From contig NZ_CP076326.1 of NCBI RefSeq assembly GCF_018771565.1, positions 2,859,785-2,923,784 on the forward strand: 64,000 nucleotides of DNA. The letters run 5' to 3'. Position 1 is the first letter of the stretch; each line of letters begins with the position of its first letter. Below are positions 1 through 64,000 of the stretch, piece by piece. Source of the stretch: Thermoflexus hugenholtzii. Its GTDB lineage: Bacteria > Chloroflexota > Anaerolineae > Thermoflexales > Thermoflexaceae. A program made the position numbers and the translations under genes. Below the pieces are notes generated by a model. That model had not been told where the DNA came from, did no database searches, and saw nothing but the letters and a program-made list of their open reading frames with translations.

Positions 1-2194
1 GCACGCGACTGAAAGCTCCGGGCCTGCGGACTTCCTCCCGCACCCGGCGCTCCACTTCCCGCGCCACCTTCTCCGGCTCCCGCTTGAGCTGTTCGGCCCG
101 GCCCTCTGCAAGGCTCGTTACATTGGGCTGGGTGGAGTACCAGTAGCGCGGGCCATCCTGATAGAGGTAGGTTGCCTCCCTTGCGAGCCTTCGCAGGGCA
201 TCTCCGAAGATCTGGGGCGACTCTCCCGGCGCTACGCAGCCCAGCCGCACCCGTCGGTCGTCGATCCCCTGGTGGGCGGCCCGCTGGATGGGAGCCGAGC
301 CCAGATAAATAGTGCGGGCCACCCGACGGCAGGCGTGGTATTTGCCGAGGTTGGGCACCTCAGCGTCCAGGCGCGCCGGGAGCGAGTTCGGCCCGTCCAC
401 GTCTTTCTCGATCACCGGCACCCAGTTTTCAGAAAGGTAGCGAGTGAGTTCGAACTGTACCCGGGGGTCGTCCATCGGGATGGTGGATGGCAGGATAAGC
501 GGGCTCCTATCGCCCCGCTCCCACAGGCTATGGATCACCGCGGCCATGAGGCGCAGCACGCCCCGCGTTCGCTGGAACGTGGGGAGGGCAGCCCAGTCCT
601 CGTAGAGGCGCGCGAACACCTCGGGGTGGATAGGGTAGGCGTCCTTCAGCCTGCGCTCGTAGTCCGGCTCGCTGCACTCTGGAGGGAATTCTCCCTTCTG
701 CGTGCGGTAGAGGTCGGCGAAGGCCCGGGCCACCACGTCTCGCGCCTTGAACTGCTCGGGGTCCGTCATCGGCTCGAACAGACGGCGGCGCACGATCTCG
801 AAGCTCTCCTCCTGGGTGGCCGGCCGCCACGGCGCTTCCATCCGCCCGATCACGTTGCGCAGCCGGGCCAGAGCTTCGCGACCCCGGATCCCCCCGACCT
901 CGATGTTCTCTGCCTGAAGGTGTGGGGATACAGGATCGTCGGCGGCCGGGAGGGAGATCGCGACCAGGCAGGCGCGTGCGACCCGCGCCGACTCCGTCAG
1001 GGCCTGGGCGAAGGTGAACTGGGTGTCGAACGTCCCGCCGGGGAGGTCGGGCGCATCATGGAGCTGGCGGGCGTAAGCGACCCACTCGTCGATCAGGATG
1101 AGGCATGGGCCATAGGCGTTGAACAGCTCCCGGAGAGCATCGCCCGGACTGGTGGCCTGCTCGTCGTCTGCGGCGATCCGGGCGTAGGCCTTGCGGGCTT
1201 CTTCAATTCCCCCTGTCGCGAACCCCAGCTGCCAGGCCAGCTCGCCCCAGAGCGTGCGCACCACGGTTCCATCGGGCTTCCGACTGGGGTTCCCGGGCGA
1301 GATGCGGTTACCCACTAGGACCACCCGCCGGACCTGGGGCAGTGAGCGCACCCCTGCTTCGGTCATCACCTCATCCACTCCGGGGAGCTCCGCCAGGGCC
1401 TTTCCCGAGAACAGATGATACAGGGCGATCATGGCGTGTGTCTTGCCGCCCCCAAAGTTCGTCTGGAGCTGCACCACCGGATCGCCTCCAGATCCAGAAA
1501 GACGCCGGACTGCGTTCACGAGCAGGCGTTTCAGGTTCTCTGTGAGATACGTGCGTCGGAAGAACTCCACGGGATCCTGGTACTCGGAGGACGCCTCCCC
1601 CAGGTAAACCTGCCACAGATCTGCGGCGAACTCTGCCTGCTGGTAGCGGCCGCTCGCCACGTCCGGGTGCGGGCTCACTACCTCCCGCCACGGCTTCAGG
1701 ACGCCTGCCGCAGCAGCCTCCACCAGCGCCCCACCCACCTTGCGCCGCTCGGCCCGCACCTGCTCGTCGAACCGCACCCGCAGCAGCTCCATCTTCATGC
1801 GCTCCAGCTCCTCGACCTGCGGCGCGGAGATGGCTGAAAGCAACCGGGCGGCGGAGTCCAGCATTCGGTAGGCGTCGTCGCTGGAGAAGGCCTCCTGGTG
1901 CGCCCACTTGTTCCGCCAGTCCCGGAGCTCCGAAACCAGACTCCGCTCCGTCTGGCCCAGGGTCCGGCGGAACACTTCGTTCCATCCTTCCCACATGATC
2001 CGCAGCAAGGCCGCTACGTCCCAGCCCTGAATGGGCTTGCCCGCCAGGTTCCGGTCGTCCCCTGCCAGCCGTAGGGCCTCTGCTCTCGCTTGGTCTTGAT
2101 ACCGGCTCTGGAGCTCTCGTTCCACGAACGGCCCCAGGCCTGCCCGCAGCAGGTCCAAAGCCTTCCCGACTCGCTCGTGGTTGGTCATCGCCAT
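1..2194 (-). CDS. DUF499 P-loop ATPase with N-terminal Swt1-type HEPN domain (partial, continues past left edge)
   Basis: The minus-strand frame starting at ATG 2194 stays open to base 1, so the 3' end of the gene is outside the window; about 731 residues are visible. Residues 1-120 look like the Swt1-family HEPN domain found at the front of DUF499 proteins, with an R-x4-H motif at R94-H99 (RDWRNKWAHQ). A variant P-loop, NFGGGKTH, lies at 246-253 and a Walker B-like strand, CLILIDEW, has its acidic pair at 369-370. DUF499 ATPases are known from defence islands beside DUF1156 methyltransferases and helicases; their biochemical role is not established. The start codon is three bases after the stop of the HEPN gene, with a GGGGTGAG-like ribosome site, so it is the last visible gene of the operon. 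A second ATG at 2188 is possible. The family call is firm; the function is inferred. Confidence 0.85.
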   Translation of the reverse strand, partial: MAMTNHERVGKALDLLRAGLGPFVERELQSRYQDQARAEALRLAGDDRNLAGKPIQGWDVAALLRIMWEGWNEVFRRTLGQTERSLVSELRDWRNKWAHQEAFSSDDAYRMLDSAARLLSAISAPQVEELERMKMELLRVRFDEQVRAERRKVGGALVEAAAAGVLKPWREVVSPHPDVASGRYQQAEFAADLWQVYLGEASSEYQDPVEFFRRTYLTENLKRLLVNAVRRLSGSGGDPVVQLQTNFGGGKTHAMIALYHLFSGKALAELPGVDEVMTEAGVRSLPQVRRVVLVGNRISPGNPSRKPDGTVVRTLWGELAWQLGFATGGIEEARKAYARIAADDEQATSPGDALRELFNAYGPCLILIDEWVAYARQLHDAPDLPGGTFDTQFTFAQALTESARVARACLVAISLPAADDPVSPHLQAENIEVGGIRGREALARLRNVIGRMEAPWRPATQEESFEIVRRRLFEPMTDPEQFKARDVVARAFADLYRTQKGEFPPECSEPDYERRLKDAYPIHPEVFARLYEDWAALPTFQRTRGVLRLMAAVIHSLWERGDRSPLILPSTIPMDDPRVQFELTRYLSENWVPVIEKDVDGPNSLPARLDAEVPNLGKYHACRRVARTIYLGSAPIQRAAHQGIDDRRVRLGCVAPGESPQIFGDALRRLAREATYLYQDGPRYWYSTQPNVTSLAEGRAEQLKREPEKVAREVERRVREEVRRPGAFSRV

Positions 2195-2197
2195 GGC

Positions 2198-2617
2198 TCA
2201 CCCCCCCTCGATCTTCACTCCGCGTTGCTCGAAGTCCCTGACGATGCAGTCGTAGACCGCCCTTGCCAGAGCCACTGCGCGGTGGGCATCCTCCCAGGTG
2301 GCCTCTGGCCAGTCCCCCGGGTAGCGGGCCTCCACCGCCCACGCCGTTAGTTCGGCCAGGTCTGGGTGTTCCTGCTTTACGGACCAACCCGGCGGCAGGA
2401 GGTTGCGGAGAGCGTCCAGGTTATGCCAGAACGGCACCTCCATATCCTCCAGGATCAGAGCGGCCTTCAGGGCCTTCTCCGCGGCCTGTTGCGCGAACCA
2501 GCAAATATGGCGAGGGATGCTCTGGGTCTGGGCCGCCAGCTGCTCTGCCTCACGCAGGTCTTCCCCGGCGAACCGAAGCCAGCGCAGCGCCTCGCCGGCC
2601 CGTTCAGTTGCGTTCAT
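2198..2617 (-). CDS. HEPN domain protein (HepT-like partner of the adjacent nucleotidyltransferase)
   Basis: About 139 residues starting at MNATERAG. A start at 2656 is possible, but it would lie deep inside the preceding gene. The chain is alpha-helical with the pattern of the HEPN family that pairs with minimal nucleotidyltransferases: an N-terminal helix with LRFAGEDLREAE, an AEKALKA helix, HNLDAL, and an EARYPGDW segment carrying the conserved Arg-Tyr-Pro. HEPN proteins of this type act as RNases or RNA-binding toxins, kept in check by a nucleotidyltransferase that can AMPylate them (HepT/MntA); the activity here is inferred. It overlaps the nucleotidyltransferase gene by 14 bases and ends three bases before the DUF499 start, so the pair is embedded in the defence operon. 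Confidence 0.8.
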   Translation of the reverse strand: MNATERAGEALRWLRFAGEDLREAEQLAAQTQSIPRHICWFAQQAAEKALKAALILEDMEVPFWHNLDALRNLLPPGWSVKQEHPDLAELTAWAVEARYPGDWPEATWEDAHRAVALARAVYDCIVRDFEQRGVKIEGG

Positions 2618-2936
2618 AGAGCACCTTGCCCTCCCGGAGCGCCGCGCGGAGCACATCTCCCTTCACATGACCCCGCTGCTCCAGCTCCTCTGGAGTGCTC
2701 ACAATGACATCCGTAGCCACGGGCAGATCGCTGAGGGCTCGGAGGATCTCCACCATGGCCCGCCGCTTGTGGGCCACCTCCGGCAGAACCACCAGAAGGT
2801 CCACGTCGCTCCACGGGCCGGCTTCCCCCCGGGCCCGTGAGCCGAACAGGATGATGCGCACGGGATGAAACCGTTCAACGATGCGCTGGACGATAGTGTG
2901 GATGATGTCTTCGCTCAGAGGTGCTGCATGAATCAT
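2604..2936 (-). CDS. Minimal nucleotidyltransferase (MNT/MntA-like)
   Basis: 110 residues, the usual size of a minimal nucleotidyltransferase. The signature is complete: G32-S33 followed by RARGEAGPWSDVDLLV, with the two metal-binding aspartates at D44 and D46 and a third acidic candidate in ATDVIV. The family transfers nucleotides to a partner; MntA antitoxins add AMP to a tyrosine of HepT. The partner HEPN gene overlaps its 3' end by 14 bases. It starts 17 bases after the methyltransferase stop in the same direction, so co-transcription with the methyltransferase is likely. The pair could be a separate toxin-antitoxin module that stabilises the island, or a regulatory part of the defence system; the sequence does not decide. 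Confidence 0.85.
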   Translation of the reverse strand: MIHAAPLSEDIIHTIVQRIVERFHPVRIILFGSRARGEAGPWSDVDLLVVLPEVAHKRRAMVEILRALSDLPVATDVIVSTPEELEQRGHVKGDVLRAALREGKVLYERN

Positions 2937-2953
2937 TCGTGCTTACCTTATTG

Positions 2954-6570
<3,617 letters not shown>

Positions 6571-6574
<4 letters not shown>

Positions 6575-7854
6575 AACTCATCATCTTCCTGAGTTTGATG
6601 GCGGGATACATCCTGATCTGTCGGCACAGCTACCAGCACGAGAGCTATCTGGATTTCGCGAGCCTGGTCCCCTTCGTGGTGAAGCACATAGACCGGAAAC
6701 CCCGCTATATTGGGTTCCTGCCGCTTGTAGTTCGGATGCTCCTTGAACACTTGATCCGCTTGATTTAGAACAAAGGTTACATCCCGGTTGTGCACCATCA
6801 CCCCCAGCGCGCTCTTCGTATCTCTCCACACAAGATAGCCTAAGAGCTGATCTACAGCCTTCCTGAAGGCCTTCGGACCCCTCCAGACCTTGCACTCGGT
6901 GATGAAGACAGCCCCTCTCTCATGCCAGAGGAATATGTCCGTTTTGCCCTTCCGGCTGAAGACTTCAGCGCCTACTGACCCAAACTGGTTGTTCAACACC
7001 ACGAGCAAGATATCCCGGAGCACCCCCTCAGGCATCCGTTGAAACGTCTTGGGCAGACGCTCGACCAGGTCACGCCAGCTGCGGATCACTGCGAGAATCT
7101 CTGCATAATCCTCCTGACTTATTGCGGGCTCTGGAACAAAAGGCTTTGTGCTGCCTGGGCGCATGCTCTCGGATGACGCTGCCAGGCGCCGTGGCTGTAT
7201 GGGCACGGAGAGAACTCGGTTCGGGTCCGGGCGCTGTTGAATCGGAATTCGCAGATACGCCTCCAGTTGCCGGTCCTTAAGCACCTTCTCCTTCCTTCTT
7301 CGGATTGCTATATTCAATTTTTCCTTTAATTGCCAATTGAAGCGAATACAATCGTTCTTTGTCCACTGTAGATATTTTTCGATCAGCTCAATATTTCTGC
7401 GGATCTGTTGTTCGAAATACTGCGGATCCAGAGAGTCGGAAGGGGCTTCATGCCAAATTACGAGCTCTTGGCTTTCTATCCTCCCAACAGGAAAGTTGAT
7501 CGTCGAGGTGTTGGGACAGAGTCGGAAGAGCTCTGCTTCCCCTTCAAATGGGATGCGAACTTCGATCCGGGTGCCCTGCACGTGATAAGGCCTCGTCCTA
7601 TCCCAAATAACTCGCTGCGGATCTTGGCTGACATCGATGCGGACATCCTGCGCGCCTCGCGTGTACTGAAGGTTGAGATGCAGGACGGGCGGCTCTACCT
7701 GATACCGTTCCATCATCTCCTTTAGCAGGTCAGCCTCGGGTATGTCAAGGACCTGGTCCGCTGAGATGGAGTTCGCTTCTTCCAGAGCCTGCTGGAGCCG
7801 GTCCTGCAACCAATCGTATAGGCTTCCGTCGTTAAACAACATATCGCAGCCCAT
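6571..7854 (-). CDS. PD-(D/E)XK-type nuclease domain protein, defence operon
   Basis: 427 residues. The C-terminal third carries a restriction-endonuclease-fold active site: GKTDIFLW with D306, then FITECKVW with E320 and K322, giving D-x13-E-x-K. The first 250 residues match no family I recognise; they include a basic helix, IAIRRRKEKVLKDR, that could bind nucleic acid. The stop overlaps the methyltransferase start (ATGA) and the gene begins 12 bases after the OLD gene ends, so all three are probably translated together. Together with the OLD gene it is visibly AT-richer than the flanking helicase and methyltransferase genes, which suggests a different origin. A nuclease acting on unmodified DNA is the natural inference; specificity is unknown. 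Confidence 0.7.
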
Positions 7855-7866
7855 GCTCGTTACCTT

Positions 7867-9459
7867 CTACTGCGGTTCATTCTCGGTTTCTCTGCGCACT
7901 CTATATGCCTTCTGAACTATATTCGCGATGCGCTCAGGAATGTCTTTCACATCCATTTGGTCGAAGTGGTCCAGAGCAGCAAGCGCATTCCCCTTTTTCT
8001 CTGCCTGCTTCCTGGAGATTCCCGCAACTTTGTGGAAGTTCGGACTCAACACCTCTACTTCTCCTAAATTCTTATCCACGAGCCTCTGAATTTCTTGATT
8101 CAGCTTGTCGTATTTTGAGTCCTCATCGTGTAGCACAAAGTAATGAATGCCAAATGCGTTAAGGATCTGGATATAAAGAGGCAGATTACCCTTTGATCCG
8201 CAGTCAATCACACTCACGGCTGGATCAAAGCAGCCCAACTTTTTGGCCAAGAATGGGAGGACGGCCTTCTCTGTTTCTCCCTCGACGAGAACAACTTTTT
8301 GGGCGAAGAACAGCTCGCTTCGATCGGGATTCACCCATGCTGCCATATGGAAACGGCGCTTACGGTTCTCGGCATCCTGCCCAGTGAAGAGATTTTGTGT
8401 GCACTGCTTCACTTGCGTTCCTTCCTCTGGACTAGGCTTGGTGAGGATGGCAATTCTTCCATAGTCCTCCAGGTCAATGAAGTGGGTCGAGTGCGTGCTG
8501 ATGAACACTTGGTAGTTCTTATCTTTCGCAATGTCTACAAGGGATGCCATGAGCTGGCGCTGGGCGTGCGGGTGGAGAAAAATTTCCGGTTCCTCTATAG
8601 CAAAGAACACAGAATCTGGGACGCGTCGCCGAGTGGAAGCCCCGCTCAGTCCGAGAGATTCCGCCCAAACGCGCACCAGCTCGAACAGGACAGCTCGTTG
8701 AAGACCATGACCTTTCCTCTCCGGAGGTGTTTCAACTCCGTCGTCCAAATGTAGCTGTGTGCTAAGCTCAAGGAGTTTTTCAATGTCTAGAGGGGTAATG
8801 TTTATCTTAACCTTTGTATTCCAGGAACCCAACCTAGAATTCAGTTTTTCCTCGAGCCATGCGAGTGCTCCTGACTTTTTTGAGAGAATCTTTCGAATCT
8901 GCTCTGTGGCCTCGCTAGAATCTTCTTCTTGAGAATCTTCTTCTTGCTCGACTATTATCTTCATAGCAAGCCGAAGAATACGTCCGAAGAAGGCAGTAGT
9001 GCGGGTCTCGAGCTCCTTGCTCAGTTCCCGGACCGCCGGGATAAGGAGGAACTCGGGTAGGCCCCCACCACCTATGGTATTCTTGGGAATTGTTTGCCAA
9101 TGGTCCGACTTTTGGACGTGCCCTTTGTATTCGATTTCAATCTTTCCATCCTCTCCAAGCTTAGCGATTTTTTGAATTCTGATCGTCTTATCATCGCTAA
9201 GATATTCGCGAAATGTGCTCTCTTCCTGCTCGGTCAGACGATCGAAAGTCATCTCCACCCAAAGCTCATCTTCTGAGCGGAATGAGAAGAAGTCCTCAGG
9301 ATTGGGTTTGGCAGATGCAGACAGCCCGAATTCGATTGCGCGTAGAATATTGGACTTTCCACTGTTGTTTGGCCCCACGAGAACGAGCATGTCGGGAACT
9401 TGTATCGTGAGATCCTTGATGCTGCGATAGTTATGAATGCGCAGTTGACGCATCTTCAT
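7867..9459 (-). CDS. OLD family ATPase with TOPRIM nuclease domain
   Basis: 530 residues. The N-terminus is an ABC/SMC-like ATPase: LRIHNYRSIKDL, P-loop GPNNSGKSN at about 29-37, a Walker B region FFAIEEPEIFLHPHAQRQL, and the switch ISTHSTHFI. The C-terminal TOPRIM domain has its glutamate at E393 in VLVEGETEK and an acidic cluster HDED at 444-447. OLD nucleases are metal-dependent DNA nucleases, and several anti-phage systems pair one with a second effector. The start overlaps the helicase stop by four bases (ATGA), so translation is coupled. A start two codons later (MRQLRIHNY) is equally plausible. The gene is markedly less GC-rich than the helicase gene before it. Confidence 0.85.
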   Translation of the reverse strand: MKMRQLRIHNYRSIKDLTIQVPDMLVLVGPNNSGKSNILRAIEFGLSASAKPNPEDFFSFRSEDELWVEMTFDRLTEQEESTFREYLSDDKTIRIQKIAKLGEDGKIEIEYKGHVQKSDHWQTIPKNTIGGGGLPEFLLIPAVRELSKELETRTTAFFGRILRLAMKIIVEQEEDSQEEDSSEATEQIRKILSKKSGALAWLEEKLNSRLGSWNTKVKINITPLDIEKLLELSTQLHLDDGVETPPERKGHGLQRAVLFELVRVWAESLGLSGASTRRRVPDSVFFAIEEPEIFLHPHAQRQLMASLVDIAKDKNYQVFISTHSTHFIDLEDYGRIAILTKPSPEEGTQVKQCTQNLFTGQDAENRKRRFHMAAWVNPDRSELFFAQKVVLVEGETEKAVLPFLAKKLGCFDPAVSVIDCGSKGNLPLYIQILNAFGIHYFVLHDEDSKYDKLNQEIQRLVDKNLGEVEVLSPNFHKVAGISRKQAEKKGNALAALDHFDQMDVKDIPERIANIVQKAYRVRRETENEPQ

Positions 9460-12400
9460 CGCGGTTCCTCCGCTCGTGTAATCAACTCGGCGAAGTCATA
9501 GTTGACGCTCGTCACCCCGAAGTCCGGCTCCCGCCGGAAGGGACGGCGGAGGTAGTGAACGCGGTGGCGTCCGTCGCTCAGGAATTCCACGATGGCCAAG
9601 ATGTAGTCGTCGGGTTTGTTGAGGGCTGTAAGGATCTCATTGCGGGTAACCGTGATCACATCCGCTCCGCTCTCCCGCCCCTTCACCTCGATGAACCGGA
9701 GCCGGCCGGTTCGGGGGTCGCGACTCTCGATATCATAGCCCAGGTGCTCGGACTCCCGGTCCACGGGCTCGTAGCCCAGGCGCCGCTCGATCTCCATCAC
9801 GATGGCCCGTGCCCGGGCGGCGATGGACTGCGTGTCGACGGTGTGCGCCTTCCCCGACATAGGCCTGCCCTGCATCCTCGCCAGAAGGCCGGCGGGCACG
9901 ACGACGAAGCCTCCCATCACCACAGGTGGAAGGGGAGAGATCTGGGCCTCGAGGTCCAGTTGTTGCAACCGCCTGTGCAGCCGAGCGGCCAGCTCATCCG
10001 CCCGACGGCGGGCCTCCTGAGAGTTGAGGCGGGCGTTCGGCTTCCCCGCCTGCTCCTGCAGCCGCAGCTCCTCCGCCCGGTGGTCCCAGTAGGCGATCTC
10101 CTTGGTCAGGCGATCTTTCACGGCAGCCCGGGTCTTCTCAATCCACTCCAGGCGACGCCGGCGCACTTCCTCCAGATGCTCCGGCACCACCCGGGTTACC
10201 GCATACTCGACGGCTCTGGCCTCCAGATCCTGTGTGATCCAGCTGCACTCCGGACGGACGAGGATCTCCTCGGGCCGCGGTTCGTCCTCGCGAAGGGGGC
10301 GGTAGTCCAGGTAGGGGGCGTAGGCCGCGTTGCGGGCGTTGCCGTTTGAATCCAGCTCCACATACAGCATCCGGCGGGAGATCACGCGCCGCTCGCCGGT
10401 CCGGGTGACGCTGGCGTCCTGGATCGCGTGCTCCAGATAGAAGATCACCCGAGGCTGGTCACCCGGGTCACGGTCGTCCACGAGCACTGTCCCCTGGCGA
10501 AGCAGGTCCCGATAGCGCTCCAGGATCAAGTCCACAACGGCGTCCAGAAGCGGATGGCCCGGGCAGATGAAAGCCGCGAGAGGTCGGCCCAGCGGAGCAA
10601 CGAGCTCCTTCTCAAAGGTGATGCGTTCGTAGCGGTGGAGGATGGGCTCCCTGGTCCCGATGAGACGGTCGCGGTGCCGCAACGCGGCGGGCACGTGGGT
10701 CACCTCGTAGCGCCGGGGCTCCCGCTGGCGGATTGTGCCGCCCAGGTGCCGGAAGGCCTCCAGGAAGAAGGACTCGATGTAGTGAGGCTGCAAGCGTCTG
10801 GCTTGCGCTCGCTCCAGATCTTCCCGGATGCGGCGGAGCCGTTCAGAGTCGATGATCTCATGGGCCAGAGCCCGTTCTTCCACCAGGTTCTGCAGGTGCT
10901 CGATATCCAGAGCCCGGTCGATCGCCCGGGAGAGCCTGGCCTTCACCTCCGGTCGCTCGCCGTAGCGGATGGCTTCGATGAGCAGCTCCCGGAGGGGGCA
11001 GCCCTCGAACTGCAGTTTGCCCAGGACGTCAAAGACCTTGCCCCCTAAGGCTTTACGCGCTTCCTCCAGTTTCTTCAACAGGGCGTAGTAGACGTCGCCC
11101 TCCCGCGTCTCGATCGCTACCAGGTTCCACAGGTGGCAGACCTCTGTCTGGCCGATGCGGTGGATCCGACCGAAGCGTTGCTCGATGCGGTTGGGATTCC
11201 AGGGCAAGTCGTAGTTGATCATCAGGTGCGCCCGCTGCAGGTTGATGCCTTCGCCTGCCGCGTCGGTAGCCACGAGCACCCGGACCTCGGGGTCATGCAG
11301 GAAAGCCTCCTGGGCCTTGCGGCGCTCCTCGCGGCTCATGCCGCCGTGGATGTAAACCACCGCCTGAGGCCAGCCGAGGAGCGTGGAGATCCGTCCCACG
11401 AGATAGTTCAGGGTGTCGCGGTGTTCGGTGAAAATCACAAGTTTGTGATAGGGGGAAGGCACAGGCCGGGGAGGAGGTGCCTCGCCGTATGCCTCCTCAG
11501 GCTCTGCGAGCTGTCCCCGAATGGCGGCAGGCGTGAACAGTTCGCTCAGAAGGTTGGCGAGCTCCCGCCACTTCCGATCCTCGCCGCTGGCCCGAACGCG
11601 CCAGGCCAGAGCCTCCAGCCGTTTGAGGGTGGTGATCTCCGCGTGAAGCTCCTCAATGGTGCGGGCCGCTGTCGCCTGATCCAGGACCTCTTCTTCTTTC
11701 TCGGTGACCTCTGCCTCCGGAGCCTCCTCCAGCTCCTCGATCTCCTCCGGATCGATCGCGGGGCTGAGGGCCGCAGGCATCGCTACCTTCCCACCTCGCT
11801 GCAGGAGGTCCAGCTCCCGCAGGCGGCTTTCCAGTCGCTCGCGTCGCCGCCGCAAGGACTGGTAGATGGCTTCCGGGCTTGACGCGAGCCGGCGCTGCAG
11901 AATGGTGAGCGCCCATCCGACGGTGCCCCTGCGCCTCTCGTCGTCCAGGGCATCGGCGCGGTCGAACTCTTCCCGGACGTACTCCGTCACTTCCTTATAG
12001 AGCCGCGCCTCCAGGTCCGAGAGCCGATATGGGACGGTATGGGCGAACCGATCGGGGAAGAGCGGAGTGCCATCGAATCGAACGAGCTTCTCTTTTACCA
12101 TCCGGCGCATGAGATCCGAGACATCCACCTGATGCACGCCGCTTCGGAAGCGACCCTCGAATCGATCTCCATCCAGCAGGGCCAGGAAAAGCTGAAAATC
12201 CTCTTCCTTTCCGTTGTGGGGTGTGGCGGTGAGCAGCAGGAAATGTCGGGTGATACTGGAGAGGAGCTGGCCGAGTTTGTAACGCTTGGTGTATCTCACT
12301 TCGCCTCCAAAGAAGGTAGCCGACATCTTGTGCGCTTCATCCACCACGATCAGGTCCCATCGACACTCCGGCGCCGACAGCTTCGCCTGCACCGATTCAT

Positions 12401-13055
12401 CCCGGGCAGCCTTATCCAGGCGCACGATCACAAGGTTGTTCTCCAGGAACCAGTTTCCTGTACGCGCCGCCTCAAGTTTGTCATTCGTCATGATCTCGAA
12501 AGGCAACTGGAAGCGATGATAGAGCTCGTCCTGCCATTGCTCCACCAGGTTGCCCGGGCAGACAACCATGCAACGTTGCACATCGCCTCGGAGCAGCAGC
12601 TCTTTGATCAAAAGCCCTGCCATGATGGTCTTGCCTGCTCCGGCGTCATCAGCCAGCAGGAATCGCAGAGGCTGCCGGGGAAGCATGGCCTCATAAACAG
12701 CTGTGATCTGGTGAGGCAGGGGCTCCAGGAGGGAAGTGTGAACAGCCAGCAGCGGATCGAAGAGATACGCGAGCCGAATCCGATAAGCCTCCGAGACAAG
12801 GCGAAACAGGGATCCATCGCCCTGGAAGCTCCAGGGGCGACCGGCTTCGATCACCTCCAAACGTGGTTCATCATCTCGGTAGAGCAGAACCTGACCCACC
12901 CGACCCGTGGGATCCCTGTAAGTGAGCTCCAGGGCGTCCGAGCCGAACCAGCGGATGCTCATCACGCGAACATGCGCATCGGGAAGGACTCCTCGTATCC
13001 AGGCGTTCGGTCGCAGATCTTCAAGCCTCGCCACGGCTATACCCCTTTCGGGCAA
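9456..13055 (-). CDS. SNF2/DEAH-box helicase with C-terminal DUF3883, DISARM DrmD-like
   Basis: 1199 residues. The helicase core contains a P-loop in LADDAGAGKTIMAGLL (about 138-150), DEAH at 239-242, LLTATPHNG, and the second RecA domain with IHGGMSREERRK and RFGRIHRIGQ. A long acidic insert of about 480 residues follows the first core domain. The last 130 residues are a DUF3883 domain with a nuclease-like GYDIES...RFIEVKGR signature. This architecture matches DrmD-type helicases of class 1 DISARM and related islands; drmA, drmB and drmC are not in the window. It is the first gene of the operon, with a 174-base non-coding stretch before it. It probably translocates on invading DNA. Confidence 0.85.
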   Translation of the reverse strand: MPERGIAVARLEDLRPNAWIRGVLPDAHVRVMSIRWFGSDALELTYRDPTGRVGQVLLYRDDEPRLEVIEAGRPWSFQGDGSLFRLVSEAYRIRLAYLFDPLLAVHTSLLEPLPHQITAVYEAMLPRQPLRFLLADDAGAGKTIMAGLLIKELLLRGDVQRCMVVCPGNLVEQWQDELYHRFQLPFEIMTNDKLEAARTGNWFLENNLVIVRLDKAARDESVQAKLSAPECRWDLIVVDEAHKMSATFFGGEVRYTKRYKLGQLLSSITRHFLLLTATPHNGKEEDFQLFLALLDGDRFEGRFRSGVHQVDVSDLMRRMVKEKLVRFDGTPLFPDRFAHTVPYRLSDLEARLYKEVTEYVREEFDRADALDDERRRGTVGWALTILQRRLASSPEAIYQSLRRRRERLESRLRELDLLQRGGKVAMPAALSPAIDPEEIEELEEAPEAEVTEKEEEVLDQATAARTIEELHAEITTLKRLEALAWRVRASGEDRKWRELANLLSELFTPAAIRGQLAEPEEAYGEAPPPRPVPSPYHKLVIFTEHRDTLNYLVGRISTLLGWPQAVVYIHGGMSREERRKAQEAFLHDPEVRVLVATDAAGEGINLQRAHLMINYDLPWNPNRIEQRFGRIHRIGQTEVCHLWNLVAIETREGDVYYALLKKLEEARKALGGKVFDVLGKLQFEGCPLRELLIEAIRYGERPEVKARLSRAIDRALDIEHLQNLVEERALAHEIIDSERLRRIREDLERAQARRLQPHYIESFFLEAFRHLGGTIRQREPRRYEVTHVPAALRHRDRLIGTREPILHRYERITFEKELVAPLGRPLAAFICPGHPLLDAVVDLILERYRDLLRQGTVLVDDRDPGDQPRVIFYLEHAIQDASVTRTGERRVISRRMLYVELDSNGNARNAAYAPYLDYRPLREDEPRPEEILVRPECSWITQDLEARAVEYAVTRVVPEHLEEVRRRRLEWIEKTRAAVKDRLTKEIAYWDHRAEELRLQEQAGKPNARLNSQEARRRADELAARLHRRLQQLDLEAQISPLPPVVMGGFVVVPAGLLARMQGRPMSGKAHTVDTQSIAARARAIVMEIERRLGYEPVDRESEHLGYDIESRDPRTGRLRFIEVKGRESGADVITVTRNEILTALNKPDDYILAIVEFLSDGRHRVHYLRRPFRREPDFGVTSVNYDFAELITRAEEPR

Positions 13056-13176
13056 ACGCAGCAGGAGCGATAGAGAATCCTCACCCTGAGATTAGTATGG
13101 AGGGCACGGATCAGCTTGTCAACAAACAAGAAGAGAGACCCCAGAAGGGGGCGTTACGCCCTCCTGCCGCCTGTGG

Positions 13177-13215
13177 CGGGGCTGCCGCCTCCGCCGTCAG
13201 GAGGCGGCAGCCCCG
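13177..13215. repeat. Large perfect hairpin between the defence operon and the mevalonate cluster
   Basis: A 16-bp perfect stem (13177-13192 with 13200-13215) closes a seven-base loop. The arm reads CGGGGCTGCCGCCTCC. A smaller GGGCG-TTAC-GCCC palindrome lies about 20 bases before it. It sits just past the DUF35 stop, so it may end minus-strand transcription of the mevalonate genes before the defence operon, although no T-run follows. It could also be a dispersed REP-type element. Confidence 0.65.
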
Positions 13216-13229
13216 GGTGCTTCCCGCAG

Positions 13230-13667
13230 TCAGGCGGTGGCGGGGACCGGCTGGGCGACCTGGGGGACCGCGGCCCGCAGGACCGGGCGGAACTTGTAGC
13301 CGTAGGCGATCACGCCCCGCTCCCCCTGCCGATGGAGGACGCGGGTGACCATCTCCACGGGCATGCCGATGTAAACCTCCTCCGGCAGCACATCGGTGAG
13401 CATGGCCGAGACCAGGGGACCCTCTTCCAGCTTCACGAGGGCCACGACGTAGGGGGCCTGGTCCTCATAGCCGGCGGGAGGCTCATAGACCACCGTGTAG
13501 GAATACACCTCCCCGCGGCCGGAGAAGGGATAGGGGGTGCGGGCCGGCCGCTGGCACTCCGGACAGATGTCCCGGGGCGGGAACAGGCGCGCCCCGCAGC
13601 CTTCGCAGATCTCTCCTTCCAGGACGTAGCGTTGCCGTCGTCCTCGCCAAGCGCGTGCCGGATGCAT
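13230..13667 (-). CDS. DUF35 zinc-ribbon/OB-fold protein, thiolase-HMGCS partner
   Basis: 145 residues. An N-terminal rubredoxin-like zinc ribbon has CEGC and CPEC, followed by an OB-fold with GRGEVYSYTVVYEPPAGY. In archaea this family bridges acetoacetyl-CoA thiolase and HMG-CoA synthase in one complex that channels acetoacetyl-CoA. Here it follows those two genes directly, 13 bases after the thiolase, with its own GGAGG ribosome site before ATG 13667, so the same complex is expected. Confidence 0.88.
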   Translation of the reverse strand: MHPARAWRGRRQRYVLEGEICEGCGARLFPPRDICPECQRPARTPYPFSGRGEVYSYTVVYEPPAGYEDQAPYVVALVKLEEGPLVSAMLTDVLPEEVYIGMPVEMVTRVLHRQGERGVIAYGYKFRPVLRAAVPQVAQPVPATA

Positions 13668-13680
13668 GGGAAACCTCCTT

Positions 13681-14838
13681 TCAATCCATCGCTTCCAGGA
13701 TGTGGGTGATCACCGTGGCGCCGGTGCCGCCGATGTTCTGGGTCATCCCCAAACGGGCATGGGGGATCTGGTTCGGGCCCGCCTGGCCCCGCAGCTGCAA
13801 GACCGCCTCCACGATCTGATAGAGGCCGGTGGCGCCCACCGGATGCCCCCGGGCCTTGAGCCCGCCCATGGTGGCGATGGGCAGCCGCCCCTCCCGGAAG
13901 ATCGCCCCCTCCAGGGCCAGGGCCACCCCGCGCCCGCGGGGGGCAAAGCCGCTGGCCTCCAGAGAGAGGGCCGCCATGATCGTGAAGGCATCATGCAGCT
14001 CGAAGAAGTCGATGTCCTCCGGGCCCACCCCGGCCTGCTGAAAGGCCCGATGGGCGGAGAGGGCCACCGCCTCCAGCCAGAGCGGATCCCGTCGGTCATG
14101 CAGCGCCACGGTGTCGGTGGCGACCGCCGAGGCCCGGATGCGCACCGGGCGCTCCTGGAAGGCCCGGGCTTCCTCCGCCGGGCACAGGATCACCGCCGCC
14201 GCCCCATCGCAGACCGGCGAGGCATCGAGCAACGTGATGGGATCGGCGATCATCCGGGCCGAGGCGAAGGCCTCCGCCGTGATGGGGAACCGCAACATGG
14301 CATACGGGTTGTGGACCGCGTTGCGATGGGCGTTGATGGAGAAGGGGGCGAAGTCCTCCCGGCGGTAGCCGTGTTCGTGCATGTAACGGCGCATCAGCAG
14401 GGCGTTGAGGGCGGTGAAGGTGAGCCCGTGCACCGCCTCGTATTCCGCGTCCGCCGCGGTGGCCAGGGCCGCGGTGATCTGCTCCCCGGAGGCGTCGGTC
14501 ATCTTCTCCACCCCCACCACCGCCACCCGGTCCGCCAGCCCGCCGGCGACCATGGCGTAGCCCAGGCGCAGGGCCGCCGCGCCCGAGGCGCAGGCGGCTT
14601 CGACTTTCATGGCCTCCACGCCGTGCATCCCGGCGAAATCGGCCACCAGCGCGCCCAGGTGCTCCTGGGCCTCGATCTGACCCGAAAGCATGTTTCCGAC
14701 CAGCAGGGCGTCCACCCGCTCCACCCCAGCGTCCCGCAGGGCGGCCTCCAGGGCCTCCAGGGCCAGCTCCCGCAGCCCCCTGCCCCAGTGTTCCCCCACC
14801 GGGGTCTGACCGATGCCGATGATGGCGACCTCTCGCAT
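13681..14838 (-). CDS. Acetyl-CoA C-acetyltransferase, archaeal/SCP2-like thiolase
   Basis: 385 residues. It condenses two acetyl-CoA to acetoacetyl-CoA, the first step of the mevalonate pathway. The nucleophilic Cys lies in EAACASGAAAL; HDAFTI and GGLKARGHPVGATGL carry the active-site histidines. The usual second catalytic Cys region reads MTQNIGGTGATV without Cys, typical of the SCP2/archaeal branch that works with DUF35 and HMG-CoA synthase. A GGAGG ribosome site precedes ATG 14838, and the gene starts nine bases after HMG-CoA synthase ends. Confidence 0.88.
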   Translation of the reverse strand: MREVAIIGIGQTPVGEHWGRGLRELALEALEAALRDAGVERVDALLVGNMLSGQIEAQEHLGALVADFAGMHGVEAMKVEAACASGAAALRLGYAMVAGGLADRVAVVGVEKMTDASGEQITAALATAADAEYEAVHGLTFTALNALLMRRYMHEHGYRREDFAPFSINAHRNAVHNPYAMLRFPITAEAFASARMIADPITLLDASPVCDGAAAVILCPAEEARAFQERPVRIRASAVATDTVALHDRRDPLWLEAVALSAHRAFQQAGVGPEDIDFFELHDAFTIMAALSLEASGFAPRGRGVALALEGAIFREGRLPIATMGGLKARGHPVGATGLYQIVEAVLQLRGQAGPNQIPHARLGMTQNIGGTGATVITHILEAMD

Positions 14839-14847
14839 CGGACCTCC

Positions 14848-15927
14848 TTATCCTTCCGTGTCCATCACGATCTTGCGGCGATAGCGCGCATACGTGGCGT
14901 AATCGATCACGACCCGCCGGGCGATGTAATCCCGGGTCCGAGGCGCCCGGCCCCGGCGCTCCTGGATGGCCTCGGTGACCACAAAGGAGAAAGCGTCGGA
15001 TCCCGCTCCGGAACCGAAGGAGACCGCCAGGATCCGATCGCCGGGTTGAGCCTCGTCCAGGATGGCCGTGAGCCCGATGAGACAGGACCCGGCATAGGTG
15101 TTGCCGATCTCATCCACCAGCAGGCCGGTCCGGATCTGCTCGGGGCGGAACCCGAGCATCGCCGCGACCTTCTGGGGGAACTTGACGTTGGGCTGATGGA
15201 AGACCGCGTAGGCGTAATCCTCCGGCCGCATTCCCAGGGCCTCCATCAGGCGCCGGGCGGCCTCGGTGATGTGATGGAAGTAGGCGGGCTCGCCGGTGAA
15301 GCGCCCTCCATGCTCCGGGTAGCGGGCGTGGGCCCGCCGCCAGAAGTCCGGGGTGTCCGTCACGTAGGAGAGGGAGCCCTCCAGGACCGCCAGGCTCTCC
15401 TCGGCGGGGCCGATGAGGAAGGCCGCTCCCCCGGCCCCGGCGGTGTATTCCAGGGCGTCCCCCGGCCGTCCCTGGGCGGTGTCCATCCCGATGGCCATGG
15501 CGTAATCCGCCATCCCGGAGCCCACCAGGCCCACCGCCGCCTGCATCGCCTCGGTCCCCGCCTTGCAGGCGAACTCCCAGTCGCCGGCCTGCACGAAGGG
15601 CGTGGCCCCGAGGGCCTCGGCGACGATGGTGCCGCTGGGCTTGACCGCATACGGGTGGGACTCGCTGCCCACCCACACCGCCCGCAGGCGGTTGGGCGGG
15701 ATGCCCGCCCGGGCCAGGGCGTTGCGGGCGGCTTCGATGGACATGGTCACCACGTCCTCATCGGGCCCGGGCACTGCTTTCTCCCGGATGGGGGGCGGCT
15801 CCGCCCCGCCGGTCCATAGCCGGGAGATCTCCACGCCCGGCAGCCGGTAACGGGGGACGTAGGCGCCGTAGCCCACGATCCCCACCGGCCGGGCCGGCTT
15901 CATGATCCGATGGCCGTTCTCCAGCAT
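14848..15927 (-). CDS. Hydroxymethylglutaryl-CoA synthase (archaeal type)
   Basis: About 359 residues from [16 protein letters not shown]. The start at 15927 is chosen because GGAGG lies six bases upstream; an in-frame start at 15981 lacks such a site. The enzyme adds acetyl-CoA to acetoacetyl-CoA. The catalytic Cys is in [14 protein letters not shown] and the His in [25 protein letters not shown] at the N-terminus is typical of the archaeal branch. It is the first gene of the synthase-thiolase-DUF35 operon. Upstream lies a 770-base non-coding region filled with repeats, so its promoter must be close or within that region. Confidence 0.9.
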
Positions 15928-16039
15928 CGGAAACCTCCGATCGGTGACTGTTCGCTCGTTTCTTCGCCGGGACGGGTCCACAACGGAAGCGCCATCAAAC
16001 GTCGCGGCGAAAGGTGCCGAAATGGATTTCGGCTTACTC

Positions 16040-16593
16040 AGGAGGGGCTTTCGCCCCGCGCTTGGGCTTCGATCCTGTCAGGGTCGCGAAGGTCGCGGCG
16101 GAAGCCGCTCCGGCAACTCCCAGCCTCTGGTTTTCGATGACGGAAAGGTCGCGGCTGAAGCCGCTCCTACGAAAATCGGTTTTTGGTAGGAGGGGCTTTC
16201 GCCCCGAACCCCTTTGTCTTCGATGACGCAGAGGTCGCGGCGAAAGCCGCTCTGATAACTCTGAACCTCCGTCCTCGATGACGGAAAGGTCGCGGCTAAA
16301 GCCGCTCCTACAGACGTTGATCCTCCTGTAGGAGGGGCTTTCGCCCCGAACCTCCGTCCTCGATGACGCAAGGGTCGCAATGAAAGCCGCTCCGATAACT
16401 CCCAACCTCCGGTTCTCGATGACGCAAGGGTCGCGGCTAAAGCCGCTCCTACAAAAAGATGGTTTCTGTAGGAGAGGCTTTCGCCCCGAACCTCCCGTCT
16501 TCGATGACGCAAGGGTTGCGACGGAAGCCGCTCCGGCAACGCCCAGCCTCTGGTTTTCGATGACGGAAAGGTCGCGGCTGAAGCCGCTCCTAC
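16040..16593. repeat. Tandem array of paired inverted REP-like elements, 141-base period
   Basis: The 770-base gap between HMG-CoA synthase and the DinB-like gene (15928-16697) holds no gene. It contains about four copies of a unit of about 141 bases. Each unit has an inverted REP reading (reverse strand) GTAGGAGCGGCTTTAGCC plus GCGACC, at 16147, 16288, 16429 and 16570. About 16 bases later comes a forward element starting GTAGGAGGGGCTTTCGCCCC, with copies near 16040, 16187, 16329 and 16469. A third hairpin part starts near 16092, 16233, 16372 and 16514. Spacing is 139-147 bases. The head-to-head layout matches a BIME (paired REPs). Because 141 is a multiple of three, a long false reading frame crosses the array on the minus strand. 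Confidence 0.9.
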
Positions 16594-16632
16594 AGGATGG
16601 TTTCCCCCATTCGTGTATTCGTGCTCCCGATT

Positions 16633-16671
16633 CGTGGACGGCCCCTTATCTCTCGTCATCATCGGTCGCGG
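16633..16671. repeat. 39-base dispersed module at the edge of the REP array
   Basis: CGTGGACGGCCCCTTATC followed by TCTCGTCATCATCGG closely matches 25523-25561 at the second REP locus, with a few substitutions over 39 bases. It closes the array on the DinB side. The same module beside REPs at two loci suggests that it belongs to the repeat unit. Confidence 0.75.
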
Positions 16672-16697
16672 CGGAGGCGGCTCCCACCCCATTGCGT

Positions 16698-17408
16698 TCA
16701 GGGGCCGGGTTCCCAGCCCAGCGCCCGGCGCAGCTGATGGAGATGGGCGATGTGGTCCCGCTCGTGCCACGCCGCCCGGCGCAACACCTTGCGGGGGGAC
16801 CAGAACTCCCCCTCCACGCCGACCACGAGGGACCGGCCGATCCAGTCCTGAAGGGCCTGCTCCAGGGCCCGGCGCACCGTCTCCAGGTGCGCCCATACCT
16901 CGGCGGGGGGATCCTTCACCTCCCGTCCTAAGCGGCTGAGATACCAGTTCTCCCCCCGGGCCACATGGCGCAGGACTCCCCGCATGGACCATCGCTGGCC
17001 GGGCAGCACGGTATCCAGGACCGGGTCGGGCAGCCCGGCCACCGCCGCCTGCAGGTCCTTCCGGGAGGCGGCCAGCACCTGCAGGGCGAATTCCACCTCC
17101 TCCTCGGTCAGCGGCCGCCAGTCGTCCAGGAACCAGGCGTTGATCTCGCGGGTGCCGCCCCGCTCGAATCGCTCGTTGATGGTGTAAACCTCGAAGATCT
17201 CCACCACCCGGAAATCCTCCGGGACACCCGGGCCGGCGGCGGGGATGCCATGGGCGCCCAGCCAGGCGAAGTAGTCTCGAATGGCCTCGGGGATCCGGGC
17301 CAGGACCTCCCGTTCGGTAGGGCCGAAGGCGAAGCAGCCCGGGTAATCCAGGACCCAGGCCAGATGCCCGCCTTCCGCGCCGCGCTCCAGACCCACGCGA
17401 TAGGGCAC
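16698..17408 (-). CDS. HicB-like / DinB-family fusion protein
   Basis: 236 residues from a GTG at 17408, chosen because an AAGGGGGA ribosome site precedes it and the homologous N-terminal segment PYRVGLERGAEGGHLAW begins there. Residues 1-60 resemble the HicB beta fold (HLAWVLDYPGCFAFGPTERE). Residues about 85-236 are DinB-like, with the metal-type histidines in LRHVARGENWY and HERDHIAHLHQL. It starts five bases after the HMG-CoA reductase stop and is probably co-transcribed with it. DinB-fold proteins are often thiol-dependent metalloenzymes; the substrate is unknown. Confidence 0.75.
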   Translation of the reverse strand: MPYRVGLERGAEGGHLAWVLDYPGCFAFGPTEREVLARIPEAIRDYFAWLGAHGIPAAGPGVPEDFRVVEIFEVYTINERFERGGTREINAWFLDDWRPLTEEEVEFALQVLAASRKDLQAAVAGLPDPVLDTVLPGQRWSMRGVLRHVARGENWYLSRLGREVKDPPAEVWAHLETVRRALEQALQDWIGRSLVVGVEGEFWSPRKVLRRAAWHERDHIAHLHQLRRALGWEPGP

Positions 17409-17413
17409 CGGAG

Positions 17414-18724
17414 TTATCCCCCTTTGTGGATTTCCCCTGCCTGAGCCCGCCAGGCCTGCAGCAGCTCGCGAGCGCGGGCCAGGCGGATGTTCCCCTCCGC
17501 CACCATCTGATCGGCGATGGCATCGATCTCGGCGCCGGTGGCGCCGGCGGCCATGGCGATCTGCCGGGCGTGCAGGGCCATATGCCCTCGCTGGATCCCC
17601 TCCGTCGCCAGGGCCCGCAGGGCCGCCAGGTTCTGGGCCAGGCCCACGGCCGCCATGATCTCGGCCAGCTCCCGGGCAGAGGTGACGCCCAGGATCTTCA
17701 ACGCCACCCGGGCCAGCGGATGAGCCTGGGTGGCTCCCCCCACGATCCCCACGGCCAGGGGCAGCTCGATCCGTCCGCACAGGGCGCCGGTTTCGTCCTG
17801 CCACCATTGGGTGAGGGGACGGTAGCGGCCGTCCCGGGCGGCATAGGCGTGGGCGCCGGCCTCGATGGCCCGCCAGTCGTTGCCGGTGGCCAGGGCCACG
17901 GCGTCGATGCCGTTCATGATCCCTTTGTTGTGCGTCGCCGCCCGGTAGGGATCCACCTCCGCCAGGGCCTGGGCCTCCAGGATCCCCCGGATCACCTGAT
18001 CGCCCGGCAGCTCCGGCGTCCCCAGGGCCTCCGCCGGGATCCGCACCTCGGCCCACGCCCGCCGGCGGTCCGCCAGGTTCGAGAGGATGCGCAGCACCAC
18101 CCGCCCTCCGGTCGCCCGGGCGATGAGGGGAGCCACGGCCTCGCAGACCGTGTTGACCGCGTTGGCCCCCATCGCGTCCCGGACGTCGTAGAAGAGATAC
18201 ACGACCAGCATCGGCCCCACTGGGGACTCGGGGAAGGAGGCCACCTCCAGGCCGCGGAAGCCGCCGCCCCGGGCCACGATGGAGGGGGTCGCCGCCTCCG
18301 CCACCACCCGGACCTCCTCCTGAAGGTCCTCCACCGCCCGGGCCGCCGCCGAGAGATCGGGCAAGTCCACGACCTGAATCTGGCCGCGCATGAGGGGCTC
18401 CTCGCTGCCCGCCCGGAACCCACCCCCTGCCCGGGCCAGCCGGGCGGCGTGGGAGAGGGCGGCCACCACCGAGGGCTCCTCGATCACCATCGGGATCAGG
18501 ACCTCCCGGCCGTTGACCTGGAAGTTCACCGCCACCGCGAACGGAAGGGCGAACCGGCCGATCACGTTCTCCACCATGTGATCGGCTTCTTCTAACGTTA
18601 AACCCCCGCTGTTCAGCCAGGCCTGCTCCTCTGGGGTCAGGCCGGCCTGTTCGGCCACCCAGCGGGCCCGCTCCGAGAGCGGGAGGCGATAGAACCCCGG
18701 ATAGCGAGATGTGCGCACGGACAT
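17414..18724 (-). CDS. Hydroxymethylglutaryl-CoA reductase, class II type
   Basis: 436 residues. It reduces HMG-CoA to mevalonate and completes the upper pathway started by the synthase-thiolase-DUF35 genes. Key residues are visible: catalytic Glu in ENVIGRF, Lys in THNKGIMNGID, Asp in ALATGNDWRAIEAG, and His in GHMALHARQ. The substrate-binding segment DVRDAMGANAVNT is intact. The opening FYRLPLSERARWVAEQAGL is typical of the bacterial class II branch. In several bacteria this class degrades mevalonate, but here it sits beside HMG-CoA synthase, so biosynthesis is more likely. Confidence 0.92.
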   Translation of the reverse strand: MSVRTSRYPGFYRLPLSERARWVAEQAGLTPEEQAWLNSGGLTLEEADHMVENVIGRFALPFAVAVNFQVNGREVLIPMVIEEPSVVAALSHAARLARAGGGFRAGSEEPLMRGQIQVVDLPDLSAAARAVEDLQEEVRVVAEAATPSIVARGGGFRGLEVASFPESPVGPMLVVYLFYDVRDAMGANAVNTVCEAVAPLIARATGGRVVLRILSNLADRRRAWAEVRIPAEALGTPELPGDQVIRGILEAQALAEVDPYRAATHNKGIMNGIDAVALATGNDWRAIEAGAHAYAARDGRYRPLTQWWQDETGALCGRIELPLAVGIVGGATQAHPLARVALKILGVTSARELAEIMAAVGLAQNLAALRALATEGIQRGHMALHARQIAMAAGATGAEIDAIADQMVAEGNIRLARARELLQAWRAQAGEIHKGG

Positions 18725-18926
18725 AGCAGAGGGAATCTTACCGGGGGGGAGCTGTCAAAACCTCTCAGGATCCACCGCCCATCCCTCTCCGGAAAACGGA
18801 GCCCGGTTCTCTAACCGGCTGCCAACGCCCTTGGGATCGGGGGTGTTGGGGGATTTGACCGCAGCCTGCAATCGTGCAAAATCGAAATGACCGCACACTT
18901 CTGAGGGAGCGGGATCTCCGGGACGG

Positions 18927-20264
18927 ATGATGGACGACAGTTCTCTATTGCTACGCTGGCTGGTGGTTTTCGGCCTGATCGGCCTGAACGCGTTTTTCGC
19001 GGCGGTGGAATACGCCGTGGTCTCGGCCCGGCGGAGCCGCATCGCTGTGCTGGCGGAGTCCGGAAATCTGGCTGCGCGGACCGCCCTGCGCTGGCTGGAG
19101 GACGCTCGGCATCGGGACGAGATCCTGGCCACGGTGCAGGTGGGGATCACCATGGTCGGGCTGGCCCTGGGCTGGTTCGGGGAACGCACCCTCGCGGCCA
19201 CCCTGGACCGCCTGTTGCGCCTCCCTCCGCCCGCCCCCCTGGTCCGCAGCCTCCTTCAGGTCCTCCCGCTCCTCCTGAACCTGACCTTCATCCTGGGCCT
19301 TCAGATCGTGCTGGGGGAGCAGGTGCCCAAGATCGCCACCCTGCGGGCCTCCGAGCGTGTGCTCCTGGTCGCCCTGGGCCCCATGCGGGTGATCTACTGG
19401 CTCCTGCGCCCGCTGGTCTGGCTGCTGCACCGGGCCACTGACCTGGTGCTGCGCGCCCTGCGGATCTCCGCGGACGGTTATGGGATGATGTATACCATTG
19501 AGGAGCTGAAGCGGATCGTCGACGAGTCGGGGGAGGCCGGGCTCCTGGAGCCGGAGGCGCAGGAGATCCTGGAGGCGGTGTTCGACCTCGGGCAGATCCC
19601 CGCCCGCCAGATCATGGTGCCCCGGACGGAGATCGTGGCCGTCCCCGCCGATGCGTCCCTCGACCAGATCCTGGAAGCCGCCATCCGCACCGGCTACGAC
19701 AAGTTCCCGGTTTACGAAGGAGATCTGGACCACATCATCGGGGTGGTGCATCTGCGGGAAGCCCTGGCCGCCTGGCGCGACGGACGACCCGTCCGGGCCC
19801 GCGATCTGTGTCGCGAGGTGATGGTGGTGCCCGACTCCATCCGCGTGGACGACCTGCTCCGCCAGTTCCGGGAGCGGGAGGAGCACCTGGCCATCCTGGT
19901 GGATGAATTCGGAGGGACCTCGGGCCTGGTCACGTTGCGGGATGTGCTGGAGCAGCTGGTGGGGGAGCTCCACGAGCGGATGGAGTCCAGGGAGCCGGAC
20001 GTGGTGGCCATGCCCGATGGCTCCTATCTGATCAGCGGGTTGCTTCCGATCCAGGAGGTCAACGAACGGTTCCAGCTGGACCTGCGGGATCCTTACTATG
20101 AAACCATCGCCGGGTTCGTGCTGGGCCGGCTGGGCCGCATCGCCCGGGTGGGGGACGAGGTGGAGGCCGGCGACGTGCGCCTGCGGGTGGAGGCCATGGA
20201 CGGTCTGCGCATCGCCCGCCTCCGCCTGATCCCCCGGCGGGCCCTCCCGGCCTCCGCCGGATGA
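18927..20264 (+). CDS. CNNM/CorC-family membrane transporter (DUF21, CBS pair, CorC_HlyC)
   Basis: 445 residues. The DUF21 membrane domain fills about residues 5-150, with hydrophobic segments near 8-28, 85-115 and 128-150. A cytoplasmic CBS pair follows (about 205-325: [37 protein letters not shown]) and then a CorC_HlyC domain to the end. Members are linked to Mg2+ or Co2+ export and sometimes annotated as hemolysins. Start 18927 or 18930 is uncertain (MMDD). It diverges from HMG-CoA reductase across about 200 bases. Confidence 0.88.
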
Positions 20265-20304
20265 GGACGACAGACCTCAGCGACCCGAACGGAGGAGGGA
20301 GCGG

Positions 20305-21063
20305 ATGCCCCGACCGGACGGCCGTTCGAACGACGCCCTGCGACCGGTTCGCTTCCGCCTCGGTTTCACGGAATACGCGGAGGGCTCGGTGTGGATCGAG
20401 GCCGGGCGCACCTGGGTGCTGTGCAACGTCACCGTGGAGGAGAGCGTCCCCCCCTGGCTGAAAGGGCAGGGCCGGGGCTGGCTGACGGCGGAATACGCCA
20501 TGCTGCCCCGGAGCACCCACACCCGGACGCCCCGGGAGGCCGGGTTGCAGAGCGGGCGGACGAAGGAGATCCAGCGCCTGATCGGCCGAAGCCTGCGCGC
20601 GGCCCTCAACCTGGAGCACCTGGGGGAGCGCACCCTGATCGTGGATTGCGACGTGATCCAGGCGGACGGCGGCACCCGCACAGCGGCCATCACCGGTGGC
20701 TACGTGGCCGTCGTTCTGGCCCTGCGCCGCCTGATCGCCGCCGGCCTCGTCCCCCCCGAAGTCCTCCGCACGCCCGTCGCCGCGGTCAGCGTGGGGATCG
20801 TGGAAGGGGAGCCGCGCCTGGACCTGTGCTACGCGGAGGACAGCGTCGCCGAGGTGGATTTCAACGTGGTGATGACCGGGGACGGACGCTTCGTGGAGAT
20901 CCAGGGGACGGCGGAGGGGCGGCCCTTCACCGCGGAGGAGTTCGCCGCGCTGATGGAGCTGGCCCGCAAGGGCATCGCGGCGCTGCTGGAGGCCCAGGCT
21001 CGGGCGCTGGCGGAGGCTCCCGAACTTCCCCCCTGGCCTTCGGGTCCGGAGGGAGCCCGATGA
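20305..21063 (+). CDS. rph: Ribonuclease PH
   Basis: 252 residues, normal length. A phosphorolytic 3'-5' exoribonuclease that trims tRNA 3' ends. The family signature is complete: [13 protein letters not shown] at the start, [49 protein letters not shown], and [20 protein letters not shown]. It follows the CNNM gene by 40 bases and its stop overlaps the next start (ATGA). Confidence 0.95.
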
Positions 21064-21773
21064 GGGCGCTCTTCGGGAGGCTGTTCGTCAGCCTTCTCGC
21101 CGCTTCGCTCCTCAGCGGTTGCCTCACCCTGAGCGTTCACACGCGGCTGCGGGCCGACGGCGCGGCGGAGCGGACGGTGGCGGTGGCGGTGGACCGCGTG
21201 CTGCTGCAGACCGCGGCGGTCCAGCCCCTGGAATCCCTGGGGCGCATGGCGGAGGCTTCCGGGTGGGGCGTCGAGCGGTTTCGGGACGCCGCCCGGGACC
21301 AGGAGGGGATCCGCCTGCGCCGGACGCTTTCTTCCCTGGAGGATCTGAACCGGCTCCCCGAGGGCGATCCCCTGGCCGGCCTGGAGCGCATCACGGTGGA
21401 GCCCCAGGGGGATCTCCAGGTCCTCACGGCCACCCTCTCCATCGCGGGCATCCTGGAGCGCCTGCGGATCGCTGCGGGGGAGCCTTCGCTCTCCCCGGAG
21501 GATCTCTCCTTGCTGCGGGCGGCCGGGTTCCGGCTGCGTTATGAGCTGGAGCTCCCCGGTCCGGTGATCGATTACGCGCCGCGGGGCAATGCGCAGGTGG
21601 ACGGGCGTCGGATCCGCTGGGAGGTGCCGCTCAGCCCCGATCAGACGACGGTCACCCTGCGGGTCACGTGGCGGCCGATTCGCTCCCTGCCCGTCTGTGC
21701 CGGCGGGATGATGGGGCTGCTTCCCTTCCTGCTCCTGCTGGCCCTGAGGATGCGAAAGGAGGGATGGCTGTGA
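21060..21773 (+). CDS. Lipoprotein with C-terminal membrane segment, unknown function
   Basis: 237 residues starting at ATG 21060, overlapping the rph stop. The signal sequence [21 protein letters not shown] ends in a lipobox. The mature part is beta-rich with no motif I recognise; a second hydrophobic segment, [13 protein letters not shown], lies near the C-terminus. It resembles DUF3153-type envelope lipoproteins in general layout, but I do not assign it. Confidence 0.75.
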
Positions 21774-22012
21774 GGATGGAGGGAGATGCCTCCCCGGAAC
21801 AGCCTCCGGTGATGGCCTGCCCGCGGTGCCGGGCGATGGTGTCCGCACGCTCGAACAAGTGCCCGGTCTGCGGGGCCCGGCTCTCCTCGCCGGAGCGGAT
21901 CGATTTCCCCGGCCTGACCCTGGCTTTCCTGGTTTACCCGGTGCTCGCCCTGGCGATCGCCTGCACGGCGCTGGTGCTGTGCGTGGCGTTGATCCGATGG
22001 CTGGGCCGGTAG
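21764..22012 (+). CDS. Small double-CxxC zinc-ribbon membrane protein
   Basis: Up to 82 residues. Two CxxC pairs (CPRC and CPVC, 15 residues apart) form a zinc ribbon, followed by one or two membrane helices (LAFLVYPVLALAIACTALVL). The start is uncertain: ATG 21764 is almost on top of its GGAGGG, so GTG 21770 or ATG 21776 may be used. It overlaps the lipoprotein gene by a few bases and ends four bases from the convergent galE stop. Function unknown. Confidence 0.7.
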   Translation: MAVRMEGDASPEQPPVMACPRCRAMVSARSNKCPVCGARLSSPERIDFPGLTLAFLVYPVLALAIACTALVLCVALIRWLGR

Positions 22013-22016
22013 TCTC

Positions 22017-22991
22017 TTACTCCGGGTATCCGTGGGGGTGCGCCTGCATCCAGCGCCAGGCGCTGGCCACGATGTCGATCAAAGTGTGCTCCGGCGTCCA
22101 GCCCAGATCCCGGCGGATGGCCTCCGGGGAGGCCACCAGCATCACCGGGTCCCCAGGCCGGCGCGGCCCCTCCCGGGCCGGGATGGGGTGGCCGGTCACC
22201 CGCCGGCAGACCTCCAGCACTTCCCGGACGGTGTAGCCGGTCCCCGTCCCCACGTTGTAGACCATCGCCGGCCGCTCGGAGAGGGCCTCCAGGACCAGGA
22301 GGTGGGCCCGGGCGAGATCCACCACGTGGATGTAATCCCGGATGCAGGTCCCATCGCGGGTGGGGTAATCGGTCCCGTAGATCTCCACGTAAGGCCGGCG
22401 GCCCAGGGCCACCTCCAGGATGCGGGGGATCAGATGGCTCTCCGGCCGATGATCCTCCCCCCGCGTCGCCGTGGCCCCTCCGGCGTTGAAATAGCGCAGC
22501 GCCGCGTAGCGCAGGCCCCGGGTTCGGTGCAGCCACCCCAGGATCCGCTCGACGGTCGCCTTGGTCTCCCCGTAGACGTTCACCGGCCCGATGGGGGAAG
22601 ACTCCGTCAGGGGCTCCGGGGCGGGGGCGTAGACGGCGGCGGTAGAGGAGAACACCACCCGATCCACCCCGCCGGCCAGCAGGGCCTCCAGGAAGGTGAT
22701 GGTGTGGGCCACGTTGTTCCGGAAATACTTGAAAGGCTCCTCCATGGACTCGCCGGCCTCGATGAAGGCGGCGAAGTGCATGGCGGCCTGGCAAGGCCAC
22801 CGGCGCAGGGTCTCCACCACCCGTTCCCCGTCCCCGATGTCCCCATGGACGAACCGCGCGCCCTCCGGGACGGCGGCTCGGAAGCCGTGGCACAGGTTGT
22901 CGTAGACCACCACCTCATGGCCGGCCTCGAGGAGGAGCTCCGTCACGATGCTGCCGATGTAGCCGGCTCCGCCGGCGACCAGGATGCGCAT
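22017..22991 (-). CDS. galE: UDP-glucose 4-epimerase
   Basis: 324 residues from MRILVAGGAGYIGS, with GGAGGAG upstream; an ATG 27 bases earlier lacks a site. NAD-binding GGAGYIGS, the catalytic Tyr-Lys pair in NVYGETKATVERI, and the C-terminal NVGTGTGYTVREV and RPGDP are present. It interconverts UDP-glucose and UDP-galactose for surface sugars. It follows the glycosyltransferase by 33 bases on the same strand. Confidence 0.9.
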   Translation of the reverse strand: MRILVAGGAGYIGSIVTELLLEAGHEVVVYDNLCHGFRAAVPEGARFVHGDIGDGERVVETLRRWPCQAAMHFAAFIEAGESMEEPFKYFRNNVAHTITFLEALLAGGVDRVVFSSTAAVYAPAPEPLTESSPIGPVNVYGETKATVERILGWLHRTRGLRYAALRYFNAGGATATRGEDHRPESHLIPRILEVALGRRPYVEIYGTDYPTRDGTCIRDYIHVVDLARAHLLVLEALSERPAMVYNVGTGTGYTVREVLEVCRRVTGHPIPAREGPRRPGDPVMLVASPEAIRRDLGWTPEHTLIDIVASAWRWMQAHPHGYPE

Positions 22992-23024
22992 GGATCTCCT
23001 CCGGGGAGAGATGGACAAGCGGAT

Positions 23025-24494
23025 TCAGCGGGGGAACGGGCCGCTTCGATCCGCTTCTTTGAGCGGGGCGCGCGCCGAGGAGACGGCCTCCCGCGCGGGT
23101 GGGGCGGGGGAGAGGCTGAAGCCAGCGACGATCCCGTAGCTGAGGGCATAGCAGAGCAGGAAGGGCACGACCCCGCCGAGATCGTGGCGCCATGCCCGCC
23201 AGGCTAAGAGCAGGGCGTAAAGGGCGAAAGCCCCCTCGATCCAGCCTATCGGGTCCATCTCCGACTCGCCCCGCGCCGCCCGCTCCCCCTTGGGCGTCCG
23301 CTGGAACTCCGAGGGAAGGCCGAGCAGGGCCTCGATGATGGCGCGGGTGTTGCTCAAGGTGAGGCCCGTCCCGATCACGAACAGGACCGGGATCGCCCAG
23401 AGCCGACGGGGCCAGTCGGGGTAGAGGGCCTGCTGGCTGAGGCCATACATCAGGGGCACTGTGAGCAGCCCCAGGCCCAGGATCACCGTCCACTTCGGGC
23501 GCTCCGCGGAATGGCGCAACAGGGGACCGGAGAGCAGCAACAGGAGCACTCCCAGCAGATGGGTGAAATATCCGCCCAGATGGAGGGTGGCCACCACCCG
23601 CTTCCACCACGGCCAGCGGCTGCGCCAGATCCGGCCGATCAGCTTCCGGAACGTCTGGGTGGTCCCCTTGGCCCACCGGAACTGCTGGCTCTTGAAGGCC
23701 GGGAGGGTAGGGGGGATCTCCCCCGGGACCGCGACATCGGGGACGAAGACGATGCGCCAGCCGGCCAGCTGGGCCCGATAGCTGAGATCCAGGTCCTCCG
23801 TCAGGGTGTCGGTTTCCCATCCGCCGGCGGCCTCGATGGCCTCCCGCCGCCACACGCCGGCGGAGCCGTTGAAGTTCACAGGCAGCCCGGCGGCGGAGCG
23901 GGCTGCCTGATCGACCATGAAGTGCGCGTCCAGCATCAGGGCCTGGGCCCGGGTGATCCAGGACTGGGAGGCGTTCAGATGGTCCCAGCGGGCCTGAGCG
24001 GCGGCGATGGTGGGGTCGGCCAGCAGCACCGGGATCATGCGCTTCAGGAAATCCGGCGGCGGGACGAAGTCGGCGTCGAAGATGGCGATGAACTCGCCCC
24101 GGGCCCGTCGCAGCCCGTAGGCTAATGCCCCCGCCTTGTAGCCGTTCCGGTTCGGGCGCCGCAGCAGCTCAACGGGATAGCCGAGGGCCTGGTAGTGGAC
24201 GACCAGCTGCTTGACCAGCTGCGCCGTCTCGTCGGTGGAATCGTCCAGGACCTGGATCTCCAGGCGGTCCCGCGGATAATCCAGGGCCACCACGGCTTGC
24301 AGCAGGCGCTCCACCACGCTCCCTTCGTTGTAGATCGGCAGCTGCACGGTGACGAAGGGCCAGGTCGAAGGGTTCGCGCGGGGGACCGGGCGACGCCGTC
24401 CCCACAGGCTGAGCCCGCACAAGATCAGGATGTAAAGGGCATACAGGAACAGCAGGGCGCTGATCCCCAGGCTGGCCGCGGTCATGAGCTTCAT
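23025..24494 (-). CDS. Membrane family 2 glycosyltransferase, cellulose-synthase-like
   Basis: 489 residues. One N-terminal membrane helix (ALLFLYALYILILCGLSLWG), a GT-A domain with VTVQLPIYNE, the D-D-D-QxxRW set (VLDDSTDET, FDADFVPP, TEDLDLSYR, QQFRW), then several C-terminal helices. Relatives make glycolipids or exopolysaccharide. With galE downstream it probably builds a galactose- or glucose-containing envelope polymer; the product is not identifiable. Confidence 0.88.
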   Translation of the reverse strand: MKLMTAASLGISALLFLYALYILILCGLSLWGRRRPVPRANPSTWPFVTVQLPIYNEGSVVERLLQAVVALDYPRDRLEIQVLDDSTDETAQLVKQLVVHYQALGYPVELLRRPNRNGYKAGALAYGLRRARGEFIAIFDADFVPPPDFLKRMIPVLLADPTIAAAQARWDHLNASQSWITRAQALMLDAHFMVDQAARSAAGLPVNFNGSAGVWRREAIEAAGGWETDTLTEDLDLSYRAQLAGWRIVFVPDVAVPGEIPPTLPAFKSQQFRWAKGTTQTFRKLIGRIWRSRWPWWKRVVATLHLGGYFTHLLGVLLLLLSGPLLRHSAERPKWTVILGLGLLTVPLMYGLSQQALYPDWPRRLWAIPVLFVIGTGLTLSNTRAIIEALLGLPSEFQRTPKGERAARGESEMDPIGWIEGAFALYALLLAWRAWRHDLGGVVPFLLCYALSYGIVAGFSLSPAPPAREAVSSARAPLKEADRSGPFPR

Positions 24495-25315
24495 GGCGTT
24501 TCCTCCCGGAACCCCAGGAATCGATAGACCGGCACCACCTGAGCCCCTCCCCGAACCGGGAAGATCGGCAGGGCGCGGGCTTCGATCCGATCCCGCACGC
24601 GCTCGAACACCGCTCGGCTGATCATAATCTGTCCGGGCGGCGCTGCCTCCTGCAGGCGCCGCGCGTAATTGACCGTGCTCCCCACCAGGGTATAGGTCTG
24701 GAACTCACGGGTTCCGATCGGCCCGAGGACCGCCTCGCCGAGGTGCACGCCGATGCGGTAACGTCGGCGGTGCTCCGGGGGGAGCGCGGCGTGCAGATGG
24801 AGCACCTCCTGCTGCATCCGCCACGCCGCCCGCAGGGCCCGATACGGATGGTCCGGCAGCTCGAAGGGAGCGTTGAACCAACCCAGCACCGCATCCCCCA
24901 TAAATCGATCCACCACGCCTCCCTCGGCCCGTATGCAGGCCCATGCGAGCTCCAGATAGCGGTTCAGCAGGGGCACCAGGGCCTCCAGGGGAGTGCGCTC
25001 GCACAGCTCCGAGAAGCCGTGGAGGTCCACGAAGAGGACGGTGACCTCGCGCCGGATGGGCGTCGGGTCCTCCGGGCCATCCGCCCGGATCAGATAGGCC
25101 ATCAGGTCGGGATCCAGCATGGGGGCAAGCCGCCCGATCTCCCGGTGGACTCTCGACCGCAGGATCTCCACCAGATCCCGACTGGTCCGCACGAGCTCGA
25201 CCGGCGAATCCGGGCCTGCCGCGGAGCGGGCAAGGGCCCGCTCCGCTTCCCCCAGGTATTCCATCAGGCGGTCCAGCAACGAATCGAAGGCTTCTGTTTC
25301 CCTCATCCGTTCCAT
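24491..25315 (-). CDS. Class III adenylate/guanylate cyclase
   Basis: About 274 residues from MERMRETEAFD, chosen for the GGAGGAG site eight bases upstream; the frame is open to an earlier ATG at 25396 without one. The cyclase domain covers about 95-274: VTVLFVDLHGFSEL and FMGDAVLGWFN carry the metal aspartates, and VGSTVNYARRLQEA the transition-state Asn and Arg. The N-terminal 90 residues are helical with no recognised sensor. It overlaps the glycosyltransferase start by four bases, so the nucleotide second messenger may be tied to polysaccharide synthesis. Confidence 0.88.
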   Translation of the reverse strand: MERMRETEAFDSLLDRLMEYLGEAERALARSAAGPDSPVELVRTSRDLVEILRSRVHREIGRLAPMLDPDLMAYLIRADGPEDPTPIRREVTVLFVDLHGFSELCERTPLEALVPLLNRYLELAWACIRAEGGVVDRFMGDAVLGWFNAPFELPDHPYRALRAAWRMQQEVLHLHAALPPEHRRRYRIGVHLGEAVLGPIGTREFQTYTLVGSTVNYARRLQEAAPPGQIMISRAVFERVRDRIEARALPIFPVRGGAQVVPVYRFLGFREETP

Positions 25316-25401
25316 CCCGGCTCCTCCGGTCTCCCCCCGCGATGGATCCCCATCCGTCCTTCTGCTCCCCAGCTCCCCGCGGAGGGCGGATTCCACCCCG
25401 G

Positions 25402-25561
25402 TTCTTCCTGGAGGAGGGGCTTCCGCTCCCCATCCTTAGTTTTCGATGCCTGTAGGGGTCGCAGCGGAAGCCGCTCCTATATGGGCGATTTTTCGTAGGA
25501 GGGGCTTTAGCCCCGAACCTCTTCGTGGACGGCCCCTTACCCCTCGCCATCATCGATCACG
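25402..25561. repeat. Second REP-like pair in the cyclase-transglutaminase gap
   Basis: The 400-base gap 25316-25717 holds no gene. It contains an inverted element at 25455-25480 (GGTCGCAGCGGAAGCCGCTCC) and a forward one at 25495-25518 starting GTAGGAGGGGCTTTAGCCCC, separated by about 15 bases: the same head-to-head pair as in the 16040-16593 array. A partial element starts near 25410. The module at 25523-25561 repeats 16633-16671. The remaining sequence to 25717 shows no structure I can name. Confidence 0.8.
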
Positions 25562-25717
25562 GTGGGAGCCGCTCCTCCGGCACGGGTCCTCCGGTGGGAT
25601 CCCCTGAATCCCTGTTTTCGTTTTCGATCCCGGAGGGTTCGGATTCGAGCCCCCTTCTCATAATACACCCCGGAGAGCGATGGGGGCTCTCCCCGCGGAT
25701 GGCGCGGGATCCCGGCC

Positions 25718-28036
25718 TCAGCGGGCGAAGGGCGGCGAGGTGGGAAGCGTCCGGCTGCGGAGGGCGGAGATCCATCGAGCCAGGGCCGATCGGAGGCGCC
25801 CCCGGAGCCCGTAGAAGAGAAAGGCCAGCCACCAGCCCCGAGGGGCGGATCCCGGAGGGAGCGGGCGTCGGCCGAACCGCACGGCCGTGTAGCGCTCAGC
25901 GATCTGCCTCATGGTCTCCGCCATCTCCGGCGCCAGCGCGGCCAGGTGCCGAGCGCGCTCCATCGGGGTCCAGGAGGCCGGGAGCCGGATCCCCAGCAGC
26001 CGCGCCGCGCGGTTCATCCACAGGTAATCCCGGGCGGCGGGAGAGAGCCGGCGCAGGCGGTGCCGATCGCGCAACCAGAGGACCAGCCCCAGCATCCCCA
26101 GCGATCCCATCAGGCCCGCTGTGAGCGGGCCGATCGGGAACTGCGGCGTGTGGGGCAGCGGAAGAGCCTCCCCGGGCTGGATATCGAAATCCTCGGCCAG
26201 CAGATTGCGTCGGGTGGGGGTGGGTTGTGGCGCGCCGGGAGTGGGCCCTGCGGCGGGGCTCGCCGGAGGCGTGGGGGTGGGCGTCACGGGGCGCTGGGGG
26301 CGCAGGATGGGCGGCTGGGCGGCGGTGGGCTCGAATTCCACCCAACCGTAACCGGGGAAGTAGATCTCCACCCATGTGTGGGCGTCCCGCTGTCGCACCC
26401 GATACCGCCCATCGGGCATCCACTCGCCCTGGGCGTAGCCGCTCACCACGCGGGCGGGGATCCCCAGGGCCCGCGCCATCACGGCCATCGCCGAAGCGTA
26501 ATAATCGCAGTAGCCCTGGCGGATGTCGAACAGCACATAGGACACGCCGTCCCGGCCGGGCGGCGGGGCCGGGATGTTCTCGTTGTATCGGATGTTGCGT
26601 CGCAGCCAGGCCTCCAGGGCCGCTGCCTTGTCGTATGGATTGTCCGCGTTCGCTGTGATCCGCTCCGCCAAGCGCCGGATCCGGGGATCCAGGTTGGGCG
26701 GCAGCTGCAGATACCGCTGCACCCATTCCGGGTAAACCGTCCCCGCCTGACGCAGGCTCTCCACATCCGGGATGGGGACCAGGGAGATGGCCTCGTAGGT
26801 CTGCTGGGCGCCGAAGGGACGGGGGCTGCGGATCCCCATCAGATCGTGGGCCTGGGCCGTGAACCGGCCCTGCACGAGGGTGGGGAGGCTGACGGCCACC
26901 GGGTGCTGAGCGGCGAAGATCAGGGTGTTCCCGGGCAGATAGACGGTGAAGGTTTGCGTCACCACCGCCCGGCCCTCCCACAGCGGGCGGGCCGTCAGGG
27001 CGGTCATCGGGGCGCGGCTCTGCTCGTCCTCCCCTGAGGAGAGCCAGCCGTTGGAGGTGTAGACGTCATAGACCATCCCCCGCCAGTAGCGGGCCGGCCC
27101 CTGGGCCCGCACCTCCATCACCACCGTGTCGCTCAGCCGCCGGGGCCCGCCGAAGGGCAGCGTGCGTCCCAGGGGGCTCACATACGCCGGGCGCTGGGAG
27201 CGCAGGGAGCTGAACAGCCGGTTGAACGTCTCCTGGCTCCGGCGCAGGGGCCGGCTCACCTCGCTCCAGACCCGGGAGGCCGTCTCGCTGGGGCCGGCCG
27301 GCGGGAGGATCCAGGCGAGGGCCAGGGCCAGCCCGGCGATCAGCAGCCCCGCCCGCAGCACATCCACGCCGAGATCCGGGACGAACCACACCCGCTCCCG
27401 CCGCCAGCGCTGGCTCTGCTCCTCATAATGCACGGTGGCCAGCCAGAGCAGCGCCCCCAGCAAATAGGTGATCAGGAACAGCGTGAGAGGGCGCGGGCCC
27501 AGATAGTAATACGCGTTGATGAACGCGATCAGCCCGGCCGGCACCAGCGCCCGCCACGACCGGATGGTCCGGAAGGAATACCATGCGCTGCTGCTGGCCG
27601 CCAGCCAGATCAGGGCCCCCATGATCACCACGAAGGGCAAGGGATCGCTGCCCCGCCCGCCCCGCACGGCTTCCATGGCCCACACCGTCATGCGGTAGCC
27701 CAGCCATTGGAGCTTCAACGACCAGGTGGGGACCTGGATGAGGCGGGCGCTCAGGTAGCCCACCCAGACCGTGCCGTAGCCGATGTTGAGAAGAAAAGCC
27801 ACCGGGCCGGGGAACCGGGAGATGGCCAGCAGCCAGCCGATGAGGAGCCCTCCGGCTGCCACCGAAGGGAGGATCTCCAACCCGTCGGCCCACCCCGCCA
27901 GCGTCACCGTCCACGCGGCGGACCCGTGGATCAGGAGCAGCAGGAACAGCATCCAGAGGGTCCCCACAGCCCCCCGGGGAACGGCCGGGACCCCCACCGG
28001 CCTTCCGGGGATCCTTACCTCGCTTTCTCCCACCAT
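25718..28036 (-). CDS. TgpA-like membrane transglutaminase (DUF3488, transglutaminase core, DUF4129)
   Basis: 772 residues. About residues 20-245 hold multiple membrane helices with the DUF3488 pattern. A large extracytoplasmic domain follows, with a papain-like triad: Cys in RQGYCDYYASAMAVMARALG, His in RDAHTWVEIY, Asp/Glu around GYGWVEFEPT. A Pro/Thr-rich linker, one membrane helix (PLTAGLMGSLGMLGLVLWL) and a DUF4129 tail end the protein. Relatives are envelope transglutaminases or proteases whose substrates are mostly unknown. The start overlaps the surE 3' end by 22 bases; a later start is possible. Confidence 0.85.
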   Translation of the reverse strand: MVGESEVRIPGRPVGVPAVPRGAVGTLWMLFLLLLIHGSAAWTVTLAGWADGLEILPSVAAGGLLIGWLLAISRFPGPVAFLLNIGYGTVWVGYLSARLIQVPTWSLKLQWLGYRMTVWAMEAVRGGRGSDPLPFVVIMGALIWLAASSSAWYSFRTIRSWRALVPAGLIAFINAYYYLGPRPLTLFLITYLLGALLWLATVHYEEQSQRWRRERVWFVPDLGVDVLRAGLLIAGLALALAWILPPAGPSETASRVWSEVSRPLRRSQETFNRLFSSLRSQRPAYVSPLGRTLPFGGPRRLSDTVVMEVRAQGPARYWRGMVYDVYTSNGWLSSGEDEQSRAPMTALTARPLWEGRAVVTQTFTVYLPGNTLIFAAQHPVAVSLPTLVQGRFTAQAHDLMGIRSPRPFGAQQTYEAISLVPIPDVESLRQAGTVYPEWVQRYLQLPPNLDPRIRRLAERITANADNPYDKAAALEAWLRRNIRYNENIPAPPPGRDGVSYVLFDIRQGYCDYYASAMAVMARALGIPARVVSGYAQGEWMPDGRYRVRQRDAHTWVEIYFPGYGWVEFEPTAAQPPILRPQRPVTPTPTPPASPAAGPTPGAPQPTPTRRNLLAEDFDIQPGEALPLPHTPQFPIGPLTAGLMGSLGMLGLVLWLRDRHRLRRLSPAARDYLWMNRAARLLGIRLPASWTPMERARHLAALAPEMAETMRQIAERYTAVRFGRRPLPPGSAPRGWWLAFLFYGLRGRLRSALARWISALRSRTLPTSPPFAR

Positions 28037-28818
28037 CGATGCAGCTCCTCCAGGGAAACGCGGGACGTGAGATCCAGGCTCAGCGGGGTGACGGAGACCA
28101 CCTCATCCACCACCAGGGCGTAGATGTCCGAATCCGGCTCCAGACGCTCCCGATCGATCTCCACCCGATATCCCAGCGGGCCCGGGTCGGTGGGGCGCCG
28201 GCGCATCGGGCGGACGGGGACGAAATACCGCTGTCGCGAGAGGCGGGTCCACCGCCAGGGGGTCTCCGGCGTGGCCCGGGCCGGGACGTCGATCTTCAGC
28301 ACGTCGACGTCGAAGGGCAGGGCCTGGCGGAGGGCGGCGCGGGCGAAGAGGAGGGTGAAATGCGCCGCGGCCCCGAAGTCGATCTCCTCGGAGTATCCCA
28401 GGTGATGCTCCACCGGGGTCTGCAACGACACCGCCAGGGCCGGGATCCCGAAGCTGGCCGCCTCCAGGGCCGCTCCCACCGTCCCCGAGATGGTCACTCC
28501 GGAGCCCACGTTCTCCCCGTAGTTGATGCCCGACACCACCAGGTCCGGCGGACGGGGGAGGATCTCCAGGATGGCATGATCGACCACTTGCGCAGGGGTT
28601 CCCTCCACCGCGTAAGCCCGGATCACTGTGCCGTTCGCATGGATGATCTCCGGGTAGATCCGGCCCTCCGAGGTGGCCGGCATGCAGCGTCCGGCACCGG
28701 ACCATTGATCCACCGGGGCGACCACCACAACCTGGCCCAGGGCTTGCAGGGCAGCGGCAGCGGCCCGCAGCCCGGGGGATCGGATCCCGTCGTCGTTGGT
28801 CACCAGGATGAGCGGCAT
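28015..28818 (-). CDS. surE: 5'/3'-nucleotidase SurE
   Basis: 267 residues from MPLILVTNDDGI. SurE dephosphorylates nucleoside monophosphates in stationary phase. The metal site is complete: NDDG at the start, the Ser/Asn region QWSGAGRCMP, and SGINYGENVGSGVTISGTVGAA. The start overlaps the 3' end of the ATP-grasp gene by 19 bases, and its own end overlaps the transglutaminase gene. Confidence 0.92.
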   Translation of the reverse strand: MPLILVTNDDGIRSPGLRAAAAALQALGQVVVVAPVDQWSGAGRCMPATSEGRIYPEIIHANGTVIRAYAVEGTPAQVVDHAILEILPRPPDLVVSGINYGENVGSGVTISGTVGAALEAASFGIPALAVSLQTPVEHHLGYSEEIDFGAAAHFTLLFARAALRQALPFDVDVLKIDVPARATPETPWRWTRLSRQRYFVPVRPMRRRPTDPGPLGYRVEIDRERLEPDSDIYALVVDEVVSVTPLSLDLTSRVSLEELHRWWEKAR

Positions 28819-29738
28819 CGCATCCTCCCGACGGCCTCGGCGATCCGCTCGGCGATCCCCTGCAACACCTCGTCCGGCACCCCCTCCGGGGCCAGGGATT
28901 GCGGGCGCGTGTCGATGGGATCGTTGACGTAGTCGATGCACAGGAAGCGCCCCGCCTCGTCCAGGGCGATCTCGCTGGAGAACAGGTGAAGCCCGCAGAC
29001 CGCCGCGATCCGACGCCCCAGCTCCCAGAGCGCGTCCAGGCCGCAGGCGATCCGCTCTTCCTCCTTCACCGGCGCATACCGGTGGGTGGTCGGATCCCAC
29101 CAGCAGGGGAACACCTGATCCACCGCATAAAGCACGCGGAACCAGGCCGGGCGCCCGTCCAGCCGGCGGGGGCGCACGTAGGCCTGGACCAGAATCGGTT
29201 CATCGGGGAAGGCCGTGCGCAGGGCGTTCAGGTCCTCCGGATCGGTGATCGTCCGCACGCCCTCCCCGCCGCCCCCGAAGGCGGGCTTGGCGATCCACGG
29301 GGGTTCCCCCAGCCCTTCGGGCCAGAGCGTCCGGGGGTCGGCTTCCCACGGGGGGAGGATGGCGGTAGGAGGGGTGGGGAGCCCCGCTTCGACGAACCGC
29401 CGGTGCATCGCCGCCTTGTCCCATGCCGCCCGCGCCCGCTCCGTTGGGTTCAGACGGAACACCCCTGCCGCCCGGGCCCAATCCACCAGGGCCTCGAAGT
29501 CCTCATCCCAATCCGAAGCGCGGTCCAGGAAAACCCCGCATGTCCACCGCCCATCTGCGGCCCGCTCCAGGATCTGGGGGAGATCCGCCGGCGTGACCTC
29601 GGCCACCGAGAGGCCGCGGCGCGCGCAGGCCTCCCGGATCATCCGGATGAACGGCGCATCGTATTCCCAGTTCCAGGCGATGGCCAGATCCACCCGCTCG
29701 ATCTCGATGTCGCTTCGAATCGCCGGATCCTTCAACAT
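28800..29738 (-). CDS. ATP-grasp domain protein of unknown substrate
   Basis: 312 residues. The ATP-grasp core is seen in WIAKPAFGGGGEGVRTI (lysine and glycine loop), LVQAYVRPRRLDG and the metal-binding end FSSEIALDEAGRFLCIDYVNDP. The N-terminal 100 residues form a Rossmann-like pre-ATP domain. Such proteins ligate carboxylates to amines or other nucleophiles; nothing here fixes the substrate. It leads the surE-transglutaminase group. Confidence 0.8.
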   Translation of the reverse strand: MLKDPAIRSDIEIERVDLAIAWNWEYDAPFIRMIREACARRGLSVAEVTPADLPQILERAADGRWTCGVFLDRASDWDEDFEALVDWARAAGVFRLNPTERARAAWDKAAMHRRFVEAGLPTPPTAILPPWEADPRTLWPEGLGEPPWIAKPAFGGGGEGVRTITDPEDLNALRTAFPDEPILVQAYVRPRRLDGRPAWFRVLYAVDQVFPCWWDPTTHRYAPVKEEERIACGLDALWELGRRIAAVCGLHLFSSEIALDEAGRFLCIDYVNDPIDTRPQSLAPEGVPDEVLQGIAERIAEAVGRMRCRSSW

Positions 29739-29912
29739 CTCGCACGCTCACGAAGGATGGGGATCCTCCCGTTGTGTCTCTCCATCCTGATGATAACACG
29801 GCCGGAAGCGCAGAGCGATCTTTCCGCGCATGCGAAGGGGCCGGAGGGGAGCAGCGGTCTGGGTTACAATATCCGCGGAGGTGGACGTTCACATACCTGC
29901 GGAGAGATCTTC

Positions 29913-30137
29913 ATGCGCCGTGGGCTTCTCTGGATTTATGGGTTTCTGGTGGGGGGGCTGATCGGCGCCGGCCTGGCGCTGCTCTGGGCTCCCTGCTCCG
30001 GGCCGGAGCTGCGGGAGAGGATTCGGAGCCGTTGGCAGCAGGTCGTGGAGGAGGGGCGGCAGGCCGCCGCCCAGCGTCGGGCGGAGCTGGAGCGCGAGCT
30101 GGCCGTCCTGATCCGACGAGCCCCTCCGGAGTCCTGA
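29913..30137 (+). CDS. Small YtxH-like membrane protein
   Basis: 74 residues from ATG 29913 after a GGAGAG site. One N-terminal membrane helix with a glycine motif (IYGFLVGGLIGAGLALLWAP) and a charged amphipathic tail: the layout of YtxH-domain stress proteins. A TACAAT that could be a -10 element lies at 29865-29870. It stands alone, divergent from the ATP-grasp gene. Confidence 0.75.
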   Translation: MRRGLLWIYGFLVGGLIGAGLALLWAPCSGPELRERIRSRWQQVVEEGRQAAAQRRAELERELAVLIRRAPPES

Positions 30138-30160
30138 ACAGGGGCGGTCGCCTTCCTCCG

Positions 30161-31744
30161 CTACGGCCACCTCCACCAGACCGGCGTCGGGGCGATCTTC
30201 AGGATCACGTGGGACGCCTGCTGCACGGTGAGGGCAGGCCAGAACGCCGTGGCGAAGGGTCGCACGGGATCCACGGGGGTCGGCCAGGGGGCGCTCTCAT
30301 CGCCGCCGAGCGGGATCTCCGCGCGGATCGGCCAGCCTGGGATCCGCACGGTGGCCGCGTGGGCCTTTCCCCATTCCCAGATGGTGTGCAGATCCCCATA
30401 TCGCCGTCCGATCTCGGCCAGCGCCCGCCGGTAAGCCACCGCCTTCAGCTCCCGGACCTCGTTTCCCTGAGCCTCCCAGAGGGCCTGCGCAGCGGCCCGG
30501 AGGCGCTCCGCCGGCCGTCGGGCGAGCAGCCGTCGCAGGTTCTCCTCCCCCACCGCCGGTCCCAGCGCCGTGCGGATGATCTCCCATCGCCAGGCCTCAT
30601 AGACGAGGGCGGAGGGGCTCTTCACGTCCAGCTGTCCGTCCCAGCGGGCGAGCATCCCATGCACCCGCCGCTGCAGCCAGTCCTCTGGGGTCAGGGCGAG
30701 CAGCGCCTCGCGATCCGGCATCGCGGGCGGCGCGCAGCGGGGCCATGCGTCCTTTCCCTGCCAGGCCCAGAGGGGGGACTCCCCGCTTTCCCGGATGATG
30801 CGGACGGAGAGCTCCCCCAGGGCATCCAGGACGTCTCCGGGGCCCGGCTTCGGCTCCAGCTGGGCGCCCTCCGCCTGGCGGATGCGCGCCAGAGCCCCCG
30901 GGATCCCGGGCCAGCGGAGGCGGACGCCGTCGTTCACCCATACCGGGCGCCACGGCAGGGGGAAGACCGGGGCGGCCATCGCGTGCAGGCGGATCCCGGC
31001 GTCCTCCTGGCACGTTCGGAAGAGCCCGAGCTCGGGGGCCGCTCCCACCGCCGCCCAGGCGCGCCATGCCGCCTCACGCCGCGCGACGTCCGGGGCCGGC
31101 GTCGCGGACGACCAGCGGGGATCTTCCAGGGCGGCGCGTGGAGCGGGAGGGAGGTGCCGGAGGGCGGCCGCGATCTCGGCCTCCATCCAGCCCGGATGGG
31201 CCAGGGCCAGGCCCGCCGCCACCGCCAGGCTATCCCGGGGCTCCCAGGGCCGGGCGAGGGGATCCGAGGGGAGCCGGCGGATCATCGGGATCCCCATCCG
31301 CCAGGCGGTGTTCACCCCTGCGGCGTAGGCTTCCAGCCGGGACCGGGTCTCTGCGTCCAGGGCCTCCCAGGCCCGGGCGATGACGGGGGCGAGGCGCTCC
31401 CGGGCCCAGGCGTCGGCCTCGGCCGCCTCCGGCCCGATCAGGGCCTCCAGCTGGCCGTAGGCCGCCGCCCGCCGCAGGATCAGCAGCGGGGCGGCATCCA
31501 GCCCATCCAGGACGCCCTCCGCGAAGGCCTGATCCCGCGGCGAGCCGGCCTCTATGCGCCACTGGGCTGGGCCCACCGCATACAGGGTGATCTTTCCCTC
31601 CGGTCCCTGCAGGGTCAGGACGGAGGGCGCGTAGCGGGCGGACCCGATGGCGAGAGCCCCGGTGAGGATCCCCAGGGCCAGGGCCAGACTGAGGAGGCCC
31701 ATCGCGCGGGGGAGAGAACGCCCGCTCCGAGCCATCGCTCCCAT
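30161..31744 (-). CDS. Penicillin-acylase-family homologue lacking the catalytic Ser motif
   Basis: 527 residues, shorter than the usual 650-800. Family traces include the alpha-subunit helix LEAYAAGVNTAWRMGIP, the beta-subunit helices PSALVYEAWRWEIIRTAL and WEWGKAHAATVRIP, and an N-terminal anchor (LLSLALALGILTGALAIG). The junction where active members have an SNNW nucleophile reads PVWVNDGVRLRWPGIPG, with no serine in the expected setting. I infer that it is not an active Ntn hydrolase; it may be a degenerate envelope protein. The frame is intact, so it is not an obvious pseudogene. Confidence 0.65.
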   Translation of the reverse strand: MGAMARSGRSLPRAMGLLSLALALGILTGALAIGSARYAPSVLTLQGPEGKITLYAVGPAQWRIEAGSPRDQAFAEGVLDGLDAAPLLILRRAAAYGQLEALIGPEAAEADAWARERLAPVIARAWEALDAETRSRLEAYAAGVNTAWRMGIPMIRRLPSDPLARPWEPRDSLAVAAGLALAHPGWMEAEIAAALRHLPPAPRAALEDPRWSSATPAPDVARREAAWRAWAAVGAAPELGLFRTCQEDAGIRLHAMAAPVFPLPWRPVWVNDGVRLRWPGIPGALARIRQAEGAQLEPKPGPGDVLDALGELSVRIIRESGESPLWAWQGKDAWPRCAPPAMPDREALLALTPEDWLQRRVHGMLARWDGQLDVKSPSALVYEAWRWEIIRTALGPAVGEENLRRLLARRPAERLRAAAQALWEAQGNEVRELKAVAYRRALAEIGRRYGDLHTIWEWGKAHAATVRIPGWPIRAEIPLGGDESAPWPTPVDPVRPFATAFWPALTVQQASHVILKIAPTPVWWRWP

Positions 31745-31898
31745 CCGCGTCTCCGGCCGATGAATGATTCGGGTGGGACATCGTGATCGGGCCCTGCCCC
31801 CTCGGATGGGCGCAGGGGATGGTCAGCCGGACCCCAATGGGGGCTGTTTGCTCCTGCGAACGGACCCGGCGGTTCGTTGCTTCCGCGCTGCCCAGCGC

Positions 31899-32324
31899 CT
31901 AAGGGGCTCGGCCCAGGGTGACGGAGAGCGTGCGCTCTTCCCCGTCCCGGATCACCGTCAGGCGCACCGTCTCCCCGGGGCGATGGCGTCGGAGCGCATC
32001 GGGGAGAGGATGACGGTCGTCCACCGGCTCGCCGTCCACGGCGGTGATCCGGTCGCCGGGGCGCAGGCCGGCTTCCTCGGCCGGGCTGTTGGGGAGCACC
32101 TGGAGGATCCGCGCCCCATCGCGATCATGGGTCACCATCACCCCCAACCAGGGGGTTCCAGAAGTGGGCCCGGGGGGAGTCGGAGCGCCCACGCCCCGGC
32201 CGATCAGATAGCCGGCCAGCCCGCCCACCGCCAGGCCGATGCACCCGCAGGCCACGGCGATCAGGATGAGCGCGGCGATCCAGATCCACATGCGGTTCCG
32301 GAGGTCTTGAGGCGAGTTGCCCAT
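31899..32324 (-). CDS. Membrane-anchored PDZ-domain protein
   Basis: 141 residues: one N-terminal membrane helix (MWIWIAALILIAVACGCIGL), a Pro/Gly linker, and a single PDZ domain (WLGVMV, VLPNSPAEEAGLRPGDRITAVDG) like those in HtrA or site-2 proteases but without a protease domain. It starts three bases after murA ends. Confidence 0.85.
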   Translation of the reverse strand: MGNSPQDLRNRMWIWIAALILIAVACGCIGLAVGGLAGYLIGRGVGAPTPPGPTSGTPWLGVMVTHDRDGARILQVLPNSPAEEAGLRPGDRITAVDGEPVDDRHPLPDALRRHRPGETVRLTVIRDGEERTLSVTLGRAP

Positions 32325-32327
32325 GGC

Positions 32328-33620
32328 TCATCGCTCCACCCGTTCGATGGCGGCGCCCAGGGCTCGCAACTTCTCGTCCAGGCACTCGTAGCCCCGATCG
32401 ATCTGCACGATGTTGCGGATGACGCTGGTGCCCTCGGCGCAGAGGGCGGCGATCACCAGGGCCATCCCGGCCCGGATGTCCGGGCTCTCCAGCCGCTCCC
32501 CATGCAGAGGGGAAGGGCCGTGGACCAGACAACGGTGAGGGTCGCAGAGGACGATGCGCGCCCCCATGGCGATGAGCTTATCCACGAAATAGAGGCGGCT
32601 TTCGAACATCTTCTCGTGGAAGAGCACCGGCCCCACGGCCTGGGTGGCCACCACGATGGCGATGCTCATCAGATCCGCCGGGAAGCCGGGCCAGGGCGCG
32701 TCCTCGATCTTGGGGATATGGCCCCCGATGTCCGGGATCACCCGGAGGGGCTGCTCCGGCGGCACGTAGATGTCTTCCCCATGCACCTCGAAGTGCACCC
32801 CCAGGCGCCGGTAGACCAGCTGCACCATCCGGAGGTGCTGGGGGACCGCGCGACGGATCCAGACCCCATCGCCGATGAGGGCGGCCAGCCCGATGAACGA
32901 GCCCACCTCGATGTGATCCGACTCGATCTCCCACTCTCCGCCTCCCAGGCGATCCACCCCGTGGATCACCAGGGTGTTGGAGCCGATGCCCTCGATGCGG
33001 GCGCCGAGGCGGTTGAGGAAATGGCAGAGGGCCTGGACGTGGGGCTCGGAGGCGGCGTTGCGCAGGACGGTGGTGCCCCGGGCGAGGGCCGCGGCCATGA
33101 CCGCGTTCTCTGTGGCGGTCACGCTGGCCTCGTCCAGGAGGATGTCCTGGCCCCGGAGCCGGCCGGGGGCCCGGAGCCGGAAGATCCGGTTCACCTCATA
33201 GCGCGCCCCCAGGGCCTCGAAAGCCAGAAAGTGGGTGTCCAGGCGGCGCCGGCCGATCACGTCGCCTCCGGGGGGCGGCATCTCCACATCACCGAAGCGG
33301 GCCAGCAGCGGCCCGGCCAGCAGGATGCTCGCCCGGATATCCCGGCAGAGCTCCGGGTTCAGCGGCCGGGGCCGCACATCCCGGGTGTCGATGCGCAGGG
33401 TGTGCGGGTCCAGCTCCTCGATCGTCGCCCCCAGCTCGCTGAGGAGCTGCACCATGGTGCGGACGTCGCGGATGCGGGGCACGTTGCGCAGCACCACTGG
33501 CTCCTCGGCGAGCAGAGCGGCCGCGATCAGGGGGAGGGCAGCGTTCTTGTTGCCCCCGGGGCGCACCTCCCCCCGGAGCCGCCGCCCTCCCTCGATCACG
33601 AAACAGGCCTCTCGGGTCAT
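32328..33620 (-). CDS. murA: UDP-N-acetylglucosamine 1-carboxyvinyltransferase with Asp at the catalytic Cys position
   Basis: 430 residues from [12 protein letters not shown]. MurA transfers enolpyruvate to UDP-GlcNAc, the first committed step of peptidoglycan synthesis. [10 protein letters not shown] (Lys and Asn), [15 protein letters not shown] and [13 protein letters not shown] are in place. The loop that normally reads PGGCAIG reads PGGDVIG, with D120 replacing Cys; Asp enzymes (as in Mycobacterium and Chlamydia) work but are not alkylated by fosfomycin. The PDZ gene follows by three bases. Confidence 0.93.
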
Positions 33621-33664
33621 CCCCTCGCTCCTCTCCGGCCGATCGTGCGCAATGGGTATTGCAT

Positions 33665-34519
33665 CTATTCCAGCGCCAGCAGGCGCACCCGAACCACCAC
33701 CGGATCGCCGCGCCGGGCCTCCAGGGCGGCCGCGGCGCACCCGTTCACCAGGCCGATCTCTAAGAAGCCGGAGCTGCCCGGATAGGCGATCAGCTCCCCG
33801 GGTTTGGCCTCGGCGAAGGTGTGGAGGATGCCGGAGAGCACGCGATTCCCTACCTCCACCCGCGCCTCCCCCGCCCGGAAGAGGACCGGGAAGCGGCGGG
33901 CCAGGGGACCGAAGGCCGGTTGCAAAACCAGGGCGGCTCCCTGCCACTGCAGCCGGCCGATGCTGGTCACCAGGTTCCCGAACCGGTCCGCGTGCAGGAT
34001 CTCCCCGACGATCCGCTCCTCCTCCAGATCCAGGCGGGGCGGAGGGAGGCGGACCGGATCCGTCACCGGCGGGCCGAAGGCAGCGGGAGGGACCCCGCGG
34101 GCGAGGTGGGCGGCGGCCGGGGCGAAGATGTCCCGGCCGTGGAAGGTGTAGCTGACCTGGGGCAGGCGATAGGCGGGCTCCTCAATGGCATAGCAACGGG
34201 CCTCCGGATGGTTGTCCAGGATGAAGCTGAAGAGCCCGTTGTCCGGCCCCACGAAGAGGGCCCGCTCCGTCTCCACGATCAACGCGCGGCGCCCGCTGCC
34301 CACCCCGGGATCCACCACCGCCACGTGGATGGTCCCGGGGGGGAAGTAGGGCGCGGCCTCCGCCACCACGAAGGCCGCCCGCCGGATGTCCTGAGGCGGG
34401 ATGTGGTGGCTGAGGTCCACCAGCCGCACATCGGGGGCGATGGAGAGGATCACCCCCTTCATCGTCCCCACATAGCCGTCCTCATCCCCGAAGTCCGTCG
34501 TCAGGGTGATCACCCGCAT
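33665..34519 (-). CDS. S-adenosyl-L-methionine hydrolase (adenosine-forming), DUF62
   Basis: 284 residues. The family splits SAM into adenosine and methionine. The signatures [35 protein letters not shown], and [17 protein letters not shown] hold the catalytic Asp, Arg and His. The C-terminal beta-barrel contains [12 protein letters not shown] and [10 protein letters not shown]. It lies 44 bases upstream of murA on the same strand. Annotated by family, not by experiment. Confidence 0.9.
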
Positions 34520-34673
34520 CCCGATCCTCGCCGATCATCGCATCCACCGGCTTCGGGCGTTCCCCCTGTCGGGCCCGAAGCGTTCGGCTCCTCCAGTATA
34601 TTCCGGCGCACCGGTTGCGGGCATCCGGAGGGGAGCAAAGACCGCGGGGGTTCGGAGGGGATGTTCGGCGGAG

Positions 34674-34700
34674 GAGGGGCGCAGCCCCGCTGCGCCCCTC
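34674..34700 (-). terminator. Hairpin after nosL
   Basis: An 11-bp perfect stem (GAGGGGCGCAG at 34674-34684 with 34690-34700) and five-base loop sit 20 bases past the nosL stop. No T-run follows on the minus strand, so it is a candidate end of the nos transcript or an RNA-stabilising hairpin. The rest of the gap 34520-34720 shows nothing further. Confidence 0.55.
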
Positions 34701-34720
34701 CCGCTCCAGCTGCGCTTGCG

Positions 34721-35179
34721 CTACGGCCCGTGGCGATGGGGGGATCGAACGGTCTGCCGGGCGGTTGCCCAGTCCATCACCTGCCCGCCGTGGTCCCGGG
34801 CGAAGGCCTCAGCCCGGTCCCGCATGGCGAAGGCGAGCAGGCCGTAGCCCATGGGGGTCGGCACATCGGGCGCAAGGACCAGGACGGCGCGGTCCGCCTC
34901 GATCCATCCCCCACCCTCGAAGTCACGCACATAGAAGGCCGCTACATCCTCCGGATGGTCTCGGTAGTAATCGATCATGCACCCGATGTCATCGAAGAGG
35001 CGGGCCTGGCCGTTCCGGGTCACGTAGGCCGCGGCGAAGCGGGGATCGTTGATGAGCATCCCACAGTTGGCGCAGGGATCCTTCCCATAAGCGATATCCG
35101 GCGGCCTGGGCCCGCTGGGCCGCGCGCAGGCCACCAGCCCCGCCAGCATCAGCGCGATCGCGACCATTCGACGCATCAT
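34721..35179 (-). CDS. nosL: NosL copper-chaperone lipoprotein
   Basis: 152 residues. Lipoprotein signal MMRRMVAIALMLAGLVAC, then the Cu(I)-binding CANCGM motif and a ligand-rich core (IGCMIDYYRDHPED, PMGYGLLAFA). NosL delivers copper to NosZ outside the cytoplasm. It is the last gene of the nos run, 29 bases after nosY. Confidence 0.92.
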   Translation of the reverse strand: MMRRMVAIALMLAGLVACARPSGPRPPDIAYGKDPCANCGMLINDPRFAAAYVTRNGQARLFDDIGCMIDYYRDHPEDVAAFYVRDFEGGGWIEADRAVLVLAPDVPTPMGYGLLAFAMRDRAEAFARDHGGQVMDWATARQTVRSPHRHGP

Positions 35180-35208
35180 TCCCCCTCCTGGATGAGGAGC
35201 TCCTCTGT

Positions 35209-36048
35209 TCAGGCGGCGATGTCCTGCAACCTCCCGAAGCGCAGGGCGGCCATCAGGAACGCCAGGGCCAGCCAGCCCAGCATGATCGCCATCAGCATCG
35301 ACCCCAGGGCCTCCCCATACGTCCGCCAGGCGTAGGCTCCCGCCGGCCCCAGGAGATCCGGGGAGCCGTTCAGCCAGACCATCGCCAGGATGCGGAAGGC
35401 GTGGAGGGGGTTCAGGACGGTGAGCCACCAGAGGACGGCCGGAGACAGGGCGAAGGCCCCCACCAGCCCCATGAGGCCCAGGTCCGAGAGGAACACGCCG
35501 GCCAGCCAGACCAGCAGGGAGAGGCCCAGGGCGGTGCTCTGGCGGCGCAACCCGACACCCAGGGTCATCCCCAGGCCGTAGGTGGTCCAGGCAAGCAGGG
35601 TGGCGCCGGCCGCCAGGGCCGCATAACGGCCGGCTTCCTCCGCGCCGCCGAGGCCTCCTCCCAGGCCGATGATCAGGCCGGTGATCCCGAACCCCAGAGC
35701 CATCGCGGCGGCCAGCGCCATGGCCCCCCCGATGGCCTTGGCGGCCCACACCTGAGCCCGGGAGACCGGATAAGACAGGAGGTAAGCCAGCGTCCCGCTC
35801 TCCCGCTCCGCCGCCCAGGTCATGGCCCCCAACCCCAGACCCATCAGGGAGGCGATCAGCGCGGAGAGGTGGACCAGCGCCGCGGCCGTGCGTCCAAAGC
35901 CGGCCAGCCCGATGTAGCCGGAGCCAGCCATGGAGAGGGCCGCCATGGCCAGGGCGATCACGAAGAAGCTCCCCGCTGTGATCCCGAACCAGCGGCTCCG
36001 CAGGATCTCCCGTCCTTCCTTCCAGATCAACCAGCGCGTCGCGCCCAT
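35209..36048 (-). CDS. nosY: NosY-type ABC-2 permease
   Basis: 279 residues with about six membrane helices and the ABC-2 pattern (ERESGTLAYLLSYPVSRAQ). NosY is the membrane half of the NosFY transporter that works with NosD in building the copper-sulfur site of NosZ. It follows the NosD-NosF fusion by 12 bases. Confidence 0.9.
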   Translation of the reverse strand: MGATRWLIWKEGREILRSRWFGITAGSFFVIALAMAALSMAGSGYIGLAGFGRTAAALVHLSALIASLMGLGLGAMTWAAERESGTLAYLLSYPVSRAQVWAAKAIGGAMALAAAMALGFGITGLIIGLGGGLGGAEEAGRYAALAAGATLLAWTTYGLGMTLGVGLRRQSTALGLSLLVWLAGVFLSDLGLMGLVGAFALSPAVLWWLTVLNPLHAFRILAMVWLNGSPDLLGPAGAYAWRTYGEALGSMLMAIMLGWLALAFLMAALRFGRLQDIAA

Positions 36049-36060
36049 GGGATCCCCCGC

Positions 36061-38289
36061 TTATGGCTCGCTCAGCTCCCACTCCGCGTCCTGAACCGGG
36101 ATCCCGGCCGCCCAGAGCTGCCGCACCGGGGCCAGCTTCTGATCCGCCGGCACGGTGAGGGTCAGGCCATGATGGTTGGCGACGACCGGGTAGCCTGCCT
36201 CCTCCAGCAGCCGGCGGGCCCGGTCCTGTTCGGCAGGCGGGAGGCTCAGCCGGAGCCGCGCCTGCAACCCAACCGTCCGGGCGAGGGCTTCCGGCGCGAC
36301 CTCCGCGACCACCTGTCCCTCCCGGAGCACCACCACGCGATCCGCCAGCTCCAGGATCTCCTCCAGCCGGTGGGAGCTGAAGATCAGCGTCTTCCCCTGG
36401 GCTTTCAGGGCCTGCAGCTGGCGCATCCACTCCAGCCGGGCCGCCATGTCCAGGTTTGCCGTCGGCTCATCCAGGAGCAGGAGGGGCGGGTCTCCCATCC
36501 GGGCCAGGGCCAGGGCCAGCCGTTGCTTCAGGCCCCCCGAGAGGGCCTGCACCGGACGGTCCTGATAGGGCGCCAACCCCATGGCCTCCACGATCCCGGG
36601 ATCCACGGGAACCCCCCGGAGCGCGGCGAAGAAAGCCAGGGTCTCCCGGACGGTCCAGCTGTAGAAGGCCAGCTCCTGGGGCACGTAGCCGATGGCGCGG
36701 CGGGCCGCCGGACCCTCCTTCCGGACGTCCCGACCCGCCACCCGGATGTGGCCTTCAAAGGAGAGCAGGCCCAGGATGCAACGGAGGACGGTGGTTTTCC
36801 CTGCCCCGTTGGGTCCCCACAGGGCCACCGCCTCCCCCGGCTGCACGCGCAGGTCCAGCCCGCGCACCACCCAGGTCTGCCCGAACCGTTTGCGGAGCCC
36901 CCGGATCTCCAGCATCGCCGCTGGGGTCTGGCGGGGATCCGCCCGGATGGGCCCGGCGGGGGTGCGCTGCAGCCAGCGCCATCCGATCATCGCCAGGGCC
37001 AGCCCCCCCAGCCCCAAGCCGAGCCATGGGACCCCATGCCGGGGAGTGTGCCCGGCGGCCCCGGGGATCCCGGCTGGCGGCCGTATCCGGGGGGCCGGAT
37101 CCTCCAGGCGAACCTGGGGCGCGAAGAAGGGGACCAGCCGCGCGGCGGTCTCCAGGGCCTGGACAGCGGGGGTGCCCCAGAAGATCCGCAGGGCCGGCAT
37201 CGCATCGGTCAGGGCCTCGAAGAGGCGCTGGGAACGATAGGGGAGGTCGCCGATCCCATCGCCGTCGACGTCGAAGCCGACGTAGTCGCTCCAGAAGTTG
37301 CCCTCCCAGCGGTTCGCCTGCAGGTTCCCCTCTCCCTGCACGGCGGCCTGCTGCTCGTTCTCCCAGAAGACGTTCTCCCAGAAGATCACCCCCCGCACCA
37401 TCGGCAGGGCCAGCACCCCGATCCCGTTGTAAGCGAAGAGGTTCCGCTCGAAGCGGACGGGGGAGCCCTCCGCGCGCGGGGTGTTGTCCAGGAAGAGGGC
37501 AGCGGTGTTGTCGGCGAAGAGGTTCTCCTCGGCGAGGATCTCATCGCTGTCCTTGAAGGCCATGCCGTAGCCGCTGGGTCCCCGGTGGTGAAGGAAGCGG
37601 TTGCGGCGGAAGACCCCGCCCCGGCTATACATCATATAGATCCCAACGTAGTTGCCTTCCAGGATGTTCCCCTCCGCCAGGCTCTCATTGCAATACATGT
37701 AGTGGATCCCGTAGCGCCCGCCCCGGAACCGGTTGTCCCGGAGGACGGAGCGATCGGAGAACCAGATGATCACGTCCCGCCCGCGCTCCGTCTCGTTGCC
37801 TTCGATGTAGGCGTCGGAGCTATACCACAGGCGGATGGCGTCCCCCCGCTCCGCCTCCGGCACGTCCAGGCCGCGGATGCGGTTGTTCCGGATGCGAGCC
37901 CCCGGGGAATCCTTCAGGTAGATCCCGAAGAGGACGTCCTCCAGCCGGTTGTCCTCCAGGATCACCCCGGGGGCTCCTTCCGCCCGGATCCCCGCGTCCT
38001 CATGGGTCAGGGAGCGGCCGGAGCGGCGGATCACAAAGCCGCGGACGGTCACCCCGGGGGCGGTGATCCAGAGGATGGTGCCCTGGCCCTGGCCATCCAG
38101 CACCGGGCTGTCGACACCGATCAGGGTGAGGGGCTTATCGATGCGGATGGGGCCGTCGTGCACGCCGCCGCGCACCTCCAGGGTCGCCCCCGGTGGGGCG
38201 GCGTCGATGGCCTCCTGGAGGGAGCGCCCGGGATCCGCAGGGGCGCCCCCGAGCAGCGCCCAGAGGGCCAGGGCCAGGGGGATGATCAT
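36061..38289 (-). CDS. NosD-NosF fusion: periplasmic beta-helix protein joined to ABC ATPase
   Basis: 742 residues. After a signal/anchor (MIIPLALALWALLGG), residues about 15-415 are a NosD right-handed beta-helix with repeated turns such as EGNILEGNYVGIYMMYSRGG. A single membrane helix (GLGLGGLALAMIGWRWLQ) near 425-445 is followed by a complete NosF ATPase from residue 459: WGPNGAGKTT, LSGGLKQRLALALARM, LLLLDEPTANLD, and IFSSHRL. The helix puts NosD outside and NosF inside, so the fusion makes topological sense. No ribosome site precedes M459 that would let NosF be made alone. It overlaps the preceding membrane-protein gene by four bases (ATGA). Confidence 0.92.
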   Translation of the reverse strand: MIIPLALALWALLGGAPADPGRSLQEAIDAAPPGATLEVRGGVHDGPIRIDKPLTLIGVDSPVLDGQGQGTILWITAPGVTVRGFVIRRSGRSLTHEDAGIRAEGAPGVILEDNRLEDVLFGIYLKDSPGARIRNNRIRGLDVPEAERGDAIRLWYSSDAYIEGNETERGRDVIIWFSDRSVLRDNRFRGGRYGIHYMYCNESLAEGNILEGNYVGIYMMYSRGGVFRRNRFLHHRGPSGYGMAFKDSDEILAEENLFADNTAALFLDNTPRAEGSPVRFERNLFAYNGIGVLALPMVRGVIFWENVFWENEQQAAVQGEGNLQANRWEGNFWSDYVGFDVDGDGIGDLPYRSQRLFEALTDAMPALRIFWGTPAVQALETAARLVPFFAPQVRLEDPAPRIRPPAGIPGAAGHTPRHGVPWLGLGLGGLALAMIGWRWLQRTPAGPIRADPRQTPAAMLEIRGLRKRFGQTWVVRGLDLRVQPGEAVALWGPNGAGKTTVLRCILGLLSFEGHIRVAGRDVRKEGPAARRAIGYVPQELAFYSWTVRETLAFFAALRGVPVDPGIVEAMGLAPYQDRPVQALSGGLKQRLALALARMGDPPLLLLDEPTANLDMAARLEWMRQLQALKAQGKTLIFSSHRLEEILELADRVVVLREGQVVAEVAPEALARTVGLQARLRLSLPPAEQDRARRLLEEAGYPVVANHHGLTLTVPADQKLAPVRQLWAAGIPVQDAEWELSEP

Positions 38290-38942
38290 CCACGGGCTCC
38301 TTCCGGGACCAGGGTGAGAGGGCCGAGACGCACGGCCTGACGGCGTTCCAGGGCGGTCCGCACCACCCGGCGGAAGTGCAGGCCCAGGGCGATCAGGAAG
38401 GAGGCCGCGAGGGCCATCCAGAACCCGAGCTGGAGCTCCGCCACGGTGCGGAACTGGCCCACGACGCCGGTGCCCAGCAGCGGCGGCGTGAAGGGCGGCA
38501 GCCGCAGCGGGGCGTTCGGGTCCAGGTCGTGACCGTAGCGGTAGAGCCAGTAATACATGTCGGCCAGGAAAATGAAGGGGAAGAGCATGGCCGGCAGGGC
38601 CAGCACCGCCGCCCAGCGGCGTCGGGTGAAGGCCAGGGCCTCGCCCAGGAGCGCCGCCGCGCCGATGGCCAGGGGCGCCAGGAAGCGTTCCACCTGGGCC
38701 GCCTCATGGAGCTTCTTCATCCCGATGTAATGGTTCAGGTTGTCTACCTCGCTCACATCCCCGGCCAGGTGGGTGACGTAGACGTCCACCCGAAGCCCCC
38801 CGGGATACTGCGGGGCCTGAAGGGTCATGCGCCAGTAGGGGAACAGCAGGGAAAGCAGCAGCAGCCAGGATGCCCCGATGAAGAACGCCCGGGGCAGCCG
38901 GAAAGGATCCTCCCGAAGCCATGTGTTCACTCGCTCCATCAT
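38286..38942 (-). CDS. Nos-cluster multi-helix membrane protein (NosB-like)
   Basis: 218 residues with about four membrane helices. The first loop has a distinctive APQYPGGLRVDVYVTHLAG and LNHYIGMKKLHEA. Membrane proteins of this kind lie between nosZ and nosD in clade II clusters and are sometimes called NosB; the role is unproven. The start may be ATG 38942 or 38939. Confidence 0.7.
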   Translation of the reverse strand: MMERVNTWLREDPFRLPRAFFIGASWLLLLSLLFPYWRMTLQAPQYPGGLRVDVYVTHLAGDVSEVDNLNHYIGMKKLHEAAQVERFLAPLAIGAAALLGEALAFTRRRWAAVLALPAMLFPFIFLADMYYWLYRYGHDLDPNAPLRLPPFTPPLLGTGVVGQFRTVAELQLGFWMALAASFLIALGLHFRRVVRTALERRQAVRLGPLTLVPEGARG

Positions 38943-39030
38943 GGTCTTCTTCTCCTCAAGGGATTGCGGTCCGCGCCCTCAGGCCCCGGGGTATTCGATT
39001 CGATCCCTCATCGAAATCGGAAACCGTTAA

Positions 39031-39058
39031 AGGGGGGCGGCTGGCCGGCCGCCCCCCT
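39031..39058 (-). terminator. Hairpin between nosZ and the accessory genes
   Basis: An 11-bp perfect stem (AGGGGGGCGGC with GCCGCCCCCCT) and six-base loop begin 12 bases after the nosZ stop. On the minus strand the stem is followed by TTTAACGGTTT. It probably ends part of the nosZ transcripts or protects their 3' end, giving more nosZ than accessory mRNA. Confidence 0.65.
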
Positions 39059-39069
39059 GCGGTCCCGGA

Positions 39070-41058
<1,989 letters not shown>

Positions 41059-41150
41059 CGGAACCTCCTCCCATCCATGATCGTGCGGCCGACTCTCCCA
41101 TCAGGCCGGACGCTCTGGCCTCTATCTTGTCCGGTTCGGCCGCCAGAGCC

Positions 41151-41166
41151 TATGATCTACGTCATA
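41151..41166. promoter_or_regulatory. TATGA-N6-TCATA palindrome upstream of nosZ, Crp/Fnr-type operator candidate
   Basis: TATGATCTACGTCATA is a perfect inverted repeat of TATGA with a six-base spacer, centred about 100 bases before the nosZ start. An AAGATA that could be a -10 element lies about 30 bases downstream at 41123-41128, which would place the site near -41.5, the class II activator position. Confidence 0.7.
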
Positions 41167-41249
41167 CGAGGAGGTCATTTAGGGACGATGAATGTCATAA
41201 AATAGGGGTGCGGTTCGTCATATGGTGTGATAGCCTTCGTGCCCAATCG

Positions 41250-41263
41250 ATGATGTTTGTCAT
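41250..41263. promoter_or_regulatory. Possible third, weaker operator (ATGA-N6-TCAT)
   Basis: ATGATGTTTGTCAT has the same half-site core and spacer as the two stronger copies but lacks the outer T/A pair. It overlaps the stop of the small zinc-ribbon gene and lies about 200 bases upstream of nosZ. Confidence 0.4.
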
Positions 41264-41469
41264 GGGGTCGGAGGGGGGAGGGGGCGTCGGGGGCAGGTGG
41301 TCCAGCAGGGGAAAGGCCCGTGGGAGATCTTGGCCCCGCAGGTCGGGCAGCGGACGGTCTCCTCATAGCACCAGATTTCGATGTCCGGCTCCCCGCAGAC
41401 CGGACAGGTCACGTAATCCGGGAAGGGGTCCGGCAACGGCCGGGCGGACGGCTCTTGTTGCAGTGGCAT
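41260..41469 (-). CDS. Small zinc-ribbon protein upstream of nosZ
   Basis: 69 residues from MPLQQEPSARPL, with GGGAG eight bases before the start. Two CxxC pairs (CPVCGEPDIEIWC and VRCPTCG) form a zinc or other metal site; two more cysteines follow near the Pro-rich tail. Its own copy of the nosZ operator lies about 70 bases upstream, so it is probably expressed together with nosZ. Function unknown; a metal or redox role is only a guess. Confidence 0.65.
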   Translation of the reverse strand: MPLQQEPSARPLPDPFPDYVTCPVCGEPDIEIWCYEETVRCPTCGAKISHGPFPCWTTCPRRPLPPPTP

Positions 41470-41535
41470 GGGAGGGTCTCCCGGGTCGGCGCGCGTATGC
41501 TCAGGGATATCGTGGCCCAGGCCGGCCCACTCCGG

Positions 41536-41551
41536 TATGATCCCCGTCATA
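41536..41551. promoter_or_regulatory. TATGA-N6-TCATA palindrome upstream of the zinc-ribbon gene
   Basis: TATGATCCCCGTCATA shares TATGATC, the CGTCATA arm and the following CG with the nosZ copy; only two central bases differ. A GATAT-containing -10 candidate lies about 30 bases downstream on the minus strand. Confidence 0.7.
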
Positions 41552-41597
41552 CGCCGGGGGCGGGGTATGTCTCGATTTTGTCGGGCCTGGCCGCCTT

Positions 41598-41625
41598 GTA
41601 GGACAACTGCTCGCAGTTGTCCTAC
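41598..41625. repeat. Perfect 12-bp hairpin GTAGGACAACTG with tetraloop
   Basis: GTAGGACAACTG, loop CTCG, then the exact complement CAGTTGTCCTAC. The leading GTAG is the tetranucleotide typical of RAYT-associated REPs. On the plus strand it is followed by GATTTT, so a weak terminator is also possible. Confidence 0.65.
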
Positions 41626-41657
41626 GATTTTGGGACACACCCGGGGGGCGGCCCGCG

Positions 41658-41686
41658 TTGACAGATCCGGCCGATTGCGGTAGATT
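41658..41686 (+). promoter_or_regulatory. Sigma70-type promoter of tRNA-Arg
   Basis: TTGACA at 41658-41663, a 17-base spacer, and TAGATT at 41681-41686, ending 12 bases before the tRNA. Confidence 0.8.
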
Positions 41687-41698
41687 CTTAAGTGACAG

Positions 41699-41773
<75 letters not shown>

Positions 41774-41778
41774 CTGGG

Positions 41779-41818
41779 CAGGCGGGTCATCCCCTGATGA
41801 TCCGCCTGTTTTGTTTTT
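41779..41818 (+). terminator. Rho-independent terminator of tRNA-Arg
   Basis: A 12-bp stem with one G-T pair (41779-41790 with 41797-41808) and a six-base loop, followed by TTTTGTTTTT. It reaches the stop codon of the convergent rlmB gene, so it may serve both. Confidence 0.88.
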
Positions 41819-42584
41819 AGGAGAAGCCCCGGCGTCGGGCGATCTCATAGAGGGCGATGGCGCCGGCGGCCGCGGCGTTGAGGGAGGCGACCCGTCCTCG
41901 CATGGGGAGGTAGATGAGGAAATCGCACGTCCGTCGCACCAGCGGACGGATGCCGGATTCCTCGTTGCCCACCACCAGGGCGATGGGTCCGCTGAGGTCC
42001 GCCTGATCGTAACGGATCGCCCGGGGATCCTGTTGCAGGCCCACCACCCACACGCCGCGGGCCTTGAGTTGCTCCAGGGCCCGGGCCAGGTTGGTGACCT
42101 GGACCACCGGAAGGTGCTCCACCGCGCCGGCCGAGGCGTTGACCACCGCCGGCGTCACCCGGGCGCTGCGATGCTCCGGGAACAGCACGGCATGCACCCC
42201 CACCGCCTCCGCCGTCCGCAACAGGGTCCCGAAGTTCTGGGGGTCCTGCAGGCAATCCAGCGCCAGCCAGAAGGGCGGATCCGAACGGCGGGCGCTTTCC
42301 GCCCAGGCCTGCTCCAGATCCACATAAGGATAAGGATCCGCCTCGGCGACCACCCCCTGGTGGCCGTCCGCCACGGCGTCCAGCCGCGCCCGGGGGACGC
42401 GCAGCACCGGGACGCCTTGGGCCTCGGCCAGAGCGATCAGCTCCTCCAGGATCGGCCGGGGCTGGAGGCCTTCGGCGATGAGCAGCCGGTAAATGCGCCG
42501 CCGCCCGGCCCGCAGGGCCTCGTGGACCGCGTGGCGGCCATACAGGAACTCCCGCTGGAAGATCTCCCCGGACCGCTCTTTCAT
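41817..42584 (-). CDS. rlmB: 23S rRNA (guanosine-2'-O-)-methyltransferase, RlmB/SpoU family
   Basis: 255 residues from MKERSGEIFQREFLYGRHAV. The SpoU knot motifs are NFGTLLRTAEAVG, VVGNEESGIRPLVRR and LPMRGRVASLNAAAAGAIALYE; an N-terminal substrate-binding domain covers residues 1-85. It is expected to methylate the P-loop guanosine of 23S rRNA. The start overlaps the GNAT stop by four bases. Confidence 0.88.
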   Translation of the reverse strand: MKERSGEIFQREFLYGRHAVHEALRAGRRRIYRLLIAEGLQPRPILEELIALAEAQGVPVLRVPRARLDAVADGHQGVVAEADPYPYVDLEQAWAESARRSDPPFWLALDCLQDPQNFGTLLRTAEAVGVHAVLFPEHRSARVTPAVVNASAGAVEHLPVVQVTNLARALEQLKARGVWVVGLQQDPRAIRYDQADLSGPIALVVGNEESGIRPLVRRTCDFLIYLPMRGRVASLNAAAAGAIALYEIARRRGFS

Positions 42585-43042
42585 TGCGATCCCTCCGAAG
42601 GTTCTCCGGCGGCTTCCGCCGGATCCCAGCCCATGATCCGAAGGGGCCGGCCCAGCCATCGGGCGATCCGCTCCGTCCATCGGAAGAAGGGCGGCATCTC
42701 CTCCGGCCTGAGCCTTCGAAAGCCGAACCGGGCGTAAAACGGCTCCAGCTCCGGCCGGCAGATCAGCACCAGGGGCTCCCGGACCCGGGCCAGTTGCGCC
42801 CGGACCAGGGCGCTGCCGATGCCCCGGCCCCGCCACGCGGGATCCACCACCAGGGAGGCCAGCTCCCGGCTGCCATCCCGATGCGGGCGGATCTGGACGG
42901 CCCCCACCACCCGTCCCTGCACCTCGGCCACCCAGAAACGGGGGATGTGAAGCCCGAAGGGGTTCAGCCGGGCCTCCCGGATCATCCGTCGGATGATGGG
43001 TCCGTCCTCCGGCCGGGCCGGGCGCAGGATCCAGTCCTCCAT
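42581..43042 (-). CDS. GNAT-family N-acetyltransferase
   Basis: 153 residues. GNAT fold with LASLVVDPAWRGRGIGSALV as the acetyl-CoA loop and PFYARFGFRRL in the last strand-helix. The layout resembles ArgA-like stand-alone acetyltransferases, but the substrate is not determinable. It is coupled to rlmB through an ATGA overlap. Confidence 0.8.
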   Translation of the reverse strand: MEDWILRPARPEDGPIIRRMIREARLNPFGLHIPRFWVAEVQGRVVGAVQIRPHRDGSRELASLVVDPAWRGRGIGSALVRAQLARVREPLVLICRPELEPFYARFGFRRLRPEEMPPFFRWTERIARWLGRPLRIMGWDPAEAAGEPSEGSQ

Positions 43043-43160
43043 CTGCTTTCTCCTCTGAAGCCGTCTTGATCTTTCTCACCCCAAAGGATTCTACCTGAGG
43101 GAGGCTGGCTTGCTTCGCCCTCAGGACCTTTCTGTTCGTGCGTTCCTGGACGGCCCCGGC

Positions 43161-43189
43161 TTGACATGGGGGTCGGGATCCGCTACGCT
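43161..43189 (+). promoter_or_regulatory. Sigma70-type promoter of the SRP RNA
   Basis: TTGACA at 43161-43166, a 17-base spacer, and TACGCT at 43184-43189. A start near 43196 fits the beginning of the SRP RNA Alu domain. Confidence 0.75.
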
Positions 43190-43195
43190 AAAGGT

Positions 43196-43460
43196 GGCGG
43201 CCGTGCTCAGGCGGGGAGGTGGCGGTTCCCTGCACCCGAAATCCGCCAGACGCGGGGCCGACATCCCCTTCGAGGGTTAGCGCGGCCCCCTGTGGGGCTC
43301 CCTCCCGGCGATGAAGGTCCGGTCCTGCGCGGCGGACCCCGGTGAACCCCGCCAGGCCCGGAAGGGAGCAACGGTAAGCCGTCCCGGTTCGCGCGCCGCA
43401 GGGGCGCCGGGCCGGAGCCGAACGAGGGCTCCCCCAGGGGGAGAGGCGGGCTCGACAAGG
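43196..43460 (+). ncRNA. ffs: Signal recognition particle RNA, large type with Alu domain
   Basis: The S-domain signature GCCAGGCCCGGAAGGGAGCA at about 43348-43367 is diagnostic, with the GAACCCC strand before it and CGCAGGGGCGCCGGGCCGAG-like closing strand after it. Upstream, GCGGGGAGGTGGCGGTTCCC and AATCCGCCAGACGCGGGGCC match the Alu domain of the large Bacillus-type SRP RNA. About 265 bases fit that class and not the short 4.5S form. The 3' end is approximate, near the GGCTCCCCCAGGGGG hairpin. Confidence 0.88.
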
Positions 43461-43499
43461 GGCGCACGGCCGCCCTCGGGAGGCTGCGAACCGGCGACC

Positions 43500-44993
43500 A
43501 TGGCCTTTCCGAGATCCTTCCATGGGCCCATCGGCCCGAGTTCCGCCGCTGCACGAATGGACCGCTGGAGGCTTCTCCAATCGATCGCCTGGCTCGGGCT
43601 GGGCGCGTTCTGCCTCTGGGGTTACTGGCGCTCCCAACAGACGGTAACCCTCCTCCTGGATGATCGGATCGTTCCCATTAGAACCCATCAACGAACCGTG
43701 GCCGGGGTGCTGCGGGAGGCCGGGGTGTCCTTGCGTCCGGAGGACGAGGTCTTCCCGGCCCCGGATCAGGAGATCCGCCCACCGGCCCTCATCCGAGTCC
43801 GCCGGGCCCAGCCGGTGTGGATCCGGGTGGAGGGGAGAGGGACGGAGCCCTCCCGGCAGCTCCGGGTTTACACCCTCCATCGGGATCCGGAGGCCATCCT
43901 GCGGCAGGCGGGGGTGGAGCGGGAGCCCGGGGACGTGTTGTGGGTGGATGGACAACCATGGTCCCTCGGCGCGAAGACCGTGGACGGAGGAGCGCCCCCC
44001 GGGGAGATCCGCATCCAGCGAGCGGCCCCTCTGGTCTTGCGCCTGGAGGATGGATCCCGCCGGGTGATCCTGACCACTGCGCCCACCGTGGGGGCTGCCC
44101 TCCGGGAGGCGGGCTTCTCCCTGCACCCGGCGGATCGTCTGATCCCGGGTCCCGAAACCATGCTGAACGGCGGGTTGCAGGTGAGCCTCTTTCGCGCCCG
44201 TCCCATCACCGTGGAGGCCGACGGCCGCGTCCAGGTGGTGCATACCACCGCCCGGACCGTTCGGGATCTGTTGTGGGAGCTCGGGCTCACCCTGCACGGC
44301 CAGGATCGGGTGATCCCGGAGGAAGGGGCGGCCCTGCAAGGCGGAGAGACGGTGCGGGTGATCCGGGTGCGGGAGGACTTTGAGATCGAGGAGAGCCCGA
44401 TCCCCTTCCGCACGGTCTGGGAGCCGGACCCGAACCTGGAGCTGGACACGTGGGTGCAGAAGGCCCCGGGGCGGAACGGATTGCTGCAGCGACGGATCCG
44501 CGTCCGGTATGAGAACGGCCAGGCGATGGCCCGGGAGGTGGTGGATGAGACGGTGGTCCGGCCACCGGAGCCCCGGGTGTGGGTCTATGGGACGAAGATC
44601 GTGGTGCGCACCCTGGAAACCCCGGAGGGCCCGGTGGAATACTGGCGGCGGATCCGAATGCTGGCCACCTCTTACAGCGCCTCCACCGCAGGGGTTCATC
44701 CCTCCGCCCCCTACTTCGGGCGGACACGGACCGGGCTGCCCATGCAACGGGGGATCGTGGCCGTGGACCCGCGGGTCATCCGCCTGGGGTGGCGGGTGTA
44801 TGTGCCGGGCTATGGGATCGGCCTGGCGGCCGACACCGGCGGGGGGATCATCGGCCGCCGCATCGACCTGGGTTACAACGATGAGGATCTGGTCCTCTGG
44901 TATCGATGGGTGGACGTGTATCTGCTGACGCCGGTGCCGCCTCCGGAATCCATCCCCTATGTGTTGCCGGACTGGCCCTCCCCGCCTCCATGA
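43500..44993 (+). CDS. YabE-like cell-wall protein (DUF348 repeats, G5, 3D domain)
   Basis: 497 residues from ATG 43500, or 478 from ATG 43557 (MDRWRLLQSIAWLGLG), just before the single membrane helix. Three DUF348 modules (IRTHQRTVAGVLREAG; ILTTAPTVGAALREAG; VHTTARTVRDLLWELG), a G5-like domain (PIPFRTVWEPDPNL), and a C-terminal 3D/double-psi barrel with GIVAVDPRVIRLGWRVYVPG and ADTGGGIIGRRIDL and its acidic residues. Relatives are stationary-phase peptidoglycan lytic enzymes. It ends in an ATGA overlap with rsmA, an arrangement close to yabE-rnmV-ksgA of Firmicutes without rnmV. Confidence 0.85.
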   Translation: MAFPRSFHGPIGPSSAAARMDRWRLLQSIAWLGLGAFCLWGYWRSQQTVTLLLDDRIVPIRTHQRTVAGVLREAGVSLRPEDEVFPAPDQEIRPPALIRVRRAQPVWIRVEGRGTEPSRQLRVYTLHRDPEAILRQAGVEREPGDVLWVDGQPWSLGAKTVDGGAPPGEIRIQRAAPLVLRLEDGSRRVILTTAPTVGAALREAGFSLHPADRLIPGPETMLNGGLQVSLFRARPITVEADGRVQVVHTTARTVRDLLWELGLTLHGQDRVIPEEGAALQGGETVRVIRVREDFEIEESPIPFRTVWEPDPNLELDTWVQKAPGRNGLLQRRIRVRYENGQAMAREVVDETVVRPPEPRVWVYGTKIVVRTLETPEGPVEYWRRIRMLATSYSASTAGVHPSAPYFGRTRTGLPMQRGIVAVDPRVIRLGWRVYVPGYGIGLAADTGGGIIGRRIDLGYNDEDLVLWYRWVDVYLLTPVPPPESIPYVLPDWPSPPP

Positions 44994-45883
44994 GCGTCCG
45001 GATGCCTCCTCCGCCTCCGATGCCCTGGCCCCGCTATCTGAAAGCCCACGGCCTGTATCCTCGCAAGGGGCTAGGCCAGCATTTCCTCATCGAGGAGTCT
45101 TTCCTGGCCCGTATCGCCGATGCGGCGGAGCTGGAGGCTGGGGAGTGGGCGCTGGAGATCGGGGCGGGCCCCGGCACCCTCACCCGACATCTGGCCCTTC
45201 GGGCCGCTCACGTGGTGGCGGTGGAGATCGACACCCGCTTCCTCCCGCTCCTGCGGGAGATCCTGGCCCCTTACTCCAACATCACCGTCATCCCGGGGGA
45301 TATCCTGGCCCTGGATCCGGGGGCGCTGGTGCAGGGCCACCCCTATCGGGTGATCGGGAACATCCCTTACTACATCACATCAGCGATCCTGCGCCACGTG
45401 ATGGAAGCCTCCCCCCGTCCCCGCCGGGTGGTTCTCACCGTTCAGCACGAGGTGGCCCGGCGGATCACGGCCGGGCCGGGCGCGATGAGCCTGCTGGCAG
45501 TGAGCGTGCAGGTGTATGGGTGTCCCCGCGTGGTGGCGCGCATCCCGGCGGGGGCCTTCTGGCCCCGCCCCGAGGTGGATTCGGCCGTCGTCGTGATCGA
45601 TCCCTACGAGCGGCCGGCGGTGGACCTTGGGGATCCGGACTGGTTCTTCGAGGTGGTCCGGGCGGGGTTCCAGCAGCGCCGCAAGCAGCTCCACAACGCC
45701 CTGTCCCACGGCCTGGGGCTTCCGGATGAAGCGGTGCGGGAGGCCCTGACCCGGGCGGGGGTCGACCCCGCCCGCCGGGCGGAGACCCTCTCCCTGGAGG
45801 AGTGGGCGGCCCTCAGCGCGGCCCTCCGTCCCCTCCGGAGGCTCGCCCAGGAGGGCCGCGCTTTGCCCGCCGAGGAGGCATGA
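44990..45883 (+). CDS. rsmA: 16S rRNA dimethyladenosine transferase RsmA/KsgA
   Basis: 297 residues from ATG 44990. It dimethylates two adenosines of the 16S rRNA 3' hairpin. PRKGLGQHFLIEESF, the SAM motif EIGAGPGTLTRHLA, NIPYYITSAIL and FWPRPEVDSAVVVI are all present, with the C-terminal helical domain RRKQLHNALSHGLGL. Translation is coupled to the YabE-like gene. Confidence 0.94.
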   Translation: MSVRMPPPPPMPWPRYLKAHGLYPRKGLGQHFLIEESFLARIADAAELEAGEWALEIGAGPGTLTRHLALRAAHVVAVEIDTRFLPLLREILAPYSNITVIPGDILALDPGALVQGHPYRVIGNIPYYITSAILRHVMEASPRPRRVVLTVQHEVARRITAGPGAMSLLAVSVQVYGCPRVVARIPAGAFWPRPEVDSAVVVIDPYERPAVDLGDPDWFFEVVRAGFQQRRKQLHNALSHGLGLPDEAVREALTRAGVDPARRAETLSLEEWAALSAALRPLRRLAQEGRALPAEEA

Positions 45884-45898
45884 ATCGTCGAGAGTTGC

Positions 45899-47074
45899 TC
45901 AGCGTCGTCGGCGGCGGGACCGGGTGTAGAAGGGCAGCAGCAGGCTCATGGCCGTCTGGAGGAGCTGGCGGCGGGCCCGCAGGGCCATCACTTTGGCCTG
46001 GCGCACCGGCTCCAGGCGGTTGAGATCCGGCAGGGAGACCGGCAGGCGCACCGGCCAGTTCTCCACCGGGATCGGCCGGTCCTCCGCCCGCACCCCGTAG
46101 CGCACCACCGCCCCGGCCCAGGTCAGCCCGGCCCCGAACCCGATGAGCAGGAGGTTATCCCCCTCCCGGATCCGCCCCTGGGCCATGGCCTCGGCGAAGG
46201 CGATGGGGATGGAGGCCGCCGAGGTGTTCCCGTAGCGGTCCAGGTTGAGGAACACCTTCTCCATCGGGAAGCCGAGCTCCCGACAGGCGGCCTCGATGAT
46301 CCGCTCATTGGCCTGGTGAGGGATCATCAGGTCGATCTCATCGGGGGCCAGGCCGCTGCGGGCGATGGCCTCGATGGCGACCTTCCCCAGCACCCGGGTG
46401 GCGAACTTGAACACCTCCCGGCCGTTCATGCGCAATAGATGCCCCTTGTGCCGGATGGTCTCCTCGGTGATGACGTGGTTGGTGGAGATGCCGGGCACGA
46501 TCAGGTGCTCCGCCCCCGAGCCATCGGATCCGAGAACGAAGGAGAGCACCCCGGTGGGCAGCTCGCTGGCCTGCAGGACCATGGCCCCGGCCCCGTCGCC
46601 GAAGAGCACGGCCGTGTTGCGGTCGCTCCAATCGATGTTGCGGCTGATGATCTCCGCGCCGATGACCAGGATGTTGCGCATCAGCCCGGCGGCGATGAAG
46701 GCGTGGGCCACCGCCAGGCCATACATGAAGCCGGTGCACCCGGCGCCCAGGGTGAAGGCCCCGCAACGGGCGTTGAGCTTGTGCTGAATGATGGATGAGA
46801 CCGGGGGGATTACATAATCGGGCGTGGAGGTGGCCACGATGATCAGATCGAGATCCTGGGGCAGGACGCCCGCGCGGGCCATCGCCTCCCGCGCCGCGGC
46901 CACCGAAAGGTCTGACATCGTCTCGCCGGGACCGGCGATCCGCCGCTCCCGAATCCCGGTGCGGGTGAGGATCCATTCCTCCGTGGTATGCAGCTGCTGG
47001 GCCAGCTCGGCGCTGGTCAGCGCCTTCCGGGGGACCGCCATCCCCCATCCGGCGATCCGGCTATACCATGGCAT
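45899..47074 (-). CDS. 3-oxoacyl-ACP synthase III family enzyme
   Basis: 391 residues. The KAS III triad is visible: Cys in LGAGCTGFMYGLAVAH, His in MIPHQANERIIEAA, and Asn in RYGNTSAASIPIAFAEA. It would start fatty-acid synthesis by condensing acetyl-CoA with malonyl-ACP. The protein is about 60 residues longer than typical FabH; the extra tail is basic (YTRSRRRRR). No other fab gene is adjacent, so a special acyl role is possible. Confidence 0.87.
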   Translation of the reverse strand: MPWYSRIAGWGMAVPRKALTSAELAQQLHTTEEWILTRTGIRERRIAGPGETMSDLSVAAAREAMARAGVLPQDLDLIIVATSTPDYVIPPVSSIIQHKLNARCGAFTLGAGCTGFMYGLAVAHAFIAAGLMRNILVIGAEIISRNIDWSDRNTAVLFGDGAGAMVLQASELPTGVLSFVLGSDGSGAEHLIVPGISTNHVITEETIRHKGHLLRMNGREVFKFATRVLGKVAIEAIARSGLAPDEIDLMIPHQANERIIEAACRELGFPMEKVFLNLDRYGNTSAASIPIAFAEAMAQGRIREGDNLLLIGFGAGLTWAGAVVRYGVRAEDRPIPVENWPVRLPVSLPDLNRLEPVRQAKVMALRARRQLLQTAMSLLLPFYTRSRRRRR

Positions 47075-47113
47075 CGCTCCCTCCTTTCGGACTGGGATCC
47101 GAATAGGCTCTCC

Positions 47114-47467
47114 TCACCTATTCAGCGGGAGGGCCGAGCGGACCGGCTGCCGTCGGCGATAGGCCCACAGCCCCACCGCGGCCGTTCCCAGGGCCACCCC
47201 GAGCCACCAGAGGGGGATGGCCGGGGTGGAGGGCCTCCGGCGGGGAGCCTGCCGGGCCTCCGCCATCAGGCGCTCATACAGCGAGGCCACCCAGGTCGGC
47301 CGCGGCTCCACCGGCCGCAGGGCGTCCGCCAGCTGCTCTGCCAGCTGGAAGAGCGCGCGGTCCCGAGGGGAGAACGCCACCGGAGGGAGCGGATACGCCG
47401 CTTCCCCCCGCAGCCCCTGTTGCAGACGCGCAGCATGCCACTCCAGCCACTCTGCGAGATCCGGCAT
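47114..47467 (-). CDS. Small membrane protein after an ECF sigma gene, probable anti-sigma factor
   Basis: 117 residues from MPDLAEWLEWHAARLQQGL. Helical cytoplasmic part, then a single membrane helix near the C-terminus (LWWLGVALGTAAVGLWAY). It begins 20 bases after the ECF sigma stop, the usual position for an anti-sigma gene, but shows no zinc HxxxCxxC motif. The role is inferred from position. Confidence 0.6.
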   Translation of the reverse strand: MPDLAEWLEWHAARLQQGLRGEAAYPLPPVAFSPRDRALFQLAEQLADALRPVEPRPTWVASLYERLMAEARQAPRRRPSTPAIPLWWLGVALGTAAVGLWAYRRRQPVRSALPLNR

Positions 47468-47487
47468 GATGTCCTCCGCGAAGGGAT

Positions 47488-48054
47488 TCAGGGCTCCCGC
47501 AGCAGCTCCTTCCGGAGCGCCTCCAGGGTGCGGTGATACAGCACCCGGATCGCCCCCTCGGTCCGCCCCATGATCCGGGCGATCTCGGCGTTGGAAAGTC
47601 CCTCGACGAACTTGAGGATCAGCAGCTGCTGGCGATCCGGGGGCAGGCGCCGCAGGGCCCGAAGCAGCCGCTCCCGTTCCTCCTGACGCTCCACCAGGGC
47701 TTCCACCCGATCCGGGGCCCGCTCGTGCCCGTTCTCGGAGAGCGGGACCACCGGGCGCCGGCGGCGGTCCCGATGCCAGTTGGCCACCAGGTTGTGAGCG
47801 ATGCGGAAGAGCCAGGCGGCGAAGGGCAGCCCTCTTTCCTGGAACCGGGGCAGGTGCTGCAAGGCCTGCAGGAAGACCCGGCTGGTGAGATCTTCCGCTT
47901 CCTCCGGATCGCCGGTGCGGTAGAAGATGTAGTTGTAAATCGAGCGCACGTGACGCAGGTAGAGCTCCCCGAAGGCTTCGGGATCCCGTCGGGCCTGCTC
48001 CACCAGCCTCCGCTCCTCGTCCCGGGATCCTGCGGGAGAGCGACGAGTGGCCAT
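47488..48054 (-). CDS. ECF-type RNA polymerase sigma factor
   Basis: 188 residues. Region 2 reads AFGELYLRHVRSIYNYIFYR and DLTSRVFLQALQHLP with AAWLFRIAHN; region 4 reads LPPDRQQLLILKFVEGLSN followed by an HTH, AEIARIMGRTEGAIRVLYHR. It would drive a stress or envelope regulon. It diverges from the V4R gene. Confidence 0.9.
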   Translation of the reverse strand: MATRRSPAGSRDEERRLVEQARRDPEAFGELYLRHVRSIYNYIFYRTGDPEEAEDLTSRVFLQALQHLPRFQERGLPFAAWLFRIAHNLVANWHRDRRRRPVVPLSENGHERAPDRVEALVERQEERERLLRALRRLPPDRQQLLILKFVEGLSNAEIARIMGRTEGAIRVLYHRTLEALRKELLREP

Positions 48055-48143
48055 GGTCCCCCACGATCGTTCCCAAGCGGATCGGGAGCTGCGCCGTTCG
48101 TCCCGCTACCCCTCCTTTCCGGAACGGCCCAGCTCCCGTGGAT

Positions 48144-48172
48144 TTGTCGCATCAAGGCACTCTAAGTATACC
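48144..48172 (+). promoter_or_regulatory. Possible promoter of the V4R gene
   Basis: TTGTCG, a 17-base spacer and TATACC lie about 45 bases before the V4R start in the divergent sigma-V4R gap. Confidence 0.45.
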
Positions 48173-48214
48173 CGAAAGCGGGGGGAGGGGCGCATCTCCG
48201 CTCGGAGGACGCAC

Positions 48215-48682
48215 ATGGACGCCGCGCGTGTCGTCGAGGTCATCCGGCAGGAATCCGTGCTCATCGATCGGGCGGGGCTGGTTTCGCTCTACGGAGCGGT
48301 GCTCCGGCTGGCCGGGCTGGGGGTGGGGGGGATGCTCTACCAGGCCGGACGGCAGGCCGGGCTGCGGGGCGCCCAGCTCCTTCAGGAACGGCTGGGCCTG
48401 CAGGGGGAGGATCTGGTGGAGGCAGCCCGCATCGCCTTCGAGGCCGCCCAGTGGGGGGAGGCGCGCTGGCAGCGGGAGGATGCCACCATCCGGGTGGAGG
48501 TGACCCATTCCGTCCTCGCCGAGGGGCTCCGGCCCCAGCGAAAGCCGGTCTGTCACCCCCTGGCAGGATACATCGCCGGCTTCCTGGAGGTCGCCCTGGG
48601 GCGCCCGGTCCGCGTTCGGGAGATCGCCTGCGCGGCCGTGGAGGGCGAGACCTGTCAGTTTGTGGCGGAAGCGGAACGGTGA
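48215..48682 (+). CDS. Stand-alone V4R (4-vinyl reductase) domain protein
   Basis: 155 residues from ATG 48215, with GGAGG six bases upstream. The V4R signature is HPLAGYIAGFLEVALGRPV and the end pair CAAVEGETCQF. V4R domains bind small molecules or metals and appear in bacteriochlorophyll reductases and in many regulators. As a single-domain protein it is probably a sensor; its target is unknown. A GNAT gene follows after 20 bases. Confidence 0.75.
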   Translation: MDAARVVEVIRQESVLIDRAGLVSLYGAVLRLAGLGVGGMLYQAGRQAGLRGAQLLQERLGLQGEDLVEAARIAFEAAQWGEARWQREDATIRVEVTHSVLAEGLRPQRKPVCHPLAGYIAGFLEVALGRPVRVREIACAAVEGETCQFVAEAER

Positions 48683-48702
48683 GCGCGCTTTGGAGGGGAT
48701 CG

Positions 48703-49545
48703 ATGTTCTCGGCGGTGCGCCCTGCCACCCGGGCCGATCGGAGCGCTATCCTGCATCTGGTCCGGGAGCATCGGCGGGCTCAAATGACGCTGGACTGGTG
48801 GTCCCTGGAGGAATGGCTGGAAGCCCCGACCGCCTGGGTGGTGGAGCGGATGGGCCGGGTGATCGCCTTCTGGCTGGGCATCCAGGTGGACAGCCCGGTG
48901 GCGTGGCTGCGGGTGGCGGCGGTGGCCGACGGCGAGGACGCGCCCCAGCTGTTCCGACAGCTCTGGCCCTCCATGGCCCGGGCCCTGGCGGCCCAGGGGG
49001 CAATGGAGGCCGTCGGGATGGCCTATGGGGAATGGCTGGAGTCTGTCTATCCGGCAGCCGGCTTCACCCGCCGCACGGTGGTGATCACCCTGCGGAAGGA
49101 CGACTGGCGGATCCCGGAGCTCCCGGCCGTCCCCGTTCGCGTCCGTCGGGCGATGCTGGAGGACATCCCACGGATCGCGGCGGTGGATCGCCAGGCCTTC
49201 GAGCCCCTCTGGTGGTATGGCCCCACCATCCTGACCCGCGCCTGGCATCAGGTGCCCTACTTCATCGTGGCGGAGGCGGAGGGAGAGATCATCGGCTACG
49301 CCTTCGCCGACCTCTATGGCATGCACGGACATATCGTCCGCCTGGCGGTCCACCCGGCCCATCAGGGCCGGTCCGTGGGGGCGCGCTTGCTGGCGGAGAG
49401 CCTGCGGTATCTGATCGACCTGGGGGCTTATCCCATCACCCTCAACACGCAGGTCGAGAACCGGATCTCCCAGGCCCTCTACCGGCGGTTCGGTTTCCAC
49501 CCCACCGGGCAGGAGGTCTCCATCTGGAGTTGCGCGCTCCGGTGA
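48703..49545 (+). CDS. Tandem GNAT acetyltransferase
   Basis: 280 residues with two GNAT-like halves. The first (1-140) lacks a clear acetyl-CoA loop. The second contains VRLAVHPAHQGRSVGARLLA and NRISQALYRRFGFHPTGQ, a complete active fold. Substrate unknown. Confidence 0.75.
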   Translation: MFSAVRPATRADRSAILHLVREHRRAQMTLDWWSLEEWLEAPTAWVVERMGRVIAFWLGIQVDSPVAWLRVAAVADGEDAPQLFRQLWPSMARALAAQGAMEAVGMAYGEWLESVYPAAGFTRRTVVITLRKDDWRIPELPAVPVRVRRAMLEDIPRIAAVDRQAFEPLWWYGPTILTRAWHQVPYFIVAEAEGEIIGYAFADLYGMHGHIVRLAVHPAHQGRSVGARLLAESLRYLIDLGAYPITLNTQVENRISQALYRRFGFHPTGQEVSIWSCALR

Positions 49546-49567
49546 TTCGGAGGGAAGCCCTCGCCGC

Positions 49568-50218
49568 TTATTCTTCCTTCAGCAGGCCCTTCTGGATCAT
49601 GTAGCGGACCAGCTGGGCGCGGGTTCGCAGGCCCAGTTTCTCCATCCCGCGAGCCCGGTAGGTCTCCACGGTTTTGACGCTCAGGCCCAGGCGCTCGGCG
49701 ATCTCCTGGTTGGTGTGCCCGATGGCCACCATGCGGAGCACCTGGCGCTCCCGCTCGCTCAGGCTCTCCCATGGCTCCGGGGTCTCCGGGATCTGCGGGG
49801 CAGGGATCAGATCCTCCAGGAGCGCGCGGGTCATCGCGGGGTGGATGTAGAGGTCGCCCCGCGCCACCGCGCGGATCGCTGTGATCAGCTCCTCATCGGT
49901 GGCGCGCTTGATGATGTAACCGGCGGCGCCCTCGGCCAGGGCCTGCCGCAGGTATGCTTCGTCCTCGTGCATCGTCAGGATCAGCACCCGCGCCTCCGGC
50001 ACCTGCCGGCGCAGCAGGGCGAGGGCTTGCAAACCGGGCATGCCCGGCATGGTGAGGTCCAGCAGGATGACGTCCGGGCGGATCGCCTCTGCCTGGCGCA
50101 GGGTTTGCCAGCCATCCTCCGCCTCTCCGACGACCTCGATGTCCGGTTGGGCGCTGAGGAGCAGCCGGAGGCCGGCCCGGAACACAGCGTGGTCGTCCGC
50201 GATCAGCACCCGGATCAT
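49568..50218 (-). CDS. NarL/FixJ-type response regulator
   Basis: 216 residues. Receiver domain with IADDHAVFRAG, phospho-acceptor Asp in VILLDLTMPGMPG, Thr in ILTMHEDE and Lys in YIIKRA; a LuxR-type HTH follows (LSERERQVLRMVAIGHTNQE). Its start overlaps the kinase stop by four bases, so the two form a pair. Targets are unknown. Confidence 0.92.
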   Translation of the reverse strand: MIRVLIADDHAVFRAGLRLLLSAQPDIEVVGEAEDGWQTLRQAEAIRPDVILLDLTMPGMPGLQALALLRRQVPEARVLILTMHEDEAYLRQALAEGAAGYIIKRATDEELITAIRAVARGDLYIHPAMTRALLEDLIPAPQIPETPEPWESLSERERQVLRMVAIGHTNQEIAERLGLSVKTVETYRARGMEKLGLRTRAQLVRYMIQKGLLKEE

Positions 50219-51675
50219 GAGTCCTCCAGCGGAACGCGGAGATAGATGGTGGTGCCCTGGCCCGGCGCCGATTCGATGGCCAGGGAGCCTCCCACCAGTT
50301 GGGCCCGTTCCCGCATCCCGTAGATCCCGAGGCGGTTGCCGGGCTCCTCCCGAAGCACGCGATCGACGTCGAAGCCGCAGCCGTCATCCTCCACGATCAC
50401 GGAGAGCAGACGGGGGGAGGCCTGGAGGAGGACGCTGATCCGCTGGCAACCGGCGTATTTGGCGGCGTTGGTCAGGGCCTCCTGCACGATGCGGTAGACG
50501 GCAGTCTCGATGGCCGGGGGGATGCGGCGGCCATCCAGGCCGATCACCTGCATCTCCACTTCGATCCCGAAGCGCTCGCGGTAGTCCCGGATGTAGCGCT
50601 CCAGGGCTGCCACCAAGCCCAGATCATCCAGCACCGAGGGCCGCAGCTCGAAAGCCAGGCGCCGCACACGGTTGAGCGTCTCATCGACCAGCCGATACAT
50701 GTCCTGGAGCCGGGAGCGCATGGTCTCGGGGTCGAGGGCTTGCTCGATGTTCCGCAGCCCCACGCGCAGCGAGGCCAGGGCCTGCCCGGTCTCGTCGTGC
50801 AGCTCCCGGGCGATCCGCCGGCGCTCCTCCTCCTGCGCCTCAATGATCCGCTGGATATAGAAGGCCCGCATGCGCTCCTGCTGGGCCAGCTCTTCCACCA
50901 TCGCGTTGAACGCCTGGGCCAGGGCCCCGATCTCATCCTTGGCCCACACGACCGCCCGGGCGGTGAAATCCCGCCGGGCCACCCGCTCGGTCATCGCCAC
51001 CAGGCCCCGGATGGGACGGACGATCAGATGGGTGAGGAACAGGGCGATGCCGATGCTGAGGGCGGACACGGCCACGGTGGTCAGCAGCAACCGCACGGTC
51101 AACGCGTCGACAGCGGCGCGCACCCCTGTGTCCCGCAGCCCCAGGCGTAACACCCCCGCCTGTCCCCGGAAGACCGGGACCGCGATGTCCCAGATCACCC
51201 CCTCCGGCGTGCGCAGCGGCTGGAGATGGTAGGACGCCCCCGGCGGGAGAGGATGCGCCTCGACCAGCCCCACCGGGAACTCCGGCCCGGTCCCGAACGT
51301 GTGAGCCAGGACCTCCCCCTCCGGGGAGAGGGCGAAGGCATAGCGCAGCTCGGGGTTGTGATCCACCGCATCCTGCAACAGCCGATGAAGCCCCATCAGG
51401 TCGTTGATCAGGATCAGGTCCGTGCTCCGCGCCGCCAGGTCGCTGGCCATCGCGATCCCCCAGTCCTGGGTGCGGGCGACCAGCACATGGTAGAGGGCGT
51501 AGCGGACCTGCAGGATGGTGGTGAGGCCGAAGAGCACCGTTCCGCCCAGGACGATGCCCAGGATTTTGGTCCGCACGCTGACCCCGCCCGCGATCTCCCA
51601 GAACCGCTCCCGTGCCTGATGAAGGAAGTGCCATCGCATCTTCCACTCCCTTCGGTTTGCCGATGGCTGTTCCAT
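50215..51675 (-). CDS. NarX-like membrane sensor histidine kinase (HisKA_3)
   Basis: 486 residues. Two membrane helices (about 38-58 and 190-212) flank an extracytoplasmic sensor of about 130 residues with no recognised domain. A HAMP segment, the HisKA_3 box IARELHDETGQALASLR with the phospho-accepting His, and an HATPase domain (EALTNAAKYA, VEDDGCGFD, GIYGMRERAQLVGG) follow. The signal is unknown. Confidence 0.92.
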   Translation of the reverse strand: MEQPSANRREWKMRWHFLHQARERFWEIAGGVSVRTKILGIVLGGTVLFGLTTILQVRYALYHVLVARTQDWGIAMASDLAARSTDLILINDLMGLHRLLQDAVDHNPELRYAFALSPEGEVLAHTFGTGPEFPVGLVEAHPLPPGASYHLQPLRTPEGVIWDIAVPVFRGQAGVLRLGLRDTGVRAAVDALTVRLLLTTVAVSALSIGIALFLTHLIVRPIRGLVAMTERVARRDFTARAVVWAKDEIGALAQAFNAMVEELAQQERMRAFYIQRIIEAQEEERRRIARELHDETGQALASLRVGLRNIEQALDPETMRSRLQDMYRLVDETLNRVRRLAFELRPSVLDDLGLVAALERYIRDYRERFGIEVEMQVIGLDGRRIPPAIETAVYRIVQEALTNAAKYAGCQRISVLLQASPRLLSVIVEDDGCGFDVDRVLREEPGNRLGIYGMRERAQLVGGSLAIESAPGQGTTIYLRVPLEDS

Positions 51676-51696
51676 AGAAGCAGGATGATCGCATCC

Positions 51697-52581
51697 TCAA
51701 CCGGCCATCTCCATCGCCAGGGCGAGAGCCCCCAGCAGCCCGGCCCGTTCCCCCAGCGCCGGGGGCAGCACATACGTCTCCAGGTCCCCCTCCAGGGCCG
51801 GTGCCGGGAGATACCGGTTCAGCAGCGCCTGCATCCGCCCTCGGACCCGCGGGAGCAGCCCCGGATGCTGGGCGACGCCCCCGCCGAGGAGGATGCGCTG
51901 CGGCGTCAGGATGCACAGGATGTTCACCAGGCCCAGGGCCAGATACTCCGCCTCCAGCTCCCACGCGGGATGATCCGGCGGCAGGACCTCCGGAGGCTGC
52001 CCCCAGCGGGCCGCCATCGCCGGTCCGGAGGCCAGGCCCTCCAGGCAGTCCCCATGGAACGGACACACCCCGGGGAAGGGGTCCCGCTCCCGGTCATGGG
52101 GGATCCGGATGTGGCCCATCTCCGGATGCCATACCCCGTGGAGCATCCGGCCGTGGACGATGGCGCCGCCCCCGATGCCGGTGCCCACCGTCAGATAAAC
52201 GAAAGTGTGCAGGCCCTGCGCGGCCCCCCAGCGCCCCTCCCCCAGCGCCGCCGCCTGGACGTCGGTCGTCAGGCCGATGGGAACCTCGAAGGCCTCCCGA
52301 AAAGGCCGCAGGAGGTTCACCCCGGACCATCCCGGCTTGGGGGTAGTAGGGATCGTGCCGAAGGTGGGCGACCCGGGATCCAGGTCCAGCGGGCCGAAGG
52401 AGCCGATCCCGATGGCCTTCAGTGTTTTGGCGAAGGGCCGGAAGAAAGCGATCACCCGGGCCAGGGTTTCCTCCGGGGTCGTGGTCGGGATGCGCAGGGT
52501 GGCCTCCAGGTGATCCGGCCCGGTGCCCACCGCGCAGAGGAATTTGGTGCCGCCGGCCTCCACCGCGCCGTAAAGGGACAT
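51697..52581 (-). CDS. ROK-family sugar kinase, fructokinase-like
   Basis: 294 residues. N-terminal GAVEAGGTKFLCAVG phosphate loop, FGPLDLDPGSPTFG, TTPKPGW, and VGTGIGGGAIVHG. The zinc site HPEMGHIRI with GVCPFHGDCLEG is typical of the fructokinase branch. It lies 21 bases after the kinase start region on the same strand and 57 bases past rpe. Confidence 0.85.
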   Translation of the reverse strand: MSLYGAVEAGGTKFLCAVGTGPDHLEATLRIPTTTPEETLARVIAFFRPFAKTLKAIGIGSFGPLDLDPGSPTFGTIPTTPKPGWSGVNLLRPFREAFEVPIGLTTDVQAAALGEGRWGAAQGLHTFVYLTVGTGIGGGAIVHGRMLHGVWHPEMGHIRIPHDRERDPFPGVCPFHGDCLEGLASGPAMAARWGQPPEVLPPDHPAWELEAEYLALGLVNILCILTPQRILLGGGVAQHPGLLPRVRGRMQALLNRYLPAPALEGDLETYVLPPALGERAGLLGALALAMEMAG

Positions 52582-52638
52582 CCCGGGGTCCCCTCCGCAG
52601 ATGGTTTCGGAATCCCGGTTCCGGGCCCTGGGCGCTTC

Positions 52639-53325
52639 TCAAGGAAAACGTGGGATGCGGGCGTTTTCGACGGCCTGGCGGAGGCGCCGGAGCGCCGCTT
52701 CGGCCCCGTCAGGGGCCTCGAAGATGGAAGCCCCGGCCACCAGGACCGTGGCCCCTGCTTCCACCAGGTCGGAAGCGTTCTCCGGCCCCACTCCGCCGTC
52801 GACCTCCAGCTCGATGGGTCGGTCGAGGGCGTCGATCATCCGCCGGGCCCGGCGCACCTTCTCCCGCATACGTTCGATGAACGCCTGGCCGCCGAACCCG
52901 GGGTTCACGGTCATGATCAGCACCTGATCCACGTCCGGCAGGATCTCCTCCAGGGCGCTCAGGGGAGTGGCCGGGTTCAGGGCCACGCCCGCCCGCAGCC
53001 CCAGCCTCCGGATCCCCTGGATCACCCGGTGCAGGTGGGGGCAGGCCTCCACGTGGACGATGAGGCGGTCGGCGCCGGCCTGGGCGAAGGCCTCGAGATA
53101 CCGCTCCGGGGCCTCGATCATCAGATGGACGTCGAGGGGCAACGAGGTGATCCGCCGCAGGGCCGCCACGATGGGCATCCCGAAGGTCAGGTTGGGCACG
53201 AAATGGCCGTCCATCACATCGACGTGGATCCAGTCAGCTCCCGCCCGGGCCACCGCCTCGACCTCCCGGGCCAGGCAGCGGAGATCGGCGGAGAGGATGG
53301 AGGGCGCGATCTTCACCTCCCTCAT
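52639..53325 (-). CDS. rpe: Ribulose-phosphate 3-epimerase
   Basis: 228 residues, normal size. Pentose-phosphate and ribose metabolism. APSILSADL, HVDVMDGHFVPNLTFG (metal His/Asp), NPGFGGQAFIE and EVDGGVGPEN are all present. It overlaps the rlmN stop by four bases. Confidence 0.95.
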   Translation of the reverse strand: MREVKIAPSILSADLRCLAREVEAVARAGADWIHVDVMDGHFVPNLTFGMPIVAALRRITSLPLDVHLMIEAPERYLEAFAQAGADRLIVHVEACPHLHRVIQGIRRLGLRAGVALNPATPLSALEEILPDVDQVLIMTVNPGFGGQAFIERMREKVRRARRMIDALDRPIELEVDGGVGPENASDLVEAGATVLVAGASIFEAPDGAEAALRRLRQAVENARIPRFP

Positions 53326-54401
53326 GCCTGGGCCTCCTGAAGCATGGGACGCACGATCCGCGGACGCCGGCCGACGACTTCAGCCCGGAGCTGACCGCAT
53401 CCGGCCGCCACATCGATCCCCCGGCGCACCCGGACGGTGCAGGGGATCCCCGCCTTCTCCAGGATACGACGGAAGGCTTCCACCCGTTCGGGCGGGGAGG
53501 CCTCCCCGGGGAAGTCCGGGGTGGGGTTCAGAGGGATCAGGTTCACGTGGGCCAGCATCCCCCGGATGCGTTCGACCAGGGCGTATGCCTGCTCCGGCGT
53601 GTCGTTGACCCCTCGGATCATCACCCACTCGAAGGTCACCCGCCGCCGGGTCTGCTCGATATAATCCCGCACGGCCGCCATCAGGGCGTTCAGAGGATAG
53701 ACCCGGTTGATCGGGACCAGCCGGTCGCGCAGCTCGTCCGTGGCGGCGTGCAGGGAGATCGCGAGGTTGATCTGCCAGCCTTCCCGGGCGAACCGCCGGA
53801 TGCCCGGGACGATCCCCACGGTGGAGACGGTGATGCGGCGCTGGCCCAGGCCCATGCCTTCCGGATGGATGAGCAAGCGCAGGGCTTTGGCGGTGTGCGC
53901 GTAATTGGCGAAGGGCTCGCCCATCCCCATGAACACCACATGGGTCAGCCGCTCGCCATGGGCGGACAGCCAGCGGGCGACCCAGAGGACCTGCTCCACG
54001 ATCTCCCCGGGGGTGAGGTTGCGCAGCAGGCCCATCTGGCCGGTGGCGCAGAAGGGGCAGCCCATGGCGCACCCAGCCTGGGTGGAGACACAGGCCGTGC
54101 GCCGATCGGTGTATTCCATCAAAACCGCCTCCACGTTCACCCCATCCGGCAAGGCGAACAGCCACTTGCGGGTCCATCCATCCCGGGAGACCCGCTCCGC
54201 GACGGGCCGGAGGGCCGAGAGCGTGAAAGCCTCCGTCAGGCGCTCCCGCAGCGCCTTCGGCAGATCCGTCATGGCCTCAAAGTCCGTCGCCCCGCGCCGG
54301 TAAACCCAGTGCCAAATCTGGCGCGCCCGATAGGAGGGCTCGCCCCACGCGGCCAGCGTTTCCTCCAGCTCTTCCAGGGAAAGATCCAGCAAGAACCGCA
54401 T
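53322..54401 (-). CDS. rlmN: Dual-specificity radical SAM rRNA/tRNA adenine-C2 methyltransferase
   Basis: 359 residues. It methylates C2 of adenosine in 23S rRNA and some tRNAs. The 4Fe-4S motif is CAMGCPFCATG, followed by GEIVEQVLW and MGMGEPFANY; the second catalytic Cys lies in the C-terminal AAGCGQL. The N-terminal helical domain contains YRARQIWHWVYRRG. Complete and typical. Confidence 0.95.
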   Translation of the reverse strand: MRFLLDLSLEELEETLAAWGEPSYRARQIWHWVYRRGATDFEAMTDLPKALRERLTEAFTLSALRPVAERVSRDGWTRKWLFALPDGVNVEAVLMEYTDRRTACVSTQAGCAMGCPFCATGQMGLLRNLTPGEIVEQVLWVARWLSAHGERLTHVVFMGMGEPFANYAHTAKALRLLIHPEGMGLGQRRITVSTVGIVPGIRRFAREGWQINLAISLHAATDELRDRLVPINRVYPLNALMAAVRDYIEQTRRRVTFEWVMIRGVNDTPEQAYALVERIRGMLAHVNLIPLNPTPDFPGEASPPERVEAFRRILEKAGIPCTVRVRRGIDVAAGCGQLRAEVVGRRPRIVRPMLQEAQA

Positions 54402-54415
54402 CCGCCTCCACCCGT

Positions 54416-54682
54416 GTGATATCCTTCTCGCTTCATCCTACCCAGAAGGGCTCTAAAGGAGCAAATTTGCTGTGCATGGAAGGGTCTATCCATAAACGCA
54501 CGAACGGGAGCGGAAAAGAGGCGCTGTTCCGCCAGGTGGCGATCGACCCGGAGGCCCCTACCCTGGTCTGGCCGAATGGGGCGGACTTCGATCCCAAGGC
54601 GCTCTATGATTGGCCGAAGTATGTCGAGGGCCTGAAGCCACGGGCATTGCGGTGGGCCGTCTCGTGGACACGGGCGCGCTGA
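54416..54682 (+). pseudogene. DUF2442 remnant, N-terminal half missing
   Basis: The 3' part encodes EALFRQVAIDPEAPTLVWP and NGADFDPKALYDWP, the second half of a DUF2442 protein. The expected first half (the DGTEG-type strand and FDLSPLL-like segment) is absent; the preceding codons (KRTNGSGK) match nothing known. The tail runs on for about 25 extra residues. Such genes often partner DUF4160 as toxin-antitoxin-like pairs; no partner is left here. Confidence 0.6.
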
Positions 54683-54823
54683 GCCGGCCCGAGGGGCCAG
54701 GGCCTGTTCCGCATGCGCCTCGCCTTTCCCCCCCGAGTCCCCACGACCCGCTCGTTTCCGGCCTTCCCGGATTTGAGTTAAACTATCTTCAAAGCGTGGA
54801 GCCTGAGCGCAGAGAGGTGAGCG

Positions 54824-55885
54824 ATGACAAAGGACGCGCGGCTGAAGGCGCTGGAGACGGCGGTGCTGACGCTGACCAAGCGGTTTGGGGAAGGGACGAT
54901 CATGCGCCTGGGGGAGGCCGCCCAGCAGCCGGTGGAGGTCATCCCCACCGGATCCCTGGCCCTGGATCTCGCCCTGGGGGTCGGCGGGATCCCCCGCGGG
55001 CGGATCACAGAGATCTACGGCCCGGAGGCCTCCGGGAAGACCACCCTCTGCCTTCATGTGATCGCGGAGGCCCAGAAGCGAGGGGGGATCGCGGCCTTCA
55101 TCGACATGGAGCACGCCCTGGACCCTCAATACGCCCAACGGTGCGGCGTGGACGTGGACAACCTCTACATCGCCCAGCCGGACACCGGGGAGCAGGCCCT
55201 GGAGATCGCGGAGACGTTGATTCGCAGCGGAGCGGTGGACGTCGTGGTGGTGGACTCGGTGGCCGCGCTGGTGCCGCGGGCGGAGATCGAGGGGGAGATG
55301 GGCGACGCCCACGTGGGGCTTCAGGCCCGCTTGATGAGCCAGGCCCTGCGCAAGCTCGCCGGGGCCATCCGCCAGTCCAACACCGCCATGCTCTTCACCA
55401 ACCAGCTCCGGATGAAGATCGGCACCATGTTCGGCAACCCGGAGACCACCACGGGCGGCATGGCTCTGAAGTTCTACGCCTCCGTCCGCCTGGAGATCCG
55501 CCGCCTGCAGAACCTCAAGGCCGGCGGCGAGATCATCGGGAGCCGGGTTCGGGTCCGGGTGACCAAGAACAAGGTGGCCCCACCCTTCCGGGAGGCCGAG
55601 TTCGACATCCTCTACAATGAGGGGATCAGCAAAGCGGGGGATATCCTGGATCTGGCGACTGAGCTCGGGCTGATCACCAAGCGGGGCACTTTCTTCATGT
55701 ATGGGGACACCCGCCTGGGCCAGGGGCGGGAGAACGCCCGGGAGTTCCTGAAGGCCCACCCCGAGCTGATGGAGGAGCTGGAGCAACGGATCCGGGAGAA
55801 CGCCGCCCGCGCCGCCTCCCTGAAACGCCTGGGGGTGAGCGCGGAGGCGCCCGAGGAGGCGGCGCCGATCCCGGAGCTGGAGTGA
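54824..55885 (+). CDS. recA: Recombinase RecA
   Basis: 353 residues. Strand exchange and SOS co-protease. Walker [14 protein letters not shown]-box region [14 protein letters not shown], Walker [22 protein letters not shown]2 [10 protein letters not shown] and the C-terminal domain are complete. A GAGAGGTGAG site precedes ATG 54824. I see no LexA-like palindrome in the upstream 140 bases. recX follows after 24 bases. Confidence 0.97.
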
Positions 55886-55909
55886 GCGGCCTCCCGCTTC
55901 CCCCTTCCC

Positions 55910-56551
55910 ATGGGCGGTCGGATCACGCGGCTTCAGGCTTTAAAGAGCGGCCGGGTAGCGGTGTATCTGGACGGCCGCCGGGCCTTCGTCCTGACGGCCC
56001 TGGAGGCCGCCCGGCTGCGGCCGGGCCAGGTGCTCTCCGACGAGGAGATCGCTCAGCTGCAGGAGCGGGATCGTCTGGAACAGGCCCACGAAGCCGCCCT
56101 CCGGTTCCTGAGCTACCGCCCGCGGAGCGAACGGGAGGTCGGCGATTATCTCCGCCAGAAAGGATTTGACGCCGCCACGGTGGAGGCGGAACTCGAGCGG
56201 CTCCGTCGGGCCGGGCTGGTGGATGATTACGCCTTCGCCCGGTTCTGGGTGGAGAACCGAACCGCCTTCCGGCCACGGGGTCGGCGAGCCTTGCAGGCGG
56301 AGCTCCGACGCAAGGGCGTCCCCCCCGACGTCATCCGGGAGGTCCTCCGAGAGAGCGCCCCGGATGAACGGTCGCTGGCCCTGCGACTGGCCCGGGAGCG
56401 AGCCCGACGTCTGCAAGGCCTGGACCCCCGGACCCTCCGGCGGCGGCTGGCCGGCTACCTGAGCCGTCGGGGGTTCGACGGGGAACTGGTGATGGAAGTC
56501 CTTCGCGCTCTGGATATCGAAAGCGAGGAGGAAGAAGCGCCGGAAGGGTAG
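55910..56551 (+). CDS. recX: Regulatory protein RecX
   Basis: 213 residues. Three-helix repeats typical of RecX: ALRFLSYRPRSEREVGDYLR, LRRAGLVDDYAFARFWVENR and LAGYLSRRGFDGELV. RecX modulates RecA filaments, and the recA-recX order is the common one. It has a short N-terminal extension (ITRLQALKSGRVAVYLDG), also usual for the family. Confidence 0.92.
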   Translation: MGGRITRLQALKSGRVAVYLDGRRAFVLTALEAARLRPGQVLSDEEIAQLQERDRLEQAHEAALRFLSYRPRSEREVGDYLRQKGFDAATVEAELERLRRAGLVDDYAFARFWVENRTAFRPRGRRALQAELRRKGVPPDVIREVLRESAPDERSLALRLARERARRLQGLDPRTLRRRLAGYLSRRGFDGELVMEVLRALDIESEEEEAPEG

Positions 56552-56583
56552 GCGGGAACCCCCGCTGCCCGCCGGATCCGGAC

Positions 56584-56600
56584 AGGGGGAACATCCCCCT
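56584..56600 (+). terminator. Small hairpin after recX
   Basis: AGGGGGA-ACA-TCCCCCT, a seven-bp stem with a three-base loop, 32 bases after the recX stop. No T-run follows, so it is only a weak terminator candidate. Confidence 0.4.
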
Positions 56601-56632
56601 CTCGTTAGATCCTTTCCATCACAGGATCGGCC

Positions 56633-58186
56633 ATGGAGCAAATCATCTGGATCCCGCTCGCCGTGATTGGGTTGATCGGCGGCGGTGCGCTGGGATGGTT
56701 CCTGGGGAAGCAACAGGTTCGGGGACAGCTCCGCAGGGAGATCGAGGCCGCTCAACAGGAAGCGCAGCGTCTGGTGGAGGAGGCCAAACAGCAGGCCGCT
56801 CAGCTCCTGCTTCAGGCAAAGGACGAGTCCCTGCGCTTGCGGGAGGCCACCGAGGCCGAGCTTCGCAAGTGGCGGGCCGATCTCCGCAAGGAGGAGGAGC
56901 GGCTGCGCCACCGGCGGGAGGAGCTCGACCGCCGGGCTGAGCGTCTGGAGAAGCAGGAGCGTCGCCTGAACGAGCGACAGGCGGAGCTGGAACGGCAGGC
57001 CGCGCAGCTGCAGGCCGCCGTCGCCCGGCTGGAGGAGGAACGCCGGGCGGCCCTGGAGCAGGTCGCCGGGATGACCGCCGAGCAGGCCCGTCAGGTCCTG
57101 CTGGAGATGGTCGAGAAGGAAGCCCGGGAGGACATGGCCCGCCTCTACCGGCAGATCGAGGCCGAGGCCCGGCTCCAGGCCGAGGAACGCGCCCGGGAGA
57201 TCATCGCCACGGCCATCCAGCGCATCGCCAGCGAACAGGTCGCTGAGCTGACCGTCTCAGTGGTGCCCCTGCCCAACGACGAGATGAAGGGGCGCATCAT
57301 CGGGCGGAACGGCCGTAACATCCGAGCTCTGGAGAAGATCACCGGAGTTGAGATCATCGTGGATGACACCCCCGAGGCCATCACCCTCTCCTCCCATGAT
57401 CCGGTGCGCCGGGAGGTCGCCCGCATCGCCCTCACCCGCCTCATCCAGGATGGGCGGATCCATCCGGCGCGGATCGAGAAGGTGGTGGCCGAGGCCCGCG
57501 AGGAGGTGGAGCGGATCATCTGGGAGGAGGGGCAGCAGGCCGCCGCCGCCGCCGGCGTCACCGGCCTGCACCCCGAGCTCATCCGTCTCCTCGGGCGCCT
57601 GAAGTTCCGCACCAGCTACGGCCAGAACCAGCTGCACCACGCGGTGGAGGTGGCCTGGCTGGCCGGCATGATCGCCGCCGAGCTGGGGGCGGACGTGCGG
57701 ATCGCCCGCATGGGCGGGCTGCTGCACGACATCGGCAAGGCGGTGGATCACCAGGTGGAGGGCACCCACGCCCTGATCGGGGCGGAGCTGGCCCGCCGCT
57801 ACGGCGTGCCCCCCAAGGTGGTCAACTGCATCGCCAGCCATCACCACGAGGTGCCCCAGGAGTGCATCGAGGCGGTGATCGTGGAGGCCGCCGACGCCAT
57901 CTCCGGTGCCCGGCCCGGCGCCCGCCGGGAGACCCTCGAGATGTATCTCAAGCGGATCCAGGAGCTGGAGAACCTGGCCCGCTCCTACCCGGGCGTCGCC
58001 GAATGCTACGCCATCCAGGCCGGGCGGGAGATCCGCATCATCGTCAAGCCGGAGGAGGTGGACGACCTGGCCATCATCCGGATGTCCCGGGAGATCGCCC
58101 GCAAGATCGAGGAGACCATGCAATACCCGGGCCAGATCAAGGTCACCGTGATCCGGGAGACCCGGGCGGTGGAGATCGCCCGCTGA
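56633..58186 (+). CDS. rny: Ribonuclease Y
   Basis: 517 residues. N-terminal membrane helix ([21 protein letters not shown]), a long coiled coil to about 195, a KH domain ([21 protein letters not shown]), and an HD domain with HHAVEVAW and [12 protein letters not shown] for the metals. It is the membrane-bound endoribonuclease that starts mRNA decay in many bacteria lacking RNase E. Confidence 0.96.
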
Positions 58187-58259
58187 GCCCGGGCCGCGCC
58201 GGAGGGATCTTCCAGGATCTGCCGCGCTCTGGATCTCAGCCGGAAAGGAGTGTGCGCAT

Positions 58260-58505
58260 ATGGCCAAGAAACGACGGGTTCGCACAACCCCTGTGGCCCC
58301 GCGGGGCGCCCCAGCGCCCGCGCCCGCGCGAGAGGCCGTGCCCTCGCCGGCGGCTCCCCCGCCGTCCCGCCGGCCGACCTCCAGCCTGTCCAATTACGAC
58401 TACAGCTACGTGCGGCGGGATCTGCGCCGCATCGGCGTCCTGGCCGGGGTGCTCCTCGGCGCCCAGATCGCCCTCGCCTTCCTTCTGCCTCATCTGTTGA
58501 GGTGA
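58260..58505 (+). CDS. Small Pro/Ala-rich single-helix membrane protein
   Basis: 81 residues after a GGAGTG-type site. A basic start (MAKKRRVR), a Pro/Ala-rich stretch, the segment SNYDYSYVRRDLRRI, then one membrane helix (GVLAGVLLGAQIALAFLLPH). It ends five bases before the M16 peptidase gene. No family recognised; the intact frame and ribosome site support it as real. Confidence 0.65.
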   Translation: MAKKRRVRTTPVAPRGAPAPAPAREAVPSPAAPPPSRRPTSSLSNYDYSYVRRDLRRIGVLAGVLLGAQIALAFLLPHLLR

Positions 58506-58510
58506 GCGCC

Positions 58511-59857
58511 ATGGCCCGACGCGCCCCCGCTCTCCCCGTGCCGTCCCGGAGCCGCCGGCGCCCTCGCCCGGTGCGCCGGGACGGCTTCCTCAAAACAAGC
58601 CTGGACAACGGCCTCACCGTGGTGCTGAAGGAGCAGCATCACGCGCCGGTGGTGACCTTCTGGATCTGGTATCGGGTGGGCAGCCGGGATGAGCCCACCG
58701 GCCTCACCGGCATCTCTCACTGGGTGGAGCACATGCTCTTCAAGGGCACCCCCACTTACCCCAAGGGGACCCTGGATCGCCTGATCTCCCGGGAAGGTGG
58801 GGCCTGGAACGGGATGACCTGGCTGGATTTCACCACCTATTTTGAAACGCTGCCCTCAGACCGCTGGACCATCGCCCCGGAGATCGAAGCGGATCGGATG
58901 ACGAAGGCCCTGTTCCATCCCAAAGAGGTGGAGGCCGAGCGCACCGTCATCCTCTCCGAGCGCCACGGCTACGAGAACAACCCCCTTTTCCTGCTCAGCG
59001 AGCAGGTCCAGGCGCTGGCCTTCCAGGCCCATCCCTACGGCCACGAGGTCATCGGATGGCCCGGAGACCTGCAGACCATGACCCGGGAGGACCTCTACCG
59101 CCATTACCGGACTTACTACGCGCCCAACAACGCGGTGGTCGTGGCCGTGGGGGATTTCCGCATCCCGGAGGCGCTGCGCGTCATCGAACGCGCCTTCGGG
59201 CGCATCCGTCCCGTCCCCGAGATCCCCCGGCTGCGGGTCCAGGAGCCGCCTCCCCGCGGGGAGCGTCGGACGGTCCTTGAGGGAGAGGGGAACACGGCCT
59301 ATCTGGAGATCGCCTATCTCATCCCCGAGGCCACCCACCCGGATTTCCTGCCCATGGTGGTTCTGAACGCGGTGTTCACGGGAACCGGATCCCTGAGCTT
59401 CAGTGGGGGGACTTCCAACAAGACCTCCCGGCTTTACCGGGCTCTGGTGGAGCGCGGGATCGCGGCCGACATCGAGGGCTCCTTGATCCCAACGGTGGAG
59501 CCTTTCCTGTATCGTCTGACCGCCACCCTCCAGCCCGGGCGTCATCCCCAGGAGGCCGAGGCCGTGATCGATGCGGAGATCGACCGGCTCCAGACGGAAC
59601 CCCTCCGCCCGGAGGAGTTCGAGAAGGCTCTGAAACAGGCCCGCGCCGATTTCGCCTATAGCAGCGAGTCGGTCACCAACCAGGGTTTCTGGTATGGCTG
59701 GAGCGAGATCTTCGCGGATTACACCTGGTTCGAAGGCTATCTGGACCGTCTCAAACAGGTGACCCCCGAGGATGTCCAGCGCGTCGCCCGCGCCTATCTG
59801 GTCCGCTCCCGGCGGACGGTCGGATGGTATCTGCCGACCCGCCGGGCTGCGTCGTGA
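58511..59857 (+). CDS. M16-family zinc peptidase
   Basis: 448 residues from ATG 58511. The inverted zinc motif HWVEH and the third ligand in EVEAERTVILSE give the HxxEH-E set. The second, non-catalytic half includes RLYRALVERGIAADIEG. Relatives are processing proteases, often paired with an inactive partner; none is adjacent. The N-terminus is basic, with no clear signal peptide. Confidence 0.9.
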   Translation: MARRAPALPVPSRSRRRPRPVRRDGFLKTSLDNGLTVVLKEQHHAPVVTFWIWYRVGSRDEPTGLTGISHWVEHMLFKGTPTYPKGTLDRLISREGGAWNGMTWLDFTTYFETLPSDRWTIAPEIEADRMTKALFHPKEVEAERTVILSERHGYENNPLFLLSEQVQALAFQAHPYGHEVIGWPGDLQTMTREDLYRHYRTYYAPNNAVVVAVGDFRIPEALRVIERAFGRIRPVPEIPRLRVQEPPPRGERRTVLEGEGNTAYLEIAYLIPEATHPDFLPMVVLNAVFTGTGSLSFSGGTSNKTSRLYRALVERGIAADIEGSLIPTVEPFLYRLTATLQPGRHPQEAEAVIDAEIDRLQTEPLRPEEFEKALKQARADFAYSSESVTNQGFWYGWSEIFADYTWFEGYLDRLKQVTPEDVQRVARAYLVRSRRTVGWYLPTRRAAS

Positions 59858-59878
59858 TGCCGACGTGGAGGGAGCGCG

Positions 59879-61366
59879 ATGATCGTGATCCTCGGCCTGG
59901 GCCCCGGAGATCCCCGCTACTGGACCCGCGAGGCGCTGGAGGTGCTTCAGGGGATCCGGGAGATCTATGTGCGGACCCGCCGGCATCCGGCGGTGGCCGC
60001 CTTGCCCCCGCATCTCATCGTCCACGATTTCGACGCGGTCTATGCGGAGGCGGAGACCCTGGAGGCGGTCTACGAGCGGATCGCCCGGACCATCGTCGAG
60101 CTGGGCCGGCGGCCGGAGGGGGTTTGCTACGCCGTGCCGGGCTCCCCCTTCGTTGGGGAGGCCACGGTGGCTCGGATCCGGGCGCTGGCCGCCGAAGCCG
60201 GCCTCCCCGTTCGCATCGTCCACGGCCTCAGCTTCATCGAGGTGGCCCTGGAGCTCCTCGGGCTGGACGCGCTGGACGGCTTGCAGATCGCGGATGCCTT
60301 TGAGCTGGCCGAGCGCTACCATCCCCCCCTGAACCCTGACCGTCCCGCCCTCATCGCCCAGCTGGACAGCCGGACGGTGGCGGCGGATGTGAAGCTGACC
60401 CTGATGAACCAGTATCCCCCGGATCATCCGGTCACCCTCCTGGACGCGGCCGGGCTGCCGGAAGCCCGGGTCCTTACCTTCCCGCTTTATGCCCTGGACC
60501 ACCGTTCGGATTTCACGCCCCTGACGGCGCTCTATGTGCCGCCCCTGGCCCGACCCGGGGCCTTTGAGACGTTCCAGGACACCATCGCCCATCTGCGCTC
60601 CCCGGAGGGTTGCCCCTGGGACCGGGAGCAAACCCATCAGAGCTTGCGCGCCAACCTGCTGGAGGAGGCCTACGAGGTCCTGGAGGCCCTGGACGCCGAT
60701 GACCCGGCCCGCCTGAAGGAGGAGCTGGGGGATCTGCTCCTCCAGGTGGTCTTCCACAGCCAGATCGCCGTGGAGAGCGGGGAGTTCTCCATGGCCGAGG
60801 TCATCGCCCACGTCAACGAGAAGATCCGCCGCCGGCATCCCCATGTGTTCGGAGACGTGAAAGTCAGCGGCGTCCGCCAGGTCCTGGAGAACTGGGAGCA
60901 GATCAAGCAACGGGAGAAGGCGGGGCGGGGAGCGGAGACCTCCGCCCTGGATGGGGTACCGAAGGGCCTGCCGGCCCTGGCCCAGGCGGCCGCCTACGGG
61001 GAGCGGGCCGCTCGCCTGAAGTTCGACTGGTCCGACGCGGAGGGGGTGCTGGAGAAAATCGGGGAGGAGCTTCGGGAGATCGCCAGCGCGGCGGACTCTG
61101 CGCGTCGCGCGGAGGAGTTCGGGGACCTGCTCTTCACCCTGGCTCAGCTCGCCCGCCACTGGGGGATCGATCCGGAGGCAGCCCTCCGGGAGGCCAACGC
61201 CCGCTTCGCCCGCCGATTCCGCCGCATGGAAGCGCTGGCCGCTGCGGCCGGCCGTCGCCTCCAGGATCTCTCCCCTGAAGAGATGGATGCGTTGTGGAAT
61301 CAGGCGAAGGCGGAGGAAGCTCCAGCTGTGCGAGCCTGGCCTGAAGGGGGAGACAAGGCTCCGTAA
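59879..61366 (+). CDS. mazG: Tetrapyrrole-methylase-like / MazG nucleoside triphosphate pyrophosphohydrolase fusion
   Basis: 495 residues. Residues 1-220 resemble the tetrapyrrole methylase fold (VILGLGPGDPRYWTREALE), and residues 225-480 hold MazG with EEAYEVLEALDADDPARLKEELGD split by the usual spacing and a second, partial MazG-like half (EEFGDLLFTLAQLARHWG). The architecture equals Bacillus YabN. MazG removes aberrant NTPs; the role of the methylase part is unknown. Confidence 0.9.
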   Translation: MIVILGLGPGDPRYWTREALEVLQGIREIYVRTRRHPAVAALPPHLIVHDFDAVYAEAETLEAVYERIARTIVELGRRPEGVCYAVPGSPFVGEATVARIRALAAEAGLPVRIVHGLSFIEVALELLGLDALDGLQIADAFELAERYHPPLNPDRPALIAQLDSRTVAADVKLTLMNQYPPDHPVTLLDAAGLPEARVLTFPLYALDHRSDFTPLTALYVPPLARPGAFETFQDTIAHLRSPEGCPWDREQTHQSLRANLLEEAYEVLEALDADDPARLKEELGDLLLQVVFHSQIAVESGEFSMAEVIAHVNEKIRRRHPHVFGDVKVSGVRQVLENWEQIKQREKAGRGAETSALDGVPKGLPALAQAAAYGERAARLKFDWSDAEGVLEKIGEELREIASAADSARRAEEFGDLLFTLAQLARHWGIDPEAALREANARFARRFRRMEALAAAAGRRLQDLSPEEMDALWNQAKAEEAPAVRAWPEGGDKAP

Positions 61367-61382
61367 CGATCGGCGTCCGTCC

Positions 61383-61760
61383 ATGCCCGCGCGATGGGTT
61401 ACCGTCTATAACGCCGAAGGTCGTCCCCTGGCCCGGCTGCGGCTATGCCGCTCCCTGGCGTGTCGCGGGCGCGGGCTGATGTTCCGACGCGCTCTGGATG
61501 AGGAGGATGGGCTGTTCTTTGTGTTCCCCCGCGCCGGACGCTGGGAGACCGCCATCCATATGTTTTTCGTCTTTTTCCCGATCGCAGCGATCTGGTTGGA
61601 TGAAGAAGGGCGCATCGTCCATGCCGTCGAGGCCCGTCCCTTCCGGGTGTATCTCCCTCCGCGCCCGGCCCGCTATCTGATCGAAGGATCGGTCCGTCTG
61701 CTCCGGGAGGCCCATGTGGGGGAGGTGTGGACATGGCGCGAGGACGATGGGGCATCGTAG
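61383..61760 (+). CDS. DUF192 family protein
   Basis: 125 residues from ATG 61383. The pattern RSLACRGRGLMFRR, EEDGLFFVFPR and IHMFFVFFPIAAIWLDEEGR is the DUF192 core. Many relatives are secreted, but here no signal peptide is seen. Function unknown. It overlaps the M23 gene by about 34 bases. Confidence 0.82.
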   Translation: MPARWVTVYNAEGRPLARLRLCRSLACRGRGLMFRRALDEEDGLFFVFPRAGRWETAIHMFFVFFPIAAIWLDEEGRIVHAVEARPFRVYLPPRPARYLIEGSVRLLREAHVGEVWTWREDDGAS

Positions 61761-62956
61761 CGGGGCTGATGCTGGCGCTGGCCCTGCTTCGGATCCAGCC
61801 GGCCTTCGCCCAGGAGCCCGTCCGCTACACGGTCCAGCCCGGGGATACGCTCACTCGCATTGCGGCGCGCTTCGGCACCACGGTGGAAGCCCTGGCGGAG
61901 GCCAACCATCTGGTCAACCCCAACCTGATCTATGTGGGCCAGGTCCTGCTCATCCCGGCCTCCACCGCCTCCCCCTCGCCCTCCGGTCGGGTTCATGCGG
62001 TGCAACCCGGGGAAACCCTTTACCGCATCGCCCTGCGTTACGGCACCACGGTGGAACGGCTGATGGCCCTGAACGGCCTTCGCAACCCCCACCGGATCTT
62101 CGTCGGGCAGCTCCTCCGGATCCCCGAGGAGGCCCCTGGGACGCCGGCCGCCTGGCCGGCACCCTTCCAAGACATCCGGCTCGGTCCGGCGCCGGCGGTG
62201 CAGGGACGGGTCTTTCCGGTGCGGGTGCGGCTTTCCCAGCCGGCTACCCTGGAGGCGCGCTTCCTGGGCATCGCCTTTCCGCTGGCTCCCACCCCGGAGG
62301 GCGGGGAGGGCTTGATCGCGGTGCCCGCCATGCAGGCCCCAGGGGTCTATTCCCTGGGGGTGACCGCCCGCACTTCGGACGGCCGGACGGTGCAGGTGAG
62401 CCTTCCGGTTCAGGTGGTGGCTGGTCCCTACGGTCGAGAGGCCATCCGCCTGCCGCCCGATCGCCAGGGTCTGCTGGACCCCGAGCTGCTCCGTGTGGAG
62501 CGGGAGAAGGTGCTGGCGGCCTGCACGCCCTTTGAACCGGAACGGCGCTGGCAGGGACCCTTCCGGTATCCGGTGGCCCGGCCGGAGGTGACCTCCGAGT
62601 TCGGTACCCGTCGCTCGTATAATGGGGGTCCTTACTCCAGCTATCACGAGGGGCTGGACCTGCGAGGGAGCGCTGGAACGCCGGTTTATGCCCCGGCAGA
62701 CGGCCTGGTGGCCCTGGCGGAGGCGTTGGTGGTGCGGGGCAACGCGGTGATCCTGCGCCACGGATGGGGTATATGCAGCGGCTACTGGCATCTCCAGGCC
62801 GTAGCGGTGCGGGAGGGTCAGACGGTGAAGGCAGGGGATCTCCTGGGCTATGTGGGGAACACCGGCCTCTCCACCGGGGCCCACCTCCACTGGGAGATCC
62901 GGGTGCGGGGGATCCCGGTTGACCCCCGACAGTGGGTGGAGGGACCCCTGCCGTAG
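61727..62956 (+). CDS. Secreted LysM-M23 peptidoglycan endopeptidase
   Basis: 409 residues. Signal peptide ending near FAQEP; two LysM modules (YTVQPGDTLTRIAARFGTTV and HAVQPGETLYRIALRYGTTV); a beta linker; and an M23 domain with SYHEGLDLRG and HLHWEI zinc ligands. It probably cleaves peptidoglycan cross-links in the cell wall. Start 61727 or 61733. Translation overlaps the DUF192 gene. Confidence 0.92.
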   Translation: MDMARGRWGIVAGLMLALALLRIQPAFAQEPVRYTVQPGDTLTRIAARFGTTVEALAEANHLVNPNLIYVGQVLLIPASTASPSPSGRVHAVQPGETLYRIALRYGTTVERLMALNGLRNPHRIFVGQLLRIPEEAPGTPAAWPAPFQDIRLGPAPAVQGRVFPVRVRLSQPATLEARFLGIAFPLAPTPEGGEGLIAVPAMQAPGVYSLGVTARTSDGRTVQVSLPVQVVAGPYGREAIRLPPDRQGLLDPELLRVEREKVLAACTPFEPERRWQGPFRYPVARPEVTSEFGTRRSYNGGPYSSYHEGLDLRGSAGTPVYAPADGLVALAEALVVRGNAVILRHGWGICSGYWHLQAVAVREGQTVKAGDLLGYVGNTGLSTGAHLHWEIRVRGIPVDPRQWVEGPLP

Positions 62957-62975
62957 CGTGGTGGGAGGGGTGAGA

Positions 62976-64000
62976 TCAGGACGATGGCCCCAGGGGTTTG
63001 CCCTCCGAGAGGGACCAGAGGGCGGGGGGGACGAGCATCCCCTGCCGCCCGATGAGCAGCCCGACTCGCGCCCGCTGTGCCGCCTCCAGGGCCCGATGAT
63101 CCAGGGCCCGTCCGAACACCACCGGCAGCACCGGATCCCCCACCCCCTGGGCCTGCAGGCGCTCGCGGGCTTCCGGGTGCCGCAGGATCCGCTCCACGAA
63201 CTCGGTAATGGAGCGGGCCCACACCTTCGCTTTGGCCGAGACTAACAACCAGGCCTCCCGGCCGTCGGGCAGGCGGGCCCGGGCCAGGCCATCGACCTCG
63301 CCGAGGCCGTCCAGGGTGATGGAGACCACGGGGGTCAGCAGGGTGCCGCCCTGCTGGGCGATCCATTCCTGGAGGGCCTGGACCATATGTTCTTCAGTGA
63401 TGGGGCCGATGATCTGGCCGAAGTGGTCCAGGGTGCGCTGGAACTGTTCCTGGCGCAGAAGGACCTGCTGGAGGATCTCCTCCGTGCGGCGCTGGGCTTC
63501 GGCCAAGGCGCGGACCTCGGCGCTGAGCTCGGCGAAGCGGCGGTCGGTTTCGGCGCGGTGGGCGACGAATTCCTCGTAATGCCGGCGCTGGGCTTCGGCC
63601 AGTTCAGCGAAACGGCGGTCGGTTTCAGCGCGATGGGCGGCCAGGGATTCCTCGGTGCGGCGCTGGGCTTCGGCCAGCTCGGCGAAGCGGCGGTCGGTTT
63701 CGGCGCGGTGGGCGGCGAATTCCTCGTAGTGTCGGCGCTGGGCTTCGGCCAGCTCGGCGAAACGGCGGTCGGTTTCGGCGCGGTGAGCGGCCAGGGATTC
63801 CTCGGTGCGGCGCTGGGCTTCGGCCAGCTCGGCGAAGCGGCGATCGGTTTCCTCCCGATAGGCCAGGAACTCCTGGCGGTGGGCGGCGAACTCTTCGTAG
63901 TGCCGGCGCTGGGCTTCGGCCAGCTCGGCGAAGCGGCGATCGGTTTCCTCCCGATAGGCCAGGAACTCCTGACGGTGGGTGTTGAAGAGCTCGCTCAGGC
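62976..64000 (-). CDS. Coiled-coil protein with 25-residue repeats and nuclease-fold-like C-terminus (partial, starts past right edge)
   Basis: The frame is open from base 64000 down to the stop at 62976; the start codon is outside. About 160 visible residues are coiled coil made of a 25-residue unit, AELAEAQRRTEESLAAHRAE followed by TDRRF. The C-terminal 130 residues (GQIIGPITEEHMVQALQEW, DGLGEVDGLARARL, WLLVSAKAKVWARS) resemble the DUF3782 / PD-(D/E)XK group, with the usual E-x-K replaced by S-A-K, so activity is doubtful. Function unknown. Confidence 0.75.
   Translation of the reverse strand, partial: LSELFNTHRQEFLAYREETDRRFAELAEAQRRHYEEFAAHRQEFLAYREETDRRFAELAEAQRRTEESLAAHRAETDRRFAELAEAQRRHYEEFAAHRAETDRRFAELAEAQRRTEESLAAHRAETDRRFAELAEAQRRHYEEFVAHRAETDRRFAELSAEVRALAEAQRRTEEILQQVLLRQEQFQRTLDHFGQIIGPITEEHMVQALQEWIAQQGGTLLTPVVSITLDGLGEVDGLARARLPDGREAWLLVSAKAKVWARSITEFVERILRHPEARERLQAQGVGDPVLPVVFGRALDHRALEAAQRARVGLLIGRQGMLVPPALWSLSEGKPLGPSS
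63588..63920. repeat. 75-base tandem repeats coding the coiled coil
   Basis: The plus-strand core CTGGGCTTCGGCCAGCTCGG recurs near 63588, 63663, 63738, 63813 and 63909. Three steps are 75 bases and the last is 96. Near-identity between copies shows recent expansion; each step is a multiple of three, so the frame is kept. Confidence 0.85.

Follow-up and report, generated by a model that had tools for sequence, protein, structure and literature searches.

REPs and RAYT transposases have mostly been described from proteobacterial genomes, where they have persisted for a long time, and the class of REP treated here is known mainly from gammaproteobacteria. The entry of a RAYT/REP pair into a new lineage is seldom visible. 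GTAG repeats have been divided into 24 families, of which only families 1 and 2 combine a 3-base tail with two bases left unpaired ahead of the stem (PMC3733652). GTAG repeats have already been reported from Chloroflexi, including GTAG-23 of Thermomicrobium roseum (Di Nocera et al., 2013, PMC3733652). Both homodimers and heterodimers have been described, the preference for heterodimers being unexplained, and in P. putida and P. entomophila the GTAG-1 dimers are mostly homodimers (PMC3733652). Xanthomonas REPs with the head GTAGGAGCGC have been tabulated as well (Nunvar et al., 2010, Table 1, PMC2817692).

The window analysed here is a 64,000-nucleotide stretch of DNA from Thermoflexus hugenholtzii, and it contains an array of such repeats at 16038-16593. 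This array is very probably a BIME-like cluster of RAYT-driven REPs of the GTAG-1 class, probably gained from another phylum and multiplied locally through tandem duplication. With the GTAG-1 repeats of Pseudomonas, Xanthomonas, Thioalkalivibrio, and Thauera (PMC3733652) it shares the GTAG tag, the GA spacer, a short G+C-rich stem with a short loop, a 3-base tail (GAC or GAA), the clustered and intergenic placement, and the link to a RAYT. It differs from them in that the host belongs to Chloroflexota, and in that inverted neighbours in this genome always have unlike stems, while P. putida and P. entomophila mostly display homodimers. The Xanthomonas REPs (PMC2817692) have the head GTAGGAGCG and the tail GCGA(C) in common with the array, are RAYT-associated and form BIMEs, but their stem and loop sequences are different; the comparison covers the REPs. 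The E. coli BIMEs, composed of y and z REPs and found with TnpA-REP (PMC8266576; PDB 4er8), are similar in their alternating, heterotypic tandem REPs and in having an enzyme of the HUH/Y1 family. However, they are of the GTAG-3 class with bulged stems and no GA spacer, and their RAYT is distant. GTAG-23 also consists of clustered, GTAG-tagged Chloroflexi repeats, but it makes up a separate family (PMC3733652). By every testable feature, the system studied here appears to belong to, and to work like, the RAYT/REP kind. The novelty for Chloroflexi is the GTAG-1-like subtype, as GTAG repeats themselves were known there before.

The initial annotation described a 141-base-period array of paired inverted REPs. 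Such a period was called independently by TRF at 16085-16594 (3.6 copies, 81% matches), and twelve REPs could be placed in the array when the window was scanned with a 22-base consensus, allowing up to five mismatches. Of these copies of the 22-base palindrome, four are forward and eight are inverted. Each full unit has three REPs, two of them inverted, and the inverted copies are therefore twice as many as the forward copies, a detail that the initial annotation does not mention. In a full unit an intact inverted REP (GTAGGAGCGGCTTYAGCCGCGACC, C-G stem type) is followed after 15-16 bases by an intact forward REP (GTAGGAGGGGCTTTCGCCCCGAA, G-C stem type), and then, about 47 bases further on from start to start, by another inverted REP, with a decayed GTAG head. 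The gap from this REP to the next unit is 55-56 bases. The features are listed below, all single REPs and the second cluster being placed by the consensus scan.

14848-15981, minus strand: archaeal-type HMG-CoA synthase, downstream gene (NF003274 550 bits, TIGR00748 532 bits)
16038-16593, no strand assigned: REP/BIME tandem array with a 141-base unit (TRF period and 12 REP matches), flanked by the DinB-like and HMG-CoA synthase genes
16038-16059, plus strand: forward REP with decayed head (TCAGGAG)
16093-16114, minus strand: second inverted REP of a unit, without GTAG head (GCCGGAG)
16149-16170, minus strand: inverted REP, C-G type, GTAGGAGCGGCTTCAGCCGCGA, exact consensus
16186-16207, plus strand: forward REP, G-C type, GTAGGAGGGGCTTTCGCCCCGA, exact consensus
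16235-16256, minus strand: second inverted REP of a unit, without GTAG head (ATCAGAG)
16290-16311, minus strand: inverted REP, C-G type, GTAGGAGCGGCTTTAGCCGCGA, exact consensus (also hairpin fold)
16328-16349, plus strand: forward REP, G-C type, exact (also fold prediction)
16375-16396, minus strand: second inverted REP of a unit, head and stem decayed
16431-16452, minus strand: inverted REP, C-G type, exact
16468-16489, plus strand: forward REP, G-C type, single stem mismatch (GAGGC)
16516-16537, minus strand: second inverted REP of a unit, without GTAG head (GCCGGAG)
16572-16593, minus strand: inverted REP, C-G type, exact
16666-16687, minus strand: degenerate outlying REP (GTGGGAGCCGCCTCCGCCGCGA)
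16698-17444, minus strand: DinB-like gene, upstream, ending just past the array (PF12867 in the open frame 16698-18056; start inferred)
25410-25578, no strand assigned: second REP cluster of the window, decayed, with an intact forward copy (GTAGGAGGGGCTTTAGCCCCGA) at 25495-25516

A single REP is predicted to fold into a 5-bp hairpin with a 4-base loop and an unpaired GTAGGA head in front. Head-to-head dimers are predicted to form longer, interrupted hairpins (z -4.6 to -5.6 against shuffles, computed for single strands with DNA parameters). The Rfam matches on the array were animal miRNAs far below the cut-offs, and were discarded as chance matches to hairpins. A short palindrome, CCGAAATNNATTTCGGCTTAC, adjoins the array at 16017-16036, and is also present at the orthologous sites of two congeners, G402 and G269 (L198, L199). 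The array lies in the intergenic stretch between the DinB-like and the HMG-CoA synthase genes, both on the minus strand. The true start of the latter is probably near 15929, with GGAGG in front, and similarity to congeners stops at about 15943. Between 13230 and 18724 the archaeal-type HMG-CoA synthase, a thiolase-like gene, and HMG-CoA reductase are found clustered in this bacterium.

The T. hugenholtzii genome under study (G000) consists of one contig of 3.32 Mb, with 98.6% completeness and 0.72% contamination. When up to one mismatch was allowed, an 18-base core pattern was found at 270 places (141 + 129), against 5 (0 + 5) for the reversed pattern used as control. The REP count is thus far above chance, and copies are present genome-wide in the hundreds. 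REPs with up to four mismatches were also recorded in 40 stretches of 20 kb (800 kb in all), sampled at even distances along the genome. Of these, 71 of 82 were outside coding-like frames, which span 85% of the sequence and are approximate since they were set by a simple GC3 rule. Both the high copy number and the mainly intergenic placement are as in GTAG-1 repeats. Among 165 copies, the first four positions are G in 153, T in 130, A in 140, and G in 159, giving a terminal, unpaired GTAG. Positions 5-6 are GA (160 and 154 of 165) and unpaired in the folds, and the tail is GAC or GAA; this corresponds to the two GW bases before the stem and the 3-base tail of GTAG-1 (PMC3733652). Stem pair 8-19 is C-G in 91 copies, G-C in 63, and something else in 11, while C-C or G-G is found in 0 of 165. 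The compensating stem changes that had been claimed for the paired copies therefore hold across the genome.

Start spacings of 36-38, 46-48, 54-57, and 98-106 bases dominate among the REPs, as expected from the alternating inverted REPs of BIMEs and REPINs. The recurring spacings are 37, 47, 56, and about 103, and both 37+47+56 and 37+103 give a 140-base unit. This unit could be aligned over its full length across eight loci and recurs at many loci, and in the 40 sampled stretches it adjoins unrelated genes in all orientations. The identity between units is 82% within an array and 67% between arrays, which suggests that the unit has been dispersed and that the arrays then grow or homogenise locally. 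Inverted neighbours differ in their stems in 58 of 58 pairs, and six pairs that seemed homotypic proved to be a different, perfect palindrome. Exclusive heterotypic pairing is not considered a novelty, as heterodimers are known for several REP families (PMC3733652), and the RAYT loci of relatives show both kinds. A strand bias of the REPs by replichore, suggested by incomplete lists of places, was also considered, and was dropped since the sampled stretches show both orientations.

Four Y1-transposase matches were found in the genome, but only one, at C1:304634-305200, is a clear RAYT. It scores 121.5 bits against NF047646, for which the curated cut-off is 80, and its best solved relative is the E. 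coli-type TnpA-REP 4er8. The HVH motif (VMPDHVHLL) and the catalytic tyrosine (ARYIEENP; ARYIEENPVRRG) are both kept, and align with those of the relatives and of 4er8. At this locus (L032) the gene, 1363-1929, lies between 12 REPs (492-1284) and three REPs (1980-2146), which have the same unit form as in the window array and a 140-148-base period. A free-standing RAYT is thus present once, amid REPs of the array's class. The GC content of the gene is 55.6% versus 67.5% in the sample, and its GC3 is 59.3% versus about 89% in the window genes; the gene is compositionally foreign. No GTAGGAG REPs were found near the other Y1 matches at window 5498-5728 and at 2.85 Mb. An IS200-like TnpA at 1.83 Mb was rejected as mobiliser: with 25 bits it stays below the RAYT cut-off of 80, the IS200 model recognises it, and the repeats around it are of a different family. 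This TnpA (NF033573, 58 bits; L031:600-3100, G000:C1:1826771-1829271) lies within a dense array of that other family, which has 104-, 111-, and 215-base spacings and palindromes including GGCGTCGGCCTCCGCCGACGC and GGCCGAATTCATTCGGC.

Relatives of the RAYT were sought in 84,980 genomes, a set from which records of G000 or near genomes may be left out. The closest are gammaproteobacterial, namely those of Halomonadaceae (the best, 46%), Amphritea, Xanthomonadales, Thioalkalivibrio, and Pseudomonas, together with some from betaproteobacteria. Most of these relatives are flanked by REPs with a GTAGGAG or GTGGGAG (GTRGGAG) head, a stem, and a CGA tail, thus matching in head and tail, while the flanks of other Chloroflexota RAYTs display only isolated matches of the GTRGGAG/CGA type and are mostly without such REPs. 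The gammaproteobacterial MAG KW1-S08_198 (L096/G412) contains 110 strict copies of the G000 REP core. It has the exact 22-base core GTAGGAGCGGCTTYAGCCGCGA, frequently arranged as inverted pairs at distances of 47-50 bases, but among the matches listed nearly all copies have one stem type, and its RAYT, about 44% identical to that of G000, is not grouped with it in the tree. A GTAG-1 type whose 22-base core is identical to that of one gammaproteobacterium is now extended to Chloroflexota. The initial annotation had recognised the REPs as of the Pseudomonas and Xanthomonas form, linked to a RAYT and shared through specificity or transfer, and this is supported by the copy count, the RAYT, and the REPs of its relatives.

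In the tree, the RAYT is placed as sister to 34 proteobacterial-side rows (86/73) and outside them, and these rows exclude it with 100/99; the support for the sister position is moderate. The likeness of the REP cores thus fits a conserved RAYT specificity. Nesting the RAYT with individual gammaproteobacterial rows gave lower likelihoods and was not rejected (p-AU 0.06-0.11), and the naming of a donor lineage was therefore dropped. An identity of about 45% and the sister position do not seem to support a recent transfer or a sampled gammaproteobacterial donor.

The RAYT and the GTAGGAG REPs might instead be old in Chloroflexota and mostly lost, with the gammaproteobacterial likeness reflecting conserved RAYT specificity and not transfer. 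Ten to twelve other Chloroflexota RAYTs lie in the same neighbourhood of the tree, and a tree that holds the RAYT together with ten of them is 7 log units worse but not rejected (p-AU 0.27). Furthermore, one Chloroflexota RAYT locus (L062) has a GTAGGG-type repeat on both flanks, and GTAG repeats occur in several phyla (PMC3733652). Such vertical descent is nevertheless unlikely, if deserving of serious weight. The best other RAYT in the phylum reaches 81 bits and 43% identity over part of its length, and the composition of the gene is foreign. The strict REP pattern was found in 2 of 400 sampled phylum genomes, both of the same genus as G000, and in none of the other 398. A search of the eight congeners at the sensitivity used gave no close RAYT homologue, so that one was found only in G000. 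Distribution and composition thus make a horizontal transfer likely.

The order comprises nine genomes of one genus, and their strict REP counts are 173, 153 (G402), 77 (G269), 20 (G406), and five zeros. A looser head-tail pattern gives 187, 180, 80, 61, a single 1, and four zeros. Since this nine-species genus displays absence, presence with a RAYT, and presence without a detected RAYT, it allows a direct comparison of gain, amplification, and loss. The three REP-bearing genomes where the RAYT was not detected, G269, G402, and G406, are drafts of 80 to 420 contigs that are 84-97% complete, and the RAYT may therefore be hidden in an assembly gap or lost. A link between RAYT and REPs is presumptive in these three, and the chief puzzle is that REP-rich congeners have no detected RAYT. 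In G406 (L168, L172, L262, L266, L270, L272, L280) the G-C type REP is paired with a new stem, GTAGGAGCCGCTTCAGCGGCGA (GCCGC...GCGGC), and is never self-paired; 18 of 18 pairs are with the other stem.

The counts of 77 in G269 and 153 in G402 without a close RAYT match, as well as the decayed heads of many copies, would fit REPs that today spread only by recombination and replication slippage, the RAYT behind their expansion having since been lost in most congeners. It is improbable that the REPs are such orphans, as G000 retains an open RAYT with intact motifs next to exact REP copies, the arrays vary between close congeners, and draft assemblies break at repeats. A more far-reaching proposal is that a foreign-looking GTAG-1 RAYT and its REPs crossed recently from proteobacteria into this thermophilic Chloroflexota genus, reached hundreds of copies, and that the REPs outlived the RAYT in the sister species; this is put forward tentatively, its chances being somewhat short of even.

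The gene order around the array is kept in seven congeners. At the orthologous site the flanks are 96-97% identical over most of their length to those of G402, which has four REP-like copies, and G269, which has three, the copies in the two being mostly imperfect. No REPs were found at the site in five other congeners, where the flank identity is about 79-83%. With none in five congeners and three or four in two, the array appears to be young. The array site thus differs between congeners, although an insertion matched by a clean empty site was not seen. Beside the gene orthologous to the transporter gene at the RAYT locus, neither REP nor RAYT was found in the other eight genomes. Since synteny on the left side has been lost, this does not count as a clean empty site either.

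The REPs could also be mainly transcription or RNA-stability elements (attenuator, terminator, or mRNA 3' protection) whose copy number is kept by selection. Such roles have been reviewed (PMC3733652), the flanking genes share one strand, and the dimers fold better than shuffles. However, the variation at the orthologous site, the recurrence of the unit by unrelated genes in all orientations, and the several array copies without heads make a selected regulatory array very unlikely. An assembly artefact or a contaminant or chimeric contig, for which no evidence was found, has a negligible probability, given the one-contig genome with its completeness and low contamination, the flanks that align to two congeners, the conserved gene order in seven, and the REPs of the same class in three.

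For a RAYT-driven array acquired across phyla, we infer the following steps. The REPs would be non-autonomous elements that are copied as single strands by the HUH/Y1 transposase, the RAYT. This enzyme would bind the REP hairpin and the GTAG head on exposed single-stranded DNA, cut beside the hairpin, and join the strand to new sites, for the most part intergenic ones. Local lengthening of the arrays would come from tandem duplication of the 141-148-base unit. As for the direction and time of transfer, the RAYT and the REPs probably entered this Chloroflexota lineage horizontally, coming from the proteobacterial lineage of GTAG-1 RAYTs or from a source shared with that lineage, and were then amplified. 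A host function of the array at the HMG-CoA synthase site is given little weight, though it may have a weak effect on supercoiling or on the ends of transcripts. Selfish DNA of a known kind would thus be found in an unexpected phylum, Chloroflexota, with a few hundred copies and one matching RAYT in a hot-spring genome.

Other repeats and elements were also observed. A dispersed element of about 80 bases at window 41560-41660 is centred on a perfect palindrome, GTAGGACAACTGC(TC/GA)GCAGTTGTCCTAC, and its ends, GGGTGTGTCCC...GGGACACACCC, are inverted. It is found at about 14 places in some 880 kb (window 41560-41660, L223, L237, L239-L243, L246, L250, L253, L254, L258) with at least two flank types, and looks like a MITE. 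The window ends with a 75/150-base tandem repeat at 63526-63897, and a TPP riboswitch was found at L218:6067-6181 (Rfam RF00059, 61.8 bits).
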